Assembly (NCBI RefSeq): GCF_900111365.1
Contig: NZ_FOGZ01000014.1
Span: forward strand, 1 to 64,000
DNA: 64,000 bases
Direction of reading: 5' to 3'
Origin: Propionibacterium cyclohexanicum
Lineage (GTDB): Bacteria; Actinomycetota; Actinomycetes; Propionibacteriales; Propionibacteriaceae
A program made the translations under genes and the position numbers. The number at the start of each line of letters is the position of its first letter. Within the stretch, counting starts at the first letter, position 1. The notes under the pieces are model-generated. The model did no database searches, had not been told where the DNA came from, and saw only the letters and a list, made by a program, of their open reading frames with translations. Below are positions 1 through 64,000 of the stretch, one piece after another.

Positions 1-174
1 ATCCTCGGAAGGCCTCGGCCACTATCCGGGCACCGACGCGCCGCGCCCTCCCACCACGGCTGCTGCGTCGCCTACACCCTCATCTGGGAAGAGCCGGAAA
101 TCCCTGCCGAAGCATCATTCCCCTGGTCGCCCGCTCGTCCGCTCGCGAATGCACGAGCCGGCTGGCGCGGAATA

Positions 175-1557
175 GTGGCGTGGGGACTCAAGATCGGCGA
201 TGCACTGACGGTCAGCGCTGCGGTCATCCTCTCGTTCAGCTTCAGGGTCGACGATTCCTTTGCGCTGTCGGGTTTCGGATCCGTTCCCTACTGGTTCCTC
301 GGCGTGCTCACCGTCCTTGGCTGGACCGTTGCGCTCGGCCTTGCCGGATCGCGCTCTGTGCGCCATCTCGGAGCGGGCCTGGAGGAATACCGCCGCGTCG
401 TCACGGCAAGCCTAGGACTTTTCGGTATCTGGGCAATCGCCTCGTACGTCTTGCGGGCCTCGATCTCCCGCAGCCTTTTCGTCACTGCGCTTCCGCTGGG
501 AGTTGTCCTGCTCCTGGTTTTCCGATGGCTGGTTCGTCAGGTCATCGTGAATCGCCGAGTGGCCGGCCAGGCACTGGTCCCCACACTGCTGGTGGGATCG
601 GCCTCGCAGATCACCGATATTCTCCACTCGCTTAATCGTCACCGCGAGGCGGGATATGCGCCCCAAGGTGCCTGCGTGGTCGGGGATGGCAAAGCCTCGG
701 CAGGCTGGGGTCGTGACATTGTTCTTCACGAGAAGTCCGAACTCGTCGCTGTCGCGTCGAGCGGTTGCTACGAGGCGATCATCGTCGGCGACGGGCTGAG
801 CCGCTCGGAGCTTCGCAATCTCGCCTGGCATCTGGAGAGCAGCCCGATCGACCTGCTCTTCCTGCCGAGGCTCATCGATATCGCCGGGCCCCGGCTGCGG
901 GTCAGCGATGTCGAGGGATTGGCCCTCATGCATGTCGACCTGCCGCGCTTCAGCGGCTGGCGGCTGTGGCTCAAGCGCGCCTTCGACATCGTCTTCTCGG
1001 GCCTCGCCCTGGTGGCGCTCTCGCCGGTCTTCGTCGTCGTGGCGATCCTCATCAAGATGGATGACGGTGGCCCGGTCTTCTTCCGCCAGCAGCGCATCGG
1101 CCTGCGGGGCCAGCCGATCATCGTGCACAAGTTCCGCACCATGGTCGTCGACGCAGAAGCCAAGATCGACAAGCTGATCGAGGCGCAGGGCGGGCATGCC
1201 CTGCTGTTCAAGATGGAGGACGATCCCCGGATCACGGGTATCGGGAAGATCCTGCGCAAGTACTCGATCGACGAGCTCCCGCAGTTCTGGTCCGTGCTGC
1301 GTGGCGGGATGAGCGTCGTAGGGCCCCGTCCCCAGGTGGCTCGAGAGGTGTCCGAGTACACCCGTGTGCACTACCGCAGGCTGCTCATCAAGCCCGGGAT
1401 CACGGGGTTGTGGCAGATCAACGGACGCTCCGAGCTCTCGCTCAAGGAGAGCATTCGCCTCGACCTGAGGTATGTCGAGAACTGGTCGCTCATTGGCGAC
1501 ATCATGATCATCCTCAAGACCATCCGCGTTGTCCTGCGACCCTCGGGGGCCTATTGA
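175..1557 (+). CDS. Exopolysaccharide polyprenyl glycosylphosphotransferase (sugar-phosphate transferase)
   Basis: Membrane enzyme that transfers a sugar-1-phosphate from a nucleotide sugar to undecaprenyl phosphate, starting an exopolysaccharide repeat unit. Several hydrophobic segments fill the N-terminal half, followed by a Rossmann-like stretch. The C-terminal catalytic domain (about residues 260-460) opens with a membrane hairpin (KRAFDIVFSGLALVALSPVF) and has the family motifs KFRTM, LRKYSIDELPQ, SVVGPRP and KPGITGLWQINGRS. The start used is GTG at 175, but the frame has no stop back to base 1 and no other start codon upstream inside the window, so the true start may lie outside it. Followed by a Wzc-like kinase and a tyrosine phosphatase on the other strand, which fits a capsule/EPS locus. 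Confidence 0.88.
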   Translation: MAWGLKIGDALTVSAAVILSFSFRVDDSFALSGFGSVPYWFLGVLTVLGWTVALGLAGSRSVRHLGAGLEEYRRVVTASLGLFGIWAIASYVLRASISRSLFVTALPLGVVLLLVFRWLVRQVIVNRRVAGQALVPTLLVGSASQITDILHSLNRHREAGYAPQGACVVGDGKASAGWGRDIVLHEKSELVAVASSGCYEAIIVGDGLSRSELRNLAWHLESSPIDLLFLPRLIDIAGPRLRVSDVEGLALMHVDLPRFSGWRLWLKRAFDIVFSGLALVALSPVFVVVAILIKMDDGGPVFFRQQRIGLRGQPIIVHKFRTMVVDAEAKIDKLIEAQGGHALLFKMEDDPRITGIGKILRKYSIDELPQFWSVLRGGMSVVGPRPQVAREVSEYTRVHYRRLLIKPGITGLWQINGRSELSLKESIRLDLRYVENWSLIGDIMIILKTIRVVLRPSGAY

Positions 1558-1706
1558 TGGATTGACGCCGCATTCCTGCTGGCATGATTCCTGCTGGCAT
1601 GGTGACCCACTCGCGCACCTCGGCCTCGGGCCTGGGGCCGCGTCGCGCCCTGCAAGGGCGCTGATACGCTGCCGACAACTCACCATCCATCCAGGAGAGG
1701 CTCTCG

Positions 1707-3146
1707 ATGGACCTGCATGACTGCATAGAGGTGCTGCGCAAGCGGTGGCGGTGGGCGGTGCTGGGTCTCGTCGTTGCTGTCGGGGTCTCGGTTCTTGCGA
1801 CGGTCCTCATGCCGAGGAAGTACACCTCCCAGACGCAGCTCTTCTTTGCCACCACTGGTGCCCAGTCCAATGCGGACATCAACGAGGGTTCGTCATTCAC
1901 CCAGCAGCAGATGAAGTCCTTCGCTCAGGTGGCCACCTCGCGCAGCGTCCTGCAACCGGTGATCGACAAGCTCGACCTGGGTGTCACCCCCGCCAAGCTG
2001 GCTCAGCGCATCACGGCGACAGTCGGTGCGAACACCGTTGTCATGGATCTCAGTGTCGAGGCTGCGTCGCCCCAGTCCGCCCAGCTCATCGCCGGGGAGC
2101 TGTCGAATCAGCTGGTCACCGTCGTCGAGGGCCTCTCGCCGGTCCGCGCCGACGGAACGGCCTTCATCAAGGTGAGCACCATCGCGGCACCGAACCTTCC
2201 GATCGCGCCGTCGAGCCCTCAACCGCTGCGGAACATCGCGCTCGGTGTGCTCATCGGCAGCGTGCTGGGCATTGCTCTGGCGTTTCTCGTGGAGAGCGTC
2301 GACACCCGGGTGCGAACGCGGGGTGATGTGGAGCGCTTCGGTGTGCCGCTCATCGGCTCGTTGCCCTCGGCCGGCGCCGACGACCGGGCCGGCCTCATCG
2401 GGAACGCGGACACCACCACGCCGTGGGCCGAGGCGGTCCGCCGGTTGCGGACCAATCTGCAGTTCGCCACCGCCACCGCTCGGGGCTGCGTCTTCCAGTT
2501 CACCTCGGCCATACCGGGTGAGGGCAAGACGACCACCTCCGTGGCCACCGCGGTGGCGCTCGCGGCCACCGGTGTGCGGGTGCTGCTGGTGGACGCCGAT
2601 CTGCGCAACCCGTCGGTGGCTCGCACCATGGGCATCGAGTCGCACGTCGGGTTGACGACTGTCCTCGTGGGCAGCGCCCGTCTCGAGGAGGTTGTCCAGC
2701 CATGGCTGGACACCACTCTTGATGTGCTGCCGCTGGGACATCGCGCCCCCAATCCCAGCGAGTTGCTGGGCTCCGACCAGATGGCCGGATTGATCAAGGA
2801 AATGGCCGATGCCTACGACATCGTCATCATCGACACTCCGCCGGTGCTGCCCGTCACCGACACCGTGGTGCTCACCCGCTTCACGAGCGGGGTGCTCTTC
2901 GTGGCCTGCGCCAACAAATTGAGGCGCCCCGAGATGTCGACCGCTCTGGAATCACTGCGGCAGGTTGACGCAAAGGTGCTCGGTGTCGTGGTGAACAGGC
3001 TGGACGACCATCACGATGGTTATGGTTACGGCTACGGCTCCTCACATCGCCCGGCGGGACCGGAGTCGGCCTCGCGCGTTCAGGTGGAAGCGCACCGGAG
3101 AAGCGGAACCGTCCCCAGTCGGGCCACTGCGATGTCCGGGCAGTGA
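1707..3146 (+). CDS. Wzz/Wzc-type chain-length determinant and tyrosine autokinase (CpsD/CapB family)
   Basis: Controls polysaccharide polymerisation and export through a membrane Wzz domain fused to a cytoplasmic BY-kinase. The first transmembrane helix is at residues 13-33, the extracytoplasmic Wzz part follows, and the second helix is around 170-193. The kinase has Walker A (PGEGKTTT), Walker A' (VLLVDADLR) and Walker B (IVIIDTPP). The C-terminus has a tyrosine cluster (DGYGYGYG) typical of autophosphorylation tails. The start is supported by AGGAGA at 1692. Same strand as the glycosyltransferase; a low-molecular-weight phosphatase that could reverse its phosphorylation is convergent just downstream. 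Confidence 0.9.
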   Translation: MDLHDCIEVLRKRWRWAVLGLVVAVGVSVLATVLMPRKYTSQTQLFFATTGAQSNADINEGSSFTQQQMKSFAQVATSRSVLQPVIDKLDLGVTPAKLAQRITATVGANTVVMDLSVEAASPQSAQLIAGELSNQLVTVVEGLSPVRADGTAFIKVSTIAAPNLPIAPSSPQPLRNIALGVLIGSVLGIALAFLVESVDTRVRTRGDVERFGVPLIGSLPSAGADDRAGLIGNADTTTPWAEAVRRLRTNLQFATATARGCVFQFTSAIPGEGKTTTSVATAVALAATGVRVLLVDADLRNPSVARTMGIESHVGLTTVLVGSARLEEVVQPWLDTTLDVLPLGHRAPNPSELLGSDQMAGLIKEMADAYDIVIIDTPPVLPVTDTVVLTRFTSGVLFVACANKLRRPEMSTALESLRQVDAKVLGVVVNRLDDHHDGYGYGYGSSHRPAGPESASRVQVEAHRRSGTVPSRATAMSGQ

Positions 3147-3174
3147 GTTCCCCGGTCCGAGCCCGCGGCTGGGA

Positions 3175-3735
3175 TCAGCTGCGCACGGCGGCGTGGATGG
3201 TCTCGATCGCCTCGCGGATCTCGTGGAAGGCCTGGGCATAGTCCTTGGGCGTGCCGAGATAGGGGTCGTCCACATCGTCGCTGCCCTGACGGCTCGAGCG
3301 GCCGCGGAACCGGGATGCGCACTCGATCATTCGGGTCAGCCGCGACTCCTCGTCGGCGCGAGGAGCCCATGCGACCGTGTGGTCCGTGACGATGTCGGCA
3401 CTGATCCGCGCGAACTCCTTGAGCGTGAACGTTCTGTGCAGCGCCCGAGGAACGAGCTCGAGGACCATGCCGCGTTGCCCGGCGGTCATGGTGAGGATCA
3501 GATCGGCGCCGGACAGCTCCGACACAGTGACAGTGTGTGCCCGGTGGAGCGCAGGGAACAGCTCTTGGCCGGCCAGCAGCTCGCGGATCTGCGGGTCGAT
3601 GTCGGCGCCTTCGACGGCGCGGATCCCCGCACTCGAGATCTCGAGGGTGCCCGGGAAACTCGCGCCCAGGAGGGCGGCTGCGGCGGGGGACCGGCAGATA
3701 TTGCCCGTGCAGATGGTGAGGACGCGCAACGACAT
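3175..3735 (-). CDS. Low-molecular-weight protein tyrosine phosphatase (Wzb-like)
   Basis: Cytosolic phosphatase of 186 residues. The P-loop CTGNICRS (CX5R family) lies at residues 9-16, and the general-acid motif DDPYLG is near residue 150, as expected for this family. It probably dephosphorylates the tyrosine-rich tail of the kinase encoded convergently just upstream (stop codons 28 bp apart), although its opposite orientation means it is not in the same transcript. The substrate pairing is inferred from the neighbourhood and from known Wzb/Wzc systems. Confidence 0.88.
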   Translation of the reverse strand: MSLRVLTICTGNICRSPAAAALLGASFPGTLEISSAGIRAVEGADIDPQIRELLAGQELFPALHRAHTVTVSELSGADLILTMTAGQRGMVLELVPRALHRTFTLKEFARISADIVTDHTVAWAPRADEESRLTRMIECASRFRGRSSRQGSDDVDDPYLGTPKDYAQAFHEIREAIETIHAAVRS

Positions 3736-3826
3736 GGCCCCCTCCCTCGATGTTGCGGTCAGGATAGTCGAAAGTACATATGTCCTGACATCGAGGTTGA
3801 GGTTGGCCGCCGGTGCGGCGGCCCTC

Positions 3827-5089
3827 TCAGCCGCTCGCCTTGCGCTGACGTGCCGTGGGCTGGCCCAGACGTTTGGCCACCAAGGGGAAGATCAGCACGC
3901 TGAGCGCGCCGGCTGCGACGAGGCACGAGCCCAGCGCCTGGCTCATGATCTGCTGGCCGATGGCGATTTCGGTGACGGCCACGATGATGGGCAGCCCGGC
4001 GGAGGCGTACAGGGCCAGCTGGAGGCGCTGCGAGGAGGTTGTGAGACCAGACCCGGTGTCGGTGAATCGCTCGGCCAGCCAGACGGGCAGTCCCCTGGTG
4101 AGCAGCACGATGCCCAGCGCTGCGAACATGATCCACAGATGCGCCCCCACCTCGGCCAGGTCGATCGCCATTCCGCTCGTGACGAAGAAGACCGGGATGA
4201 AGAAGCTGTTGGCGAGCACACCGATCCGCCTGTCGAGCGGTTCGGTGTCCTTCCCGACGATGAGCCGCAGGCACAGGCCGGCCATGAACGCTCCCAGCGC
4301 TACGTCGATGTCGAAGAGCGATGCCAGAGCCATCAACCCGGTGAGGAGCAGCATGATGAGGCGGAGCAGCCCCTGGGTGAGCTGATGCTGCCCGGTGTGG
4401 ACGAACCACTCGCGGAAGCGTTCGATGTCGGGTTGCTCGCGCGCCACGGCAGCGGTGACCATGCGTTCGGCCACTCGTCGGGCATGGCGGCGGGTGAACC
4501 AGGCCAGGAAGACCGTCAACAGCCCGAAGCCGATGAGCAGCAGCCCGCCGATCCACGGTCCGTTGCCGGACAGCACCAGCGCCATGGCGGCAACCGGGCC
4601 GAGTTCCCCGACCGTGCCATGGGCGAGCACGGCGCGGCCCAGGGCGGAGTCGAGCAGGCCGTTCTCGCGCAGAATGGGCAGCAGCGTGCCCAGAGCCGTC
4701 GAACTCAGGGCGATGGCCAGGGCCACGGCGCTCAGCCACGGCTGGTCGCGCAGCACGATGAGCGCGAGCCCGATGGCCAGCGCCAGGCTCACGGACCAGG
4801 TGATGGTGGCCTTGCGGAACTGGCGTCCCTGCAACTCGCCCGGATCGATCTCGTAGCCCGCGGAAAGGAAGAGCAGGCCCAGGCCGAGTTGCTTGAGCAT
4901 CTCGAGCCCGTGGGGGTCCCCGAGTCCCAGCATCGACGGGCCGATGAGCACTCCGAGGCCGAGCAGGCACACGACCTGGGGGATCAGCTTGCGTGTGAGG
5001 CGGGTGATGACAGGCGCGAGGACCGCCGCCAGCAGCACCCAGAACAGCGAGACATTGGCCTCGGAAGAGACCTGGAGAAGTGACGGCAC
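3827..5089 (-). CDS. Monovalent cation:proton antiporter (CPA2/KefB-like)
   Basis: Integral membrane antiporter with about 12-13 hydrophobic segments across 420 residues. The N-terminal region (LFWVLLAAVLAPVITRLT, then VCLLGLGVLIGPSMLGLG) and the LSSTALGTLLPIL segment match the Na+/H+ exchanger domain of CPA2 proteins. No cytosolic TrkA-N/RCK domain is present, so it is the short form. A longer reading from 5224 would add 45 residues of poor, non-hydrophobic sequence; I prefer GTG at 5089, directly before VPSLLQVSSEANVSLFW. Ion specificity (K+ or Na+) cannot be read from the sequence. Confidence 0.82.
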   Translation of the reverse strand: MPSLLQVSSEANVSLFWVLLAAVLAPVITRLTRKLIPQVVCLLGLGVLIGPSMLGLGDPHGLEMLKQLGLGLLFLSAGYEIDPGELQGRQFRKATITWSVSLALAIGLALIVLRDQPWLSAVALAIALSSTALGTLLPILRENGLLDSALGRAVLAHGTVGELGPVAAMALVLSGNGPWIGGLLLIGFGLLTVFLAWFTRRHARRVAERMVTAAVAREQPDIERFREWFVHTGQHQLTQGLLRLIMLLLTGLMALASLFDIDVALGAFMAGLCLRLIVGKDTEPLDRRIGVLANSFFIPVFFVTSGMAIDLAEVGAHLWIMFAALGIVLLTRGLPVWLAERFTDTGSGLTTSSQRLQLALYASAGLPIIVAVTEIAIGQQIMSQALGSCLVAAGALSVLIFPLVAKRLGQPTARQRKASG

Positions 5090-5118
5090 TGTGCGAGTGT
5101 GGCACCGAAGGGGGTGGT

Positions 5119-5147
5119 GGGGTGGAATTCCGGCGCAATTCCACCCC
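5119..5147. repeat. 11-bp inverted repeat between divergent genes
   Basis: GGGGTGGAATT at 5119-5129 pairs perfectly with AATTCCACCCC at 5137-5147 around a 7-base loop. It lies between the antiporter start (minus strand) and the dehydratase activator start (plus strand), so it is not placed as a terminator and has no T-run. It could be an operator or a 5' UTR structure for either gene. Confidence 0.5.
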
Positions 5148-5244
5148 CCTGTCGTGGCGTCTGGCCGGACAGCTACGATGACAAACAGAACGAGCATTCT
5201 ACTTTTGGATGCACGACCCTCCAAACGGTGAGGTGGTCAACGCG

Positions 5245-8200
5245 ATGACCGATGATGACTTGCGCTTGGGCCTGGACGTCGGCTCGACCACGGTGAAGGC
5301 CGTCGTCATGCGCGGCGAGGAGATCCTGCTCAGCGATTACCGGCGTCACAACGCCGATGTCCGCGGCGAGATGAAAAGACTCCTGCTCGACATCCGGGAT
5401 CGCTTCCCCGATGGTGTCTTCCGCGTCGCGATGACCGGCTCGGGGGGCCTGGGAGTCGCTCAGCTCATGGGCATTGACTTCCACCAGGAAGTCATCGCTG
5501 CCACCGCTGCGATCGAGCGCCTCAATCCCGATGTCGACGTCGTCATCGAACTGGGCGGCGAGGACGCCAAGATCACCTACCTGCACCCCACGCCCGAACA
5601 GCGGATGAACGGCTCGTGCGCCGGGGGCACCGGCGCCTTCATCGATCAGATGGCCTCCCTCCTGCACACCGATGCGTCCGGGCTCGACGAACTGGCCTCT
5701 CGCTACGAGAACCTCTATCCCATTGCGAGCCGCTGTGGCGTGTTCGCGAAGACCGACGTGCAGCCCCTGCTCAACCAGGGTGCAGCCCATTGCGATATTG
5801 CCGCGAGCGTCTTCCAGGCCGTTGCCACCCAGACGGTCGCCGGACTGGCCTGTGGGCGCCCGATCCGCGGCCGGGTGATCTTCCTGGGCGGGCCCCTGCA
5901 CTTCCTCCCGCAATTGCGCGAGGCCTTCCGCCGGGTGCTCGGCGACCGCGTGCAGGACTACGTCACCCCAGCGGACGCCCAGCTCTATGTCGCCATCGGC
6001 GCCGCCTTCCTGGCCGGTGGCCCTGCCCTCTCGCTGCCCCACCTGGCGGCCGAACTCGACAGCGCCAACAAGATCGCGGTGGCGTCCAAGACGATGCGGC
6101 CCTTGTTCATGGACGCCGGCGAGCGTGCCGAGTTCGATGCCCGCCACGCGGCGAGCCCGGTACCGCATGCTGACATCTGCGAGGCGAGCGGCGGGCTCTA
6201 TCTCGGGATCGACGCCGGGTCGACCACCATCAAGTCGGTACTGCTCGACGAGCAGGGCCGTATCGTGCATTCCAGCTACGACTCCAACCAGGGCGACCCG
6301 GTGGCGGCGGCGGTCGGGATCGCCCGCAGCGTGCTCGGCGCCCTGCCCCCCGGTGCCACCATCGCGCGGACCTGCGTCACCGGCTACGGCGAGGAACTGG
6401 TGAAGACCGCGCTGCACGCCGACGAGGGCGAGATCGAGACGATGGCGCACTTCCGGGCCGCCCAGGTGCTGTGCCCCGAGGTCACGAGCGTCGTCGACAT
6501 CGGCGGCCAGGACATGAAGTTCCTCAAGATCCGCAACGGCGTCGTCGACTCCATCGCGGTCAACGAGGCATGCTCGGCCGGCTGCGGATCCTTCCTGCAG
6601 ACCTTCGCCGAGACGATGGGCACCGATGTGCGCCATTTTGCCCAGGTGGGCGCCGAGTCCACCGCACCGGTCGATCTGGGCAGCCGCTGCACGGTCTTCA
6701 TGAATTCCTCGGTCAAGCAGGCCCAGAAGGAGGGCGCCGGCATCGGCGACATCTCGGCCGGACTGTCCTATTCCGTGGTGCGCAATGCCCTCTACAAGGT
6801 GATGAAGCTGCGCGACGCCGGTGAACTCGGCGACCACGTGGTCGTCCAGGGCGGTACCTTCCTCAACGATTCCGTGCTGCGCGCCTTCGAGCTGCTCACT
6901 GGTATCCAGGTGACCCGACCCAGCATCGCCGGCCACATGGGAGCCTACGGCGCGGCGCTCATCGCGAAGGCACATGCCCAGCCCGGGGCGGTTTCGGCGC
7001 TCATGCACCGGCGTCTCGACGAGTTCGCCGTCACGAGCGCCCAGCGCATCTGCAAGCTGTGCCAGAACCACTGCAAGCTCACCATCACCGCATTCGACGA
7101 CGGGTCGCGCCAGGTCTCGGGCAATCGGTGCGAGAGGGGGGCCTCCTTGCAGGCCCGGCCCGCGAAGTCGGCCGTGCCGAATCTCTACGACTACAAGTAC
7201 AAGCGCTACTTCGGCTACCGACGGCTCACCGACGACCGGGCGGTCCGCGGGCCGATCGGGATCCCGCGGGCGCTGGGCATGTACGAGGACTACCCGCTGT
7301 GGTTCACCGTGCTCACCTCGCTCGGCTTCAAGGTGATGCTGTCGGGACGCTCGAATCACGAGCTGTTCGAGTCGGGCATGGAGTCGATCGCCTCCGAGAA
7401 CGTCTGCTACCCGGCCAAGCTTGCCCATGGGCACGTCGAATGGCTGCTCGACCACGGCATCACGACGATCTTCATGCCCTGCGTCAGCTATGAGCAGCGC
7501 CAGATCGCCGAGGCCGACAACTGCTTCAACTGCCCCATCGTGGCGTTCTACCCCCAGGTGCTTGCGAAGAACGTGGAGCGGCTGCGTGCCCCTGGGGTGC
7601 GCTTCCTCGATCCCTTCGTGAGCCTGGACGACCCGGACACGCTGGCTCGCCGGCTGGTGGAGATCTTCGCCGACTGGAATGTCAGCCTTGCCGAGGCGAA
7701 GAGCGCCGTGGCGGCCGGCTTCGAGGAACTCGACCAGGTGCATGCCGATGTGAAGGCCGAGGGCGACCGGGCCCTGCAGTACATGCGCGAGAACAAGATG
7801 CGCGGCATCGTGCTGGCCGGGCGCCCCTATCACATCGACCCCGAGGTGAACCACGGGATCCCCGAGACCATCAACCAGCTCGGCATGGTGGTGCTCAGCG
7901 AGGACGCCCTCACCTCGGAGCTGCGCCACACCGGCTTCCAGCGTCCGCTGCGGGTCCGTGACCAGTGGGCCTATCACACCCGGCTCTACGAGGCGGCCGG
8001 GCAGGTGCGTGCCATGCCCGATCTCAGTCTCGTCCAGCTCAACTCGTTCGGCTGCGGCCTCGACGCGGTGACCACCGACCAGGTGCAGGACATCCTGGAG
8101 CAGGGCGGTGATGTGTACACGGTGCTCAAGATCGACGAGATCTCCAATCTGGGGGCTGCGAAGATCCGGCTGCGCTCGCTCCAGGCGGCTGCCGCCGAGC

Positions 8201-9603
8201 GCCCTGCGTCGAGCGAGATCGACACCTGCGAGCCCATTGCGGTACCGGCCAGCGTCACGCCCCCCTTCACGAAGCAGATGCGCGCCACCCACACCATCTA
8301 CGTGCCGCAGATGGCGCCCCTGCACTTCAAGGCGATCGCCCCGCTGTTCGGGCGATTCGGCTACCGGATGGAGGTGCTCGAGCATGCCGAGCGCGAGGAC
8401 CTGGAGTGCGGGCTGAAGTATGTGAACAACGATGCCTGTTTCCCCGCGATCATGGTGATCGGGCAGTTGGTCAACAAGTTCGTGAGCGGAGGTGCCGATC
8501 CCGAGCACTCCGTGGTGGGCATCACCCAGACCGGGGGCATGTGCCGGGCCACCAACTATGTCGGCATGCTGCGCCGCGGGCTGGCCTCGGCCGGATTCTC
8601 GCAGGTGCCCGTGCTCGCGATGTCGGCGCAGGGCCTGGAGTCCAATCCAGGATTCACCCTCACGCCGGGGCTTGTGCACGGGGCGATCCAGGGGCTCGTG
8701 CTCATGGACATGCTCCAGGAGGTGCTGCTGCGGGTCCGTCCCTATGAACGCGAGCAGGGCTCGGCCACGGCCCTCTACCAGCGTTGGAATGCGCTGATCA
8801 CCGAGTACCTGGCCAATCCCGCGCACTCGGCGATCGAGGGGCGCAGGCTCAGTTTCGGCTGGCTGTGCAGCCATCTGGTCGAGGAGTTCGATGCGCTGCC
8901 ACTCCTCGACATCCCGCGCAAGCCCCGCGTGGGGGTGGTCGGTGAGATCCTGGTGAAATTCCAGCCCGATGCCAACAACAATGTCATCGACGTCATCGAG
9001 CGCGAGGGATGCGAGGCTGCGCTGCCCGGGTTGCTGGGCTTCTTCCTGCAGAGCCTCGCCACCGGGGACTGGCGCTGGGAGAACTTCGGGATCGGCAAGA
9101 ACTCACGGCATGTCAAGAAGCTGGCGCTGTGGTACATCGAGCGTTTCCAGAAGACCGCCAACAAGGCGCTCGCCTCGTCCCACGGCAAGTTCGAGGTGCC
9201 CGAGGGCATCGAGACGATGGCGCAGAAGGCCCAGCAGGTGATTTCGCTGGGCACCCAGGCGGGAGAGGGCTGGCTGCTCGTGGCCGAGATGATCCACCTC
9301 ATCGAGAACGGCTGCCCCAACGTCATCTGCGCGCAACCATTCGCCTGCCTGCCCAATCATGTCGTAGGACGCGGCATGTTCAAGGAACTGCGGGCGCAGT
9401 ATCCCCAGGCAAACATCACCTCGATCGACTACGATCCCGGTGCCTCCGAGGTAAACCAGCTCAACCGCATCAAGCTGATGATCGCGACGGCTTTCAAGAA
9501 CGCCGGCGGTGATGGGCTGGCCGAATGGAGCTGCGATTTCGACACCGATTCGCCCCTCGATCCCGAGGTCGGTGCTGCCGTTCCGCAGCCGGCGATGCAC
9601 TAG
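5245..9603 (+). CDS. Giant 2-hydroxyacyl-CoA dehydratase activator (BadF/BadG/HgdC-type, CoA enzyme activase)
   Basis: About 1452 residues with two ASKHA ATPase domains. The first has LGLDVGSTTVK near its start; the second begins around residue 320 with YLGIDAGSTTIK. Each has the activase cysteine motif (NGSCAGGTGAF; NEACSAGCGSFLQ) that in HgdC holds the subunit-bridging 4Fe-4S cluster. A cysteine cluster CKLCQNHCKL follows near residue 600, then the long DUF2229-type and HgdB-like C-terminal regions. Known activators inject a high-energy electron into 2-hydroxyacyl-CoA dehydratases using ATP; here activator and dehydratase-like parts are one chain. I chose ATG 5245 because AGGTGG (5231-5236) is well spaced; ATG 5209 would add 12 residues. 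No separate dehydratase gene is nearby, so the substrate is unknown. Confidence 0.85.
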   Translation: MTDDDLRLGLDVGSTTVKAVVMRGEEILLSDYRRHNADVRGEMKRLLLDIRDRFPDGVFRVAMTGSGGLGVAQLMGIDFHQEVIAATAAIERLNPDVDVVIELGGEDAKITYLHPTPEQRMNGSCAGGTGAFIDQMASLLHTDASGLDELASRYENLYPIASRCGVFAKTDVQPLLNQGAAHCDIAASVFQAVATQTVAGLACGRPIRGRVIFLGGPLHFLPQLREAFRRVLGDRVQDYVTPADAQLYVAIGAAFLAGGPALSLPHLAAELDSANKIAVASKTMRPLFMDAGERAEFDARHAASPVPHADICEASGGLYLGIDAGSTTIKSVLLDEQGRIVHSSYDSNQGDPVAAAVGIARSVLGALPPGATIARTCVTGYGEELVKTALHADEGEIETMAHFRAAQVLCPEVTSVVDIGGQDMKFLKIRNGVVDSIAVNEACSAGCGSFLQTFAETMGTDVRHFAQVGAESTAPVDLGSRCTVFMNSSVKQAQKEGAGIGDISAGLSYSVVRNALYKVMKLRDAGELGDHVVVQGGTFLNDSVLRAFELLTGIQVTRPSIAGHMGAYGAALIAKAHAQPGAVSALMHRRLDEFAVTSAQRICKLCQNHCKLTITAFDDGSRQVSGNRCERGASLQARPAKSAVPNLYDYKYKRYFGYRRLTDDRAVRGPIGIPRALGMYEDYPLWFTVLTSLGFKVMLSGRSNHELFESGMESIASENVCYPAKLAHGHVEWLLDHGITTIFMPCVSYEQRQIAEADNCFNCPIVAFYPQVLAKNVERLRAPGVRFLDPFVSLDDPDTLARRLVEIFADWNVSLAEAKSAVAAGFEELDQVHADVKAEGDRALQYMRENKMRGIVLAGRPYHIDPEVNHGIPETINQLGMVVLSEDALTSELRHTGFQRPLRVRDQWAYHTRLYEAAGQVRAMPDLSLVQLNSFGCGLDAVTTDQVQDILEQGGDVYTVLKIDEISNLGAAKIRLRSLQAAAAERPASSEIDTCEPIAVPASVTPPFTKQMRATHTIYVPQMAPLHFKAIAPLFGRFGYRMEVLEHAEREDLECGLKYVNNDACFPAIMVIGQLVNKFVSGGADPEHSVVGITQTGGMCRATNYVGMLRRGLASAGFSQVPVLAMSAQGLESNPGFTLTPGLVHGAIQGLVLMDMLQEVLLRVRPYEREQGSATALYQRWNALITEYLANPAHSAIEGRRLSFGWLCSHLVEEFDALPLLDIPRKPRVGVVGEILVKFQPDANNNVIDVIEREGCEAALPGLLGFFLQSLATGDWRWENFGIGKNSRHVKKLALWYIERFQKTANKALASSHGKFEVPEGIETMAQKAQQVISLGTQAGEGWLLVAEMIHLIENGCPNVICAQPFACLPNHVVGRGMFKELRAQYPQANITSIDYDPGASEVNQLNRIKLMIATAFKNAGGDGLAEWSCDFDTDSPLDPEVGAAVPQPAMH

Positions 9604-9704
9604 CCGGTGGTGCCGGCCAGTACCAGCCGGTACCCGGCGGCACGGACGTGCTTGACTGGTGGGCGACGGCCTCGGCTCGGGGAAACAAGGGGAAGGACAA
9701 CGAG

Positions 9705-10361
9705 ATGGCCCACATCCGCGTGGTGACCGGTCACGACCGATACGCCGATCCCTGGCATCCCTTCGAGGAGACATCCGCCGCGGTGAGCGAGATCCTCGCC
9801 GCGCAGGGACATGGCGTCGACGTACAACTCGACGAGCCCGCGGCGCTCACCGGGCTGCGGCATGTGGATCTCGTGGTGGTGAATCTCGGGGGCAATCCCG
9901 AGGTGAACCTCGCACCGGACGCGCGGTGGAGCGCAGCCCAAGCCGAGTTCGGCGCCTGGATCCGCGAGGGGGGCCGGGTGCTGGGCCTGCACACCGCGAG
10001 CAACGCCTTCCCCGACTGGCCCGAGTGGCCCGCGCTGCTGGGAGGCCAGTGGATCCGCGGCAGCTCATGGCATCCCAAGCGCAGTGTCGCCACCTTCGAG
10101 CCCTGTCCCGAAACCGTCGGGCACCCGATCTGGGCCGGCTGCGTCCCGGTGAGCTGTTACGACGAGCGCTACAGCGGGCTCGAGGTGCACCCCACCAGCG
10201 TCCCCCTGGTGCGCCACGAGCTCTCGGAGCACTGGGAGGTGATGGGCTGGCTGAACGGCGACAATGTCATCTACGACGGGATGGGGCACAACGCCCGCTC
10301 CTACAGCTCGCCGAGCAGAGCGCGCTTCCTCGTCAACGAGGTGGACTGGCTGCTCGGCTGA
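9705..10361 (+). CDS. ThuA-domain protein (trehalose-utilisation/class I glutamine amidotransferase-like fold)
   Basis: 218-residue cytosolic protein starting MAHIRVVTGHDRYADPWH behind GGAAGGA. The opening RVVTGH, the LVVVNLGG strand, the GGRVLGLHTASNAFPDWPEW segment and the late DNVIYDGMGHNARSY segment fit the ThuA family. ThuA-like proteins are linked to sugar metabolism, but biochemical roles are poorly known. It sits between the dehydratase activator and an MFS pump with no clear pathway partners. Confidence 0.75.
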   Translation: MAHIRVVTGHDRYADPWHPFEETSAAVSEILAAQGHGVDVQLDEPAALTGLRHVDLVVVNLGGNPEVNLAPDARWSAAQAEFGAWIREGGRVLGLHTASNAFPDWPEWPALLGGQWIRGSSWHPKRSVATFEPCPETVGHPIWAGCVPVSCYDERYSGLEVHPTSVPLVRHELSEHWEVMGWLNGDNVIYDGMGHNARSYSSPSRARFLVNEVDWLLG

Positions 10362-10428
10362 CCAGGCCCTTGCCCCGGCACTGCCGGCTCATCGAATCGT
10401 GTCGGTGGCGGTCGCTAGATTGGGTCGA

Positions 10429-11784
10429 GTGGAGAACCCCCCGCTCGAGAACCCCACACCATCCCAGGCTCCCCAGCCTGCCGCCGCGGTCCCGGGCACC
10501 GATCCTGTGTGGAAGCGGCGCATAGCGCTGTTCCTGACCGGCCAGAGCGTGTCGCTGTTCGGGTCGATGCTCGTGCAGTACGCCGTCATGTGGTATCTCA
10601 CGCTCGAGACGAAGTCCGGCACCGTCATGATGGCCTACTCCGTGTTCGCCTTCGTGCCCCAGGCGCTGGTCTCGCTGTTCGGTGGCACCCTGGCCGACCG
10701 CGTCAACCGCAAGGTGCTCATCATCTGCTCCGACGCAACGATCGCGCTCACGACGCTGGTTCTGGCGCTCGTGATGAACGCCGGACATACCGACCTGTGG
10801 CTCATCTATGCCGCCGTCGCAGTGCGCTCGGTGGGAGCCGGCTTCCAGACACCGGCAGTCTCGGCGGTGATCCCGCAGCTCGTGCCCCAGGCGCATCTGC
10901 TGCGCATCAACGGCATCAATACGACGATCCAGTCCGCCATGGCGCTGCTGGCCCCCGCCGCCGCGGGGGCGGTCTTCGCGGCCGGCGGCATCGTGCCGAC
11001 CTTCTTCGTCGACGTCGTCACCGCCGCCATCGGGATCGCGATCCTCGCATTCATCCCGGTCCCCACGCTGCGCAGCCCGACTGCGGGGGCGAGCTCCTAT
11101 CTGGCCGATCTGACACAGGGAGTGCGCTACGCCTTCGGCAACCGGGTCGTGCGCTGGGTGATGACGGTGTACGCGATCATCTTCGTGCTCACCGGGGCAC
11201 CGTCGTTCCTCACCCCGCTCATGGTCACCCGCAGCTTCGGTGACGAGGTGTGGATGCTCACTGTGCTGGAGATCACCTTCTCGGCAGGGATGATGCTGGC
11301 TGGCGGCGCGATCTCGGCCTGGTTCACCCGCCGCTCCCGAGAGCACATGATCCTCGTCGCCTGCATCTGCTTCGGACTGCTGTCCATCGCGCTGGGACTG
11401 TCCACGAATCTGTGGCCCTTCTACGTTTTCATGTTCTGCACCGGGGCGGCGGTGCCGTTCTTCTCGACCCCGGCCATGACCCTGCTCCAGGAGAAGATCG
11501 CCCCCGAGTACATGGGCCGGGTGTTCAGCTTCATCTCGATCGTCTTCGCGCTCGGGATGCCCGTGGGCATGCTGGTCTTCGGACCGCTCGCCGATCGATT
11601 CAGCGTCGAGTCCTTGCTCGTGGTGGCCGGCATCATCACGCTGGGGGTGGTTGCGGTCGCCTTCTCGATTCCCGATGGACGAAGCGCCCTGGCCGACGGG
11701 CGCGCCTACCGCGCCCTCAAACGCACCGAGGCCACCCACGCCACTGACGAGGATCGGGACGGCAGCTCCCCAGACGGCATGTGA
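10429..11784 (+). CDS. MFS transporter (MFS_3, EntS/macrolide-efflux-like)
   Basis: About 451 residues with 12 predicted membrane spans. The N-terminal GQSVSLFGSMLVQYAVMWYLT segment and the loop GGTLADRVNRKV (MFS motif A) match the MFS_3 drug/siderophore exporter group. Start chosen at GTG 10429 (VENPPLENPTP); a frame open back to 10264 is out of keeping with a membrane N-terminus and overlaps the ThuA gene. It likely exports a small molecule, but the substrate is unknown. Its stop is 6 bp from the end of the convergent flavoprotein gene. Confidence 0.82.
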   Translation: MENPPLENPTPSQAPQPAAAVPGTDPVWKRRIALFLTGQSVSLFGSMLVQYAVMWYLTLETKSGTVMMAYSVFAFVPQALVSLFGGTLADRVNRKVLIICSDATIALTTLVLALVMNAGHTDLWLIYAAVAVRSVGAGFQTPAVSAVIPQLVPQAHLLRINGINTTIQSAMALLAPAAAGAVFAAGGIVPTFFVDVVTAAIGIAILAFIPVPTLRSPTAGASSYLADLTQGVRYAFGNRVVRWVMTVYAIIFVLTGAPSFLTPLMVTRSFGDEVWMLTVLEITFSAGMMLAGGAISAWFTRRSREHMILVACICFGLLSIALGLSTNLWPFYVFMFCTGAAVPFFSTPAMTLLQEKIAPEYMGRVFSFISIVFALGMPVGMLVFGPLADRFSVESLLVVAGIITLGVVAVAFSIPDGRSALADGRAYRALKRTEATHATDEDRDGSSPDGM

Positions 11785-11790
11785 GCCGGT

Positions 11791-13368
11791 TCAGCTCGCC
11801 ACCGGACTGCTCGTCACGTGCAGCGTGCCCGAGGCATCGCAGGCCACCCGGATCGTCCGCTCCCACTTCGGACTGCTCTGGGGATGGTCGATACGGCGGT
11901 GCCATCCCCTGGTTTCGGGGCGCGCGATGGCGGCGGCGGCCATCGCTGCGCCGACCGCGCGCAGATTGGTGGCGGTGAGGCCGAGCTCGCCGAAGTCGTC
12001 GTCGCCGGGCAGCCGGGCCAAGAAGTCGGACGCCTTGCGCAAACGCTCGTGCTCGCGACTCAGCCCCAGCGCCCCCTCGGAGGCCGTGCGGATGCCCGGA
12101 AGGGTGCTGGCCGGCGAGCAGCCCTCGGACTCTCGGGCCACCGGGGCACCACATGACGGCAGGGGTGCGCCGCTCAGCTTCGAGCCCACCGAGATGCCGG
12201 AGACCAGAGCCCAGGCGATCTGGGCGTCGGCAGCGCCACCGGCCCCCAGCGCCCCGGTGCAGGACACCTCGCCGGCGGCGAACAGGCCGGGCACCTCGGT
12301 TTCCCCGTCGGCATCGGCGGCGATGCCCCCCACCAGTGACTGCGCTGCGGGCCGGATCGGCAGGGGCGCGGAGACCGGGTCAACCCCCTGCTCACGGCAG
12401 GCGCGGGCGGTGGCCAGGTAGGGGTACAGGCCCCAACTCTGAGCCCCGATACCGCGCGCATCGAGGAACAGCCCCGAGCCGCCGCGGGCACTGCGCGCAT
12501 CGTGGATGGCCATCGCCAGGACCGGTTCGGCCACGGAATCCAGCGGGCCGAGCTCGTCCAGCACCGGACGGCCCTGGTCGTCCACGATCCGTGCCCCAGC
12601 ACGTCGCAGGGCGGCGCCGAGTTCCACGAGCGGCTCCCCGGGCAGGTGGACGCGTGCCGAGGCGGCCAGGGCGGTGGGCGCGAAATGGGTGAACTCCAGG
12701 TCGCGCAGCGCCGCACCGGCGCGCAGCGCCATGGCCAGCCCGTCCCCGGTTGCCGAACGCGGCGCGGTGGTCGCGGACCACAGCTGGCCAGCGCCGCCGC
12801 TGGCCAGCACGACGACTGGCGCCAGGTAGTCACCGATCAGCCCGTCGCGTCCCAGCACCCGCAGTCCCGCGACGTGGCCGCCGCCATCGGTGAGCACGTC
12901 CACCGCTCTGCGGTCGGTGTCGATCCGCAGGTTGCTTGCTGGTGCTGCGGCCCCCGTGCGCACCACGGCTGACAAGGTGCGCTGAAGCTGGGTGCCGGCC
13001 GGCTGGCGGGGGTCGGCGTGGCGGGTGTCGAAGCTGTCTGCCCAGCTGTCGAGTTGCGCGAAGACCTCGGGAGCTCTGCTCAGCAGGGCCTGCGCGGCTG
13101 CCCGATCGGCCAGCCCCCCGGTCTGCGCCACCCAGGCATCGATGTCCTCGGCAGTGCGCCATCGGGTTCCCTGGGACAGCGACCAGGAGGTGGCCGAGGC
13201 TGCCAGGGTCTGGCGGCTCACCAGTACTGCTGGCAGCTGGGAGCCGAGCAGGCGGGCCGCGACGCTCAGGCCGGCAGCGCCGGCCCCGACGATCACGACT
13301 CCGGTGTGCCGGGTCCAGCTCGGTTCGGGCGTCCGGATTTGCCGTGCCAGTCGTGTCGTCGTCGCCAT
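11791..13368 (-). CDS. NadB-like FAD-dependent oxidoreductase with altered active site
   Basis: 525-residue member of the succinate dehydrogenase/L-aspartate oxidase flavoprotein family. The dinucleotide-binding motif VIVGAGAAGLS is at residues 24-34, LASGGAGQLW and ATGDGLAMALRAGA are typical of NadB, and GLFAAGEV follows near residue 370. Several usual NadB catalytic positions are changed: the HPT motif reads FAPTAL, the APRD(I/V)VARAI arginine region reads VAEPVLAMAI, the HYxxGG motif reads AQSLVGGI, and the usual GANRLASNSLLE segment reads ALGAGGAADAQIAWAL. NadA and NadC are absent nearby. It may be a non-canonical NadB or a flavoenzyme of other function. The conserved cofactor fold makes the family call safe, but the specific activity is doubtful. 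Confidence 0.7.
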   Translation of the reverse strand: MATTTRLARQIRTPEPSWTRHTGVVIVGAGAAGLSVAARLLGSQLPAVLVSRQTLAASATSWSLSQGTRWRTAEDIDAWVAQTGGLADRAAAQALLSRAPEVFAQLDSWADSFDTRHADPRQPAGTQLQRTLSAVVRTGAAAPASNLRIDTDRRAVDVLTDGGGHVAGLRVLGRDGLIGDYLAPVVVLASGGAGQLWSATTAPRSATGDGLAMALRAGAALRDLEFTHFAPTALAASARVHLPGEPLVELGAALRRAGARIVDDQGRPVLDELGPLDSVAEPVLAMAIHDARSARGGSGLFLDARGIGAQSWGLYPYLATARACREQGVDPVSAPLPIRPAAQSLVGGIAADADGETEVPGLFAAGEVSCTGALGAGGAADAQIAWALVSGISVGSKLSGAPLPSCGAPVARESEGCSPASTLPGIRTASEGALGLSREHERLRKASDFLARLPGDDDFGELGLTATNLRAVGAAMAAAAIARPETRGWHRRIDHPQSSPKWERTIRVACDASGTLHVTSSPVAS

Positions 13369-13556
13369 CGCAGCCCCCGAAATGCTTGTCCACAGTCCTG
13401 CTCAGCATGCTACGTGGTACGATGGTCCTGTGCGCAGGCACGTGCCCCGTCGGGTGCCCGCGCACGAGAGGACATGTCGTGGCTCAATGCGCCACCGCAG
13501 GCGGATGCCACGGCCAGTGGATCACCACCTGACGGCGGAGCGCGGTAGGGGGAACG

Positions 13557-14306
13557 GTGACACCTGAGGAACAGAAGAAGGCGCTCGGCATGAGCGTCGC
13601 CCAATGGCAGCAGGTCGAGGACGCCCAGCGCACCACGGCGACCAAGCTCAACTGGTTGCGGGCCGGTGTGCTGGGTGCCAACGACGGGATCGTCTCGGTT
13701 GCCGGTCTCGTCATGGGCGTCGCGGGTGCCACCACTGCGCGCTCGAGCATTCTGGTGGCCGGGGTTGCCGGGCTGGTGTCGGGCGCCCTGAGCATGGCGG
13801 CCGGGGAATATGTATCGGTGAGCACCCAGCGCGACTCCGAACGCGCCATGCTGCGCAAGGAGAGCACCGAGCTGGCCACCGACCCGGGCGGCGAGCTTGC
13901 CGAGCTGACCGGGCTCTATGAGCAGAAGGGCTTGTCGCACGAGCTGGCCCACCGGGTGGCGGTGGAACTCACGGCCCACGACGCGCTGGCGGCGCACGCC
14001 GAGGTCGAACTGGGCATCGACATGGACGAGATCGCCAACCCCTGGCAGGCCGCGGGGGCGAGCATGGTGAGTTTTTCGGTCGGCGCCCTGGTCCCGCTGA
14101 TGTTCATTCTCTTCGTACCCGGCACGCTGCGGTATGTGGCCACTGTCGTCGCGGTCGGAATTGCTCTGGCGCTCACCGGAATCGTGAGTTCTCGGCTCGG
14201 ACGCTCGCCCTCGGCGGCGGCAACGATCCGCAATGTGCTCGGGGGCTTCGTGGCGATGGCCGTCACCTACGGGATCGGGCGGCTGGTCGGGGTGGGGCTG
14301 GGGTGA
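13557..14306 (+). CDS. VIT1/CCC1-family iron/manganese transporter
   Basis: 249-residue membrane protein. The first helix region LNWLRAGVLGANDGIVSVAGLVMGVAGA and the following SGALSMAAGEYVSVSTQRDSE are hallmark VIT family sequences. A cytosolic acidic helical hairpin (residues about 90-165, metal-binding domain in plant VIT1) and three C-terminal helices follow. GTG 13557 is preceded by TAGGGGG at good spacing. It probably exports or sequesters Fe2+ or Mn2+. Divergent from the NadB-like gene. Confidence 0.87.
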   Translation: MTPEEQKKALGMSVAQWQQVEDAQRTTATKLNWLRAGVLGANDGIVSVAGLVMGVAGATTARSSILVAGVAGLVSGALSMAAGEYVSVSTQRDSERAMLRKESTELATDPGGELAELTGLYEQKGLSHELAHRVAVELTAHDALAAHAEVELGIDMDEIANPWQAAGASMVSFSVGALVPLMFILFVPGTLRYVATVVAVGIALALTGIVSSRLGRSPSAAATIRNVLGGFVAMAVTYGIGRLVGVGLG

Positions 14307-14313
14307 TCGGGCG

Positions 14314-15000
14314 ATGAGCAGCTCACCGTCGGCGAGCAGGCACCCCTTCGCGGCTCAGTGGAATCACAACAGTCACTACTACCCGCGGATCGCCGAACTG
14401 CTCGATGGCCGTCATCTCGTGCTCGACGTCGGCTGCGGCGACGGAAGCCTGGCTCGTTTCCTGGCCACCGGGCAGGTGGACGCCACCGACCGGGAGATCG
14501 ACGGCGCTCAGCCAGCCCAGAGCTCCCCGGAAGGCACGGCGCGCCACGAGGTTCTCGGCATCGACATCGACGCCCCGGCGCTCCCGAAGGACGGCCCCGG
14601 CACGCACTTCGTGCTGGCCGATGGTCAGCAGCTGCCCTACCCGGCCGGCAGCTTCGATGCCGTGGTCTGCGTTGCTGCACTGCATCATATGAATGCCCGT
14701 CTGGCGCTGGCGGAGATGCGCCGAGTGCTGCGCCCCGGGGGACGTATCGTGGTGCTCGGATTGGCGCGTCGCTCGTGGCGCCCCGATCATCTGGTCACCG
14801 AGCTGCGCGATGTGGTCCTCAACGCCTGGTGGCGGCAGAGAGCCCACTACGTCGAAGCCGACACCCTTACCGCGAAGCCCGAGTTGGGCTGGGCGGACAC
14901 CCGTGCGCTGCTCGAGCGGGCGCTGCCCGGGGTCGATGTGCGCCGCGTGCCGCTGTGGCGCTGGCTGGCGGTCTGGGATGCGCCGCAGGCCGCCGGTTAG
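14314..15000 (+). CDS. SAM-dependent class I methyltransferase
   Basis: 228-residue soluble protein. The glycine-rich motif I is LVLDVGCGDGSLARFL near residue 35, followed by an acidic residue in IDIDAPAL, then FDAVVCVAALHHM (motif IV-like) and MRRVLRPGGRIVVLGLAR. This is the Methyltransf_11/25 arrangement. The start MSSSPSASRHPF at 14314 is 7 bp after the transporter stop. The substrate is unknown; small-molecule methylation is likelier than DNA or RNA from the architecture. Confidence 0.8.
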   Translation: MSSSPSASRHPFAAQWNHNSHYYPRIAELLDGRHLVLDVGCGDGSLARFLATGQVDATDREIDGAQPAQSSPEGTARHEVLGIDIDAPALPKDGPGTHFVLADGQQLPYPAGSFDAVVCVAALHHMNARLALAEMRRVLRPGGRIVVLGLARRSWRPDHLVTELRDVVLNAWWRQRAHYVEADTLTAKPELGWADTRALLERALPGVDVRRVPLWRWLAVWDAPQAAG

Positions 15001-15133
15001 CCGCCCGTCCACCATTCGTGACGCCGGGGTGCCTGCTGAGCGGGCAGCACCGGGGCGCCGACTCGCGTGCACGACGATGCGCGCGCAACAATTGGGTGCG
15101 GCTCACAATGTCGCAGACCGTGGGAGGAAGACC

Positions 15134-15613
15134 ATGCGTATTGTCCTGGGTAGTGACCATGCCGGGTTCGAACTGAAAGAGCACCTGGTTGAGTACGTGC
15201 GCAGCCTGGGGCATGAGGTCCTCGACGTGGGCACTCACTCTCCGCAGCGCACTGACTACCCGATCTACGGTGCGGCGGCGGCACGCAAGGTTGCCAGTGG
15301 CGACGCCGATCTGGCGATCTTGGTGTGCGGAACCGGCATCGGCATCGGGATTGCCGCCAACAAGGTGCGTGGCGTGCGCTGCGCCATCGTCTCCGATGTC
15401 TACTCCGCGAGCATGGCCCGCTCCCACAACGAGGCGAACGCCCTGGCGTTGGGCGGGCGTGTGATCGGGACCGGGCTTGCCGAGGCCATCGTGGATGCCT
15501 GGCTCGGTGCGACGTTTGCCGGTGGGCGTCACGCCCGGCGTGTCGCCCAGCTCAATGAGCTCGAGGCGCAGGAGGCGCCGGAACACGACGTGGCCTCCGG
15601 CGCCCGAGGCTGA
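15134..15613 (+). CDS. rpiB: Ribose-5-phosphate isomerase B (RpiB/LacAB family)
   Basis: 159-residue cytosolic isomerase interconverting ribose-5-phosphate and ribulose-5-phosphate in the pentose phosphate pathway. Family motifs are IVLGSDHAGFELK at the N-terminus, ILVCGTGIGIGIAANK with the catalytic cysteine, and SHNEANALALGGRVIG. The start at 15134 is supported by GGGAGG eight bases upstream. Length is typical. The C-terminal 15 residues are variable and uninformative. Confidence 0.9.
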   Translation: MRIVLGSDHAGFELKEHLVEYVRSLGHEVLDVGTHSPQRTDYPIYGAAAARKVASGDADLAILVCGTGIGIGIAANKVRGVRCAIVSDVYSASMARSHNEANALALGGRVIGTGLAEAIVDAWLGATFAGGRHARRVAQLNELEAQEAPEHDVASGARG

Positions 15614-15639
15614 GCGCGGCGGCCAGGACCCGGCCGCGC
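15614..15639. terminator. Probable hairpin terminator between convergent rpiB and cysN
   Basis: GCGCGGC (15614-15620) pairs with GCCGCGC (15633-15639). A second short stem (CTGGG/CCCAG) lies at about 15648-15660. No T-run is visible, as is common in high-GC actinobacteria. The position between convergent genes supports a bidirectional terminator. Confidence 0.45.
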
Positions 15640-15661
15640 CTGAGTGGCTGGGCGGCCCAGC

Positions 15662-17041
15662 TCAGATCTGCCAGTCGTCGGGTGGCGTGAAGGAATCGCC
15701 GAAGGCCTCGTGGCCGCGCACCATGCCTGCTGCCAGGGTCCAGCCCGACTGCGGATCCACGAGCACGAACGCCCCGCCGTGGCGGGTCTCGAGGTAGCTC
15801 TCGGCCATCACCGGGCCGGCCAGCCGCACCGAGATCCGGCCGATGTCGTTGAGTGCCAGGGCTTGGGCAGGTGCCGGGCTCATCGTCGCGAGATCCAGCC
15901 TGCCCTTGATCTGGTCCACGACGGCTTTCACCGTCGTCGAGCCGTGCTTGAGCAGGACGCGCGAGCCCACCTGCAAAGGCTGCTCGGCCACCCAGCAGAC
16001 CATCGCGTCGAGAGTCGTCACGGGTCGGGGAGCGTCCGCGGCAGACGAGATGAGGGAGCCACGGGGAGCATCGATGTCATCGGTGAGGCGCAGCGCCACC
16101 GACTGTCCCGCCACTGCACTGTCGAGTTGACGGCCGGCCAGGTCGATGCCGGCGATCCGGGAGCTCAGCCCTGAGGGCAGCACCACCACCTCGTCGCCGA
16201 CATGGACCTGTCCCGCAGTGAGCTGACCGGCGTAGCCGCGGTACTCGATCTGGCGGGGGTCGAGTGCGCTCGACTGCGGGCGCAGCACCAGCTGGACTGG
16301 GAAGCGGAAGCCCTCGACGGGGTCCGTGCTGGGCAGCATGCCGTCGAGCAACTGCAGCAGGCTCGGGCCGTGGTACCAGGACATGGTGTCCGAGGTATGC
16401 ACGATATTGTCGCCCGTGAGGGCCGCTGTGGGAATTGTCGTGATGTCCTCGATGCCCAGCCCGGCGCTCACCGCGCGGACCTCGGCGGCGACCTTCTCGT
16501 AGACGGTCCGGTCATAGCCGACCAGGTCGATCTTGTTGACGGCAACGACCACCTGCGGGACGCGCAGCAGCGCAGCCACCGCGAGATGACGGCGAGTCTG
16601 CTCCAGCACGCCGTGCCGGGCGTCGATGAGGAGCACGAGCACATCGGCTGTGGACGAACCCGTCACGGTATTGCGGGTGTACTGAACGTGCCCGGGGCAG
16701 TCGGCAAGGATGTAGCTGCGCTTGGCGGTGGCGAAATAGCGGTAGGCGACGTCGATGGTGATGCCCTGCTCCCGTTCGGCCCGCAGCCCGTCGGTGAGCA
16801 GGGCCAGGTCGACATGCTCCAGGCCGCGCGCCTCGCTCACCCGTGCGACATCGGCCAGCTGATCCGCCAGGATCGACTTCGAGTCGTGCAGGAGCCGTCC
16901 GACAAGGGTGGACTTGCCGTCGTCCACGGAGCCCGCGGTCGCCAGGCGCAGCAGCACCCGCGGCTGTGGGGCCGGGCTCGTTGCGGTGAGGTGATCGTGC
17001 TCGCTGGCGCCCGGCGCCGGCGCGGTCGTGGTGGTGCTCAT
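15662..17041 (-). CDS. cysN: Sulfate adenylyltransferase subunit 1 (GTPase)
   Basis: 459-residue EF-Tu-like GTPase of ATP sulfurylase; GTP hydrolysis drives formation of adenosine-5'-phosphosulfate by CysD. G1 motif GSVDDGKST near residue 40, G2 region EREQGITIDVAYRYF, G3 DCPGHVQY and G4 NKIDL are all present. No APS-kinase domain follows, so this is CysN, not a CysNC fusion. ATG 17041 shares one base with the cysD stop (TGATG), giving tight translational coupling. Last gene of the sir-cysH-cysD-cysN operon. Confidence 0.95.
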   Translation of the reverse strand: MSTTTTAPAPGASEHDHLTATSPAPQPRVLLRLATAGSVDDGKSTLVGRLLHDSKSILADQLADVARVSEARGLEHVDLALLTDGLRAEREQGITIDVAYRYFATAKRSYILADCPGHVQYTRNTVTGSSTADVLVLLIDARHGVLEQTRRHLAVAALLRVPQVVVAVNKIDLVGYDRTVYEKVAAEVRAVSAGLGIEDITTIPTAALTGDNIVHTSDTMSWYHGPSLLQLLDGMLPSTDPVEGFRFPVQLVLRPQSSALDPRQIEYRGYAGQLTAGQVHVGDEVVVLPSGLSSRIAGIDLAGRQLDSAVAGQSVALRLTDDIDAPRGSLISSAADAPRPVTTLDAMVCWVAEQPLQVGSRVLLKHGSTTVKAVVDQIKGRLDLATMSPAPAQALALNDIGRISVRLAGPVMAESYLETRHGGAFVLVDPQSGWTLAAGMVRGHEAFGDSFTPPDDWQI

Positions 17042-17955
17042 CAGAAGTAGCCCTCCTTCTTGCGATCTTCCATGGCGGCCTCGGACAGCTTGTCGTCGGC
17101 CCGGGTGGCGCCGCGCTCGGTGATTCTCGTGGTGGCCACTTCGACGAGCACCTCGTCGATCGTCGACGCCTCGGATTCGACTGCTCCGGTGCACGACATG
17201 TCGCCGATGGTGCGATAGCGCACGCGCCGCACGCTGACCTGCTCACCGGCCCGGGGAGCGGTCACCGGCGAGACCGGCAGCAGCATCCCGTTGCGCTCGA
17301 AGACCTCGCGGTCATGGGCGAAGTACAGGCTTGGCAGTTCGATGTGCTCGGAGGCGATGTACTGCCAGACATCGAGTTCTGTCCAGTTCGACAGCGGGAA
17401 GATCCGGACGTGCTCCCCGGCGCGGTGGCGCGGGTTGTACAGGTTCCACAACTCGGGACGCTGATTGCGCGGATCCCATTGACCGAACTCGTCGCGCAGG
17501 CTCACCACCCGCTCCTTGGCGCGGGCCTTCTCCTCGTCGCGGCGTCCGCCGCCGAAGACCGCGTCGAACCGGTTCTCGGCGATCGCATCGAGCAGCGGCT
17601 GGGTCTGCAGGGGATTGCGCGTGCCGTCGGGTCGCTCCTGGAGACGGCCGTCGTCGATGTAGTCCTGCACCCTGGCGACCACCAGGCGCAGCCCGAGCTT
17701 CGCGACCACGGCGTCGCGGTAGGCGAGCACCTCGGGGAAATTGTGCCCGGTGTCCACGTGCAGCAGGGGGAAAGGCACCTTCCCCGGCCAGAAGGCCTTG
17801 GAGGCCAGGTGCAGCATGACGACGGAATCCTTGCCGCCGCTGAACAGCAGTACAGGGCGTTCCAGCTCGCCGACCGCCTCACGGATGATGTGGATGGCCT
17901 CGCCCTCGAGTGCGCCAAGATGGCTCAGGGGAGGCGCGCTCAGCGGTGCGTTCAT
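17041..17955 (-). CDS. cysD: Sulfate adenylyltransferase subunit 2
   Basis: 304-residue catalytic subunit of ATP sulfurylase, making adenosine-5'-phosphosulfate from sulfate and ATP. The PP-loop motif LLFSGGKDSVVMLHLA is near residue 37; further conserved stretches are FPLLHVDTGHNFPEVL, FGGGRRDEEKARAKER and FPLSNWTELDVWQYI. The ATG overlaps the cysH stop codon (ATGA) and the stop overlaps the cysN start, so the three genes are translationally coupled. Confidence 0.95.
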   Translation of the reverse strand: MNAPLSAPPLSHLGALEGEAIHIIREAVGELERPVLLFSGGKDSVVMLHLASKAFWPGKVPFPLLHVDTGHNFPEVLAYRDAVVAKLGLRLVVARVQDYIDDGRLQERPDGTRNPLQTQPLLDAIAENRFDAVFGGGRRDEEKARAKERVVSLRDEFGQWDPRNQRPELWNLYNPRHRAGEHVRIFPLSNWTELDVWQYIASEHIELPSLYFAHDREVFERNGMLLPVSPVTAPRAGEQVSVRRVRYRTIGDMSCTGAVESEASTIDEVLVEVATTRITERGATRADDKLSEAAMEDRKKEGYF

Positions 17956-18707
17956 AGGTGGATCCCGCATTCTGTCTTGGCCACGCCGGCCCAGCGTCCC
18001 GATCGGGGATCCTCGCCGGGTGCCACCGGGCGGGTGCAGGGTTCGCAGCCGATGGAGGGATAGCCTTCGGCGAGCAGCAGGTTGATCGGCACGTGGTGCC
18101 TCGAGGCGTAGTCGGTGAGGTCGTCGAAGCTCCAGGCGGCCAGTGGGTTGATCTTGACCATCTCGTGCGTCTGGTCCCACTCGACGAGCCCCGCGTGGGC
18201 ACGCAATGCGTTGTCCTCGCGCCGGATGCCGGTCACCCAGGCCTCGTAGCCGGCCAGTTCCCGGTTGATCGGCTCGACCTTGCGCAAGGCGCAACACAGC
18301 GTGGGATCGCGGGAATAGAGCCTCTCGCCGTACTGGGCATCCTGCTGCGCGACGCTCTGCCGGGGCAGCACGTCGATGATGTGCGCGTCGATCACCGCTG
18401 CCAAGGCGTCACGGGTGCCGATCGTCTCGGCGAAGTGGTAGCCGGTGTCGAGGAAGAGAACATCGACGCCGGGCGCGAAACGCGAGACCAGATGGGGCAG
18501 CACGGTGTCGCCGGCCATCGAGCAGGCCACGACGAGGGCCTCGCCGAACACCTCGTGCGCCCAGGCCGCCAGCTGCTCAGGGGCGGCCTCGGCCAATTCG
18601 GTACCGGCCTGTTCGGCGATTGCCTTCAGCTCGGACGCCGAGCGCCTTCGCCCCGGCCCGTGGCTGCCCGTGGCCGGTGTGCTCAGCTCGATGTGCGATT
18701 CACTCAT
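17952..18707 (-). CDS. cysH: Assimilatory adenylyl-sulfate (APS/PAPS) reductase
   Basis: Reduces activated sulfate to sulfite with thioredoxin. Two cysteine pairs, CCALRKVEP and GCEPCTRP, form the 4Fe-4S site of APS-type reductases and are missing from enterobacterial PAPS reductases; lack of a nearby APS kinase agrees with APS use. The C-terminal ECGIHL holds the catalytic cysteine. I chose ATG 18707 (MSESHIELS), which overlaps the sir stop in ATGA; a start at 18740 would lie inside sir. Confidence 0.93.
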   Translation of the reverse strand: MSESHIELSTPATGSHGPGRRRSASELKAIAEQAGTELAEAAPEQLAAWAHEVFGEALVVACSMAGDTVLPHLVSRFAPGVDVLFLDTGYHFAETIGTRDALAAVIDAHIIDVLPRQSVAQQDAQYGERLYSRDPTLCCALRKVEPINRELAGYEAWVTGIRREDNALRAHAGLVEWDQTHEMVKINPLAAWSFDDLTDYASRHHVPINLLLAEGYPSIGCEPCTRPVAPGEDPRSGRWAGVAKTECGIHL

Positions 18708-20377
18708 CTCAGGCTCTCTTCCGGTGCTCGCTGGACCCACTTGGCAAAACTCTCGTCGGGCTCCCGCTCGGCGACGAAGCGCCGGCTCACCCGCTCCACA
18801 TAGTCGGGAAGCTCCGCGACGCCGATCTTGAGTCCGCGCAGTGTGCGCCCCAGGCCGGCCTGTCCGCGCTGGGCGGACTCGAGGCCGCCGCCCAGATGCA
18901 CCTGGAAGATGAACTCCTGGGTGCCCTCGGCGTTCTGCTGCAGCTGGCCCTTGAGACCGATGTCGGCGAGCTGGATCCTCGCGCAGGAGTTCGGGCAGCC
19001 GTTGATGTTGAGACTGATGGGCGCAGGGAGCTGCACGTCGGCGAGCCGGCGGTCCAGCTCAAAGATCGTGCGGGCTGCCAGGCCTTTGGTCTCCACGAAC
19101 GCGAACTTGCAGAACTCCAGGCCCGTGCAGGCCAGCGTCGAGCGGCGGAAGGGGCTCGGATTGGCCGTCAGGCCCAGCCTCTCCATGGTGGCGAGCAGCC
19201 TGGCGACCTTCGTCTCGCCCACGTCCAGCACGATGACCTTCTGCTGGGGCGTGAACGCCACCCGATCCGAGCCTGCCGCCTGCGCCGCGGTGGCGATGTC
19301 TGCGAGCAGCGCTCCTGACAGCCTGCCGACGGTGGGCGCGAAGCCGACATAGCGACGCCCGTCCTTCTGCTCGTGGACGCCGATGTGGTCTGAGGGGCCG
19401 GTGGGCTGGGCGGGTGCCGGCCCGTCGGGAAGCCGGTAGCCGAGGAACTCGTCCTCGAGCACCTGACGGAAGCGCTGCGGGCCCCAGTCGGCGAGCAGGA
19501 ACTTCAGGCGGGCCTTCGACCGCAGTCGCCGGTAGCCGTACTCGCGGAACAATCGGATCACCGCATACCAGACATCCGGCGCCTGCTCCTCGGTGACGAA
19601 GGCTCCCAGCCGTTCACCGAGCCGTGGCGTCACGGACAGCGCCCCGGCAACCCACAGGTCGTAGCCGGGTCCGAGCTCAGGATGGCGCACGCCCACTAGG
19701 GAGATGTCGTTGATCTCGTGCAGCACATCGAGAGTGGGGCTGCCGGTGATCGCCGTCTTGAACTTGCGCGGCAGATTGGAGATCTCCTCGCGCCCGATGT
19801 AGCGCTGCTTGATCTGCCTGATCACCGGACGCGGATCGATGATCTCGTCGGCGGCCACCCCGGCGACCGGGGAGCACAGGAAGCCGCGCGGGGTGTCACC
19901 GCAGGCGTGCACGGTGCTCAGCCCGACGGCCTCCAGGCGTCGCCAGATCTCGGGAACCGATTCGATCTCGATCCAGTGGAACTGCAGATTCTGCCGGTCG
20001 GTGATGTCGGCCGTGCCACGCGCGAACTTGGTGGAGATATCCCCGAGCACCCGCAGCTGCCGCACGGTGAGGCCAAGCCCGTCGATCCGCACCCTCATCA
20101 TGAAGTGCGAGTCGTTGAGGTCCTCGGGCGAGACGGAGCCGGTGCGCCCGCCCGGCACGCCCTGGCGGCGCTGGGTATAGATGCCCCACCAGCGCAGCCG
20201 GCCATTGAGGTCGTCGGGCGGAATCGAGCGGAACCCGCGCGCGGCATAGTCATTGATGACGCGTTGCCTGACGTGGAGGCCGTTCTCCTCGGCCTTGACC
20301 ACTTCATTCGAGTTGAGCGGCGCATGGCCGTCGACGGCCCATTGGCCCTCGGAACGCCTGTGGCTTGTGCTTGTCAT
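18704..20377 (-). CDS. sir: Ferredoxin-type nitrite/sulfite reductase, probable sulfite reductase
   Basis: 557 residues with the duplicated sirohaem reductase fold. The sirohaem/4Fe-4S cysteines are in TLACTGLEFCKFA and NGCPNSCAR. RGTADITDRQNLQFHWI and RKFKTAITG are conserved substrate-domain motifs. Position as first gene before cysH-cysD-cysN identifies sulfite rather than nitrite as the substrate, producing sulfide for cysteine synthesis. A cysteine-rich leader peptide lies 100 bp upstream and is likely to regulate the whole operon. Confidence 0.92.
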   Translation of the reverse strand: MTSTSHRRSEGQWAVDGHAPLNSNEVVKAEENGLHVRQRVINDYAARGFRSIPPDDLNGRLRWWGIYTQRRQGVPGGRTGSVSPEDLNDSHFMMRVRIDGLGLTVRQLRVLGDISTKFARGTADITDRQNLQFHWIEIESVPEIWRRLEAVGLSTVHACGDTPRGFLCSPVAGVAADEIIDPRPVIRQIKQRYIGREEISNLPRKFKTAITGSPTLDVLHEINDISLVGVRHPELGPGYDLWVAGALSVTPRLGERLGAFVTEEQAPDVWYAVIRLFREYGYRRLRSKARLKFLLADWGPQRFRQVLEDEFLGYRLPDGPAPAQPTGPSDHIGVHEQKDGRRYVGFAPTVGRLSGALLADIATAAQAAGSDRVAFTPQQKVIVLDVGETKVARLLATMERLGLTANPSPFRRSTLACTGLEFCKFAFVETKGLAARTIFELDRRLADVQLPAPISLNINGCPNSCARIQLADIGLKGQLQQNAEGTQEFIFQVHLGGGLESAQRGQAGLGRTLRGLKIGVAELPDYVERVSRRFVAEREPDESFAKWVQRAPEESLR

Positions 20378-20477
20378 CGGTGAGCTCTCGATAGTGGCTC
20401 ATGCGCTCCGGACACGCGGCGCGTGACGGCGCACGAGCCCGGCGGGACAGTGATGTGATCTGGGTGCGGGCGCGCGA

Positions 20478-20549
20478 TCAGTGAGCGCGACAACACAGGG
20501 CGACAGCGAGCAGACCCACGGTGGGGCTGGGGCGCTGGCCGAACGACAT
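20478..20549 (-). CDS. Cysteine leader peptide (23 aa) for the sir-cysHDN operon
   Basis: Short ORF read directly from the minus strand: starts MSFGQRPSPT and ends LCCRAH before TGA. Two adjacent cysteine codons (both TGT) sit three codons before the stop. Its ATG is only 6 bases after a TATGGT -10-like box, so transcript and peptide probably begin together. In mycobacteria, leaderless uORFs with cysteine runs attenuate sulfur genes in response to cysteinyl-tRNA; the same arrangement recurs in front of the sulfate importer in this window. No experimental support is visible here. Confidence 0.68.
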   Translation of the reverse strand: MSFGQRPSPTVGLLAVALCCRAH

Positions 20550-20555
20550 GTCGAC

Positions 20556-20561
20556 ACCATA
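20556..20561 (-). promoter_or_regulatory. TATGGT -10 box for leaderless sir leader transcript
   Basis: TATGGT on the minus strand, followed by GTCGAC and then the leader ATG. The spacing places the transcription start at or next to the A of ATG. The same hexamer precedes the other cysteine leader (24296). No convincing -35 hexamer is visible. Confidence 0.5.
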
Positions 20562-20676
20562 GCAAAGCCAGGACCGCCCGCTCGCAGCAGGAGGCAAGCC
20601 GTGACACGGGGAGCGTGCCCGGGCGTGCCGGCGGGCTTTGTGGGCGGCCAGCCACCGGTGTGCAGGAGCGCATCGG

Positions 20677-22050
20677 TCAGTCCTGCAGTGCCTTGTTCGC
20701 GGCGTCCTGTGCCTGGCTCAGGGCGGTCGCCACAGGTGTGCGGCCGAGGAACATCGCGTCGAAGTAGGGCTTCCATGCACTGGCCGCTGCACCGTAGTGC
20801 GAGCCGGTGGGTGCGCCGATGGACTTCTGGGCACCTTGTCTGGCGAACTGGCTGGGGTCGACCTTCTTCGCCGCCCAGAACTGTTTGAAGGCGTCCTGGG
20901 CCCCGCTCACTGCGGGCAGTGCGGCGCCGGCCTTGCCGACGAAGCTCGCGCCCTCGACCGAGCCGAGCCATTGAAGCACCTTGAGGGTGGCGGCGCTGTT
21001 CTTCGATTTCGCGTTGCCGACGACGACGGTGTTGTTGACCACCGAGATCCGTCCGGCCGGGCCGGCCGGAATCGGCACCAGACCCCACTCGAACTTCGCC
21101 CCATCGAAGACGTCCTTGAGGTTGTACACGCCTGACTGGAAAAGGGCGATCTTTCCTTGCAGGAACTGGTCGCGGGTGAAGTCGCCATTGGCATTGGTGT
21201 TCCCGGCGGCAGGGGATACCTGATATTTGTTGATCAGGTCAACGATGTACTGGAAGGCTTCGACGCCCTGGGGCGAATTAAAGTTGAAAGTATCATCGGC
21301 GGCCTGGAACGATCCTCCGTTCGAGCCGAGGAAGTTGTAGTAGATACCCTGCAGGTCCTGGGCTGCCGAATATCCCCAGATCTGCGGCTTCGTGCCGTCG
21401 AATCCGGGCTCGTTACCGCGCTTGCCATTGGCGTCGAGGGTGAGTTTCTGCACGATGGGAAGGAAGGTGTCACCGCTTCCGCCACCGGGAACCCAGCTGA
21501 GATCCCGGATCTGGGCGACGCTCACCCCAGCCGCATCGAGCAGTGATTTGTTGTAATAGATCGCGATTCCGCCGTCGGTGAGCTGGGGGACGCCCCACAG
21601 GTTGCCGTTGCTCGTGTACTGGTCGATCGCGGGCTGGATCCAGCCCGATTTCTGGGAGCTGAAATCATCGCCGATGGGGATGATCGACTTGTTCGTGATG
21701 TAAGTCTGAATATAAGCGCCGTTCATCAGCCAGATGTCGTCGGCGTTTCCGCCTCCCACATCGGCCTGCAATTTGGTGAAGTAATTGGCCCAGGGTACCA
21801 GGGTCGTGGTGACCTTGATACCGGGATTCTTCGCGGTGAACGCCGCAAAACCGGTTTCATAGGCCGCCTGGACCTGCTGGTCCCACAGCCGCACGGTGAC
21901 CGTCGCGGCACCCCCCGTCGAGCCGGAATTCGACTGGGCTGCCGGCGAGCAGCCGGCCAGCGCCAGTGCTCCGATGCCTGCCGCGGCACCGAGCAGGGTG
22001 CGGCGGCCGACGCGGACGGAGCCGAGCGGCGAGGGTGAAATCGATGGCAT
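20677..22050 (-). CDS. Sugar ABC transporter substrate-binding lipoprotein
   Basis: 457-residue extracellular solute-binding protein (family 1, maltose/oligosaccharide type). The signal peptide has VGRRTLLGAAAG, a possible Tat-type twin arginine, and lipobox LAGC, so it is anchored to the outer face of the membrane. The following Ser/Gly-rich linker is typical of lipoproteins. AGGAGA precedes the ATG. Last gene of a three-gene importer operon with two permeases upstream. The sugar cannot be assigned. Confidence 0.87.
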   Translation of the reverse strand: MPSISPSPLGSVRVGRRTLLGAAAGIGALALAGCSPAAQSNSGSTGGAATVTVRLWDQQVQAAYETGFAAFTAKNPGIKVTTTLVPWANYFTKLQADVGGGNADDIWLMNGAYIQTYITNKSIIPIGDDFSSQKSGWIQPAIDQYTSNGNLWGVPQLTDGGIAIYYNKSLLDAAGVSVAQIRDLSWVPGGGSGDTFLPIVQKLTLDANGKRGNEPGFDGTKPQIWGYSAAQDLQGIYYNFLGSNGGSFQAADDTFNFNSPQGVEAFQYIVDLINKYQVSPAAGNTNANGDFTRDQFLQGKIALFQSGVYNLKDVFDGAKFEWGLVPIPAGPAGRISVVNNTVVVGNAKSKNSAATLKVLQWLGSVEGASFVGKAGAALPAVSGAQDAFKQFWAAKKVDPSQFARQGAQKSIGAPTGSHYGAAASAWKPYFDAMFLGRTPVATALSQAQDAANKALQD

Positions 22051-22090
22051 GTCTTCTCCTGAATTGTGGTGGATATGAGTACTTCGAAGG

Positions 22091-22999
22091 TCAGCGGAAG
22101 CTGGTCAGCGAGATTGAATTGACGATGTGGCGCTGGAACACCGCGAACAGCACGAGCAGCGGAGCCATCGACAACGTCGTGGCAGCCATGACGAGCGTCC
22201 AATTCCCGTTGTACTGACTTTGCAATCCGGCAGTGGCGACGGTGAGGGTCTGCCAGGTGGGGCCGGTCGTGATGATCAGTGGCCACAGGAAGGCATTCCA
22301 GTTGGAGACCACGGTGATGATTGTCAAGGTGGCGATGATTGGGCGGGCCAGCGGTACGACGATTCGCCACAGAATCTGCCAGGTCGACACGCCGTCGATC
22401 CGCGCGGCATCGACAAGCTCCTGGGGAATTCCGCGGAAATACTCACGGAGCAGGAAAACGGCATAGGGCGAGCCGAACACGAAGGGCAGCACCAGTGACC
22501 AGAAGGTGTTGCGCATTCCGGCCTGCACGAACATCGTGTACAGCGGAATGACGGTAACCACCTGGGGCACCATCATCGTGGAGAGATAGACCCAGAACAG
22601 CAGTTCGCGGCCGGGAAATCGCAACCGGGCAAAGGCAAAGGCCGCCATGATCGAGAAACTCAGCTGACCGACCAGGATCACCGCGACCATCTGGATCGTC
22701 ACGACCAGGGGCGCGATGAAACCCTGTGCACCCAGCAGGGTGCGGAAATTGTCGAGCGTGACGGGGTGGGGCAGCGACAGTGCCGGCTCGGAGGCGAACT
22801 GGGCCGGTGTTTTGAAGGCGGTGAGGAAGCTCAGGACGAAGGGCGCGAGTGTCAGCGCCGCTGCGCCGAGCAGGATGACATAGACCGCCGTATCGGCGAG
22901 CACCCGGCTCGGTGTGCGTCGATGCCCGTGCCTGGGGGCCGGGTCGACGACCGCCGTCCCCGGCGTCCACCTGGGAGCGGATTTCTCAGGAGAGGTCAT
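22091..22999 (-). CDS. Carbohydrate ABC transporter permease (MalG-like)
   Basis: 302-residue inner-membrane permease with about six spans. The EAA loop reads EYFRGIPQELVDAARIDGVSTWQILWRIVVPLARP, the contact site for the ATPase. The N-terminal proline/charged cytosolic tail and family-typical LSLPHPVTLDNF segment agree with MalG-type subunits. Its start overlaps the end of the MalF-type gene by 14 bp. It should pair with the neighbouring permease and a shared ATPase encoded elsewhere. Confidence 0.88.
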   Translation of the reverse strand: MTSPEKSAPRWTPGTAVVDPAPRHGHRRTPSRVLADTAVYVILLGAAALTLAPFVLSFLTAFKTPAQFASEPALSLPHPVTLDNFRTLLGAQGFIAPLVVTIQMVAVILVGQLSFSIMAAFAFARLRFPGRELLFWVYLSTMMVPQVVTVIPLYTMFVQAGMRNTFWSLVLPFVFGSPYAVFLLREYFRGIPQELVDAARIDGVSTWQILWRIVVPLARPIIATLTIITVVSNWNAFLWPLIITTGPTWQTLTVATAGLQSQYNGNWTLVMAATTLSMAPLLVLFAVFQRHIVNSISLTSFR

Positions 23000-23954
23000 A
23001 GGTGATCCTTCCTGCGATGAACCGGTGCTGCACCAGGGTGACCGCGACGATGATGACGAACAGGACGAGTGCCATCACCGAGGCGTGCCCCAGGTTGAAG
23101 CCACCCTGGAAGGCCTCCTGGTAGATCCGCAGCGCCATGACGTTCGTGCGCGAGCCGGGGCCGCCGCTGGGGGTCAGCGCATAGATCTGGTCGAAGGCCT
23201 GAAAGGCGGAGATCGCTCCCGTCAGGGCGACGAAATAGAGCGTCGGGCCGAGCAGCGGAATCCTGATCCGCCACAACGACTGCCAGGACGAGGCGCCATC
23301 GATCTGCGCGGCTTCCAGAACGCTCACCGGGATGCCTGCCAGCCCGGCCATGAAGAACAAGGTGGTGTATCCGACCTGGGACCAGATGGTGACGAGCGCT
23401 ACGATGGGCAGAGCCAGCACCGGCGAATTCAGCCAATCGGTCTGCGCTCCGGTGAGGGCGTTGAGTGCACCGCCGCTGGGCGCGAAGATCCACTGCCAGA
23501 CCACGCCGAGCGCAAGCGGTGCGCACATCCACGGGATCACGTACAGGACCCGGAAGACCCCGGAGCCTGGCAGGCCGCGGGTCAGCAGCAGGGCCATCGC
23601 CAGACCGAGCGCGACCTGCACGGGGACGACCAGCACGACGAAGACGAGGGTGATCCACAAGGAGTGCCCGAAGGTGGGGTCGGACAGCACCGCAAACCAG
23701 TTGCGCAGCCCGACGAAGCGCATGGGACCGATGAGATCCCAGCTGTTGACGCTCAGCCAGATGACGACCGCTATGGGTACGACGAGGAAGACGGCGATTC
23801 CCAGCAGACTCGGCGCCACCAGCGCCAGCCCTTCGACCATCTCCTGGCGCCGGGCACGACCGAGGTGGTGGCCGGGCAAGCCCGAGCGGGAGGATTCGGA
23901 GGACGGTGGGTGGCCGCTGTGGGCCACCGTGCCGACTGGAGTGACGGGTGTCAT
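22986..23954 (-). CDS. Carbohydrate ABC transporter permease (MalF-like)
   Basis: 322-residue permease with six spans; the EAA loop is GIPVSVLEAAQIDGASSWQSLWRIRIPLLGPT. I chose ATG 23954 (MTPVTPVG) rather than a further upstream start because sequence before it is not protein-like. First gene of the importer operon. No ATP-binding subunit is encoded in the operon, so it probably uses a multi-importer ATPase of the MsiK type, as known in other actinobacteria. Confidence 0.87.
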   Translation of the reverse strand: MTPVTPVGTVAHSGHPPSSESSRSGLPGHHLGRARRQEMVEGLALVAPSLLGIAVFLVVPIAVVIWLSVNSWDLIGPMRFVGLRNWFAVLSDPTFGHSLWITLVFVVLVVPVQVALGLAMALLLTRGLPGSGVFRVLYVIPWMCAPLALGVVWQWIFAPSGGALNALTGAQTDWLNSPVLALPIVALVTIWSQVGYTTLFFMAGLAGIPVSVLEAAQIDGASSWQSLWRIRIPLLGPTLYFVALTGAISAFQAFDQIYALTPSGGPGSRTNVMALRIYQEAFQGGFNLGHASVMALVLFVIIVAVTLVQHRFIAGRITYDLS

Positions 23955-24295
23955 TGTCAGACTTCCGGGTCTTGGGGCCACAAGCCAGAGCCGGACAACA
24001 CCGCCGCCAGGCACTGGGGCCCCGCGCATCAGATGGAGAAAAGCTGCTGATCGCAGGATCAAGCCAGCGGACAACACACACCGATGGACGCGAGGCACCA
24101 CCACGGGGCGGGCACGGTCGATCGGGTGAACACGGCGTCAGGCTAGCAGAGCCAGATCACCCGATCCGTCCATGTCACCCCCGGTACATCCGGAGCGCAG
24201 GACATCCGTTGCCCGTTGGGCGCAGGGCATCGCTCGCCGGTGCACGGGACATCCGCTATCTGGAGGGCGCTGCCGCACGGTGTCGTGATCTGGTT
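23955..24295. other. Intergenic region between sugar importer and sulfate importer
   Basis: About 340 bp without a convincing gene. It should hold the divergent promoter of the sugar importer. The right half contains an irregular series of ACATCCG-like heptamers: TACATCCG at 24185, GACATCCG at 24201, GGCATCG at 24226 and GACATCCG at 24248. They precede the cysteine leader and may be a regulator site, but spacing is uneven (16, 25 and 22 bp). Confidence 0.4.
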
Positions 24296-24301
24296 TATGG
24301 T
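24296..24301 (+). promoter_or_regulatory. TATGGT -10 box for leaderless sulfate-importer leader transcript
   Basis: TATGGT is followed by GTGCGTC and then the leader ATG at 24309. The 7-base gap fits transcription starting at or beside the ATG. The hexamer is identical to the one before the sir leader, and both lie behind a similar CTGGNTTT stretch. Confidence 0.55.
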
Positions 24302-24308
24302 GTGCGTC

Positions 24309-24383
24309 ATGACGACGACGCGAGACCAGGCCAGCGCCTTGCTCCGTGTGTGTTGTTGTTGTCTGTGCCCGGTGGGTTGCTGA
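24309..24383 (+). CDS. Polycysteine leader peptide (24 aa) for the sulfate importer operon
   Basis: Short ORF starting MTTTRDQASALLRV and ending CCCCLCPVGC before TGA: six cysteine codons among the last ten, four of them consecutive TGT. This composition is the signature of a ribosome-mediated attenuator that senses charged cysteinyl-tRNA. It lies 183 bp upstream of the sulfate-binding protein gene on the same strand. Its stop codon is built into a small hairpin (TGACC/GGTCA, 24381-24394), so ribosome stalling on the cysteine run would alter downstream folding. Confidence 0.82.
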   Translation: MTTTRDQASALLRVCCCCLCPVGC

Positions 24384-24522
24384 CCTTTCGGTCACCCTCT
24401 GCTCCTCACCTCCGGTTGCTGCCCGTGCGGGCCCCGGAACGACCAGACAACTCTGATGTGTTTCCCATGAGTTGCGATTCTTTTCGGGAGTCCTCCGTGC
24501 GGCCGTTGACACGGCAGCGCAC
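24381..24522 (+). promoter_or_regulatory. Candidate attenuator structures after the polycysteine leader
   Basis: Three stems are visible: TGACC-TTTC-GGTCA at 24381-24394, overlapping the leader stop; GCCCG-TG-CGGGC at about 24421-24432; and a larger imperfect hairpin at 24497-24522 with GCCGT/ACGGC as its core and GTGC/GCAC at its base. The last ends about 30 bases before the AAGGA of the binding-protein gene and could mask ribosome access or end transcription. Confidence 0.45.
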
Positions 24523-24566
24523 ATCCATCTCGCCCTTATCCCACTTCGCACGAAGGACATCGATCC

Positions 24567-25598
24567 ATGATCACCCGGCGTTCACTGCTGACCACCACTG
24601 CCGCCCTGCTGCCCGCGGTGGGCCTGGCTGCCTGCTCCAATGTTCCCAAGGACGCCTCGGGCGCCGCCGCGTCGGCGAGCACCATCAAGCTTGTCGGCTA
24701 CTCGACGCCATCCGCGGCCAATGCGGCGGTCTCTGCCGCGTGGACAAAGACCTCGGACGGGAACGGGGTGAGCTTCCAGACCTCCTACGGCGCCTCCGGC
24801 GACCAGAGCCGCAATGTCGCCAACGGCCAGGCGGCGGACTATGTGCACCTGTCCGTCGGCTCCGATGTCAGCCGCCTGGTCGACAAAGGCCTTGTCGCCA
24901 AGGACTGGGACGGCGGCACCTACAAGGGGATCGTCACGACCACGGTGGTGGCGATCGCCGTGCGCCCGGGCAACCCGCTGGGCATCACCGGGTGGGCGGA
25001 TCTCACCAAGCCGGGAGTCAAGGTCGTCACCCCCAATCCGAGTTCCTCGGGCTCGGCGCGCTGGAACATCCTCGCCGTCTGGGCGCACATCGCGTCCCTG
25101 GGCGGAAGTGATGCCGATGCGAAGGCCTTCCTCTTTCAGGTGCTCAAGAACACTGTCGCCCTGCCGGGCAGCGGGCGCGATGCCACGACGGCTTTCACCG
25201 GTGGGACTGGCAATGTGCTGTTGTCCTACGAGACGGAGGCGATCTACGCGCGCCAGCAGCAGAATGGGGTCTTCGACTATCTCGTCCCCAAGGACACCCT
25301 GCTCATCGAGAATCCCGGTGCGGTCACGGTGAATGCCACGGCCAAGGCCAAGCCGTGGCTGGACTATGTGCTGTCCGCGCCGGCCCAGCAGATCTATGCG
25401 CAGTACGGCTTCCGCCCGCTCATCGGTACACCCCCAAGCGGCATCAAGGGCGTGAACGACGCCTCCGATCCCTTCCCGGCGCCTGATCATCTGTTCACCA
25501 TCGGCAAGGATTTTGGCGGATGGTCGGCGGTGAACACGAAGTTCTTCGGGGACAACGGGATTGTCACGCAGCTTCTCTCGCAGGCGGGCAAGTCATGA
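24567..25598 (+). CDS. sbp: Sulfate/thiosulfate ABC transporter substrate-binding lipoprotein
   Basis: 343 residues. N-terminal signal with TRRSLL and lipobox LAAC, so membrane-anchored outside the cell. The oxyanion-binding signature NPSSSGSARWNILAVW (canonical NPKTSGGARWNYLAAWG) is near residue 150, and LLSYETEA is also characteristic of Sbp/CysP. RBS GAAGGA precedes the ATG. Its stop overlaps the next start (ATGA), and it heads the operon with cysT, cysW and cysA. Confidence 0.93.
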   Translation: MITRRSLLTTTAALLPAVGLAACSNVPKDASGAAASASTIKLVGYSTPSAANAAVSAAWTKTSDGNGVSFQTSYGASGDQSRNVANGQAADYVHLSVGSDVSRLVDKGLVAKDWDGGTYKGIVTTTVVAIAVRPGNPLGITGWADLTKPGVKVVTPNPSSSGSARWNILAVWAHIASLGGSDADAKAFLFQVLKNTVALPGSGRDATTAFTGGTGNVLLSYETEAIYARQQQNGVFDYLVPKDTLLIENPGAVTVNATAKAKPWLDYVLSAPAQQIYAQYGFRPLIGTPPSGIKGVNDASDPFPAPDHLFTIGKDFGGWSAVNTKFFGDNGIVTQLLSQAGKS

Positions 25599-26461
25599 CG
25601 GCCGTCGCCGAGCTGGATCCTCCCGTCGAAGCGGCGAAGCGCAAAACGGGCAAGCCCTATGTGGAATCCCGGCGCCGTCTCGGGACGGGTTCGAGAGTGG
25701 GGCTCGGCGTGGCGGTGCTGTGGTTCAGCCTGCTGGTGCTCATTCCGCTGGCGGTCGTGGTGGGGACGGCAGCCGCCGGGGGCGCCGGGCAGTTCCTCGC
25801 GGCGCTGACGAATGCGCAGACCCTCAACGCCATCGGGCTCACCGTCGTCGTCTCGCTGGCTGTGACAGCCATCAACGTCGTCAGCGGCACGATCATCGCC
25901 TGGGTCCTCGTCCGGGACCGGTTCTGGGGACGCTCCCTGCTCAATGTGGTCATCGACATCCCCTTCGCGCTGCCGACCATCGTCGCCGGGCTGGTGCTGC
26001 TGTCGCTGTACGGCAACAATTCCCCGCTCGGCATCAACATCGCGAACACCCGTTGGGCGGTGGCGCTCGCCATCGCCTTCGTCACGCTGCCCTTCGTTGT
26101 CCGGGCCGTCCAGCCGGTGCTCGAAGAGCTGGACGTCGATGTGGAAGAGGCCGCTGCCTGTCTGGGTGCCGGTCCGTTCGCGACCTTCGGCCGGATCGTC
26201 CTGCCATCCCTGGCACCCGCGATCACCTCGGGGGCGGCGCTGTCGTTTGCCCGGGGGATCAGCGAATACGGCTCCATGGTGCTGCTCAGCGGCAATCTGC
26301 CTAACCGGACCGAGGTGGTCAGCGTGCGGGTGCTGACCCATATCGAGAATGGCGATCTGGCCTCGGCCGCGGCGCTGGCGACCGGCATGCTGGTGATCGC
26401 AGCCGCCGTGATCGTGGCGCTGGACGTCCTGCGCAGAACGGTGGCCCGCCGTGATTCGTGA
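25595..26461 (+). CDS. cysT: Sulfate ABC transporter permease CysT
   Basis: 288-residue permease with six spans. The cytosolic EAA loop reads VLEELDVDVEEAAACLGAGPFATFGRIVLPSLAP. The family stretches IDIPFALPTIVAGLVL and ARGISEYGSMVLLSGN match CysT/CysU. ATG 25595 overlaps the sbp stop; the C-terminus overlaps cysW by 11 bp. It forms the channel with CysW. Confidence 0.94.
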   Translation: MTAVAELDPPVEAAKRKTGKPYVESRRRLGTGSRVGLGVAVLWFSLLVLIPLAVVVGTAAAGGAGQFLAALTNAQTLNAIGLTVVVSLAVTAINVVSGTIIAWVLVRDRFWGRSLLNVVIDIPFALPTIVAGLVLLSLYGNNSPLGINIANTRWAVALAIAFVTLPFVVRAVQPVLEELDVDVEEAAACLGAGPFATFGRIVLPSLAPAITSGAALSFARGISEYGSMVLLSGNLPNRTEVVSVRVLTHIENGDLASAAALATGMLVIAAAVIVALDVLRRTVARRDS

Positions 26462-27260
26462 GCCCAAGCCCGTCCGGTGGGTCCTCCGGCTGTTCGTCAT
26501 CTGCTATGTCGGTCTGCTGGTGCTGTGGCCGGTCTTCCTCGTCGCGCAGCGGACGCTGTCGCCCGGTTGGCAGGCGGTTGTGAGCTCGCTGTCCAGCCCC
26601 GAAGTGCTGCTCGGTCTGCGCCTCACCGGGATCGCCACCTTCTGGTCCGTACTGTTCAACCTGGTCTTCGGAGTCGGCATCTCGCTGTTGCTCGTCCGAT
26701 ACGAGTTCCGCGGCAAGCGGCTGCTGTCGGTCCTGCTCGATCTGCCGCTGTCGGTGTCACCGGTTGTCGTCGGGCTGGCGCTCATGCTGGTCTACGCCAA
26801 GGGCACACCGGTCGGGCGTTTCCTCTATGGCATCGGCTACCAGATCATCTTCGCCACGCCTGGCATCGTGCTGGCCACCACCTTCGTGGCGCTGCCGCTG
26901 GTGATCCGCGAGGTCGTCCCGGTGCTCACCGAGATCGGCGACGACCAGGAGGTTGCCGCCCGCAGCCTGGGCGCCAGCGGCTGGCAGACCTTCTGGCGCG
27001 TCACGCTGCCCGGGATCAAATGGGCGGTCGTCTACGGGGTCGTGCTCACCCTGGCTCGTTCGCTGGGCGAGTTCGGAGCGGTCAAGGTGGTCTCCGGCAA
27101 TATCTCCCTGCAGACCCAGACGGCCACCCTCGTCGTGCAGGACACCTACCAGGATTTCCAGCAGCAGACCGCCTACACCGTCTCACTGCTGCTCACGCTC
27201 GCGGCGGTGCTCTGCATCACCGTCGTCGCGCTTCTTCGTCCCAAGGAGAAACTGTCATGA
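26451..27260 (+). CDS. cysW: Sulfate ABC transporter permease CysW
   Basis: 269-residue permease with six spans; the EAA loop is [52 protein letters not shown] is diagnostic for CysW. It starts with GTG at 26451 inside the end of cysT, and its stop overlaps the cysA ATG. Confidence 0.94.
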
Positions 27261-28252
27261 GTATCGAGATCGTGGGAGTCAACAAGTCATTCGGCGACTT
27301 CGCAGCGCTCACCGATGTCCATCTCGACATTCCCAGCGACAACATCACCGCCCTGCTCGGTCCCTCCGGCGGAGGGAAGACCACCTTGCTGCGCATCATC
27401 GCCGGGCTCGAGGCCGCCGACAGCGGGACGGTCGCCATCGAGGGGGTGGACGCCACCGGCATCCCGGCGCAGAAGCGCAACATCGGGTTCGTCTTTCAGC
27501 ACTACGCCGCTTTCAAGCACCTGACGGTCGCGAAGAATGTGGGCTTCGGATTGTCGATCAGGCACTGGCGCAAGCGCGATGTGGACAAGAAGGTCGACGA
27601 ACTGTTGCGGCTGGTCCATCTCGAGCAATTCGCCGACCGGCTGCCCTCCCAGCTGTCAGGAGGACAGCGCCAGCGGATGGCTCTGGCCAGGGCGCTGGCG
27701 ATCGAGCCGAAGCTGCTCTTGCTCGACGAGCCCTTCGGGGCGCTGGACGCCAAGGTGCGCAAGGAACTGCGCGACTGGCTGCGCCGGCTGCACGAGGAGG
27801 TGAAGGTGACGACGGTCTTCGTGACCCACGACCAGGAGGAGGCCCTCGAGGTCGCCGACAATGTGGTGGTCATGAACGCCGGCAGGATCGAGCAGTCGGG
27901 TCCGCCGGTGGAGCTCTACGACGAGCCGGCAAGTCGTTTCGTCATGAGCTTCCTCGGTGAGGTCACCACCCTGGACCACCATCTCATCCGTCCCCACGAC
28001 ATCGCCGTGCACACCGAACCGGTGCCGGGGGGAGTTGCCGGAGTGATCGTGCACTGGCAGCGGATCGGCTTCGAGGTCCGAATCGGTGTGCGCCCACAGT
28101 CCGACAGCCAGGATGCGCCCGAGATCGCCGTGCGGCTCACCCGCACCCTCGCCCACGCTCTCGGGCTTGGCGAGGGGGTGCGGGTGTGGCTCGAGCCGGA
28201 GAAGGGCGCCACGGTGATCCCGGCGCTGGAAGCGGTGCGTCCGGCGGCGTGA
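27257..28252 (+). CDS. cysA: Sulfate ABC transporter ATP-binding protein CysA
   Basis: 331-residue ATPase. Walker A is GPSGGGKTT, the Q-loop FVFQHYAAF, the signature [15 protein letters not shown], Walker [21 protein letters not shown] and the switch histidine in [12 protein letters not shown]-terminal TOBE-like domain (about 245-331) follows. AAGGAGAA precedes the ATG, which overlaps the cysW stop. Powers sulfate/thiosulfate import. Confidence 0.95.
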
Positions 28253-28363
28253 ATGGTTCGCGTCGCCGGATCCCGGGACTTCGCGACTTAGGGTCTCCTC
28301 AGCTTGTCCGATAGCCTCGGGGACGAAGCACCAGTCACCGTGACGCGAATCGAGGATCCACTG

Positions 28364-29086
28364 ATGAGCAGTCAGCCCAGCACCCACGCGACAGCCCAGA
28401 ACAGCCAGGCCGCACCGGACGCAGGAACCATCCACTACGCGATGTACAGCGTCTTCAAGGCGACGTCTGCGCTGCCTGCCGACCGGGCCGAGCGGGCCGA
28501 CGCCGTCGGTGGACTCGAGACGCGCCTGGCCGGGATCGACGACCTCACGACGCGCGGCTGGTATGACCTGTCCGGACTTCGCGCCGACGCGGACGTCCTG
28601 GTCTGGTGGACGGCGCACAGCTCCGAGACTCTCCAGGAGGCCTACCGGGCGGTCCGCAGGAGCACGATCGGCAGGCACCTGGGGGCGGTCTGGTCGGCGC
28701 TGGGCGTGCACCGCCAGGCCGAGTTCAACGCCTCCCACATGCCCTCCTTCGCGGCGGGCCTGCCACCGCTGCGCTATCTGTGCGTCTACCCCTTCGACCG
28801 AAGCTACGACTGGTACCTGCTAGGCGAGGGAGAACGGCGCACCCTGCTGGGCGAACACGGACGCGCAGCTCAAGCTTTCAAGGACGTGCAGGCGAACACC
28901 CTTGCGGCCTTCGGCCTGGGCGACAACGAATGGCTGCTGGCCCTGGAATCCGACGAGCTGGTCCGCATCGTCGACCTCATCCGCCATCTTCGCGCCACCG
29001 GCGCCCGCCGCCATGTGCGCAACGAGATCCCCTTCTTCACCGGTCCGCGTCGTCCGGCCGTCGAGTTGTTCGCAGACCTGGCCTGA
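28364..29086 (+). CDS. hemQ: Coproheme decarboxylase (HemQ, chlorite dismutase-like)
   Basis: 240-residue actinobacterial-type HemQ that converts coproheme III to haem b in the coproporphyrin-dependent pathway. Conserved segments are HYAMYSVFK, GWYDLSGLRADADVLVWW, YPFDRSYDWYLL with the radical tyrosine, and EHGRAAQ containing the probable proximal histidine. The start MSSQPSTHAT at 28364 is preceded by GAGGA; a TTG start at 28304 is less likely. Other haem genes are not in this window. Confidence 0.9.
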   Translation: MSSQPSTHATAQNSQAAPDAGTIHYAMYSVFKATSALPADRAERADAVGGLETRLAGIDDLTTRGWYDLSGLRADADVLVWWTAHSSETLQEAYRAVRRSTIGRHLGAVWSALGVHRQAEFNASHMPSFAAGLPPLRYLCVYPFDRSYDWYLLGEGERRTLLGEHGRAAQAFKDVQANTLAAFGLGDNEWLLALESDELVRIVDLIRHLRATGARRHVRNEIPFFTGPRRPAVELFADLA

Positions 29087-29115
29087 TCCCGATCGGCCTC
29101 GGGGACCGGCGTCGT

Positions 29116-29997
29116 TCAGCTGTTCTCGATCTCGTCCAGGTCCTGATAGCTCGCGGCGATGAGTCCCACGCGGCGCTGTCCCTGGGCGCCGACGATGGCG
29201 CTCGCCTCGTTGGCGATCATCGCCACCAGGGCCATGGCCGAGGCATAGGAGCTGAACGGGCCCGAGGAGTCGAGCGAACAGGGCAGGAAGTGCGTGACGT
29301 CCTGCTCGTAGTGGCGCGCGGAGTTGTCGGCGATGAGCACCACATCGGCGCGCAGCGCCACGCAGTAGCGCAACAGCCGCCCGAACCCCGAGGTGCGCCG
29401 CCGCAGGCCGACCAGCACCACCGTGTCCCCGGGCCCCACTCCCACCAGGTCCTCGCCGAAGGTCTGCCCGGGCAGCGGCAGCAGATAGCTGCCGCGCCGC
29501 AGCTGGACGAGCTGCTGGCGAAGGTGCAGTGCCACCGGATAGGAGTTCCGCTCCCCGATGATGACCAGCGAGGCAGCCCCCATCATGCTGCGGACGCTCG
29601 CCTGCAGCCGCCCGTCCGCCAGCCGGGCGAGCTGGGTGAGATTGCGGGTCTCCTGGGCGAGCGAGGCGTCGATCCCGTTGTTGACGCCCAGCGGGATGCC
29701 CCGGTCCCGGCGGGCCTCGCTGCGCATCTGGGCGAACGACTCATATCCCAGGCGCCGGTACAGCCTGCTCAGCGTGGGCCGCGAGACGCCGCTGAGCTCC
29801 GACAGCTCGGCGGAGGAGTAGGACGCCAGATCGTCCAGGTGCTCCAGGATCGTCTCGGCGGCCCGGCGCTCCTGACTCGTCAGCTCCGCGTACACCCCGG
29901 CGATCCGGGCTTCGATCGGATCGACCGTGCTCAGCGCGCGATCCGGTGGCGGTGCGGACCCGCTTGCGATGTCGGTCTCCAGCTCCCTGCGCCCCAT
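29116..29997 (-). CDS. RpiR/MurR-family transcriptional regulator (HTH_6 plus SIS domain)
   Basis: 293 residues. The N-terminal helix-turn-helix domain (about 30-110) contains SSAELSELSGVSRPTLSRLYRRLGYESFAQMR, typical of RpiR. The C-terminal SIS domain has SLVIIGERNSYPVA and GDTVVLVGLRRRTSG, and probably binds a phosphosugar or other metabolite. RBS GGGGGAG precedes the ATG. It is downstream of and co-directional with the allantoin genes (81 bp from allC), which makes it a candidate for the regulator of that cluster. Confidence 0.85.
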   Translation of the reverse strand: MGRRELETDIASGSAPPPDRALSTVDPIEARIAGVYAELTSQERRAAETILEHLDDLASYSSAELSELSGVSRPTLSRLYRRLGYESFAQMRSEARRDRGIPLGVNNGIDASLAQETRNLTQLARLADGRLQASVRSMMGAASLVIIGERNSYPVALHLRQQLVQLRRGSYLLPLPGQTFGEDLVGVGPGDTVVLVGLRRRTSGFGRLLRYCVALRADVVLIADNSARHYEQDVTHFLPCSLDSSGPFSSYASAMALVAMIANEASAIVGAQGQRRVGLIAASYQDLDEIENS

Positions 29998-30078
29998 CCG
30001 GCTCCCCCTTTTCGGTGCGTGCGGCTGTCCTGTGCGAATGGGCGGTGACCAGTCTTGCCGGACGGCGCCCAGGACGGT

Positions 30079-31383
30079 TCAGGCGCCCTGCCGCCTGCGG
30101 TAATGCTCGGCCACCTGCCAGATGGCTGCTTCATAGGCGTCGAGGGCCACAGCGACATCCTCGGTGAGCACCGATTCGTCGGGGGCATGGCTGATGCCGT
30201 CATGGCAGCGCACGAAGAGCATGGCGACCTCGCACAGATCAGCGACTGCCATGGCGTCGTGTCCAGCGCGCGACCACATGCGCATCGGCGGTTCGGTGGC
30301 TGCGGTGGCCTGGGTGATGCCGGCGCCGATGGCGTCCATGAGTGCCGGTGCGCAGCCCACTCCGTGGGCCTGGTGGATCTGATTGATGTCCAGGGTCAGT
30401 CCACGGCGCCGGCAGATCGCCTCGAACTCCTCGTGGATGAGATCCCAGGCCCTGTCGCGGGCCTCATCTGTCTCGGCCCGCAGGTCGAGGCTGAACACCG
30501 CTTCGCCAGGCACGATATTGACCGCGCCAGGTTCGACGCGTAACTGCCCGACGGTGGCGATGACGTCCTGCTGCTGACCGATCCGCTCGACGGCCGCGAC
30601 GGCTTCGGCCGCGCCGACCAGGGCATCCCTGCGCCGCGGATAGGGGGTGCCACCGGCATGGCGGGCTTCGCCGGTGATGGTGATCTCGAAGCGCCGGGCT
30701 CCCGCGATGGAGGTGACCACGCCGAGCGGCAGGCCGGCCGCCTCCAGGGCCGGGCCCTGCTCGATATGGGCTTCCAGATAGCCGATGACCTCGGCGGGCT
30801 TCTTCGCGGCCTCGCCGATCCGCTCGGGGCACAGCCCGAAATCGCTGAAAGCCTGCCGCAGGCTCACGCCCTGGGCGTCGTGCAACTGCCACAGGTCGTC
30901 ATTCCACGTGCCGGCCAGGGCCCGCGAGCACAGCAGGGTGGCGCCGAAGCGCACACCCTCCTCCTCGTGGAAGGCATAGGTCTCCAGCGCAAACGGCAGC
31001 CGGGCGCCGCTCGCCCCGATACGCCGGGCCACCTCGATCTCCAGCAGGACACCGAGAATGCCGTCGTACCGGCCGGCGTCGGGGACGGTGTCCAGGTGCG
31101 AGCCGAGGATGAGCGCCGGCAGGCCAGGCCTGTCGCCCTCAAGGCGCCCCACACGCGAACCCGAGGCGTCGCGCCAGGTCGCCAGCCCAGCCTCGGCCAT
31201 CCACTGGGCAGCCAGCGCGTCGACCTGGGCGTGCTCGGGACTGAGATAGACCCGCTCGATACCTCCGTCCATCGAGGAATGGCTCGCCAGCTCGTCGCAG
31301 CGCGCCATGATGAGGCGTGCCTGGTCGTCGCGCCGCACAGCGGACATCTCGCTCATCGTGCCGGTCGTGCTGTGCGCGCTCAT
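30079..31383 (-). CDS. allC: Allantoate amidohydrolase (M20 Zn-dependent amidase/carbamoylase)
   Basis: 434-residue metal-dependent hydrolase that converts allantoate toward ureidoglycine, releasing ammonia and CO2. Metal ligands are seen in LGSHLDTVPDAGRYDG and AFHEEEGVRFG; the AHIEQGPALE and HAGGTPYPRRRDA segments belong to the hydantoinase/carbamoylase dimerisation and bridging regions, and SRAGHDAM is the late metal motif. ATG 31383 overlaps the pucG stop (ATGA). Context with allB and pucG makes allantoate the likely substrate. Confidence 0.9.
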   Translation of the reverse strand: MSAHSTTGTMSEMSAVRRDDQARLIMARCDELASHSSMDGGIERVYLSPEHAQVDALAAQWMAEAGLATWRDASGSRVGRLEGDRPGLPALILGSHLDTVPDAGRYDGILGVLLEIEVARRIGASGARLPFALETYAFHEEEGVRFGATLLCSRALAGTWNDDLWQLHDAQGVSLRQAFSDFGLCPERIGEAAKKPAEVIGYLEAHIEQGPALEAAGLPLGVVTSIAGARRFEITITGEARHAGGTPYPRRRDALVGAAEAVAAVERIGQQQDVIATVGQLRVEPGAVNIVPGEAVFSLDLRAETDEARDRAWDLIHEEFEAICRRRGLTLDINQIHQAHGVGCAPALMDAIGAGITQATAATEPPMRMWSRAGHDAMAVADLCEVAMLFVRCHDGISHAPDESVLTEDVAVALDAYEAAIWQVAEHYRRRQGA

Positions 31384-32597
31384 CGGGCATTGTCCCGGTA
31401 GTGATCGAGGGCAGCATCGACGCCACCGCCGGCGGGTACCCGGACGCCGAAGCGCCGCAGCTCGGCCTCGAGGCCTGCCAGAGTGGCCAGCACCGCGTCG
31501 CGCCGGGCGTTGTAGCCCATCACGCCCACTCGCCATACGACCCCCGCCAGCGGGCCGAAGGAGGTGCCGATCTCGATCCCGAAGTCCTCGAGCAGCGCAG
31601 CGCGCAGCTCGTCGCCGGGCAGCCCCTCGGGGATCTTCACGCCGATGACATTGTTCATCCGGTGCGCCTGGTCGCCGAACAGTTCCAGGCCCAGGCCCTT
31701 CAGCCCGGCGGCCATCGCTGCCCCGTGCAGCGCGTGGCGGGCGACAGCCTGCGCCACGCCCTCCTCGGCGACGAGCCGGGCGCACTCCCGGGCGCCATAG
31801 AGCATGGTGGCGGATTCGGTGTGATGGTTGAGACGCGTGGGCCCCCAGTAGTCCATGAGCATGCCGAGATCGAAGTAGTTGGAGGCAATGCGCACGCCCT
31901 GGCCGGCGGTGCCGTCCGAGAGGCCTGCCTCGACGTGCGCGCGGGCCTCGATCACCTCGCGGGCCCGCTCGGAGATCGTGATCGGTGCTGAACCGGAGGG
32001 TCCGCCGAGGCATTTTTGCAGGCCGCAGCTCACCACGTCCAGATCCCACTCGTCGGTGAGCAGGGTGTTGCCGACGATGGACGCGGTGGCATCCACATAG
32101 CTCAGGACGCCATGCTTGCGGCAGATCGCGCCGATACCTGCCAGGGGCTGATTCATCGTGGTGGCGGTGTCCCCCTGAACGGTCGCGAAGACCGCTGGCT
32201 GGTGGGCGCGGATCGCCTCCTCGATCTCGGCGTCGGTGAAGACCGTTCCCCACGGCCGTTCGATGGTGACGACTTCGGCGCCTACCCGCTCGGCGATCTC
32301 CTTGAGCAGGAGGCCGAAGCGGCCCATCACTGCGATGAGAACCTTCTGGCCGGGTTCGACGATCGAGACGAGGGCCGCCTCGATGGCGGCCCGGGAGGTG
32401 CCGTCGACGACGAAGGTGGCCCAGTTCTTCGTCCCGAAGACGGTCCGGTAGAGATCCATCGTCTCGTTCATGGTGGCGGTCATCCAGGGATCGAACTGGC
32501 CGACCAGGGCCGAGGACATTGCGCGGGTGACGCGCGGGTCGGCGTTGATCGGGCCGGGTCCCATGAGCAGCCGGGTGGGTGGATTGAGTTGGTCCAT
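31380..32597 (-). CDS. pucG: (S)-ureidoglycine-glyoxylate aminotransferase (PucG-like, class V)
   Basis: 405-residue PLP enzyme of the alanine-glyoxylate aminotransferase family. The PLP lysine is in SCGLQKCLGGPSG, the preceding VDATASIVG holds the PLP-ring aspartate, and the N-terminal LLMGPGPIN is the family signature. PucG moves the amino group of ureidoglycine to glyoxylate, giving glycine and oxalurate; position between allC and allB supports this over plain serine/alanine-glyoxylate activity. Two copies of the 15-bp allantoin operator lie upstream. Confidence 0.87.
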   Translation of the reverse strand: MDQLNPPTRLLMGPGPINADPRVTRAMSSALVGQFDPWMTATMNETMDLYRTVFGTKNWATFVVDGTSRAAIEAALVSIVEPGQKVLIAVMGRFGLLLKEIAERVGAEVVTIERPWGTVFTDAEIEEAIRAHQPAVFATVQGDTATTMNQPLAGIGAICRKHGVLSYVDATASIVGNTLLTDEWDLDVVSCGLQKCLGGPSGSAPITISERAREVIEARAHVEAGLSDGTAGQGVRIASNYFDLGMLMDYWGPTRLNHHTESATMLYGARECARLVAEEGVAQAVARHALHGAAMAAGLKGLGLELFGDQAHRMNNVIGVKIPEGLPGDELRAALLEDFGIEIGTSFGPLAGVVWRVGVMGYNARRDAVLATLAGLEAELRRFGVRVPAGGGVDAALDHYRDNAR

Positions 32598-32757
32598 CGT
32601 GGTTTCGAACTCCTAGTTGTGTCGGGGCGAGTCCTGGTGTGCGGAGAACCTGCCGTGCGCGGCTGGCAGGGCTATCACCCTCGCGCCGTGGTGGAGCGGC
32701 CGGCGCACGCCGATTCACGTCCCGGGAACCGTGCCCCTGAACACAGAACGCCATGTA

Positions 32758-32772
32758 TGAAACGATCGTTCC
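32758..32772. promoter_or_regulatory. Allantoin-cluster operator, copy A
   Basis: TGAAACGATCGTTCC, with a perfect palindromic core AACGATCGTT. It is one of four related sites in this cluster and lies 160 bp upstream of the pucG start (minus-strand gene). Confidence 0.6.
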
Positions 32773-32853
32773 ACTCACACCAGTCTGCGACCTGCTCAGA
32801 CACCACGCAACTGGGCGGGCACAGTGTCACACACCTGAAACGTGTCACATACC

Positions 32854-32868
32854 TGAAACGTTCGTTCC
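32854..32868. promoter_or_regulatory. Allantoin-cluster operator, copy B
   Basis: TGAAACGTTCGTTCC; its reverse complement is identical over all 15 bases to the site before the NCS1 permease (34478). A partial copy, CCTGAAACG, lies 18 bp to the left (32834-32842). Located in the 348-bp gap between pucG and allB. Confidence 0.65.
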
Positions 32869-32945
32869 GGGGGTGGGGCCTGCGAGCCGCTTCGGATTGG
32901 ATGAGGGACGAGAGCTGCGAGCGGGTGGGTGAGCCGGCTGAGGAT

Positions 32946-34271
32946 TCAGGAGCGGAAGAGCTCGTGCCCGATCGGCTTCGTGCCGTCCAGGTGGTTTCCG
33001 CGCAGCCATACGTCGGTGATCGAGCCGATGGACTGGTAGCCGTGCCAGGCCGAGATCGGATTGCGGTGACGCAGCGCGGCAGCATCGACGGTGAGCGGTG
33101 TGCGTGGTGACCAGATCGCCAGATCGGCGTCGTGCCCGACCACCAGACCACCCTTGTTCGGGACGGACATGAGTTCGGCAGGACCCTGCGACATCCACCG
33201 GGCCACCCGTTCCAGCCCGATTCCGCGGCGGGTGGCGGCGTCCAGCATGGCGGTGTAGCCCACCTGGACGCCGGCGATCCCGCCCCAGGCCAGTTGCAGA
33301 TCGCCGTCGCCGGCGAACTTGCGGGCCCGAGTCGAGGGAGAGTGGTCCGTCACGACGATGTCGATGAGCCCGTCGAGCAGACCCTGCCACAGCGCCTCCT
33401 GGTTCCCGGCGTCACGGATCGGCGGACAGCACTTGAACTCCGGTGCGCCGTCAGGAATCGTCTCGGCCGACAAGCACAGATAGTGCGGGCAGGTCTCCAC
33501 GCTGAGCGGAAGGCCCTCCGCGCGGGCCGCAGCCACCAGCTCCAGGCCTCTTGCGCTGGACAGGTGCAGCAGGTGGGTACGGCAGCCGGTCTCACGCATC
33601 GTGGCAATGACCAGTTCGATCGCCCGCAACTCCGCCTCGGCTGGCCGGCTGTTCAGGAAATCGGCGTAGGCCCGGGAATGGCGGGCGGGAGCCGCCTCGA
33701 TGGTCTTCTCGTCCTCGGCATGGACGATGAGCAGGCCGTGGAAGGAGGCGATCTCGGTCATTGCGCGATGCAGCTGGCCGGCATCGAGGGGCTCGAACTC
33801 ATCGACGCCGCTGGGCAGTGTGAAGCACTTGAAGCCGAAGACGCCCTCGTCCCACAGCTGTTCGAGATGCCCGAGGTTCTGCGGGACGGCCCCGCCCCAG
33901 TAGCCGAGGTCGACCGACAGCTTGCCGGCTGCGGCCGAGCGCTTCGTGGCCAGGGCCTCGGGCGAGGTGGTGGAGGGGATCGAGTTGAGCGGCATGTCCA
34001 GGACGGTCGTCACCCCACCTGCTGCCGCAGCGGCGGTTCCCGAGGCAAAGCCCTCCCATTCGGTGCGTCCGGGCTCATTGAGATGAACGTGCGTGTCGAC
34101 GCCGCCGGGCAGCAGCACATCTCCCGGATCGACCCGGATGTCTGCGTCCGGTGTCTCGGCGCTGGTGACAGTGGCGATGGTGCCGTTCGTCACGGTGACG
34201 GTGAGCGGGCCAACGCCTGTGGGGCTGACGGCATGAGCGGCGGAGATGGTGAAAGAGGATGGTTCTGGCAT
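32946..34271 (-). CDS. allB: Allantoinase
   Basis: 441-residue cyclic amidohydrolase opening the hydantoin ring of allantoin to allantoate. The metal-binding HxH motif is DTHVHLNEPGR near residue 60, the carbamylated lysine is in GVFGFKCF, further histidines are in LIVHAED and THLLHLSS, and the late aspartate is in VVTDHSPS. GGAGG precedes the ATG. Separated from pucG by the 348-bp operator region, so the gene probably has its own promoter at 34.3 kb, divergent from the permease. Confidence 0.93.
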   Translation of the reverse strand: MPEPSSFTISAAHAVSPTGVGPLTVTVTNGTIATVTSAETPDADIRVDPGDVLLPGGVDTHVHLNEPGRTEWEGFASGTAAAAAGGVTTVLDMPLNSIPSTTSPEALATKRSAAAGKLSVDLGYWGGAVPQNLGHLEQLWDEGVFGFKCFTLPSGVDEFEPLDAGQLHRAMTEIASFHGLLIVHAEDEKTIEAAPARHSRAYADFLNSRPAEAELRAIELVIATMRETGCRTHLLHLSSARGLELVAAARAEGLPLSVETCPHYLCLSAETIPDGAPEFKCCPPIRDAGNQEALWQGLLDGLIDIVVTDHSPSTRARKFAGDGDLQLAWGGIAGVQVGYTAMLDAATRRGIGLERVARWMSQGPAELMSVPNKGGLVVGHDADLAIWSPRTPLTVDAAALRHRNPISAWHGYQSIGSITDVWLRGNHLDGTKPIGHELFRS

Positions 34272-34335
34272 GCGTGCCTCCGACGAATCGGTGACGTCAG
34301 GGTTGACGCCGGAGTGGAAAGTAGCACGGTTTTGT

Positions 34336-34350
34336 GGAATCTGCGTTTCA
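34336..34350. promoter_or_regulatory. Allantoin-cluster operator, weaker copy near the allB promoter
   Basis: GGAATCTGCGTTTCA matches the permease-side site GGAACGAACGTTTCA at 11 of 15 positions. It lies 65 bp upstream of allB, in the divergent allB/permease promoter region. Confidence 0.45.
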
Positions 34351-34477
34351 GCTCCGAGGGACGACTACGTACTCGTATTCAGCCGTGAGACTCACAGCAG
34401 ATCGAAACAAGGATGAAACAATGCTGCCCACCGTGTGACACGAGATTGAAACATCTGTTTGGCATTCTAGTTTTCGT

Positions 34478-34492
34478 GGAACGAACGTTTCA
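34478..34492. promoter_or_regulatory. Allantoin-cluster operator before the NCS1 permease
   Basis: GGAACGAACGTTTCA, the exact reverse complement of copy B at 32854. It ends 24 bases before the permease start and so would overlap the promoter or transcription start. A looser TGAAAC-GTTT pair is at 34447-34460. Confidence 0.65.
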
Positions 34493-34516
34493 TTCAGCTC
34501 AACTTGGAGGTCCCCC

Positions 34517-36043
34517 GTGGCGATGCAGACCACACTCCAGCCCGAAGACCGCTCCGTCTCGTCGGCCACGACGGCCCAGTCGGACGTGCATGTCGGGCCC
34601 GACTATCACCTCAGCCTGTACAACGACGACCTGGCCCCCTTGGTCAAGAAGCGCTGGACCTGGTACAACGTCTTCGCCTTCTGGATGTCGGATGTTCACT
34701 CGGTCGGCGGATACGTCACTGCTGGCAGCCTGTTCGCCTTCGGCCTGGCCAGCTGGCAGGTCTTCGTCTGCCTGATCGTCGGCATCGTCATCGTCATGGC
34801 GCTCGCCAATCTGGTGGCCAAGCCCAGCCAGCAGGCCGGCACCCCGTTCCCGGTCATCTCCCGGGCACCCTTCGGCGTGCGGGGCGCCAACATCCCCGCA
34901 GTGCTCCGAGGGCTCATCGCAGTGGCCTGGTACGGGGTGCAGACCTACCTGGCGTCCAATGCTCTCGTCATCGTCGCCGTGAAGCTGTGGCCGGGCCTGG
35001 CCCCCTATGCCGACAAGAGCCAGCACGGATTCGTCGGGCTGTCCACGGTGGGATGGGTCGCCTATCTGGTGCTGTGGGTGGCGCAGGCATTCGTCTTCTG
35101 GCACGGCATGAACAGCATTCGCAAATTCATCGGCTGGGCGGGTCCGGCGGTCTACGTCGTGATGATCGCGTTGACGATCTACCTGGTGAGCAAGGCCGGT
35201 GCCAGCAACATCAACCTCACGCTCGGCTCGGTCAAGTATTCCGGCGGCAAGGCGCTGTGGGAGATGGTGATTGCCACTTCGATCGTCGTGAGCTATTTCT
35301 CGGGCCCGCTGCTCAACTTCGGGGACATCTCGCGCTACGGACGGACGATGAAGGACGTCAAGAGGGGCAACTTCTGGGGCCTGCCGGTGAACTTCACCTT
35401 CTTCTCGGTCCTCACCGTGATCTGCGCTGCGGCAACCCTGCCGGTGTACGGCCAGCTCATCACCGATCCGGTGGAGACGGTGGGACGTATCGACAACACC
35501 TTTGCCGTGGTGCTGGGCGCCCTCACCTTCGCGATCGCGACCGTCGGCATCAACATCGTGGCCAACTTCATCAGCCCGGCCTTCGACTTCTCGCACGTCG
35601 CACCGCAGAAGATCTCCTGGCGGGCAGGCGGCATGGTGGCTGCCGTGGGCTCGGTGCTCATCACGCCGTGGAATCTGTACTCCAGCCCCGAGGTGATCCA
35701 CTACACGCTCGACGTGCTGGCCAGCTTCACCGGCCCGCTGTTCGGCATCCTGGTCTGCGACTACTACCTCATCCGTCACCAGCACGTGGTGGTCGACGAT
35801 CTCTACACGGTCAAGCCGAGCGGGCGCTACTTCTATCGCAAGGGCGTCAACCCCAAGGCCGTCGCCGCGACGGTGGCCGGGGGCCTGGTGGCGCTGGCGA
35901 TCGTCATGATCCCGGCCGCCCCCTTCAAGGAGATCGCCAACTTCTCGTGGTTCATCGGCGCCGGGCTCGGTGCACTGGTGTACTTCGCGGTCTCGAAGGG
36001 TGACCGCGAGAAGTATCGCGCGGATCTGCCTGCCCTGGTCTGA
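34517..36043 (+). CDS. NCS1-family allantoin/nucleobase permease
   Basis: 508-residue membrane transporter with about 12 spans. The N-terminal VKKRWTWYNVFAFWMSDVHSVGGY and the SRAPFGVRGANIPAVLRGLIAVAWYGVQTYL region are strong NCS1 signatures (Mhp1/PucI/allantoin permeases). GTG 34517 is spaced 6 bases from TTGGAGG; the in-frame ATG at 34523 is an alternative. Divergent from allB with shared operators, so allantoin is the likely substrate, imported with H+ or Na+. Confidence 0.9.
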   Translation: MAMQTTLQPEDRSVSSATTAQSDVHVGPDYHLSLYNDDLAPLVKKRWTWYNVFAFWMSDVHSVGGYVTAGSLFAFGLASWQVFVCLIVGIVIVMALANLVAKPSQQAGTPFPVISRAPFGVRGANIPAVLRGLIAVAWYGVQTYLASNALVIVAVKLWPGLAPYADKSQHGFVGLSTVGWVAYLVLWVAQAFVFWHGMNSIRKFIGWAGPAVYVVMIALTIYLVSKAGASNINLTLGSVKYSGGKALWEMVIATSIVVSYFSGPLLNFGDISRYGRTMKDVKRGNFWGLPVNFTFFSVLTVICAAATLPVYGQLITDPVETVGRIDNTFAVVLGALTFAIATVGINIVANFISPAFDFSHVAPQKISWRAGGMVAAVGSVLITPWNLYSSPEVIHYTLDVLASFTGPLFGILVCDYYLIRHQHVVVDDLYTVKPSGRYFYRKGVNPKAVAATVAGGLVALAIVMIPAAPFKEIANFSWFIGAGLGALVYFAVSKGDREKYRADLPALV

Positions 36044-36055
36044 GCGCGCAGGCGT

Positions 36056-36080
36056 CCGGCACCCGAGCTCGGGGTGCCGG
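36056..36080 (+). terminator. Hairpin terminator after the NCS1 permease
   Basis: CCGGCACCC (36056-36064) pairs perfectly with GGGTGCCGG (36072-36080) around a 7-base loop, 12 bp after the permease stop. No T-run follows, as is usual in this genome. It separates the permease from the racemase gene; the 36081-36339 stretch beyond it holds nothing else I can identify. Confidence 0.55.
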
Positions 36081-36339
36081 GCACCTGCGCTGTGCCGCCA
36101 AAGTTGTGCTGCCATCTCGGTGTGTCGCCGTCCCCGATCGCTGAGCCCTGCGGGCACCCAGGCGCTGCCCCCAGTACGGGCAGCTGGGCCTCGGATATGG
36201 CGTTACCGGATGAGGTGGTGTCGGATGAGCGGGTTCCCGGGCCGTCACCAGTGAGCGACTGGCGATTGTGCGGAGCCCAGTCATTCCTCGATCTCAAGGA
36301 CACTCGATTTCACGAGCACTCGATCTAAAGGACATCTGC

Positions 36340-37071
36340 ATGCGCATCAGGGTCATCAACCCCAATACTTCCGAATCGATGACACAGACGATCAAGACCT
36401 CGGCGCAGGCTGCCGCTGCCCCCGATGTCGTCATCGAGGCCGTCACCCCCACGATGGGGCCGGCCAGCATCGAGGGCCACTACGACGAGGCGCTGGCGGT
36501 GCCGGGTGTGCTCACCGAGGTGGCACGCGGCGTCGAGGAGGGCGCGGACGGTTTCGTGCTGGCCTGCTTCGGCGATCCGGGGATGGACGCCGCACGTGAG
36601 CTGGCGCAGGGACGGCCGGTGATCGGTATCGCCCAAGCGGGGATGCACGTTGCGGCGCTTGCGGCTCGGGGCTTTGCCGTGGTCACGACGCTCTCGCGCA
36701 CCGCGGGGCGGGCCTGGGATCTGGCGCGCGGCTATGGTTTCGGCGATCGTTGTGTGGAGGTGCTGGCCTGCGAGGTGCCGGTTCTCGCGGTCGATTCCGC
36801 CGCGGCCATGGTGGCCGATCTGGCCAAGGAGGCGCTGACCCATGAGGGCGTGGAGGCGATCGTGCTCGGCTGCGCGGGGATGGCCGAGATGGCGGCTCGG
36901 GTCACCGCCGAGGTGCACGCCCCGGTGATCGACGGGGTCGGCGCGGCTGTGGGCCTGGTGGAGACGATGGTGCGCATCGGGGTGGGCGGGTGCGCGCGGG
37001 GGGAGTATGCGCATCCGCTTCCCAAGCGCTACACCGGCCTGCTGGAGGGGTTCAGCATCCCCCAGGGTTGA
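36340..37071 (+). CDS. Asp/Glu/hydantoin racemase family protein (likely allantoin racemase)
   Basis: 243-residue cofactor-independent racemase. Family start RIRVINPNTSESMT, with the two catalytic cysteines in LACFGDPG and VLGCAGM. ATG 36340 follows AAAGGA. Enzymes of this group racemise 5-substituted hydantoins; allantoin is a hydantoin and allantoinases are usually stereospecific, so placement after the allantoin permease suggests it converts (R)-allantoin to the form used by AllB. The substrate is inferred from context. Confidence 0.85.
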   Translation: MRIRVINPNTSESMTQTIKTSAQAAAAPDVVIEAVTPTMGPASIEGHYDEALAVPGVLTEVARGVEEGADGFVLACFGDPGMDAARELAQGRPVIGIAQAGMHVAALAARGFAVVTTLSRTAGRAWDLARGYGFGDRCVEVLACEVPVLAVDSAAAMVADLAKEALTHEGVEAIVLGCAGMAEMAARVTAEVHAPVIDGVGAAVGLVETMVRIGVGGCARGEYAHPLPKRYTGLLEGFSIPQG

Positions 37072-37264
37072 GTCTTGCCGCATGGCTGGCGCCGGCGGCG
37101 AACTCATTCTGACCGAAGTCTGCCCCCACGAGTACTTGGCGCCGGGAATGGGCCACCGTGGGTCACAAAAAGCACGCCCGCCTTCCCGCAACCGGGCTCG
37201 CGCCGGTCCGGTGCCGCGACGGCGGGACCGGGATCAGGTCCGGCATCGGCCCACGCCACGAGCG

Positions 37265-39745
37265 TCACATCTCCAGCGCAGTGTGCAGCCTCGAAAGCGT
37301 CCAGACCCGCTGGCTGTGGCAGGCCCGCAACGTGAGCCACAGGCACAGTGCACCGAAACCGGCCAGGACCAGCACATCCACCCAGACCATGCCGCTCGGT
37401 CCGCCAGCGATGAGCCTTCGGAGGCCGGCCACCGCATAGGTCATGGGTAAGATGGTGTGCAGCCCCTCGAAGAACGGTCCGGCGGTCTGGATCGGGTAGG
37501 TGGCCCCGGCCGCGCTCAGCTGCAGGACGAGCAGGATGAGGGCGAACAGCCTTCCGGGGGCGTGGAACATGGCGACGAGTGCCTGGTGGATCGAGGCAAA
37601 GACAACTCCGACCAATGCAGTGAACAGTACGGCTCCCCATGGATGTGCCGCATGGAGCCCCAGGACGAAGTGCATGAACGTCCACAGGACCAGCGCGCCG
37701 ATCGTTCCGGCAAACACGCCGGGGAACCATCCCGCCACTGCCGACCGCCACGACGGGGCGGTGGACACCATGCCTCGCGGGGAAATCGGGCGGATCAGCA
37801 TGTAGCAGACCATGCCGCCGACCCACAGCCCGATGCACAGGAAGTACGGCGCGAGTCCGGCCCCGTAACCAGCCACCGCGTTGTCCCGTGTCGCGGTGGC
37901 GTTCACCTGGTCGGCAGTGGCGGTGGCTCGGGTCATGCTCTGGGAGGCATCGGCGGCCGGCACGGAATTCGCACCGCCGGTGAGTTTCGAGGCCAATTCC
38001 TTGATGCCGTTGTCCACCGTGCCCAGCCCGCTCGCCAGGCTTCCGGCGCCGGTGGAGAGCTTCTCGGCCCCCTCTGCCAGCGAATCGACACCGGTGCTCA
38101 GCGCGGACGCGGCGCTGGCGAGCTGGCCCGAACCGGATGCCACCCGGCCAGCCCCCGAGCGCAGCGAGTCGGAGGAGGCCGACAGTGTGGACAGCCCCCT
38201 TGTCAGCGTGCCCGAACCGTCGCGCAGGCTCTGCGAGGACGCCGACAGATCGTTCAGCACGCCGAGCACGGTGGGGGAGCTGCCCTGCTTCGATGCGGAA
38301 TCCGTGGTGCCACCGATGCTGGCGGCCAGCTGGGACGCCCCCTTGGCCAGGGCTGGAGCCCCGGTGGTGGGGTCGGCAAGTTTCTGCGCACCGGCTGCTG
38401 CCTGCTGGCTGCCGGCAAGCAGCTTCTTGCCACCGGCATCGAGCTGGGCAACGCTGCCGGACAGCTGTGCCGTCGAGCTCGACAGGGCGGAGGTGCCCGC
38501 TGCCAGCGCTGTCGCCGAGGAGGCGAGCGGGCCGTTCTCCTGGGTACTGAGCCTGCTCAACTGCTGGCACAGGGCATCGGCTGCGGTGTGCTCGGCGGCA
38601 CATTCGGCGGCGAGCTCATCGACGCCCTGGGTGTACTTCGTCACTGCGCCGGCCAGGTCACCCGAACCCGTGACGAGCTGGTTCAGCTGATCACGCGCAT
38701 GCTGGGAGTTGAGCGAGACGTCGAGGGCCGACAGTCCCTGCGACAGGGCCGCTGCGCCGGGGACCAGTTGTTCGGAGTGGGCGTCGGCAGCCGCCTGCGC
38801 CGAGCCCAGACCCTGCGAGAGCTCAGTGACGCCTGCCGACAGCGACTGGCTGCCCTGGCTCAGCGAACCAGCGGCTCCCTGCAACTGCGCGCCCTTCGCT
38901 GCCAGCTGGTCGACACCGCGGGTGTAACTGGTGATCCCCGCGGTGAGTTGTCCCGCGCCCACCGCCGCCTGGTCGGCCCCCTTCGTATAGCTGTCGACTC
39001 CCGAGTTGAGGCTGGCGGCACCACTGGACAGCGTGCTCGCGCCCTGTGACAGGTCTGCAGCGCCCGAGCGGGCGGTGGTAGCGCCCGAGGAGAGCGCTGC
39101 GGCACCCGAGGTGAGCTGGTCCGCCCCGGACAGGGCCTGACCGGCACCCGCGCCAAGGCTGTTCGCGCCCGATGCCGCCTGCCCCAACTGGGTGTGCAGA
39201 TCGCCGAAGTTCAGGAAGACCTGGTTGAGAAAGCGCGTGCTCAGCGAGCGAGACAGACTTGACTGGATGCTGGCGGCCAGCTGGGTCGCCACACTTCCGG
39301 TGATGAAATTCGTCGCGTCATTGGTGCGCACGGTGAGCTGGGCCTGGTGGGGATCGCTGGTTCCCACTGTTGCCAGGGTCGACGAGAAATCGCTGGGGAT
39401 CACCAACTCTGCCGCGTACTTCCCGCTTGTCAGTCCGGCGTCGGCGGCACTGCGGCTGGTCGAGGTCCAGTTGAAGCTCTTGGCAGCGGCCGTGGTGAGC
39501 TCCCGGGTGAGATCGGCCCCGGCATCGATGGTGGAACTCTGGCCGTTCTGGATGCTGGTGGCGGACACGTCCTCGTTGACGATCGCTGCCGGCACCCGGT
39601 GCAGATTGCCCACCGGGTCCCAGTTCGCCGAGAGATAGGCGAGCGCGTAGATCGTCGGCAGCACGAGAACGATGAGGATGGCCAGCCGTGTGAGCCTGGA
39701 GTGCCGGAAGCGGGCGAGTTCGAACGAGGTGAGGAAGTAGCGCAT
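37265..39745 (-). CDS. YhgE/Pip-family membrane protein with coiled-coil repeat stalk
   Basis: 826 residues. One N-terminal transmembrane helix (about 20-40: TRLAILIVLVLPTIYALAYL), the YhgE/Pip N-terminal domain up to about 200, then roughly 400 residues of recurring Ser/Gly/Ala-rich units (LSSGA, LSQGA, LAAGT) forming a long extracytoplasmic helical stalk, and five or six C-terminal spans of ABC-2 permease type. Family members include the lactococcal phage infection protein Pip. The adjacent ABC-like ATPase, 12 bp upstream, suggests the pair is an export system. The substrate is unknown. Confidence 0.85.
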   Translation of the reverse strand: MRYFLTSFELARFRHSRLTRLAILIVLVLPTIYALAYLSANWDPVGNLHRVPAAIVNEDVSATSIQNGQSSTIDAGADLTRELTTAAAKSFNWTSTSRSAADAGLTSGKYAAELVIPSDFSSTLATVGTSDPHQAQLTVRTNDATNFITGSVATQLAASIQSSLSRSLSTRFLNQVFLNFGDLHTQLGQAASGANSLGAGAGQALSGADQLTSGAAALSSGATTARSGAADLSQGASTLSSGAASLNSGVDSYTKGADQAAVGAGQLTAGITSYTRGVDQLAAKGAQLQGAAGSLSQGSQSLSAGVTELSQGLGSAQAAADAHSEQLVPGAAALSQGLSALDVSLNSQHARDQLNQLVTGSGDLAGAVTKYTQGVDELAAECAAEHTAADALCQQLSRLSTQENGPLASSATALAAGTSALSSSTAQLSGSVAQLDAGGKKLLAGSQQAAAGAQKLADPTTGAPALAKGASQLAASIGGTTDSASKQGSSPTVLGVLNDLSASSQSLRDGSGTLTRGLSTLSASSDSLRSGAGRVASGSGQLASAASALSTGVDSLAEGAEKLSTGAGSLASGLGTVDNGIKELASKLTGGANSVPAADASQSMTRATATADQVNATATRDNAVAGYGAGLAPYFLCIGLWVGGMVCYMLIRPISPRGMVSTAPSWRSAVAGWFPGVFAGTIGALVLWTFMHFVLGLHAAHPWGAVLFTALVGVVFASIHQALVAMFHAPGRLFALILLVLQLSAAGATYPIQTAGPFFEGLHTILPMTYAVAGLRRLIAGGPSGMVWVDVLVLAGFGALCLWLTLRACHSQRVWTLSRLHTALEM

Positions 39746-39757
39746 GGTGGTGTCCGA

Positions 39758-40669
39758 TCAGCGAGTGGTGGACGAGGTGGAGGAGCTGGTTCGTGCCGCG
39801 AGCCGGCGTCCGGGCAGGTCGTAGATGAGCAGTTCGCGTCCGGCGATGTCAGCGAGGTCCTCGATCACGTCGGGGTCGAGCCCATCGTGTTCGCAGCTCG
39901 CGACGATGGTCAGTGGCTGCCCCGGGTGTGTGGCGCGAAGTGCCGTCAGCAGACCCCAGGCTCGCGCCCGGTCGTCCACGGCGCGCAGCTGGTCGACATC
40001 GTCGACGAGCAACAACTCGGGACCGTCCATCAGGGCGAGCAGTGTGCTCAATGTGAAGCGCTCCAGGGGCGTCAGATCAGCGATGCGCTCACTGCCTTGC
40101 AGCCGTGGCAGCAGGTCGGCGTCGCCCGGAATCGGTGTTCCGATGACGATCGCGTGGGCGCGGCGGGCGAGGGGCTCAGCTGCATCGAGCTGCGAGTTCA
40201 TGGCGTCGATCGCCGCAGCGACGCGCGCGCTCCCAATCGAGAAGCCGAACCGGTGCAGCAACAACTGTTCAGCGACGTGTTGTTGGACACTCAGGGCCTG
40301 GTCCAGCTCGTTGAGCTGCGGGAACGGCCCAAGGGCCACCTGCCGGCGGATCTGTTTCATCTGGGTGCGCAGGTCAAAGCCGGCGACTCTCCCCGTTCCG
40401 GTGCTCGGCTTCATCCGCCCGCCGATCGTGAGGAGCACGCAGGTGCGTCCGCTCCCGACCGGGCCGTCGATGACCAGCAGACTGCCTGGGTTCGCCGTGA
40501 AGGAGATTGGCCCGTAGACCGTCTTCTTCTTCTGGAGCATCGCGAGATCGTCGATGACGAGCTCCTTGCCAGCCCGCTTCTTCGGGGCTTCGCCCGGGCT
40601 TGTTCGCGCCTGGGCGGCTGGCTTGTCAGGGTTTGGGCGCAGAGTATTCAAGGATGTGGAGACAGGCAT
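39758..40669 (-). CDS. ABC-like ATPase partner of the YhgE/Pip protein, atypical signature
   Basis: 303 residues. Walker A reads GPVGSGRTC, Walker B is LLLVDDVD and a switch-like region is IVASCEHDG. The usual ABC signature LSGGQ is missing; the corresponding region reads ADLTPLERFTLSTLLALMDGP. The first 45 residues and the Ser/Thr-rich C-terminal tail are low in complexity. ATG 40669 (MPVSTSLNTLRPN) follows a GAGGAGAAA ribosome site. It shares a transcript with the membrane protein downstream. It probably supplies energy or regulation to it, though the altered signature leaves ATP turnover uncertain. Confidence 0.75.
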   Translation of the reverse strand: MPVSTSLNTLRPNPDKPAAQARTSPGEAPKKRAGKELVIDDLAMLQKKKTVYGPISFTANPGSLLVIDGPVGSGRTCVLLTIGGRMKPSTGTGRVAGFDLRTQMKQIRRQVALGPFPQLNELDQALSVQQHVAEQLLLHRFGFSIGSARVAAAIDAMNSQLDAAEPLARRAHAIVIGTPIPGDADLLPRLQGSERIADLTPLERFTLSTLLALMDGPELLLVDDVDQLRAVDDRARAWGLLTALRATHPGQPLTIVASCEHDGLDPDVIEDLADIAGRELLIYDLPGRRLAARTSSSTSSTTR

Positions 40670-40740
40670 GGGTTTCTCCTCGCGAGGAGCCGTACCGGAA
40701 GCGATACACGGCATTCCGACGACATGGCAGTGAGATGCAC

Positions 40741-40799
40741 ACTGTATTCGATACACATCGTATTGGATACATAGTGTATTCGATACGCAGTGTATGCAC
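40741..40799. promoter_or_regulatory. Tandem TetR-type operator array, 16-bp period
   Basis: Palindromic GTATTCGATAC at 40744, GTATTGGATAC at 40760 and GTATTCGATAC at 40776, exactly 16 bp apart, with a degenerate fourth unit (GTATG) at 40792. The array ends about 70 bp upstream of the ATPase start and follows the TetR gene, so it is a likely multi-site operator of that repressor. Confidence 0.7.
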
Positions 40800-40843
40800 T
40801 TGCCATCCGCGGGCACAACAGGCAGCGTGCCCCGGCGAAGACG

Positions 40844-41497
40844 TCAGTCGGTCGTGGACGCTGGACGACCCGGGGTGGTGGGCTCCGCGGGGCCCGTTGC
40901 CCCGATGAGCAGCGCCGCGACCGTCGCCGCACAGGTTCGCATGGCGATGTCGCGGTCGACGTCGTTGAGATAGATCTGTTCCAGCCACCCGTTGATGATC
41001 GCGACGATGCTGGTCGCCAGGGAGCCGAGATCGACAGTTGCCCGCAATCCCAGCTCGTGGATTTCCTCATCCAGGATGCTGACGGTCTGCTCGTGCAGCC
41101 GGGCGTGAAACGCGATGTAGGGGCGCCTGGCCTCGGGGAGTCTCAGGGAGCGGGCAGCGATCTCGCGCACCAGCAGAAACCACTCGCGATCGGTCGGAAT
41201 GATGAGAAGGTGATCGGCGACTCCACTCATGAGCTGCTTCTGGGTGGACGCCTCGGGGTCGCGCTTGACCATTGGCCCGCCGGCCGTGAGCAAGTCGTCG
41301 GCGCGCTTCTCGAAAAGGGCCACGAGGAGATCGTCCATGGAGCCGAAGTTCGAGTAGAACGCGCCACGGGTGAAGCCCGCGAGCTCACACACCGACTCCA
41401 CCGAGACCGAGGTCAGCGAGTGCTCGCTGATCAGCGTGAAGGCAGCAGCGATGAGCCGCTCACGGGTTGCTGCCCGCCGCCTGCCCTGTTCCGTCAT
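40844..41497 (-). CDS. TetR/AcrR-family transcriptional regulator
   Basis: 217 residues. The N-terminal helix-turn-helix reads RERLIAAAFTLISEHSLTSVSVESVCELAGFTRGAFYSNFGSMDDLL, a clear TetR_N domain. The C-terminal ligand-binding part is unassigned. Start at 41497 (MTEQGRRRAAT). It is located directly upstream of the ATPase/YhgE operon on the same strand; the palindromic array lies between them. Likely a repressor of the export pair and possibly of itself. Confidence 0.87.
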   Translation of the reverse strand: MTEQGRRRAATRERLIAAAFTLISEHSLTSVSVESVCELAGFTRGAFYSNFGSMDDLLVALFEKRADDLLTAGGPMVKRDPEASTQKQLMSGVADHLLIIPTDREWFLLVREIAARSLRLPEARRPYIAFHARLHEQTVSILDEEIHELGLRATVDLGSLATSIVAIINGWLEQIYLNDVDRDIAMRTCAATVAALLIGATGPAEPTTPGRPASTTD

Positions 41498-41559
41498 ACC
41501 CGGCCCCCTGTGCGCACCGCCGCAAGATTCTATCGCCACAGTGCGCACAGCTTGGACAT

Positions 41560-42663
41560 TCAGCCGGCTCTTCCGGCCCCGAGGGGGCCGAGCCAGGGCG
41601 TGAAGCCATCGTCGCACCGCTCCCAGTACTGGCCGCGCTCGGCGATCTCGTCATCGGTGAGCAGGCAGGCCCGAAAGGCCTCCTCGAGTTCGTCGCGCCC
41701 CTCGTCGATGCCGACGACGACGATTCTGGTCAACGGGCGGGTGTTGCCCCACGAGCCGGCCTGCCCGATCGACAGCTGGCCCCCGGCGCCGTCCCACTGG
41801 CAGGTCTGGGTGGGTCGGCTGGGCAGCCAGAAGCAGCCGCGTGCGCGCCGTGCCCCGGCGCCGAGAACCCTGATCGCCGCGTGGAGGCGATCAGGGTGGA
41901 AGGGTCGCGCAGAGGCCAGGTCGAGGACCCAGGGCTGAGCGTGGTGGTGGCGGGGCAACGGGCCGCGGCGCACCACCGCATTCCACTGCTCACAGCTCCG
42001 GTGGTCGTGGACCCCAGCCAGCAGGCCCGCCAGATCGAGTTCGCCGACCGATCCTGCCAACGCAATACCCGGGCGTCCGAGAGTCCGGATCAGCGCCCGC
42101 TCGCGACTCCCGGCATCGGGGCAGACCACGGCATCGGCGCACTCCACCATCGCCGAGGCGGTCTCTGCGACACCGCGCAGGTCGTCCTCGCGCACCGGCA
42201 GCTCGCGCTCGTCAAGGTAGTCAGGCCCCACCAGATCGTCGCAGGCAGTGCTGCCCTCCAGCGCCACGACCGATGCGGCCAGCCGCACATGGGGTGCCCT
42301 GCCCGGATTCGCATGGAGCGCCCGGCAGACCTGCATGGCCTCGACCGTCGCCGGCAACTGGGCGATCACCGCCTCGTACGTGTGTTGAGTGCTCAACCGC
42401 TCGAGCGTCGCGATGAGATCGGCTCGCACCGTGCAGTCCAGACAGGCATCGGTCATGTCCAGCTCGACTCGCTCGAGCACCTCGTGTTCGTCGCAGACTG
42501 TTCTGGTGAGCGTTTCTCGCCGGGGATCGAAATGATGGCGCACGACCGCCAGGCCAGGCACATACCACTGCATGACAGTGGTGGTGGTGGCCATTGATGT
42601 CTCGGTCAGCCCGCTGACCAGGACGACTTTCGTTGCCCGGCCACCCGATTCGTCATCCCTCAT
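41560..42663 (-). CDS. COG0523-type GTPase (CobW/zinc chaperone-like), degenerate P-loop
   Basis: 367 residues, organised like CobW/YjiA-type proteins: an N-terminal domain starting [21 protein letters not shown] where a GxxxGKT P-loop is expected but altered, a metal-binding CLDCTV motif (CXXC) in place of the usual CXCC, and a C-terminal CobW_C-like domain ([30 protein letters not shown]). The gene starts within the rpmJ stop codon (ATGA), so it belongs to the zinc-responsive ribosomal protein operon. The role is probably zinc allocation under deficiency. Loss of a standard P-loop lysine makes GTPase activity doubtful. Confidence 0.78.
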
Positions 42664-42782
42664 CCCTGGCGCGCCTTGAGCCGGGGGTTCTTCTTGTTGA
42701 TCACATACACCCGGCCGCGCCGGTGGACGATCTGGGAGCCCGGCTGGTTCTTCAGCGAGCGCAGTGAGTTGCGGACCTTCAT
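42660..42782 (-). CDS. rpmJ: 50S ribosomal protein L36, zinc-free paralog
   Basis: 40-residue protein read directly from the minus strand: starts [19 protein letters not shown] and ends NPRLKARQG. It has none of the cysteines of zinc-binding L36, marking it as the C-minus version used when zinc is scarce. Translationally coupled on both sides by ATGA overlaps, with rpmE2 upstream and the COG0523 gene downstream. Confidence 0.92.
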
Positions 42783-43129
42783 CGGTGGTCTCCTTCGTTT
42801 TCTTGATTGCTGGCACGTACATCTGTGAGTTGCATGTCTGCCTGCGTGGCCGGCGTGCTCTTGGCCGCTGTGTCCGTCTTCTGGAAGCGGCCGGTGCCGT
42901 ACCGGCGGTTGAAACGCTCGATGCGCCCCTCGGTGTCGACGATCTTGTCCCGGCCCGTCCAGAAGGGGTGGCTGGCCGATGAGATCTGCACGTCGATCAG
43001 TGGGTAGACGCCGCCGTCGAAGTCGATCGTCTTCTCCGAGGTGAGTGTGGATCCGGTGCGGAAGATCAGGCCGGCCGCGCGGTCGCGGAAGACAACCTGG
43101 TGGTAGTCGGGATGGATGAGTGCTTGCAT
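42779..43129 (-). CDS. rpmE2: 50S ribosomal protein L31 type B (zinc-free)
   Basis: 116 residues beginning [16 protein letters not shown]. The family motif [10 protein letters not shown] is present and the CXXC zinc ligands of L31A are absent. About 30 residues of extra C-terminal tail beyond usual L31B look unstructured. First gene of the minus-strand zinc-starvation operon, facing rpmB across a Zur-like palindrome. A perfect TATAAT box for this strand lies at 43162-43167, inside that palindrome. Confidence 0.92.
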
Positions 43130-43147
43130 GACACCTGCTATCTTATG

Positions 43148-43164
43148 TGAGAATGAGTCTCATT
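43148..43164. promoter_or_regulatory. Zur-box-like palindrome
   Basis: TGAGAATGAGTCTCATT contains the perfect palindrome AATGAG-T-CTCATT and resembles actinobacterial Zur operators. It lies between the divergent rpmE2 and rpmB starts and overlaps the minus-strand TATAAT. Zinc-bound Zur would repress both operons at once. Confidence 0.7.
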
Positions 43165-43180
43165 ATACATAGGAGGAATG

Positions 43181-43417
43181 ATGGCACGCACCTGTCAGGT
43201 CACCGGGGCACGCCCCGGGTTCGGGAACAACGTCTCGCACTCACACCGGCGGACCCGCCGGCGCTTCGACGTGAATGTGCAGGACAAGAGCTATTGGGTG
43301 CCGAGTCTCGGCCGTCGGGTGAGTCTGCGGCTGACACCCCGCGCGATGCGCACCATTGACCATCGGGGAATCGACGCCGTCATCCAGGAGATGGTGCGGG
43401 CCGGAGCGAAGATCTGA
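43181..43417 (+). CDS. rpmB: 50S ribosomal protein L28 (zinc-free paralog)
   Basis: 78 residues beginning [20 protein letters not shown], with RRRFDVNVQ and [12 protein letters not shown] typical of L28. Only one cysteine remains, so the zinc knuckle is missing. Of the two adjacent ATGs I chose 43181, since AGGAGG at 43171-43176 is too close to 43178. Overlaps rpmG by TGATG. Confidence 0.92.
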
Positions 43418-43587
43418 TGGCCTCGTCGGGCAAGGACCTTCGTCCCCTGGTCAAACTGCGGTCCAGCGCCGGAACCGGCTATACCTATGTGACGCGCAAG
43501 AACCGCCGCAACAACCCTGAGCGCCTCGTATTGCGAAAGTACGATCCCGTAGTCCGCCGCCATGTGGAGTTCAGGGAATCGCGCTGA
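43417..43587 (+). CDS. rpmG: 50S ribosomal protein L33 (zinc-free paralog)
   Basis: 56 residues, read directly: starts [19 protein letters not shown], with [21 protein letters not shown] typical of L33 and no cysteines. It shares one base with the rpmB stop and ends the plus-strand half of the zinc-starvation cluster. Confidence 0.92.
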
Positions 43588-43610
43588 GCTGGTCAGCGGT
43601 CAGCATTTTT
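43583..43610 (+). terminator. Intrinsic terminator after rpmG
   Basis: GCTGA (overlapping the rpmG stop) can pair with TCAGC at 43600-43604, directly followed by ATTTTT. This is one of few T-runs after a stem in the window. Confidence 0.5.
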
Positions 43611-43650
43611 CTGCGTTCACAGCGCAGCTGCGAGCGCTTCGGCCAACTCG

Positions 43651-43689
43651 CCCGGTGACCCAAAGCCCGGTGACCCAAAGCCCGGTGAC
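43651..43689. repeat. Short 15-bp tandem repeat
   Basis: CCCGGTGACCCAAAG occurs at 43651 and 43666, with a third partial copy CCCGGTGAC at 43681. GGTGAC recurs again at 43708 and 43731. Located between the convergent rpmG and GH28-like genes; no function is evident. Confidence 0.6.
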
Positions 43690-43741
43690 ATGGTGTCCTA
43701 AGACGTGGTGACACTAGACATGGTGACGCTGGGTCAGGGCT

Positions 43742-45538
43742 TCATCGCGGCGTACGGGTGAACACCAGTCCCGAGTCATCGGTGAGCTGGGCGAAGAAAC
43801 CGGCTCCCAGATCGGATGTCACATCGGTGAAGCTGCTGTTCTGCAGTCCGGAGATCTGGGCCGGCTTGGCATGGGTGAACCGCAGGCTGCTGAAGTTGAT
43901 CCGGGTCGGCGGAGCCGACGCGAGCCCGGTGATCGCTATTCCGGGGCCGCTCGTCGTGTCGATCGTGCATCCGGACACGGAAATGTCGTGGAAGAGCGGT
44001 CCATCAGTGGCATTTGCTGTGCTGGCGGCCTGCGATTGTGGATAGCGGCCGGTGACGACGAATGGCTCCCCCTGTTCCTCGGTGATGTCCGACAGAGCGC
44101 TGTTGCGGAAGATGATGTCATGGACACCCCCGCCATTTCCCGCCGATGACTTCACGCGTAATCCGCTCGCGGAGCCATTGACGACATTGTCTTCGGCCAG
44201 CACCTGCGAAATGCCGGCGGCAGTGCCGCTCCCGAGCGCCAACGCGGCGTGCCCGTGGCGGAAATAGTTGTCGAAGACCCACACATCCGACACAGGTTGT
44301 TCCTTCTCGCCCTCGGTGCCATACCCGGCATTGAGGTCGACGGAGTCGTCGCCGGTGTCGAAGATGCTGTCCAGCACGTCCAGACCCTGGCTGTTCGCGA
44401 AGTCGATACCGTCGCCATTGTTGGTGTCGTAGGAGTCAACGGTGAGCCCGTCAAGGGTGACAGTGTGAGAATCGTTGACGGTGAGAACGTGCATGGACGG
44501 ATTGACCAGGCTCAGCCCGCCGCCCACATACAGGCCCGTGGTGTGGCGAACCGAGATCAGGCTCGAGCGCCATTGATAGGCCTTGCTTGCACTGGCATTC
44601 AGCGCACTGCGCGCATAGGCATCCTGGGCTGCGGCGAGCAGCCCGGTGGAGACCACGGTGGAGTCATTGCCCTTGGCGAACTGCTGTTGTGCCACGGTCT
44701 TCCAGCCCTGGCCGTTGATGGTGCCGCCGCCGATGATCCGGATGTCCCTGACCTCCTCTGCATCGGATCCCGCGCTGATCAGGGGTTTCGGCTGGGCGGA
44801 GTCAGGGCTGCGATAGTCCGTGGCCACGGTGCTGCCGAGCAGGGTGCCTTCCACGTCGAGGGTGAGCTGGCTCTTCAGTTGAAGAGGACCGCTGAGAAAA
44901 GTCTTGCCAGCAGGCAGCAGGACGGTGCCACCGGCTGGGCTCGCGTCGATGGCCCGTTGGATCGCTGCGGTGTCATCGTGCGTGCCGTCACCTGTGGCCC
45001 CCATTGACAGCACATCGGTGATGGAGGACGCAGCAGCTGTCGTGATGGTCAGTTCCTTGCCAAAGGGGTGGCTCTGCCCGTGCTCGTCCAGTGCCTCAAC
45101 CGAGAAGCTGTGGGTGGTGAGGGGAGCCAGCCCGGTAACGGTGACATAGCGCGTCGCTGTGGTGTAGGCCGCGCTGTTGTCCGGATCTGCCCGGAAAGCA
45201 GCCAGAGCCGATTGCGCTGCTGTGTGGTCCTGCCCGCTTTCCCCGATGTCGTGACCGTCGCGCTGGAGGCGGTAACCGGCGATTGGCCAGGACACCTGTG
45301 GAGCGGTCCACGCCAGTGTGAGACCGGTGGGCCCGGTGGTGCCGGGTACTGCGAGCAGGGTGCCCGAGGCCTGCCAGGGCGCTGGGCTCGTGTCGGCTGG
45401 GCTCGCGCTGGCGTGCTGTGTGCCGCCGGTGCCGTCCAGTGTGTGCCTCGTGACGAGGATCGAGACAGCACCCACACACAGGGCTGTGACAAGGACGAGC
45501 GCCACGATCCAGCATCGTCTGTGCGGCAATTCGCTCAC
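43742..45538 (-). CDS. Secreted/anchored GH28-like pectinase-fold protein with fibronectin III domain
   Basis: 598 residues. One N-terminal hydrophobic segment (WIVALVLVTALCVGAVSILV), then a fibronectin type III-like domain (about 55-165), then a right-handed parallel beta-helix resembling polygalacturonases: ATGDGTHDDTAAIQRAID at its start, DTNNGDGIDFAN in place of NTDGxD, TGDDSVDLN for the paired aspartates, GHAALALGSGT for the GH motif, and GLRVKSS for RIK. The catalytic aspartates appear kept. The substrate is probably an acidic or other polysaccharide outside the cell. Confidence 0.78.
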   Translation of the reverse strand: MSELPHRRCWIVALVLVTALCVGAVSILVTRHTLDGTGGTQHASASPADTSPAPWQASGTLLAVPGTTGPTGLTLAWTAPQVSWPIAGYRLQRDGHDIGESGQDHTAAQSALAAFRADPDNSAAYTTATRYVTVTGLAPLTTHSFSVEALDEHGQSHPFGKELTITTAAASSITDVLSMGATGDGTHDDTAAIQRAIDASPAGGTVLLPAGKTFLSGPLQLKSQLTLDVEGTLLGSTVATDYRSPDSAQPKPLISAGSDAEEVRDIRIIGGGTINGQGWKTVAQQQFAKGNDSTVVSTGLLAAAQDAYARSALNASASKAYQWRSSLISVRHTTGLYVGGGLSLVNPSMHVLTVNDSHTVTLDGLTVDSYDTNNGDGIDFANSQGLDVLDSIFDTGDDSVDLNAGYGTEGEKEQPVSDVWVFDNYFRHGHAALALGSGTAAGISQVLAEDNVVNGSASGLRVKSSAGNGGGVHDIIFRNSALSDITEEQGEPFVVTGRYPQSQAASTANATDGPLFHDISVSGCTIDTTSGPGIAITGLASAPPTRINFSSLRFTHAKPAQISGLQNSSFTDVTSDLGAGFFAQLTDDSGLVFTRTPR

Positions 45539-46068
45539 GCTCCCCGTTGGCCACCCGGTGCCGGTCGTGCTCCAGCCGACGCACCGGAAACTGTCGCCAC
45601 TGTAGCCAGGGATTCAGGGCGGACCTGGTGAGCCAGCTGTCAGGCCACCAGGGTGCGGTCAGCGGTGGACGAGGCGAAGAAAGGAAGTCGCGGGAAAGTC
45701 CGCCGACTCGAAGTCTCTTCGCCTGCACCAGCAGTCGCATCGTCACCAGCAGGGGTCGCCGGTCGCCTATGTGGCGGCAAAGACACGAATAGCGGGCGAC
45801 CGGCGGCGTGGGAAGCCTATCGGTGTGAGGCTGGCCCCCACGCCATTCTCCTGTCGGTGAGATGAATTCCACATGTCATTGCGGGGAATATCGGGGGAAG
45901 CACCGGCTCGATGCTGTCAGGACAACAGGACTCAGGTTGACGAGCAAGGGCTACGGAAGCGTAACCTACGGGAGAGTCAACGTGGGTGCTGTCGGGCGGC
46001 TGCGCAGGAGTTCGTCCCTGGCCGGTCGCTGGCCCAAGGGTCGATGGTGAGAAGCTGGTGACGTAGGC
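45539..46068. other. 530-bp intergenic region with inverted repeat and promoter-like elements
   Basis: No ORF here looks real. CGCCGGTCGCC (45757-45767) pairs perfectly over 11 bp with GGCGACCGGCG (45795-45805). The right part carries the promoter-like elements of the next operon. It may include an untranslated leader of about 95 bases before 46069. Confidence 0.5.
45937..45971 (+). promoter_or_regulatory. Candidate promoter/operator of the cyclohexanecarboxyl-CoA operon
   Basis: TTGACG (45937-45942) and TAACCT (45962-45967) are spaced 19 bp, slightly long for a housekeeping promoter. CTACGG occurs at 45951 and again at 45966, and TACG-GAAG-CGTA forms a small palindrome, so a regulator could bind over the spacer and -10. 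Inference from pattern only. Confidence 0.4.
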
Positions 46069-49000
46069 ATGCGCTTGAAGGTGGACCGGAGTACAGGAAA
46101 GTTGACCGGGGCACTTGATGTGCCAGTCTCGAAGTATCACGTGCACAGGGCACTCATGTTGGCAGCGCTCGCCCCGGGGGTGAGCCGGATCACGGGACGT
46201 TCACGAACCCGGCAGGTGGGCTGGACCATCGACGCATTGCGCCATCTGGGCGTGCAGGTCGACGTCGGTGGAGACGAGTACATCGTGCACGGTGTGGGCG
46301 GGCACTTCGTGGCCAGCGGCTCCGTCGCCGGCGGGCCAGACGCGGGTGTCATCGACATCGGCTCGTCGGGCACCACCTTGTACTTCCTCGCAGGCCTGGT
46401 CAGCTTGGCCGCCACCCCGGTGACCGTCACCGGCATGAAGTACGTTCAGCGCCGTCCGATCCGTGCGCTGCTCCAGGCGCTGCTGGACATGGGCGTCGAC
46501 CTGAGATCGGTACGCGATGACTGGTGCATCCCGGTGACCGTCCAGCCTGGCGCACCGACCGGTGGCGAGGTCTCCATCAAGGGCACCCTCTCCCAGTGGG
46601 TCAGCGGCCTGCTCATTCTTGCTCCCTTCGCGACGAGGGACACCACGGTGCACATCGTCGACGGCCCGCTCAACGAGCGCACCTATGTCGACCTCACAGT
46701 GCGCATGATGCGGCACTGGGGATTCGTCGTGGAACCCGACGAGGAGTACCAGAACTTCTTCATCCCCGCTGGTCAGACCGGCCATGCCGCCGAGTACACG
46801 GTGCCCGCCGATATCGGCGCCGCGGCCTTCGGGGTGGCCGTCGCGGCGCTGCACCCCAGCGACGTGCTCTTCCGCGGACAGCGCGCCGTCGTCGCCGCAC
46901 AGGCCGATCACCCCGAGGCCGAGTTCCTCGATATCGCCGCTCAGATGGGCGTGGCCATGAACCGCGACGAGCAGACCGGCTTCCTGAGAGTGCGCAGCGA
47001 CGGCGCAGCCCTCAAGCCCATCGACGTCAACTGCCGCAATGTCCCCGACCTGCTGCCCGTGTTGTCCACGATGGCCACCTTCGCGGACGGCGAGAGCCGG
47101 CTGAGCGAGGTGGGCCACATCCGGCTCAAGGAATGCGACCGGGTGGCCGCGATGCTCCAGATCAACCGCCTGGGAGGTCAGCTGGTGCAGCACGAGGACG
47201 AGCTGCTCATCAACGGCCCGGCGAGCCTGCACGGTGCGGAGCTGTCCTCCTTCAATGACCACCGGGTGCTCATGTCGCTGGCCGTCGCAGCCACCCGTGC
47301 GGAGGGCTCGTCGACCCTCACCTATCCGCGCGCCTACCGGATCTCCTATCCGGAGTTCCTGGAGCAGATGAACGGGATAGGTCTGTCGATGTCGGTGATC
47401 CCCAACTCGGCGACCGATGCCGCTGACATGGACAGTGCGGTCGGCTCGGAGGATCGTGCGAAGGCAGCCACGCCCCGTGAGCTGCCCGCCGGGCAGTCCG
47501 AGCACCTCACCAGCGCCGCCCCCCAACCCCACCTGGTGCTCAGCAGGGCCGTTCGCGAGCTGGCAGGCTCGCGTCCCCATGATGCGGGCGTCATCGAGGT
47601 GGGTGGCGAGCAGCCGGTCGTCACGAGCTGGTCGCAGCTGCAATCCCAGGCCGACAAGGTGTCCGCTCTGCTGCTCGAGCTGGGCGTGCAGCGCGGCGAG
47701 GCAGTCGCCCTGCAGTTGCCCAACTGGGTGGAGTTCGTTGCGGTGACACTCGGCATCATGCAGATCGGTGCGCTGGTCACGCCGATCATGCCGGTCTTCG
47801 GGCCCCACGAGATCGCGAAAATCCTCACCCGTTCCGCCGCCCGGGTGATCTTCATCCCCGATGCCTTCCGCCATCAGGACAATCCCCAAGACCTCATCGA
47901 TGCCGCCAAGGAACCAGGCGCAAAGCTGAAGATCGAGCAGGTCATCGTGGTCCGCGCCACGGCCCGCGACGAGCGTCCGGTGACCATCACCACCCCGCCC
48001 GTGCCGGCAGAGGCGATGACGGACACCCGTACCCGGCACTGGACCTGGCGCTACTACCGGGAGGCGATCGGCAGCCAGCATCCGCATGTGGAGGACATCC
48101 TCGCGCGCACCCCCTCCCCCGACGACCCCTGTCAGCTGCTGTTCACCTCGGGCACCACAGGGGAGCCCAAGGGCGTGCTGCACGCCCACCGCGCCTTGTC
48201 CACCGCGGTGTCGATGGAGATCGAGCACCTGGGGATGAATGCCGGCGATCGCATCTACGTGCCCACCCCGATGGCCCACCAGACCGGCTTCCTCTACGGA
48301 CTGCTGCTTGCCTGGCAGCTGCGCGTCGCGGCGGTCGTCCAGCCCATCTGGGACGCGCGGATCGCCCTCGACCAGGCATTCGGCCAGGCCGGTGCCTCCT
48401 TCGTCCAGGCAGCCACCCCCTTCCTGGCCGACACAGTGGCCCAGGTGAAGGCAGGCGCGCCGGCACCCGAATCGCTGCGGATCTTCGTCGCCACCGGCGC
48501 CGCGGTGCCTCGCGCGCTCGCCCATGAGGCCACCGATGTGCTGCACGCCGCGGTGCTCGGCGCCTTCGGGACCACAGAATCGTGTCTCGGTGCGCTGTCC
48601 ACTCCGCAGGATGCTCCCCAGGAGGCCTGGGGCTCCGACGGGCGCGCACTTCCCGGTATCGAGCTGCGGATCCGCGACGACCATGGCACCGTGCTGCCCC
48701 CCGGGCAGGAGGGCAACTTCGAGATCCACTCGCCGACCCTGTTCATCGGCTATCTCGAGCGTCCCGAGCTCACCGCTGAAGTCTTCACCGAGGACGGCTG
48801 GTTCCGCACCGGAGACCTGGCCACCCTCGATGAGCACGGCTTCTTGCACATCACGGGCCGCGTCAAGGACGTCATCAACCGCGGGGGCGAGAAGATCCCC
48901 GTCGTCGAGATCGAGAACCTGCTCTTCCAGCATCCGTTGATCGCCGACGCGGCTGTTGTCGCCATGCCCGACCCGCGCCTGGGAGAGCGGGCCTGCGCGT

Positions 49001-49197
49001 TCGTCGTGCCGGCCGGTGACGAGAGGCTCGGCTTCGAGCAGATGCAGCACTATCTGGGGGAGCGCGGCCTGTCGAAGTACTACTGGCCCGAGCGGCTGGA
49101 ATACACCGACGCGCTGCCGCGCAACATCGTGGGAAAGATCCAGAAGAACGTGCTCAGGGAGCGTGCCAAGCACCTGAGCGTCCAAGGGAAGAAGTGA
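46069..49197 (+). CDS. EPSP-synthase-like/acyl-CoA ligase fusion (AnsK-AnsJ/PlmJK-like)
   Basis: 1042 residues. Residues 1-435 are an EPSP synthase homolog: SKYHVHR (K22, R27), GTT (101-103), RRPI (128-131), SQ (175-176), VPD (D327), RLKECDR (E355, R358) and NDHR (396-399) align with the catalytic frame. S23 is Tyr and the late KTFP lysine is lost (RISYPEF). After a linker (about 440-480), an AMP-forming ligase follows with LLFTSGTTGEPKG near 690, GWFRTGD, and a C-terminal catalytic lysine in NIVGKIQK. In ansatrienin and phoslactomycin producers, such EPSP-synthase homologs and ligases act on shikimate to make cyclohexanecarboxyl-CoA. A housekeeping aroA role is unlikely given the fusion and site changes. 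Confidence 0.85.
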   Translation: MRLKVDRSTGKLTGALDVPVSKYHVHRALMLAALAPGVSRITGRSRTRQVGWTIDALRHLGVQVDVGGDEYIVHGVGGHFVASGSVAGGPDAGVIDIGSSGTTLYFLAGLVSLAATPVTVTGMKYVQRRPIRALLQALLDMGVDLRSVRDDWCIPVTVQPGAPTGGEVSIKGTLSQWVSGLLILAPFATRDTTVHIVDGPLNERTYVDLTVRMMRHWGFVVEPDEEYQNFFIPAGQTGHAAEYTVPADIGAAAFGVAVAALHPSDVLFRGQRAVVAAQADHPEAEFLDIAAQMGVAMNRDEQTGFLRVRSDGAALKPIDVNCRNVPDLLPVLSTMATFADGESRLSEVGHIRLKECDRVAAMLQINRLGGQLVQHEDELLINGPASLHGAELSSFNDHRVLMSLAVAATRAEGSSTLTYPRAYRISYPEFLEQMNGIGLSMSVIPNSATDAADMDSAVGSEDRAKAATPRELPAGQSEHLTSAAPQPHLVLSRAVRELAGSRPHDAGVIEVGGEQPVVTSWSQLQSQADKVSALLLELGVQRGEAVALQLPNWVEFVAVTLGIMQIGALVTPIMPVFGPHEIAKILTRSAARVIFIPDAFRHQDNPQDLIDAAKEPGAKLKIEQVIVVRATARDERPVTITTPPVPAEAMTDTRTRHWTWRYYREAIGSQHPHVEDILARTPSPDDPCQLLFTSGTTGEPKGVLHAHRALSTAVSMEIEHLGMNAGDRIYVPTPMAHQTGFLYGLLLAWQLRVAAVVQPIWDARIALDQAFGQAGASFVQAATPFLADTVAQVKAGAPAPESLRIFVATGAAVPRALAHEATDVLHAAVLGAFGTTESCLGALSTPQDAPQEAWGSDGRALPGIELRIRDDHGTVLPPGQEGNFEIHSPTLFIGYLERPELTAEVFTEDGWFRTGDLATLDEHGFLHITGRVKDVINRGGEKIPVVEIENLLFQHPLIADAAVVAMPDPRLGERACAFVVPAGDERLGFEQMQHYLGERGLSKYYWPERLEYTDALPRNIVGKIQKNVLRERAKHLSVQGKK

Positions 49198-50354
49198 ACG
49201 GGATGGACGACGCGACATTCGCGAAGCTGAAGGACGAGGTGGCCGCCTGGGTCGCCGGGCCGGGCGAGGAATGGTCCGAGCAGATCGAGAAGGAGGGCGC
49301 TGTCGCGCCTGCGCTCGTGGACGAACTGCGCCAGCGCGGCTATCTCTCGCTGGCAGCACCGGAGAGACTCGGCGGGCGGGGGGTGGGTTTCTCCCGCTTC
49401 CTGCTTCTCATGGAGCTGTTCAGCCGCCTGCACGCCTCCATCCGGATGCTGGTGCACGTGAACAACGGCATCTGGCGTGCCATCGACAAGTACGCCACCG
49501 CCCAGCAGCGCGAGGAGATCGTCATCCCCACCGTGCAGGGACGCAAGCGGATCGCCTTCACTCTCACCGAGGCCGACTCGGGCACCGGGGCGGACATCCG
49601 CACCACTGTGCGTCGCGAAGGCGACCACTATCTGCTCAACGGCGAGAAGCATCTCATCACCTTCGGGGTGAGCTGCGACTACTGGCTGCTCGCCGCCCGT
49701 CTGGAGGGCACCACGGGCCATGACGGCACCGTCGCGCTGCTCGTGCCGAACACGGGGCTGCCCGGTGCCGAGGTGATCGACGATTCCCGCACCATGGGCA
49801 TCGCCGGAACCGACCACGCCATCTTGCACTTCCACGACACTCCGGTCCCGGTCAGCGCCCTGGTCGGCGAGGAGGGACAGGGTCTGGAGGTCGCGCTCGG
49901 CGGTTTCCTGCTGCCGAGCCGGATCTCGGTGGCAATGAGCTGCGTGGGCCTGGCCGAGCGTGCCCAGCAGCTGGCCGTCGATTTCGCCAAGGAAAGGGTC
50001 ACCTTCGGCAAGCCGCTCGCCAAGCGCCAGGCGATCCAGTTCATGCTGGCCCGCAACTACGCCTCCATCAAGGCCGCCCGCGAGCTCGTCCTGGTGGCCG
50101 GGAAGGGCTTCGAGGAGGGCCGCCCGGATGCCGGGGCGCTGTCCAGCGCATCCAAGATCGTTGCTGTCGACATGCTCTCGCAGGTCACCGACAACGCGCT
50201 GCAGGTCTTCGGCGGGCGCGGATATCTCAAGCGCTCCACCATCGAGCGGGTCTACCGCGACGCCCGCGCCCAGCGCTTCGAGGAGGGCAGCAACGAGGTG
50301 CAGTCGCTCATCGTCGCCCGTGCCGTGCTGGATGGCACCGCGCAGTACGAATGA
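49194..50354 (+). CDS. Acyl-CoA dehydrogenase (AnsL/PlmL-like)
   Basis: 386-residue flavoenzyme with the full ACAD fold: FTLTEADSGTGAD (FAD/substrate loop), LLNGEKHLITFG, GRGYLKRSTIERVYRDARAQ, and the catalytic glutamate region FEEGSNEVQ near residue 366. GTG 49194 overlaps the fusion-gene stop (GTGA); ATG 49203 is possible. In the cyclohexanecarboxyl-CoA pathway an acyl-CoA dehydrogenase participates in ring double-bond handling. The operon position supports that role over ordinary beta-oxidation. Confidence 0.87.
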   Translation: MNGMDDATFAKLKDEVAAWVAGPGEEWSEQIEKEGAVAPALVDELRQRGYLSLAAPERLGGRGVGFSRFLLLMELFSRLHASIRMLVHVNNGIWRAIDKYATAQQREEIVIPTVQGRKRIAFTLTEADSGTGADIRTTVRREGDHYLLNGEKHLITFGVSCDYWLLAARLEGTTGHDGTVALLVPNTGLPGAEVIDDSRTMGIAGTDHAILHFHDTPVPVSALVGEEGQGLEVALGGFLLPSRISVAMSCVGLAERAQQLAVDFAKERVTFGKPLAKRQAIQFMLARNYASIKAARELVLVAGKGFEEGRPDAGALSSASKIVAVDMLSQVTDNALQVFGGRGYLKRSTIERVYRDARAQRFEEGSNEVQSLIVARAVLDGTAQYE

Positions 50355-50446
50355 CGCCGGGCCCAGGTGCCCTCGAGACCGCCACAGGTGAACTGGTAGG
50401 CATGGACAGACATGAGCAATCCAGATCGGACAGGAGAGCAAAGCCA

Positions 50447-51274
50447 ATGAATGCACCCAGGGTGGCCGTCATCACGGGCAGCTCGCGCGGAATCGGCAAG
50501 GTGCTTGCCCTGCGGCTGGCACGGCGCGGTGTCGAGGTGGTCGTGAACTACAAGGCCAACGCCGAACTCGCGGAGCAGACCCTCGAGGAGGTCAGGGCGG
50601 CTGGTTCCGATGGCCTCACCGTGCAGGCCGATATCGAGACCGTCGAGGGTGTCGAGGCGCTGTTCGACAGCGTCACCGAGCACTACCCGCGGATCGATGC
50701 CTTCGTCTCGAATGCGGCGGCGAGTGCCTTCAAGGCGATTGACGCCATCAAGCCGCACCACATCGAGCGCAGCTTCGACATGAACGTGCGTCCCTTCATC
50801 CTGGGGACGCAGCGAGCCGTGCGCCTCATGCCCGACGGGGGCCGGATCGTCGTTGTGACCAGCTACGGCTCCAGCCGCGCCTTCCCCACCTATGCGCTGC
50901 TCGGTGCCGCGAAGGCAGCCGACGAGGCCCTGGTGCGCTACATGGCCACCGAATACGGGCCGAGGGGCGTCACGGTGAATGCCGTGAACGGCGGCCTCAT
51001 CGACACCGACTCGCTCGACTTCTTCTACCACCGCGTACCGGGCATGGCACCGATGGAGAGCGTGATCGAGAAGATCCCGCTGAGGCGTCCTGGCAAGGCC
51101 GAGGACATGGCGGCGGCAGTCGACTTCCTGCTCTCGCAGGATGCCGGCTATATCTCTGGTCAGGTGATCCATGTGGACGGCGGACTGACCGTCGTCGCAC
51201 CGCCCTACTGGTCGGACACGAGCTCGCCGCTGCGTGACGCGGTGGAGCGGCCGTCCTACGACACGCAGAGATGA
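50447..51274 (+). CDS. FabL/ChcA-type enoyl-CoA reductase (SDR)
   Basis: 275-residue NAD(P)H-dependent short-chain dehydrogenase. TGSSRGIGK is the cofactor motif. The active-site tyrosine and lysine are in YALLGAAK, a Y-x6-K spacing typical of enoyl reductases (FabI, FabL, ChcA) rather than the Y-x3-K of ketoreductases. I chose ATG 50447 because AGGAG (50432-50436) precedes it; an upstream ATG at 50351 overlaps the dehydrogenase stop and would add 32 unlikely residues. Best fit is ChcA, 1-cyclohexenylcarbonyl-CoA reductase, the final step to cyclohexanecarboxyl-CoA. Confidence 0.83.
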   Translation: MNAPRVAVITGSSRGIGKVLALRLARRGVEVVVNYKANAELAEQTLEEVRAAGSDGLTVQADIETVEGVEALFDSVTEHYPRIDAFVSNAAASAFKAIDAIKPHHIERSFDMNVRPFILGTQRAVRLMPDGGRIVVVTSYGSSRAFPTYALLGAAKAADEALVRYMATEYGPRGVTVNAVNGGLIDTDSLDFFYHRVPGMAPMESVIEKIPLRRPGKAEDMAAAVDFLLSQDAGYISGQVIHVDGGLTVVAPPYWSDTSSPLRDAVERPSYDTQR

Positions 51275-53271
51275 GGGGCGTCGCGCCCGCTCTCGGGCTG
51301 CGTTCGGCGCGCGAGGGCGCGGAGCCCATCGACCCGGATCCGGTGGCGGTGCCCTGGCAGTTCGGCTCGTTGCGGGTGCCCAGCAGGCTGCTCATGGGCA
51401 GCATGCACACCGGCTTCGAACGCGAAGGGGCTCGGTTGGGGGCCTTCTACCGTGAGCGGGTCGAGGGCGGCGCAGGTCTCATCATCACCGGTGGCTATGC
51501 CGTGGAATCGCGGGGCCGTTCCGTCGCGGACGACATCGATTTCAGCTCCCCCGAGGTCGACGAGCCGCTGGCCGAGTCGGTGCGCTGCGTTCACGAGGCC
51601 GGTGGTCTCATCGCGGTCCAGCTGTTCCATGCCGGGCGCTACTCGCGCGGCCCGGGGGGCCCCACGGATCCGCCGATCGCTCCCACGGCGCTGCCCTGGC
51701 GCTCGGCCCGCGGGGTGATGCCCCGCGAGATGAACGCGGAGGACATCGCGGCGGTCATCGAGGCATTCGCAGCTGCTGCCCGGCATGCCGAACGCCTCGG
51801 CTACGACGCGGTCGAGATCTCCGCGTCCGAGGGCTATCTCATCAATGAATTCTGCTCGCCGCTCACCAACAGGCGCGATGACGAGTGGGGTGGCGATCCC
51901 GCTCGCCGTCTTCGATTTGCCTGCGAGGTCCTCGCAGCCGTCCGCGCTGCAACGCGTCTTCCCTTGTCAGTACGCATTTCCGGGGACGATCTGATGCCCG
52001 GCTCCACCACCCCCGAGCAGGTCGATGAGCTGGCTCGGCTGCTGGTGGAGGAGGGCGCCGACGCGATCAGTGTCGGGGTGGGCTGGCACGAGTCGACCAC
52101 CCCTACCGTGCAGTACTCGGTGCCGCACGGTGCCTGGCTCGGGGTGGACGACCGGGTGGCCACGGCAGTGCCCGGCACTGCGGTGATCGGCAGCAACCGG
52201 GTGCTCAACTATCGAGAGGCCCAGCTGGCGCTCGACAGCTCCTCGCTCACTGCCATCGCCATCGCGCGCCCCTTCCTCGCCGACCCGCACGTGGCGCGCG
52301 GACCGCAGTTCACCGCGATCGCCTGTATCGGCTGTGACGAGGCATGCATCGACCGTTCGCTGTTCGGCAAGCCGATCTCCTGCCTGGTCAATCCGCGAGC
52401 CGGTTTCGAGACGCAGCTGCCTGCCGGTCGGGTCGCGGTACCCAAACGCCTTGCCGTCGTGGGCTCGGGTCCGGCCGGGCTGTGCGCCGCTTTCGACGCG
52501 GCGAGTCGAGGGCACCAGGTGACCCTCTTCGAGAGGTCCGATGAGTTCGGGGGCCAACTGAGGCTGGCCTCCTTGGTGCATGCCAAACAGGACTACGGCG
52601 ACGGGATCAGCAGCTGGGTGGCCCGGCTACGCCACATGGGCGCTACCTTGCTCACCGGCATCGAGCCTGGTACCGAGCAGCTGGCGGACTTCGACGCAGT
52701 GCTCGTCGCGACCGGCGTGCAGGCTCGTGAACCCGAACTCGACGTCGATGGATCCGTGCGAGTGCTCGACTATGCCTCCGCCCTGGAGCTGGCACCGGCC
52801 GACCCACGAGGCCAGGGCGCCGACCTCGGCCGGGTGCTCATCATCGGCGGTGGCGGAGTCGCCGTCGACGTCGGTGCGACGCTGCTGGCCAGGTCGAGCT
52901 CGATGACGCTGATCCGCCGCGGCACGAAGCACTTCGCCGCAGGCACCAGTCCGACGACACGCTGGATCCCCTTGGGGGATCTCCATGCGGCCAACGCGCA
53001 GCTTCTCCAGGAGGCGACGCTCATCAGGGTGCGCGATCACCTCGCCTACCTCGAGGTGGCCGGGCAGGCACGCAGGATCGAGGTCGACACGGTCGTGGTG
53101 GCCGCCGGCTCGACCCCGCTGGTCGGGGTCGACCTGGATGCGCTGGCCCGTGCCGGTGTGCCATTCCGGGTGGTCGGAGGTGCCCGCAATGCCGACAGGC
53201 TCGATGCGGTGCGCTCGACGAGCGAGGGTGTGCGCGCGGTGCGCGAGTTGCTGGATGGCGTCGAAGGATAA
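51271..53271 (+). CDS. 2,4-dienoyl-CoA reductase-like flavin/Fe-S oxidoreductase (AnsM/PlmM-like)
   Basis: 666 residues, Old Yellow Enzyme plus pyridine-nucleotide oxidoreductase layout. Residues 1-350 are the FMN barrel (VQLFHAGRYS, DAVEISASEGYLINEF, AIARPFLADP). CIGCDEACIDRSLFGKPISC provides the 4Fe-4S ligands around 350-375. VVGSGPAGLCAA near residue 395 binds FAD, and VLIIGGGGVAVDVGA binds NAD(P)H. Its ATG overlaps the ChcA-like stop. Reduces conjugated diene CoA esters; here probably cyclohexadienecarboxyl-CoA intermediates. Confidence 0.87.
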   Translation: MRGVAPALGLRSAREGAEPIDPDPVAVPWQFGSLRVPSRLLMGSMHTGFEREGARLGAFYRERVEGGAGLIITGGYAVESRGRSVADDIDFSSPEVDEPLAESVRCVHEAGGLIAVQLFHAGRYSRGPGGPTDPPIAPTALPWRSARGVMPREMNAEDIAAVIEAFAAAARHAERLGYDAVEISASEGYLINEFCSPLTNRRDDEWGGDPARRLRFACEVLAAVRAATRLPLSVRISGDDLMPGSTTPEQVDELARLLVEEGADAISVGVGWHESTTPTVQYSVPHGAWLGVDDRVATAVPGTAVIGSNRVLNYREAQLALDSSSLTAIAIARPFLADPHVARGPQFTAIACIGCDEACIDRSLFGKPISCLVNPRAGFETQLPAGRVAVPKRLAVVGSGPAGLCAAFDAASRGHQVTLFERSDEFGGQLRLASLVHAKQDYGDGISSWVARLRHMGATLLTGIEPGTEQLADFDAVLVATGVQAREPELDVDGSVRVLDYASALELAPADPRGQGADLGRVLIIGGGGVAVDVGATLLARSSSMTLIRRGTKHFAAGTSPTTRWIPLGDLHAANAQLLQEATLIRVRDHLAYLEVAGQARRIEVDTVVVAAGSTPLVGVDLDALARAGVPFRVVGGARNADRLDAVRSTSEGVRAVRELLDGVEG

Positions 53272-53300
53272 CCGGAACGGGAGCTCTCCCCGCCTTCCGG
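53272..53300. terminator. Nested hairpin terminator between convergent genes
   Basis: CCGGAA (53272-53277) pairs with TTCCGG (53295-53300), and inside it GGGAG-CT-CTCCC forms a second stem. It directly follows the reductase stop and faces the convergent thioesterase gene. Confidence 0.5.
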
Positions 53301-53315
53301 CGTGGCCCGTGCGGC

Positions 53316-53747
53316 TCAGCCGCGCTCGGGGTGGAGCCCGCGGGGGGCATCCACCAGGATGCAGGTGACCCGGGATGTGCTCACCAGGTGAGCGTCCTCG
53401 CCACTGACCGTCACATTGTAGGTGGCGATCGTGCGTCCCAGATGGATGGCCTCGGCGAGTGCCGTGACACGCCCGGCAGTGGCCCCGCAGTGGTGGGTGG
53501 TGTTCACTTCCAGGCCGAGCGCGATCTTTCCCAGGCTGCGGGCATGCAGGGAAGCAGCGCGCGAGGCGGTCTCCTCGCACAACAGGATGGTGGCGCCGCC
53601 GGCCAGCCGCCCGAATGGCTGGGTATTGGGCGCCACCGACATGCTCGCCTCGGCGCGCTGGGGGCTCACCTCGCCTATCTCGATGCCCATGAAGCGCATG
53701 AGTGGTGTGGGGTCGGTCATGGCGTCCAGCGGTTCAAGCGTGCTCAC
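53316..53747 (-). CDS. PaaI/hotdog-fold thioesterase
   Basis: 143 residues. Hotdog thioesterase pattern: LMRFMGIEIGEVSPQRAEASMSVAPNTQPFGRLAGGATILLCEE, with the family GxxxGG region around residue 50, and TTHHCGATAGRVTALAEAIHLGRTIATYNV. In-frame ATG at 53720 is an alternative start. Hydrolyses acyl- or aryl-CoA. It is convergent to the cyclohexanecarboxyl-CoA operon and may clear intermediates, but this link is positional only. Confidence 0.82.
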   Translation of the reverse strand: MSTLEPLDAMTDPTPLMRFMGIEIGEVSPQRAEASMSVAPNTQPFGRLAGGATILLCEETASRAASLHARSLGKIALGLEVNTTHHCGATAGRVTALAEAIHLGRTIATYNVTVSGEDAHLVSTSRVTCILVDAPRGLHPERG

Positions 53748-54109
53748 CAGTCGTCTCCGTTCGTCAATGGTTCAACGACTGTCAACGGTAGTGGCGAGGC
53801 GAAGGTCTGCTCCATGACGGTGTCATTCGCAATGGGTGGACGGGACCGGCGGCTGTGGCGTCCCCGGCGTTCAGGGCCCATGACCAGCGGGCGAGGTGAC
53901 GGCTACAGGCCCTCGGGTGCCCAGATCTCGCCGGGATGCCACGACCAGCGGGCAAGGTGACGGCTACGCAACGTGTCTGACATCTCGGACAATTTCGCCT
54001 GGCAGGGGGTCTGTTGGTGCCGTACGAGGCGGTCAACTTGAAGCATGAGTTCAGTTGTCCTCCGAAGGCCTGGTGAATCTGTTCGATCTGCCAGCGGGGT
54101 GTTCGCGCG
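53748..54109. other. Intergenic region with 25-bp direct repeat
   Basis: GACCAGCGGGCGAGGTGACG followed by GCTAC at 53882-53906 recurs at 53943-53967 with one mismatch, 61 bp apart. The right end holds the hut operator. No real gene is visible. Confidence 0.55.
53970..53995. promoter_or_regulatory. Hut operator upstream of the M20-hutFIU operon
   Basis: AACGTGTCTG-N6-CGGACA, sharing CGTGTCNG and TNTCGGACA in the same register with the perfect inverted repeat in front of hutH (60935). It lies 115 bp upstream of 54110. Likely the binding site of the cluster's IclR regulator. Confidence 0.55.
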
Positions 54110-55399
54110 ATGAACGCTTCGGTGCGCGGGGACGAACAGCTCGGGGACGAACAGCTCGGGGACGAACAGCGCGGGGACGAACAGCTCGGGGACAAGATCA
54201 CGAGGTGTTTCGCGGAAATCGATGACATCGGGCATGACCCCTCTGACCCGGATTCCGGATACAACCGCTTCGCCTGGACCGATGAGGATGCTGCTCTCCG
54301 CTCCTGGTTCCGCGTGCGCTGTGAGGCGCTCGGCCTCGTGATGGAGCAGGACAGTGCGGGGAATCTCTGGGGTTGGTGGCTGCCGAAGGACGTTGCTTCA
54401 CCCTCGAGGATTCCACCGCGCAGTGCGGTGACCTCGGGTTCGCATCTCGACTCGGTACCGCACGGGGGTGCCTACGACGGCCCGCTGGGTGTGATCAGTG
54501 CACTGCTCGCCATCGCCGAGCTGCGCCGCAGAGGCTTTCGTCCCACCCGGAGTATCGGTGTCGTCTGCTTCTCCGACGAGGAGGGGGCCCGTTTCGGCAA
54601 GGCGTGTCTTGGTTCGCGCACGCTGACCGGGGCGCATTCCGCAGATCAGGTTCTGGGTCTGCGCGACTCCGCAGGGGTGACTGTGGCCGAGGCGCTGGGC
54701 GCCCAAGGAGTTGTGCCCGAAGGCTATGGGCCGGACCGCGAGCTCCTCGAACGCCTTGCCGCACACGTTGAGCTGCACGTCGAACAGGGCTATGCGCTGG
54801 CGCCTGCCCGGGCTCCGCTGGGTGTCGCGACCGGCATCTGGCCGCACGGCAGGTGGCACGTGACGTTCGCGGGGGAGGCGAATCATGCGGGCACGACGCC
54901 CCTTGCGATGCGTCGCGATGCATCAATTGGCCTTGCCCATTTCGTCCTGGATGCACGACGGGCAGCCGAAGAACACCGCGCGGTTGCCACGGTTGGCCGG
55001 ATCCTCCTCACTCCGAATGGCGTCAACGTGATCCCATCCCACGCCGATGCGTGGCTCGACGTGCGCGCCGCTCACGATGACGGCGTCGATGCGGTGCTGA
55101 CCCAATTGGGCAGCTATGAACCGCAGCCGGAGTCCAGGACCCCAGCGACAGTATTCGACGGTGGGACGGCTGATCGCCTCGTTGCTGCCTGCCGGAAAGT
55201 GGGCGTGGCCCCGGTTCGGCTGCCCACCGCGGCCGGGCATGACGCCGGAATCCTCGCGAATGCGGGTGTTCCTACCGGGATGCTCTTCGTCCGAAGCGTC
55301 AACGGCGCATCCCATACCCCGCACGAGCAGGCGGAAATCGGCGATTGCATCCTCGGGGTGCTGGCGCTTTCCGGTTATCTCGAGGATTGCGCGCGATGA
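54110..55399 (+). CDS. M20-family amidohydrolase/carbamoylase of the hut operon
   Basis: 429 residues, hydantoinase/carbamoylase type like AllC. Metal-binding segments are SGSHLDSVPHGGAYDGPLG and CFSDEEGARFGKACLGS, followed by HVELHVEQG, FAGEANHAGTTPL and AAGHDAGI. It heads the operon with hutF, hutI and hutU, while no HutG is present, so it may hydrolyse N-formyl- or N-formimino-glutamate at the end of the pathway. Substrate is inferred; allantoate-like ureido acids remain possible. The N-terminus contains a fourfold GDEQ(L/R) tandem repeat. Confidence 0.83.
   Translation: MNASVRGDEQLGDEQLGDEQRGDEQLGDKITRCFAEIDDIGHDPSDPDSGYNRFAWTDEDAALRSWFRVRCEALGLVMEQDSAGNLWGWWLPKDVASPSRIPPRSAVTSGSHLDSVPHGGAYDGPLGVISALLAIAELRRRGFRPTRSIGVVCFSDEEGARFGKACLGSRTLTGAHSADQVLGLRDSAGVTVAEALGAQGVVPEGYGPDRELLERLAAHVELHVEQGYALAPARAPLGVATGIWPHGRWHVTFAGEANHAGTTPLAMRRDASIGLAHFVLDARRAAEEHRAVATVGRILLTPNGVNVIPSHADAWLDVRAAHDDGVDAVLTQLGSYEPQPESRTPATVFDGGTADRLVAACRKVGVAPVRLPTAAGHDAGILANAGVPTGMLFVRSVNGASHTPHEQAEIGDCILGVLALSGYLEDCAR
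54128..54187 (+). repeat. 15-bp tandem repeat coding GDEQ(L/R) x4
   Basis: Four full 15-bp units (GGGGACGAACAGCTC, with one C-to-G change in the third) start at 54128, 54143, 54158 and 54173, then a partial fifth. They are in frame with the start of the M20 gene and encode GDEQL, GDEQL, GDEQR, GDEQL. The length could vary by slippage without frame loss. Confidence 0.9.
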
Positions 55400-56718
55400 C
55401 CATGTCGTACTGGTTGGAGAATGCCTGGTTGAGTTCGGGCCCGGCATCGAGGGTCCGGGTCGTCACCGAGGGCGAGAGGATTTCCAGTTTGTCCGTGGGA
55501 GCCCAGCCCCAGGCAGCTGACAAGGTCATTCGGGGCCTGGTGATGCCCGGCTTCGCCAATACCCACAGCCACATCTTCCATCGTGCGCTGCGTGGCGTGG
55601 GCGGCACAGGTTCGTCCTTCTGGGCCTGGCGGGAGATGATGTACCGGGTGGCCAATCGCTTGACCCCGGAACTCTATTATGAATTCGCGCTCGCCGGCTA
55701 TCAGGAAATGCTGCGTGGCGGCTACACCTCGGTTGGGGAATTCCACTACCTGCATCACCAGCCGGACGGTTCACCATACGCCGATCCGAATGCCATGGGA
55801 AAAGCAGTCGTGGCTGCCGCCGAAGCGGCGGGAATACGCTTGACCCTGCTCGACACTGCATATTTTTCATCCGGTTTCGGCGCCCCGCCGATTTCCGGGC
55901 AGCGCAGATTCTGCGATTCCTCGGCCCAGGGCTGGGCCGAACGCGTCTCCTTGTTGACGGACACCTCGATGATGCGTGTCGGTTCGGCGATCCACTCGGT
56001 GCGTGCGGTCTCCCCGGAGCAGGCGGAGATCGTGACGAGCTGGGCCGTGGAGAATCGTGCACCATTGCACGTCCACCTCTCGGAGCAGGTGGCTGAAAAC
56101 GAGAAGTGTGCCGATGTCTGGGGTGTCACCCCGACCCAGCTGCTTGCGAGGAGTGGCGTGTGGTCGCCGCTGAGCACGGCCGTGCACGCCACCCATCTCA
56201 CTGAGTCCGACATTGCGATCCTTGCCGAAGCGGGGGCAAGGGTTGCGTTGTGCCCCAGCACGGAGGCTGATCTGGCCGATGGATTACCCCCGCTGCGCTC
56301 ATTTGTCCGAGCTGGTGTGCCACTCGCGGTTGGTTCCGACCAGAACGTCAGTTCCGATGCGCTCGGTGAGATACAGGCGGTGGACGCCTTGGTGCGCCTG
56401 CTCAGCCAGCGGCGCGAGGGTCTGGGCGCTGCGGGTCTCATCTCAGACCTGTCCCAGGTGGGCCAGGAGAGCCTGGGCTGGCCGGATGCTGGGCAGATCG
56501 CAGTCGGCAGGCTTGCCGACTGGGTTGTCATCGCCCTGGATTCGCCCCGGCTCGCCGGATGTGCGCTCTCGGAGATTCCTCGTGCGGCAACGGCGGCTGA
56601 CATTGTCGAAGTGATTGTGGCGGCTCGCACGGTGGCCCGACCCGATACTGATTCGGGGCGCGAGCTGGCAGTTCGGTTGTGCCAGCTCTGCTCGAAGGTC
56701 CGGGCGGAGAAACCATGA
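55396..56718 (+). CDS. hutF: Formimidoylglutamate deiminase
   Basis: 440-residue amidohydrolase converting N-formimidoyl-L-glutamate to N-formyl-L-glutamate and ammonia. Metal ligands are in MPGFANTHSHIFHRALRG, LHVHLSEQ and VHATHL, with the late aspartate in VGSDQNVSSDALGE. FWAWREMMYR and SVGEFHYLHH are typical of HutF. Its ATG overlaps the preceding stop and its stop overlaps hutI (ATGA on both sides). Confidence 0.93.
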   Translation: MTMSYWLENAWLSSGPASRVRVVTEGERISSLSVGAQPQAADKVIRGLVMPGFANTHSHIFHRALRGVGGTGSSFWAWREMMYRVANRLTPELYYEFALAGYQEMLRGGYTSVGEFHYLHHQPDGSPYADPNAMGKAVVAAAEAAGIRLTLLDTAYFSSGFGAPPISGQRRFCDSSAQGWAERVSLLTDTSMMRVGSAIHSVRAVSPEQAEIVTSWAVENRAPLHVHLSEQVAENEKCADVWGVTPTQLLARSGVWSPLSTAVHATHLTESDIAILAEAGARVALCPSTEADLADGLPPLRSFVRAGVPLAVGSDQNVSSDALGEIQAVDALVRLLSQRREGLGAAGLISDLSQVGQESLGWPDAGQIAVGRLADWVVIALDSPRLAGCALSEIPRAATAADIVEVIVAARTVARPDTDSGRELAVRLCQLCSKVRAEKP

Positions 56719-57932
56719 GCGCAACCTTGATCTGTGGAATCAGCCAACTGGTCACCAATGATCTCACAATGGGCACGGGACGCCTCGGTGTGATCCCGGA
56801 TGCCCATGTGGTGGTGAGCGACGGAGTCATCCAGGAGATCGGTCGTGGCGCCCGATTACCCGCAGCGGATTATCGGATTGACTTGCGGGGGCGGTGCCTG
56901 ATTCCGGGGTTCGTGGATTCCCATACACATGTTGTATTCGCCGGGGAACGCAGTTCTGAATTTGCGGCGCGAATGTGTGGCCAGCCGTACACCGGTGGTG
57001 GTATCCAGAAGACCGTTGCCGCCACCCGTTCGGCCAGCACTGAAGAGTTGAGGCGTCATACGGCTCTTCTGGTCGAGGAGGCCAGGTGTCAGGGAACGAC
57101 GACGGTCGAGATCAAGAGCGGTTATGGGCTCGATATCGAGAATGAACTCAGGATGCTGCAGATTGCGCACGAATTCACCCCGGAGGTGACGTTCCTGGGC
57201 GCACATGTCGTGCCATCGGAATATGCCGGACGCGCGGATGACTATGTTGATCTGGTGTGTGGCGAGATGATGGATCATTGCGCGCCGCTGGCGAAATGGG
57301 TCGACGTCTTCTGTGAGCCGCGGGCCGACGGTGCGTTTGATGCCGATCAGACCCGCTGTGTTCTTGCGGCGGGCTCGAAGCACGGCCTCATCGGCCGTGT
57401 CCATGCTGCGCAGCTGGGTCCGGGCCCGGGCGCTCGAGTGGCCGTGGAGTGTGGGGCCGCCAGCATTGATCATGCCACCTATCTCACCGATGATGACATT
57501 GATGTGCTGCAGGCTGCGGGCGAGAAGTCTCCTGTCGTCACCTTTCTGCCAATTGTCGAATACGCCACCAGACATCCCTTCCCCGATGCGCGCAGGGTGC
57601 TGGATGCCGGGCTGACAGTGGCGCTGGCCAGCGATTGCAATCCTGGTACCTGCTTCTCCAACTCGATGAGCCTGGCGATTTCGCTGGCGGTGCACCAGAT
57701 GGGCATGTCCCCCGAGGAGGCGCTGTGGGCCGCCACCGCTGGTGGAGCCGCGGCGCTGCATCGCAGTGATCTGGGCAGGATCGTTCGCGGTGGGCCTGCG
57801 GACCTTGCGGTGGTCGATGCGCCGAACCATCTCTATCTGTCCTATCGCACCGGAGTGCCGCTGGTGAGAGCACTCAGCCCGGCCGAATTGGCCGGCACGC
57901 ACATCGTCACGGAACGAGAGGGAATGCAATGA
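56715..57932 (+). CDS. hutI: Imidazolonepropionase
   Basis: 405-residue amidohydrolase opening 4-imidazolone-5-propanoate to N-formimidoyl-L-glutamate. Conserved motifs: PGFVDSHTHVVFAGERSSEF, TTTVEIKSGYGLD, FLGAHVVPSEY, GRVHAAQLG, SIDHATYL and ALASDCNPGTCFSNSM. Overlaps hutF and hutU by ATGA. Confidence 0.95.
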   Translation: MSATLICGISQLVTNDLTMGTGRLGVIPDAHVVVSDGVIQEIGRGARLPAADYRIDLRGRCLIPGFVDSHTHVVFAGERSSEFAARMCGQPYTGGGIQKTVAATRSASTEELRRHTALLVEEARCQGTTTVEIKSGYGLDIENELRMLQIAHEFTPEVTFLGAHVVPSEYAGRADDYVDLVCGEMMDHCAPLAKWVDVFCEPRADGAFDADQTRCVLAAGSKHGLIGRVHAAQLGPGPGARVAVECGAASIDHATYLTDDDIDVLQAAGEKSPVVTFLPIVEYATRHPFPDARRVLDAGLTVALASDCNPGTCFSNSMSLAISLAVHQMGMSPEEALWAATAGGAAALHRSDLGRIVRGGPADLAVVDAPNHLYLSYRTGVPLVRALSPAELAGTHIVTEREGMQ

Positions 57933-59941
57933 CGACCAGTCCATTGAAGCGCAATGGGGCCTTCGGGCCGATCACCGAGCTACCGGCTCGGCCAGGATTT
58001 GTGTCTGGTGTCAGGCGTGCTCCCTCACGTGGGTTCAGGCTCAGCCGGCACCAGACGGAGCTCGCACTACGAAATGCGCTACGCTATATCGATCCGTCGC
58101 TGCACGAGCAGATCCTTCCAGAGTTTCTCGATGAATTGCACAACTACGGTCGCATCTATGGCTACCGATTCCGTCCGTCCGGGCGAATCTGGGGAAGGCC
58201 TATTTCTCAATACCCCGGTCAGTGCCTGGAGGGGCGGGCATTCCAGGTCATGATCGACAACAATTTGGACTTCGAAGTCGGACTGTATCCCTACGAGCTC
58301 GTCACCTACGGCGAGACTGGGGCGGTCTGCCAGAACTGGATGCAGTATCGGCTGATCAGTGAGTATCTGCAGGAGATGACCGATCACCAGACTCTGGTGG
58401 TGGAATCGGGTCATCCGCTGGGGTTGTTCGCCTCGCAACCGGACCAGCCGAGGGTGACGATCACCAATGGACTGTTGATCGGTGAATACGATAATCTTCA
58501 GGATTGGGAAATCGCCGCGCAGATGGGGGTCACCAATTATGGGCAGATGACCGCTGGTGGCTGGATGTACATCGGGCCACAGGGGATTGTGCACGGCACG
58601 TACAACACCCTGCTCAATGCTGGGCGTCTGGAGCTCGGTATTGCCGAGGACAGCGACCTCCGCGGCAAGCTGTTCGTTTCCAGCGGCCTGGGAGGCATGT
58701 CCGGTGCTCAACCCAAGGCCATGAAGCTGGCTGGTGGTGTCGCCTTGATCGCCGAGGTGGATCCCTCGAGGATCAAGACCCGGCTCGACCAGGGGTGGGT
58801 TGACGAGGCGTACAACGATCTGACGGATGCTGTCTCGGCTGCTGACGCTGCGCGGGCAGCCGGCCAGGCGAAGTCGATTGCCTATGAGGGGAATATTGTC
58901 GATCTGCTGGGCCATCTCGTCGAACACCATGTGGCGGTCGACCTGTTCTCTGATCAGACCTCCTGTCATGCCGCATACGCGGGTGGTTACTGTCCCGAGG
59001 GCATCACTTTCGAGCAGCGTGGCGTGCTCCTGCGCGATGATCCGCAGCAGTATCGGGAACTGGTGGACAAGACTCTGCGTCATCACATTGAACTGGTGGA
59101 AACGTTGGTGGCGAGCGGGGCCTACTTCTTTGACTATGGCAATGCATTCCTGAAAGCTGTCTTCGATGCCGGGGTGACCCGGATCTCCCGCAATGGCGTC
59201 GACGACAAGGAGGGCTTCATCCTGCCGTCCTATGTCGAGGACATCATGGGACCCCATCTCTTCGACTACGGTTACGGACCGTTTCGCTGGGTATGTCTCA
59301 GCGGCCTTCCCGAGGATCTGGCGGCAACGGACCGGGCGGCAATGGAGTGCATCGACCCGGGGCGGCGGTATCAGGACCGCGACAACTACAACTGGATCAA
59401 GCATGCGCGGGAGGCTCAGCTCGTGGTCGGCACACAGGCCCGGATCCTTTATCAGGATGCCGCCGGCCGGGTTGCCATCGCGAAGCGGTTCAACGAGCTG
59501 GTGCGCAAAGGAACGATTGGTCCGGTGATGATCGGGCGGGACCACCATGACGTTTCTGGCACCGATTCGCCATTCAGGGAGACCTCGAATGTTCGAGACG
59601 GATCAAATGTGGCGGCAGATATGGCGGTGCAATGCTATGTGGGCAATGCAGCTCGCGGTATGAGCCTCGTCGCCTTGCACAACGGCGGTGGTGTAGGTGT
59701 CGGCAAGGCAATCAATGGTGGTTTCGGACTGGTGCTGGATGGTTCGGAAAGGGTCGACACAATCATCGAGAATGCCATGAGCTGGGATGTGATGGGTGGA
59801 GTGGCGAGACGTGCCTGGGCGCGCAATCAGCACTCTATCGAGGTAGGTGACGAATTCAACGAAACGCAGTCCGGGACGGCTCATATCACAATTCCTGCCC
59901 TTGTGGAGGACCAGTTGATCGACGCGGCCCTGCGCAGCTAG
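57929..59941 (+). CDS. hutU: Urocanate hydratase, long form
   Basis: 670 residues, about 110 longer than the enterobacterial/pseudomonad type. It still has QNWMQYR, TAGGWMYIGPQGIVHGTYNTLLNAGR, VSSGLGGMSGAQPKAMKLAGG for the tightly bound NAD+, DQTSCHAAYAGGYCPEG with the conserved cysteine, and IGRDHHDVSGTDSPFRET. Extra length lies around residues 370-510, as in the long urocanase group seen in anaerobes and some Firmicutes. Converts urocanate to imidazolonepropionate. Confidence 0.93.
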   Translation: MTTSPLKRNGAFGPITELPARPGFVSGVRRAPSRGFRLSRHQTELALRNALRYIDPSLHEQILPEFLDELHNYGRIYGYRFRPSGRIWGRPISQYPGQCLEGRAFQVMIDNNLDFEVGLYPYELVTYGETGAVCQNWMQYRLISEYLQEMTDHQTLVVESGHPLGLFASQPDQPRVTITNGLLIGEYDNLQDWEIAAQMGVTNYGQMTAGGWMYIGPQGIVHGTYNTLLNAGRLELGIAEDSDLRGKLFVSSGLGGMSGAQPKAMKLAGGVALIAEVDPSRIKTRLDQGWVDEAYNDLTDAVSAADAARAAGQAKSIAYEGNIVDLLGHLVEHHVAVDLFSDQTSCHAAYAGGYCPEGITFEQRGVLLRDDPQQYRELVDKTLRHHIELVETLVASGAYFFDYGNAFLKAVFDAGVTRISRNGVDDKEGFILPSYVEDIMGPHLFDYGYGPFRWVCLSGLPEDLAATDRAAMECIDPGRRYQDRDNYNWIKHAREAQLVVGTQARILYQDAAGRVAIAKRFNELVRKGTIGPVMIGRDHHDVSGTDSPFRETSNVRDGSNVAADMAVQCYVGNAARGMSLVALHNGGGVGVGKAINGGFGLVLDGSERVDTIIENAMSWDVMGGVARRAWARNQHSIEVGDEFNETQSGTAHITIPALVEDQLIDAALRS

Positions 59942-59956
59942 GGTGATGGGATAGGC

Positions 59957-59978
59957 TGTTCCGATCGTTGGGCACGAG
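59957..59978. promoter_or_regulatory. Possible degenerate hut operator at the iclR start
   Basis: TGTTCCG-N7-TGGGCACGAG matches the hutH-side palindrome at about 14 of 22 aligned positions, with one half site (CACGA) kept. It would allow autoregulation of the IclR gene. Confidence 0.3.
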
Positions 59979-60817
59979 TGAGAGGGATGGATGTAGTGGC
60001 ACCTCGGCCTCCCCGGAATACGGCCAATCTTCTCAGAATCCTCACCTATATGGCCTCGCAGGCGGCGCCGGTTTCTGCGCAGTCAATCGCCATTGAGCTG
60101 ACTATTCCGCGGTCGACGGTCTATGAACTCCTCGGTGTGCTGTGCGAGTACGGGTACGCGGTCGCGTTGCGTCCTGCCCGGCGATACGCGCTTGGCGCCC
60201 GCGCATTCGAGCTCAGCTCTGCCTATTCCCGGCAGGAGCCACTTGCGCGGCTCAGCAAGGTGATGCTGCGTCGCTTTGTCGACCGGGTCGGTGAGGCCCC
60301 TCACCTGGCGATCTTGCAGGGTTCGGACGTGATCTATGTCGCCGAAGAGCGCGCTCCGCGCCGTGCTCCTCTGGTGACCGAGGAGGGTGTCCGGCTGCCC
60401 GCGTACCAGACTGCAAGTGGTCGGGCAATCATGGCCTGGCTGCCGAAGGAGCAGGTACGCGCCATGATTCCCCGGAATCAGGAGTTGCCTTCTCGGGTCG
60501 CGGGTCGGTCTCCGGCGAGCTTTGCCGCACTGGTCCGTGACCTTCAGGAGATTCGCAAGTGCGGGTACGCCATAGAAGTTGAGGAGGTCACCGAAGGGTT
60601 GGCCTCCGTGGTGGTCCCCGTTTTTGATCTCAACGACTGGCCGCAGGCCGCCTTCGGTGTCACTTTCGAGATTGATCGGCATCCTGACGTGAAGCAGATG
60701 GTCGCAGATGTCCTTCCCGACATCCAGCGCTTCGCCGCCGAGCTGGAACGTCGGCTCGGTGCGCAAACATCCGGAGGGTCTCGCCTGGGCCGGCCCGGGG
60801 CGTCCCATCGCATCTGA
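59978..60817 (+). CDS. IclR-family transcriptional regulator (probable HutR)
   Basis: 279 residues. The N-terminal winged helix (about 15-75) has NLLRILTYMASQAAPVSAQSIAIELTIPRSTVYELLGVLCEYGYA; the C-terminal effector domain has LAILQGSDVIYVAEE, RLPAYQTASGRAIMA and GLASVVVPVFD. Several starts are possible: GTG 59978, ATG 59987, and GTG 59996, the last best spaced from AGAGGG at 59981. Located inside the histidine cluster between hutU and hutH, with related palindromes on both hut promoters, so it most likely senses histidine or urocanate and controls the pathway. Confidence 0.88.
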   Translation: MRGMDVVAPRPPRNTANLLRILTYMASQAAPVSAQSIAIELTIPRSTVYELLGVLCEYGYAVALRPARRYALGARAFELSSAYSRQEPLARLSKVMLRRFVDRVGEAPHLAILQGSDVIYVAEERAPRRAPLVTEEGVRLPAYQTASGRAIMAWLPKEQVRAMIPRNQELPSRVAGRSPASFAALVRDLQEIRKCGYAIEVEEVTEGLASVVVPVFDLNDWPQAAFGVTFEIDRHPDVKQMVADVLPDIQRFAAELERRLGAQTSGGSRLGRPGASHRI

Positions 60818-60934
60818 AGTTCTTGGTGCCGCTGCATTGTGGTTGGCATTCGAGCTCACCATCGTCCGGTGCCGCTCTGCACACAATGCCCGGAGCTCGC
60901 CGGAACCTCTCGTTACGGTCAGGTGAAGCAGTGT

Positions 60935-60960
60935 TTCGTGTCCGGGGTGTCGGACACGAA
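60935..60960. promoter_or_regulatory. Perfect palindromic hut operator upstream of hutH
   Basis: TTCGTGTCCG-GGGTGT-CGGACACGAA, 10-bp perfect arms and 6-bp spacer, 85 bp before hutH. A related site stands before the M20-hutFIU operon. It could also act as the iclR terminator, but recurrence favours an operator. Confidence 0.65.
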
Positions 60961-61044
60961 CCTTCATCGCGGACGTCAGCACGACATCTGTGAGTTCCAC
61001 ACTGTTAGGGGTTTCCAGGGATTCCCAGGCTGGAAGGAGGACAA

Positions 61045-62586
61045 ATGCGGTTTACGGATGAGACGAAATACGGGATTGGCGCAGGAGCGGAGGGTGGTCG
61101 GACGACTGATGACGCAGCGGTCGTTGACAGCCAAGGCGCTTGCATCGGCGACGATGACATCGAGGTCCTCACGATCGAGGATCTTTTCGACATTTCGACC
61201 GAACACCAGCCGGCGCTCCTGACCGACGGCGACCGCGCGCGGATGGATGAGGCTGCTGTGGCCGCCGCGAAATTCGCCGATGGGCATCCGGTTTACGGCC
61301 GGACGACGGGTGTTGGGGCAAATCGTACTGTCGCCATCAATGCGGAGGCACGCCGAGCTCAGGACCTTCGTTTGCTGCGCAGCCACGCTACCGGGGCCGG
61401 GCCTCTTGTCAGCGACAGTGATGTTCGGATGATGCTTCTTGTACGTATCAGCCAACTTCGCCACGGAGGATCGGGGCTCGCCGCCCGCGTTGCGGACGCA
61501 TTGGTTGACATGCTGGCCGACAATAGTTTACCCGCCATTCACTCGTTTGGATCGATTGGTACCGGAGATCTCAGCGCCCTGGCCGAGACTGCGCTGACCC
61601 TGGCGGGCGAACTCCCTACTCGTTCGGGACTGACCGAGCGACGATGGCAGCCGATGGGCGGAGAGGCCTTGCCGTTCATCTCAAGCAATGCATTGACTGT
61701 CGCCCGCGCCGCACGCGCTGTCATTGTGGCGGAGAACTGGGTGCATCATTACGCGTTCGCAACGGCACTGTCGGCAACGGCTTGTCGCAGCAGTTTAGAA
61801 CCCTTTGCTGCAGAAGTCCATCGCGCCCGGCCGCAACACGGCCAGCAGGAGGTGGCGGCCATGGTCCGTCATGCGCTCGAGGGAATCACAGTGCCTCCCA
61901 CCAGGATCCAGGACTCCTATGGTTTCCGCGCCATGCCTCAGGTCTTGGCTCCCATGGTAGCGGAAGTCGAGCGGCTGCGAGCGGTCGTCGAAATCGAAAT
62001 CAATTCCGCGCCTGAAAACCCTCTTGTAGTCCCCTCGTGCAGCTCTGTTCTGCACAATGGAAACTTCCACATGCAGGCGCTTGCCTTGGCGGCAGACAGC
62101 ACAGCGCTTGCCCTCAATGGAGCGGCGCAATTATCACTCGCCCGGTTGAGCAACCTCTGTGATCCAGCGGTAACCGGGTTGACCGCCTTTCTCTCAGACG
62201 GTCAGACGGGCAGTAGCGGCGCGATGGTCGTCGAATACGTGGCGGCGGCCGCCATGTCACGTCTGCGGAGTCTGGCGGCGCCGGCCTCATTGGGGACAAC
62301 CGTGATTTCCTTGGGGACAGAGGACCACGCAAGTTTTGCACCGAGCGCCGTCGATCAACTGCTCGGGGCACTTGATGCTGCGGAATCAATACTTGCCTGT
62401 GAATTGCTGTCGGCCCGGCGAGCGATCCAGCTCACAGGAATTGTGCTGCCGCCCGGTGCGCCATTGTCCAGTTATCTGGGGCAGATTCCTGGTTCCCGGG
62501 ATCTCGCCGACCGGCCGTTGAGCGGGGATATTGCTCTCATCGAGAAATTTGTCCATTCCCATCTTCCCACCAATATGATCGGCTGA
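61045..62586 (+). CDS. hutH: Histidine ammonia-lyase family protein with altered MIO motif
   Basis: 513 residues, normal length for HAL. Start is firm: AAGGAGG at 61034-61040. Kept family sites are VYGRTTGVGANR, LRSHATGAGP, QDSYGFRAMPQV, LHNGNFHMQALALAAD and GTEDHASF. The MIO-forming Ala-Ser-Gly of GSVGASGDLAPLA is instead Gly-Thr-Gly in SFGSIGTGDLSALAE (codons at 61558-61566). Canonical HAL needs a Ser (or Cys) there to build the electrophile, so activity as a histidase is uncertain, though the hut context is strong. It may be an unusual histidine lyase or act on a related amino acid. Confidence 0.8.
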   Translation: MRFTDETKYGIGAGAEGGRTTDDAAVVDSQGACIGDDDIEVLTIEDLFDISTEHQPALLTDGDRARMDEAAVAAAKFADGHPVYGRTTGVGANRTVAINAEARRAQDLRLLRSHATGAGPLVSDSDVRMMLLVRISQLRHGGSGLAARVADALVDMLADNSLPAIHSFGSIGTGDLSALAETALTLAGELPTRSGLTERRWQPMGGEALPFISSNALTVARAARAVIVAENWVHHYAFATALSATACRSSLEPFAAEVHRARPQHGQQEVAAMVRHALEGITVPPTRIQDSYGFRAMPQVLAPMVAEVERLRAVVEIEINSAPENPLVVPSCSSVLHNGNFHMQALALAADSTALALNGAAQLSLARLSNLCDPAVTGLTAFLSDGQTGSSGAMVVEYVAAAAMSRLRSLAAPASLGTTVISLGTEDHASFAPSAVDQLLGALDAAESILACELLSARRAIQLTGIVLPPGAPLSSYLGQIPGSRDLADRPLSGDIALIEKFVHSHLPTNMIG

Positions 62587-62592
62587 ACAAAC

Positions 62593-63906
62593 ATGTCACA
62601 AATCAGTTCCCTCCAGCACTCGTCCCTCGATGAAGTTCCATTCGGTAGATTCCATTTACGGATCACCGCGATGACCTTTGGGGCAAACTTCTCCGACGGC
62701 TACGCGCTGGGTATCATCGGTGCTCTGCTGCCAATACTCACCACGAAATGGGTCCTCAGCGGTTTCGAGCAGGGGATGCTCGCCAGCTCTGCTCTCATTG
62801 GCCTGTTCTTCGGGAGCATGGTGCTTGGCCGAGTAGGTGACATCATCGGGCGTCAGCGCGTCTATGTGCTCAACTTCATTCTCATTGCTGTGGCCTCTTT
62901 GCTACAACTGTGGGCGCCCGGGTTGTGGGTCCTTTTTGTTCTTCGGGTGCTCATCGGCTTTGGGCTCGGCGCTGATTATGCTGTTGGTCCGACACTGCAG
63001 TCCGAATTCGCACCACGCAAGCAGCGAGGTTTCATGCTTGCCTCGCTGACTGTGCTATGGACAGTGGGCTATGTTGTGGCGAATGTCCTGGGTGTGCTTC
63101 TTGTTGGCACCGGTGATGCCTGGCGATGGTTGCTGGCGAGTGGTGCAATTCCCGCGATCGTTGTGCTGCTTGTGAGGATCGGTGCTCCGGAATCACCGGG
63201 GTGGCTCATTAGCCGCGGTCGTGTCGAGGAGGCACGGGCAATTGTGCGCAAGCATCTCGGCGTCGAACTCACAGATGCCGAGCTGGTCACGTCTGTCGGG
63301 GAGAACGCCTCGAATGACTACCGGCGTCTGTTCGTCAAGGGGCAGGCCAAGCGCACCTGGTTCGGTGTTGTCTTCTACAGCGCACTCGTGCTGCCCTATT
63401 TTGCCATTTACACTTTTGTACCGACAATTTTTGAGAACTTGAAAATTCAGGACGCCAACCTGCAATACATTATTCTCAATTTCTTCCTGCTCGTCGGCGG
63501 AATCGCAGGTCTATGGCTCGTCCAACGCTATTCGCGGCGCGCGGCGACTTTCTGGTCCTTCGTCGTGCTGGCGGTTTCGCTGCTAGTGCTCGGCTTGACG
63601 TCCGGCATGCCGGCTTTCGTCCTCATGATCCCCTTTGCTGTCTATACATTCGTGATGTCCGCAGCATCGAACTTGACACAGGTTTATCCGCCCGAGCTGT
63701 TTCCCACCCCGATCAGATCCTCAGGTGTCGGTCTCCTGAACGGTCTGAGCCGTATCGCATCGGCAGCGGGCACCTTCCTCCTCCCACTCATGCTTACCGG
63801 TTGGGGGATCGCGGCATCGATGTATGTCCTCGCCGCAGTACTCGCCGTAGGTGCTGTTTTCACTTGGTGGTGGGCCCCGGAGACCTCGAAAAACCACCTT
63901 GTCTAG
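62593..63906 (+). CDS. MFS transporter (sugar/acid symporter type), probable histidine or urocanate importer
   Basis: 437 residues, 12 spans. MFS motif A GRVGDIIGRQRVYVLNF follows the second span, and the second-half FPTPIRSSGVGLLNGLSRIAS is typical of metabolite:H+ symporters (aromatic acid/sugar porters). It begins 7 bp after hutH, so it is probably cotranscribed and brings in the substrate of the lyase or of HutU. Substrate inferred from context. Confidence 0.82.
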   Translation: MSQISSLQHSSLDEVPFGRFHLRITAMTFGANFSDGYALGIIGALLPILTTKWVLSGFEQGMLASSALIGLFFGSMVLGRVGDIIGRQRVYVLNFILIAVASLLQLWAPGLWVLFVLRVLIGFGLGADYAVGPTLQSEFAPRKQRGFMLASLTVLWTVGYVVANVLGVLLVGTGDAWRWLLASGAIPAIVVLLVRIGAPESPGWLISRGRVEEARAIVRKHLGVELTDAELVTSVGENASNDYRRLFVKGQAKRTWFGVVFYSALVLPYFAIYTFVPTIFENLKIQDANLQYIILNFFLLVGGIAGLWLVQRYSRRAATFWSFVVLAVSLLVLGLTSGMPAFVLMIPFAVYTFVMSAASNLTQVYPPELFPTPIRSSGVGLLNGLSRIASAAGTFLLPLMLTGWGIAASMYVLAAVLAVGAVFTWWWAPETSKNHLV

Positions 63907-64000
63907 ACGCGATTTCTAGGCGAATCCCCGCCGGCGGTTTGGCATGGAGCCACGTTGGGTGCAGAACATCCCAGCATGCTCCCGAGCACTGCGCGAGGAT
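63907..64000. other. Right edge, no feature seen
   Basis: The last 94 bases after the transporter show no ORF or clear hairpin. Confidence 0.4.

Follow-up and report, generated by a model that had tools for sequence, protein, structure and literature searches.

Upstream of the sulfate-import operon sbp-cysTWA of Propionibacterium cyclohexanicum we predict a leader-peptide attenuator that would sense cysteinyl-tRNA and would belong to the mycobacterial class, a reading to which we assign, from sequence evidence, a probability of roughly 0.8. The cysteine-sensing leader, a device studied in mycobacteria, would extend to a propionibacterium, where it appears ahead of sbp, nirA, cysK and perhaps a fourth operon.

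In the proposed mechanism, RNA polymerase would start at or next to AUG 24309, as the spacing of the -10 box suggests, and ribosomes would load on the leaderless mRNA. With ample cysteinyl-tRNA, the ribosome would cross TGT-TGT-TGT-TGT-CTG-TGC, reach the stop and release, after which the downstream RNA would hold sbp low, most likely through the stem formed by 24490-24500 and the SD, while Rho acting on the C-rich 183-nt gap could help to keep expression low. With scarce cysteinyl-tRNA, the ribosome would stall in the Cys run and, by analogy with the mycobacterial system, the block would be lifted. Like leaders precede the nirA operon and cysK, and perhaps also a UspABC-like importer, so that several operons would answer one signal.

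Architecture of the leader region

The features discussed here (Table 1) lie in the window, the whole stretch of 64,000 nt that was analysed. As the preliminary description had proposed, a 24-residue ORF follows a TATGGT box, and consecutive Cys codons stand near its end (C-terminal CCCCLCPVGC). Box and ATG are 7 nt apart, within the 6-8 nt taken to indicate a leaderless start. According to the accessible part of PMC3848588, leaderless mRNAs are common in P. acnes and the centre of TAnnnT averages 9 nt 5' of the transcription start in that species, so that transcription of the sbp leader would begin at or about 1 nt from its ATG. The leader is the first ORF ahead of the sulfur/cysteine operon sbp-cysTWA, and its stop was indeed found in a small hairpin, as claimed earlier: the hairpin has 5 bp (-6.0 kcal/mol for a 22-nt piece), with the TGA within the 5' arm.

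Neither a sigma-70 consensus promoter nor an intrinsic terminator between leader and sbp was detected in 24100-24700, and the window gave no Rfam match at gathering score. A classical terminator attenuator of the trp or ilv kind and an Rfam riboswitch were rejected on these grounds.

Table 1. Positions of the leader regions and genes in the window
Feature	Positions	Strand	Remarks
-10 box TATGGT, sbp leader	24296-24301	+	fits actinobacterial TAnnnT (consensus from the accessible part of PMC3848588)
sbp leader ORF MTTTRDQASALLRVCCCCLCPVGC	24309-24383	+	predicted leaderless; TGA at 24381-24383; counterpart in G003
Four tandem TGT Cys codons	24351-24362	+	putative stall site
Hairpin TGACC-TTTC-GGTCA	24381-24394	+	contains leader stop
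Anti-SD strand GTCCTCCGTGC	24490-24500	+	pairs with 24548-24558 (sequence, fold)
SD strand of sbp GCACGAAGGAC	24548-24558	+	pairs with 24490-24500
sbp, sulfate-binding lipoprotein	24567-25598	+	TIGR00971 above cut-off
cysT, permease	25595-26461	+	TIGR02139 above cut-off
cysW, permease	26451-27260	+	TIGR00969 above cut-off; CysW equivalog TIGR02140 below
cysA, ATPase	27257-28252	+	TIGR00968 above cut-off
Box TAGCCT, candidate Usp leader	24140-24145	-	window scan
Candidate third leader VFTRSTVPAPWWCLASIGVCCPLA	24059-24133	-	GTG start, Cys-Cys; ahead of UspABC-like operon
UspABC-like importer	20677-23954	-	UspC match, permease domains
uspA	22986-23954	-	
uspB	22091-22999	-	
uspC	20677-22050	-	UspC (PDB 5k2x, 5k2y), E about 1e-120
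-10 box TATGGT, nirA leader	20556-20561	-	window scan
nirA leader MSFGQRPSPTVGLLAVALCCRAH	20478-20549	-	leaderless, Cys-Cys; box 6 nt before start
nirA-type sulfite/nitrite reductase	18704-20377	-	PF01077, PF03460; no NCBIfam equivalog above cut-off
cysH, PAPS reductase domain	17952-18740	-	PF01507
cysD	17041-17955	-	named by position and resemblance, without family search
cysN, EF-Tu-like GTPase domain	15662-17041	-	family query from upstream start 17194

The Sbp protein has its best named match in Acidipropionibacterium (71%). In a metagenome-assembled genome of that genus (L059), cysD-cysN-sbp-cysT-cysW-cysA stand in one row, with no leader directly 5' of sbp. A hemQ reading frame (28304-29086) follows about 50 bases 3' of cysA and may be part of the same operon.

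Leaders at sbp loci of relatives

A relaxed scan (TAnnnT 5-9 nt before ATG or GTG; ORF of 8-45 aa with two Cys among its last 10 residues) was applied to 700 nt upstream of sbp, with the reverse strand as control. Within our bacterium's own order, where the 57 genomes searched hold 18 sbp loci in 17 genomes (own included), leaders were found at two loci, our own and that of a second genome of the genus (G003); the one control match is the Usp candidate leader of the window. In the mycobacterial-type family (f7), so taken because one of its Sbp proteins matches M. tuberculosis SubI (6ddn, E 1.5e-156), 22 of 26 sbp loci have a leader (control 0), one of which (L193) is without tandem cysteines. 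The remaining 58 class loci gave no leader and no control match. A strict scan of the same 84 class loci returned eight leaderless matches, every one in f7, and the reverse control was empty in the strict and the relaxed scan alike. These loci, with eight scanned under the own order and two left out (G247, G502), make up the 94 class loci besides our own. At 80 named sbp loci neither scan detected a leaderless leader (control 0), five of these loci having little or misplaced upstream DNA (L098, L121, L125, L134, L138). As the leader is absent at most relatives' loci, it is not required for sulfate import in general.

The leader of G003 (MITRQRQAPSMRRALCCCLCPVCR, box TATAGT, 7-nt spacing) is as long as ours, agrees with it in 12 of 24 residues and in 30 of the last 39 nt, and uses the same Cys codons. 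The gaps between leader and sbp in the two genomes show no alignment above chance level (p 0.09 from 200 shuffles); the leader was thus kept while its surroundings diverged, in this one genome, whose sbp start codon is uncertain. The DNA pattern for CCCLCP occurs at 15 sites in 14 of 198 family genomes and takes the form of a leader in our genome and G003 only. The leader region of one mycobacterial-type locus, used as a DNA query, matched 4 of 121 genomes.

A different conserved short ORF, ending in CPGCCSPSDAPSI or close to it, lies 446-848 nt ahead of the sbp match at nine loci (L066 and L067 from Jiangella, and L140, L142, L144-L147 and L149); no TAnnnT box was found at these nine ORFs.

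Chance, peptide or codons

A leader this short could be a chance ORF within an ordinary 5' UTR. We scanned the window for ORFs of 8-45 residues with TAnnnT 6-8 nt ahead of ATG or GTG, and found eight such leaderless-type short ORFs in the 64 kb, four of them with Cys-Cys within the last 12 residues. Dinucleotide shuffles (n=40) yielded more leaderless-type ORFs (mean 10.7) but almost none with Cys-Cys (mean 0.03, maximum 1), and the reversed window yielded none with Cys-Cys. Three of the four Cys-Cys ORFs stand ahead of sbp, nirA and the UspABC-like operon; the fourth, within an MFS-like frame (62593-63906), is probably due to chance. Given the shuffled and reversed windows, and with an orthologue present in G003, we dropped the chance reading of the sbp leader as extremely improbable. 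Genome-wide (2.81 Mb), TGYTGYTGYTGY has 25 sites, three of which fall in open frames shorter than 110 codons, namely the sbp leader, a frame without a start inside 50 codons (L004) and a frame whose GTG starts yield 10 and 18 residues (L007).

The ORF could also be translated and influence sbp through its peptide or through translation as such, by coupling, transcript stability or redox sensing, without any reading of cysteinyl-tRNA. Conservation alone cannot separate codons from peptide, and this sbp leader is present in two genomes only, but the residues around the cysteines vary between leaders (CCCC, CCR, CCA, CCRCL), whereas the tandem Cys codons and the sulfur-gene context recur. The tandem codons are biased as well: across this genome's four leaders (sbp, nirA, Usp, cysK), all ten are TGT, and the isolated Cys codons of these leaders are TGC. 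Fifteen reading frames of the window, hand-chosen and including two (cysD, cysN) opened upstream of the likely start, have 6 TGT and 23 TGC. An effect of the peptide or of mere translation therefore appears improbable to us, and we favour cysteinyl-tRNA sensing at the codons.

Relation to known systems

Polycysteine attenuators encoded by leaderless short ORFs are described in mycobacteria (Canestrari 2020, as reported in accessible passages of PMC9031893, PMC13236596 and PMC9094748), and ribosome occupancy on one such ORF is documented in the available part of Shell 2015 (PMC4633059). Our leader resembles these in its leaderless ORF, in the Cys codons near the end and in its place ahead of a sulfur/cysteine operon, and directly comparable leaders precede mycobacterial-type subI; beyond the Cys codons we noticed, without an alignment, no resemblance. 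The distance from stop to SD is 162 nt at our sbp and 93-131 nt in 15 mycobacterial-type leaders.

Seliverstov 2005 (PMC1262725, accessible part) predicted leaders with Cys runs for Mycobacterium, for the cys operon of Propionibacterium acnes, which probably belongs to the same family as our bacterium, and for cbs of B. longum. Like ours, the P. acnes and B. longum candidates combine a Cys run near a short-ORF stop with the lack of a terminator; sbp, leaderless starts and several operons per genome are unmentioned in the accessible part of that paper. The uORFC-8-2 motif before cysS in Rhodobacterales (PMC8632094, accessible part) is likewise an attenuator-like ORF that carries tandem Cys codons, but differs in phylum and target gene, in the dominance of TGC and in its terminal U run, which would fit an intrinsic terminator. 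The open-licence literature gave no further report of such leaders in propionibacteria, which is weak evidence, and the word 'cysteine' does not occur in the accessible part of the P. acnes promoter study (PMC3848588).

The preliminary description had likened the element to a cysteinyl-tRNA attenuator of the kind described in mycobacteria. Its class assignment is well supported by the geometry, by the Cys run and codons of the sister species, by the subI arrangement and by the nirA, cysK and Usp leaders. The kind is indeed described in mycobacteria, but was also predicted for P. acnes and B. longum (PMC1262725, accessible part), and a stalled ribosome frees no SD here by folding.

Output of the proposed sensor

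As far as sequence can tell, a Cys sensor is well supported, and its output would be either SD masking or Rho. At sbp, anti-SD and SD strands pair at 10 of 11 positions, and this duplex (-16.7) is stronger than in shuffles (mean -10.3; 0 of 200 as strong). Across the ensemble, SD openness is not unusual (0.15 compared with 0.25 in shuffles, p 0.16), and the anti-SD strand has an alternative partner at 24417-24438 (-25.1 versus -23.4 kcal/mol for SD pairing). The sbp SD stays masked when a stretch the size of a ribosome is blocked at any Cys codon (0.15-0.19 free, blocked or unblocked), and folds of the growing transcript contain no switch of the right sign at sbp. A switch in which the Cys run of the window pairs downstream was dropped, as in those folds the SD is masked whether or not a ribosome stalls.

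Several mycobacterial-type leaders behave differently from our sbp leader, in that a blocked ribosome frees the SD (L194 from 0.08 to 0.42, L203 from 0.08 to 0.48, L209 from 0.16 to 0.54); in four others the SD is unchanged (L200, L206, L208, L220), and in L211 the value falls from 0.50 to 0.25. SD sites of the mycobacterial-type leaders were located by pattern, and L218, where no SD was found, was left out of this comparison. The SD is more masked than in shuffles in nine of 15 mycobacterial-type leaders (p up to 0.08), a test that used 15 of the 22 and left out seven. A candidate SD-masking stem of these leaders was spotted by eye, and RNAalifold gave almost no consensus for the 22 (-2.9 kcal/mol).

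The same Cys sensor might instead drive a Rho-dependent attenuation of transcription within the 183-nt gap, with ribosome position setting Rho access, as was proposed for such leaders in the accessible part of PMC1262725. In absolute composition, not relative to ordinary intergenic DNA, the 162 nt from the stop to just before the SD hold much C (0.38) and little G (0.23), and the other tested leaders have the same bias downstream. The lack of a terminator in 24100-24700 fits Rho, and so does the shuffle test at G003 sbp, own nirA and own cysK, where SD masking is not significant and the stem is therefore not shared. However, with a ribosome stalled at the tandem codons most of the gap would stay accessible, and the strong anti-SD stem of the window speaks against Rho as well. 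We consider a Rho-based output a serious possibility, though short of even odds.

Further leaders in the same genome

In the window, nirA is the first gene of nirA-cysH-cysD-cysN. Leaders were found at five of 46 nirA loci (own, G001, G003, G014, G020) in two sets of 30 and 16, counts that leave out G033. The reverse control gave two matches in the first set, namely the G003 sbp leader, sbp and nirA being divergent neighbours in that genome, and an ORF at L258, and none in the second. The L258 ORF (genome G019), on the strand opposite nirA, is Cys-rich and leaderless-type (MSSADVPTRDLTCRVAPGTRCCCRSAMLRV) and may be a divergent leader.

The boldest lead concerns the UspABC-like operon, which sits between the window's two sulfate-assimilation operons. 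Among 29 uspA-like loci of the family, two have a leaderless Cys-rich leader, our own and that of a genome from a second genus (G009; L331, reverse strand, start about 1273), where MVTSQTSQVSHSGDRTCCRCS precedes uspA; the reverse control of the 29 loci gave only the window's sbp leader. In G009 neither nirA (E 1e-60) nor sbp (E 1e-20) found a match, and in G003 UspA found none (E 1e-70). In the mycobacterial-type family, none of ten uspA loci has a leader, only four of the ten being more than 50% identical. At L333, L344 and L340 upstream DNA is little or misplaced, and the L340 match is partial. The accessible part of PMC8281650 lacks the word 'sulfur' and has a single occurrence of 'cysteine', in connection with mass spectrometry.

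A possible cysteine control of a UspABC-type importer is the surprise of this analysis, and two genomes carry the arrangement. The 'amino-sugar' importer of this type in propionibacteria might be cysteine-attenuated and import organic sulfur, for example in the form of mycothiol, a mycothiol fragment or another amino sugar that carries cysteine, an idea that we regard as speculative and rather unlikely. Because such leaders flag genes under cysteine control, they can help to predict the cargo of transporters with unknown substrate, here the UspABC type.

The two cysS loci, one of them below the family cut-off, and a weak cysK paralogue (L304) have no leader. Ahead of cysK lies the leader MANVNARRHIVLVRVEAAMMCCRCL (L303:1112-1189; box TAGTAT, 7-nt spacing), which ends in MMCCRCL and is 311 nt from the cysK match. 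Further leaders of this genome may be among its 296 TGYTGYTGY places.
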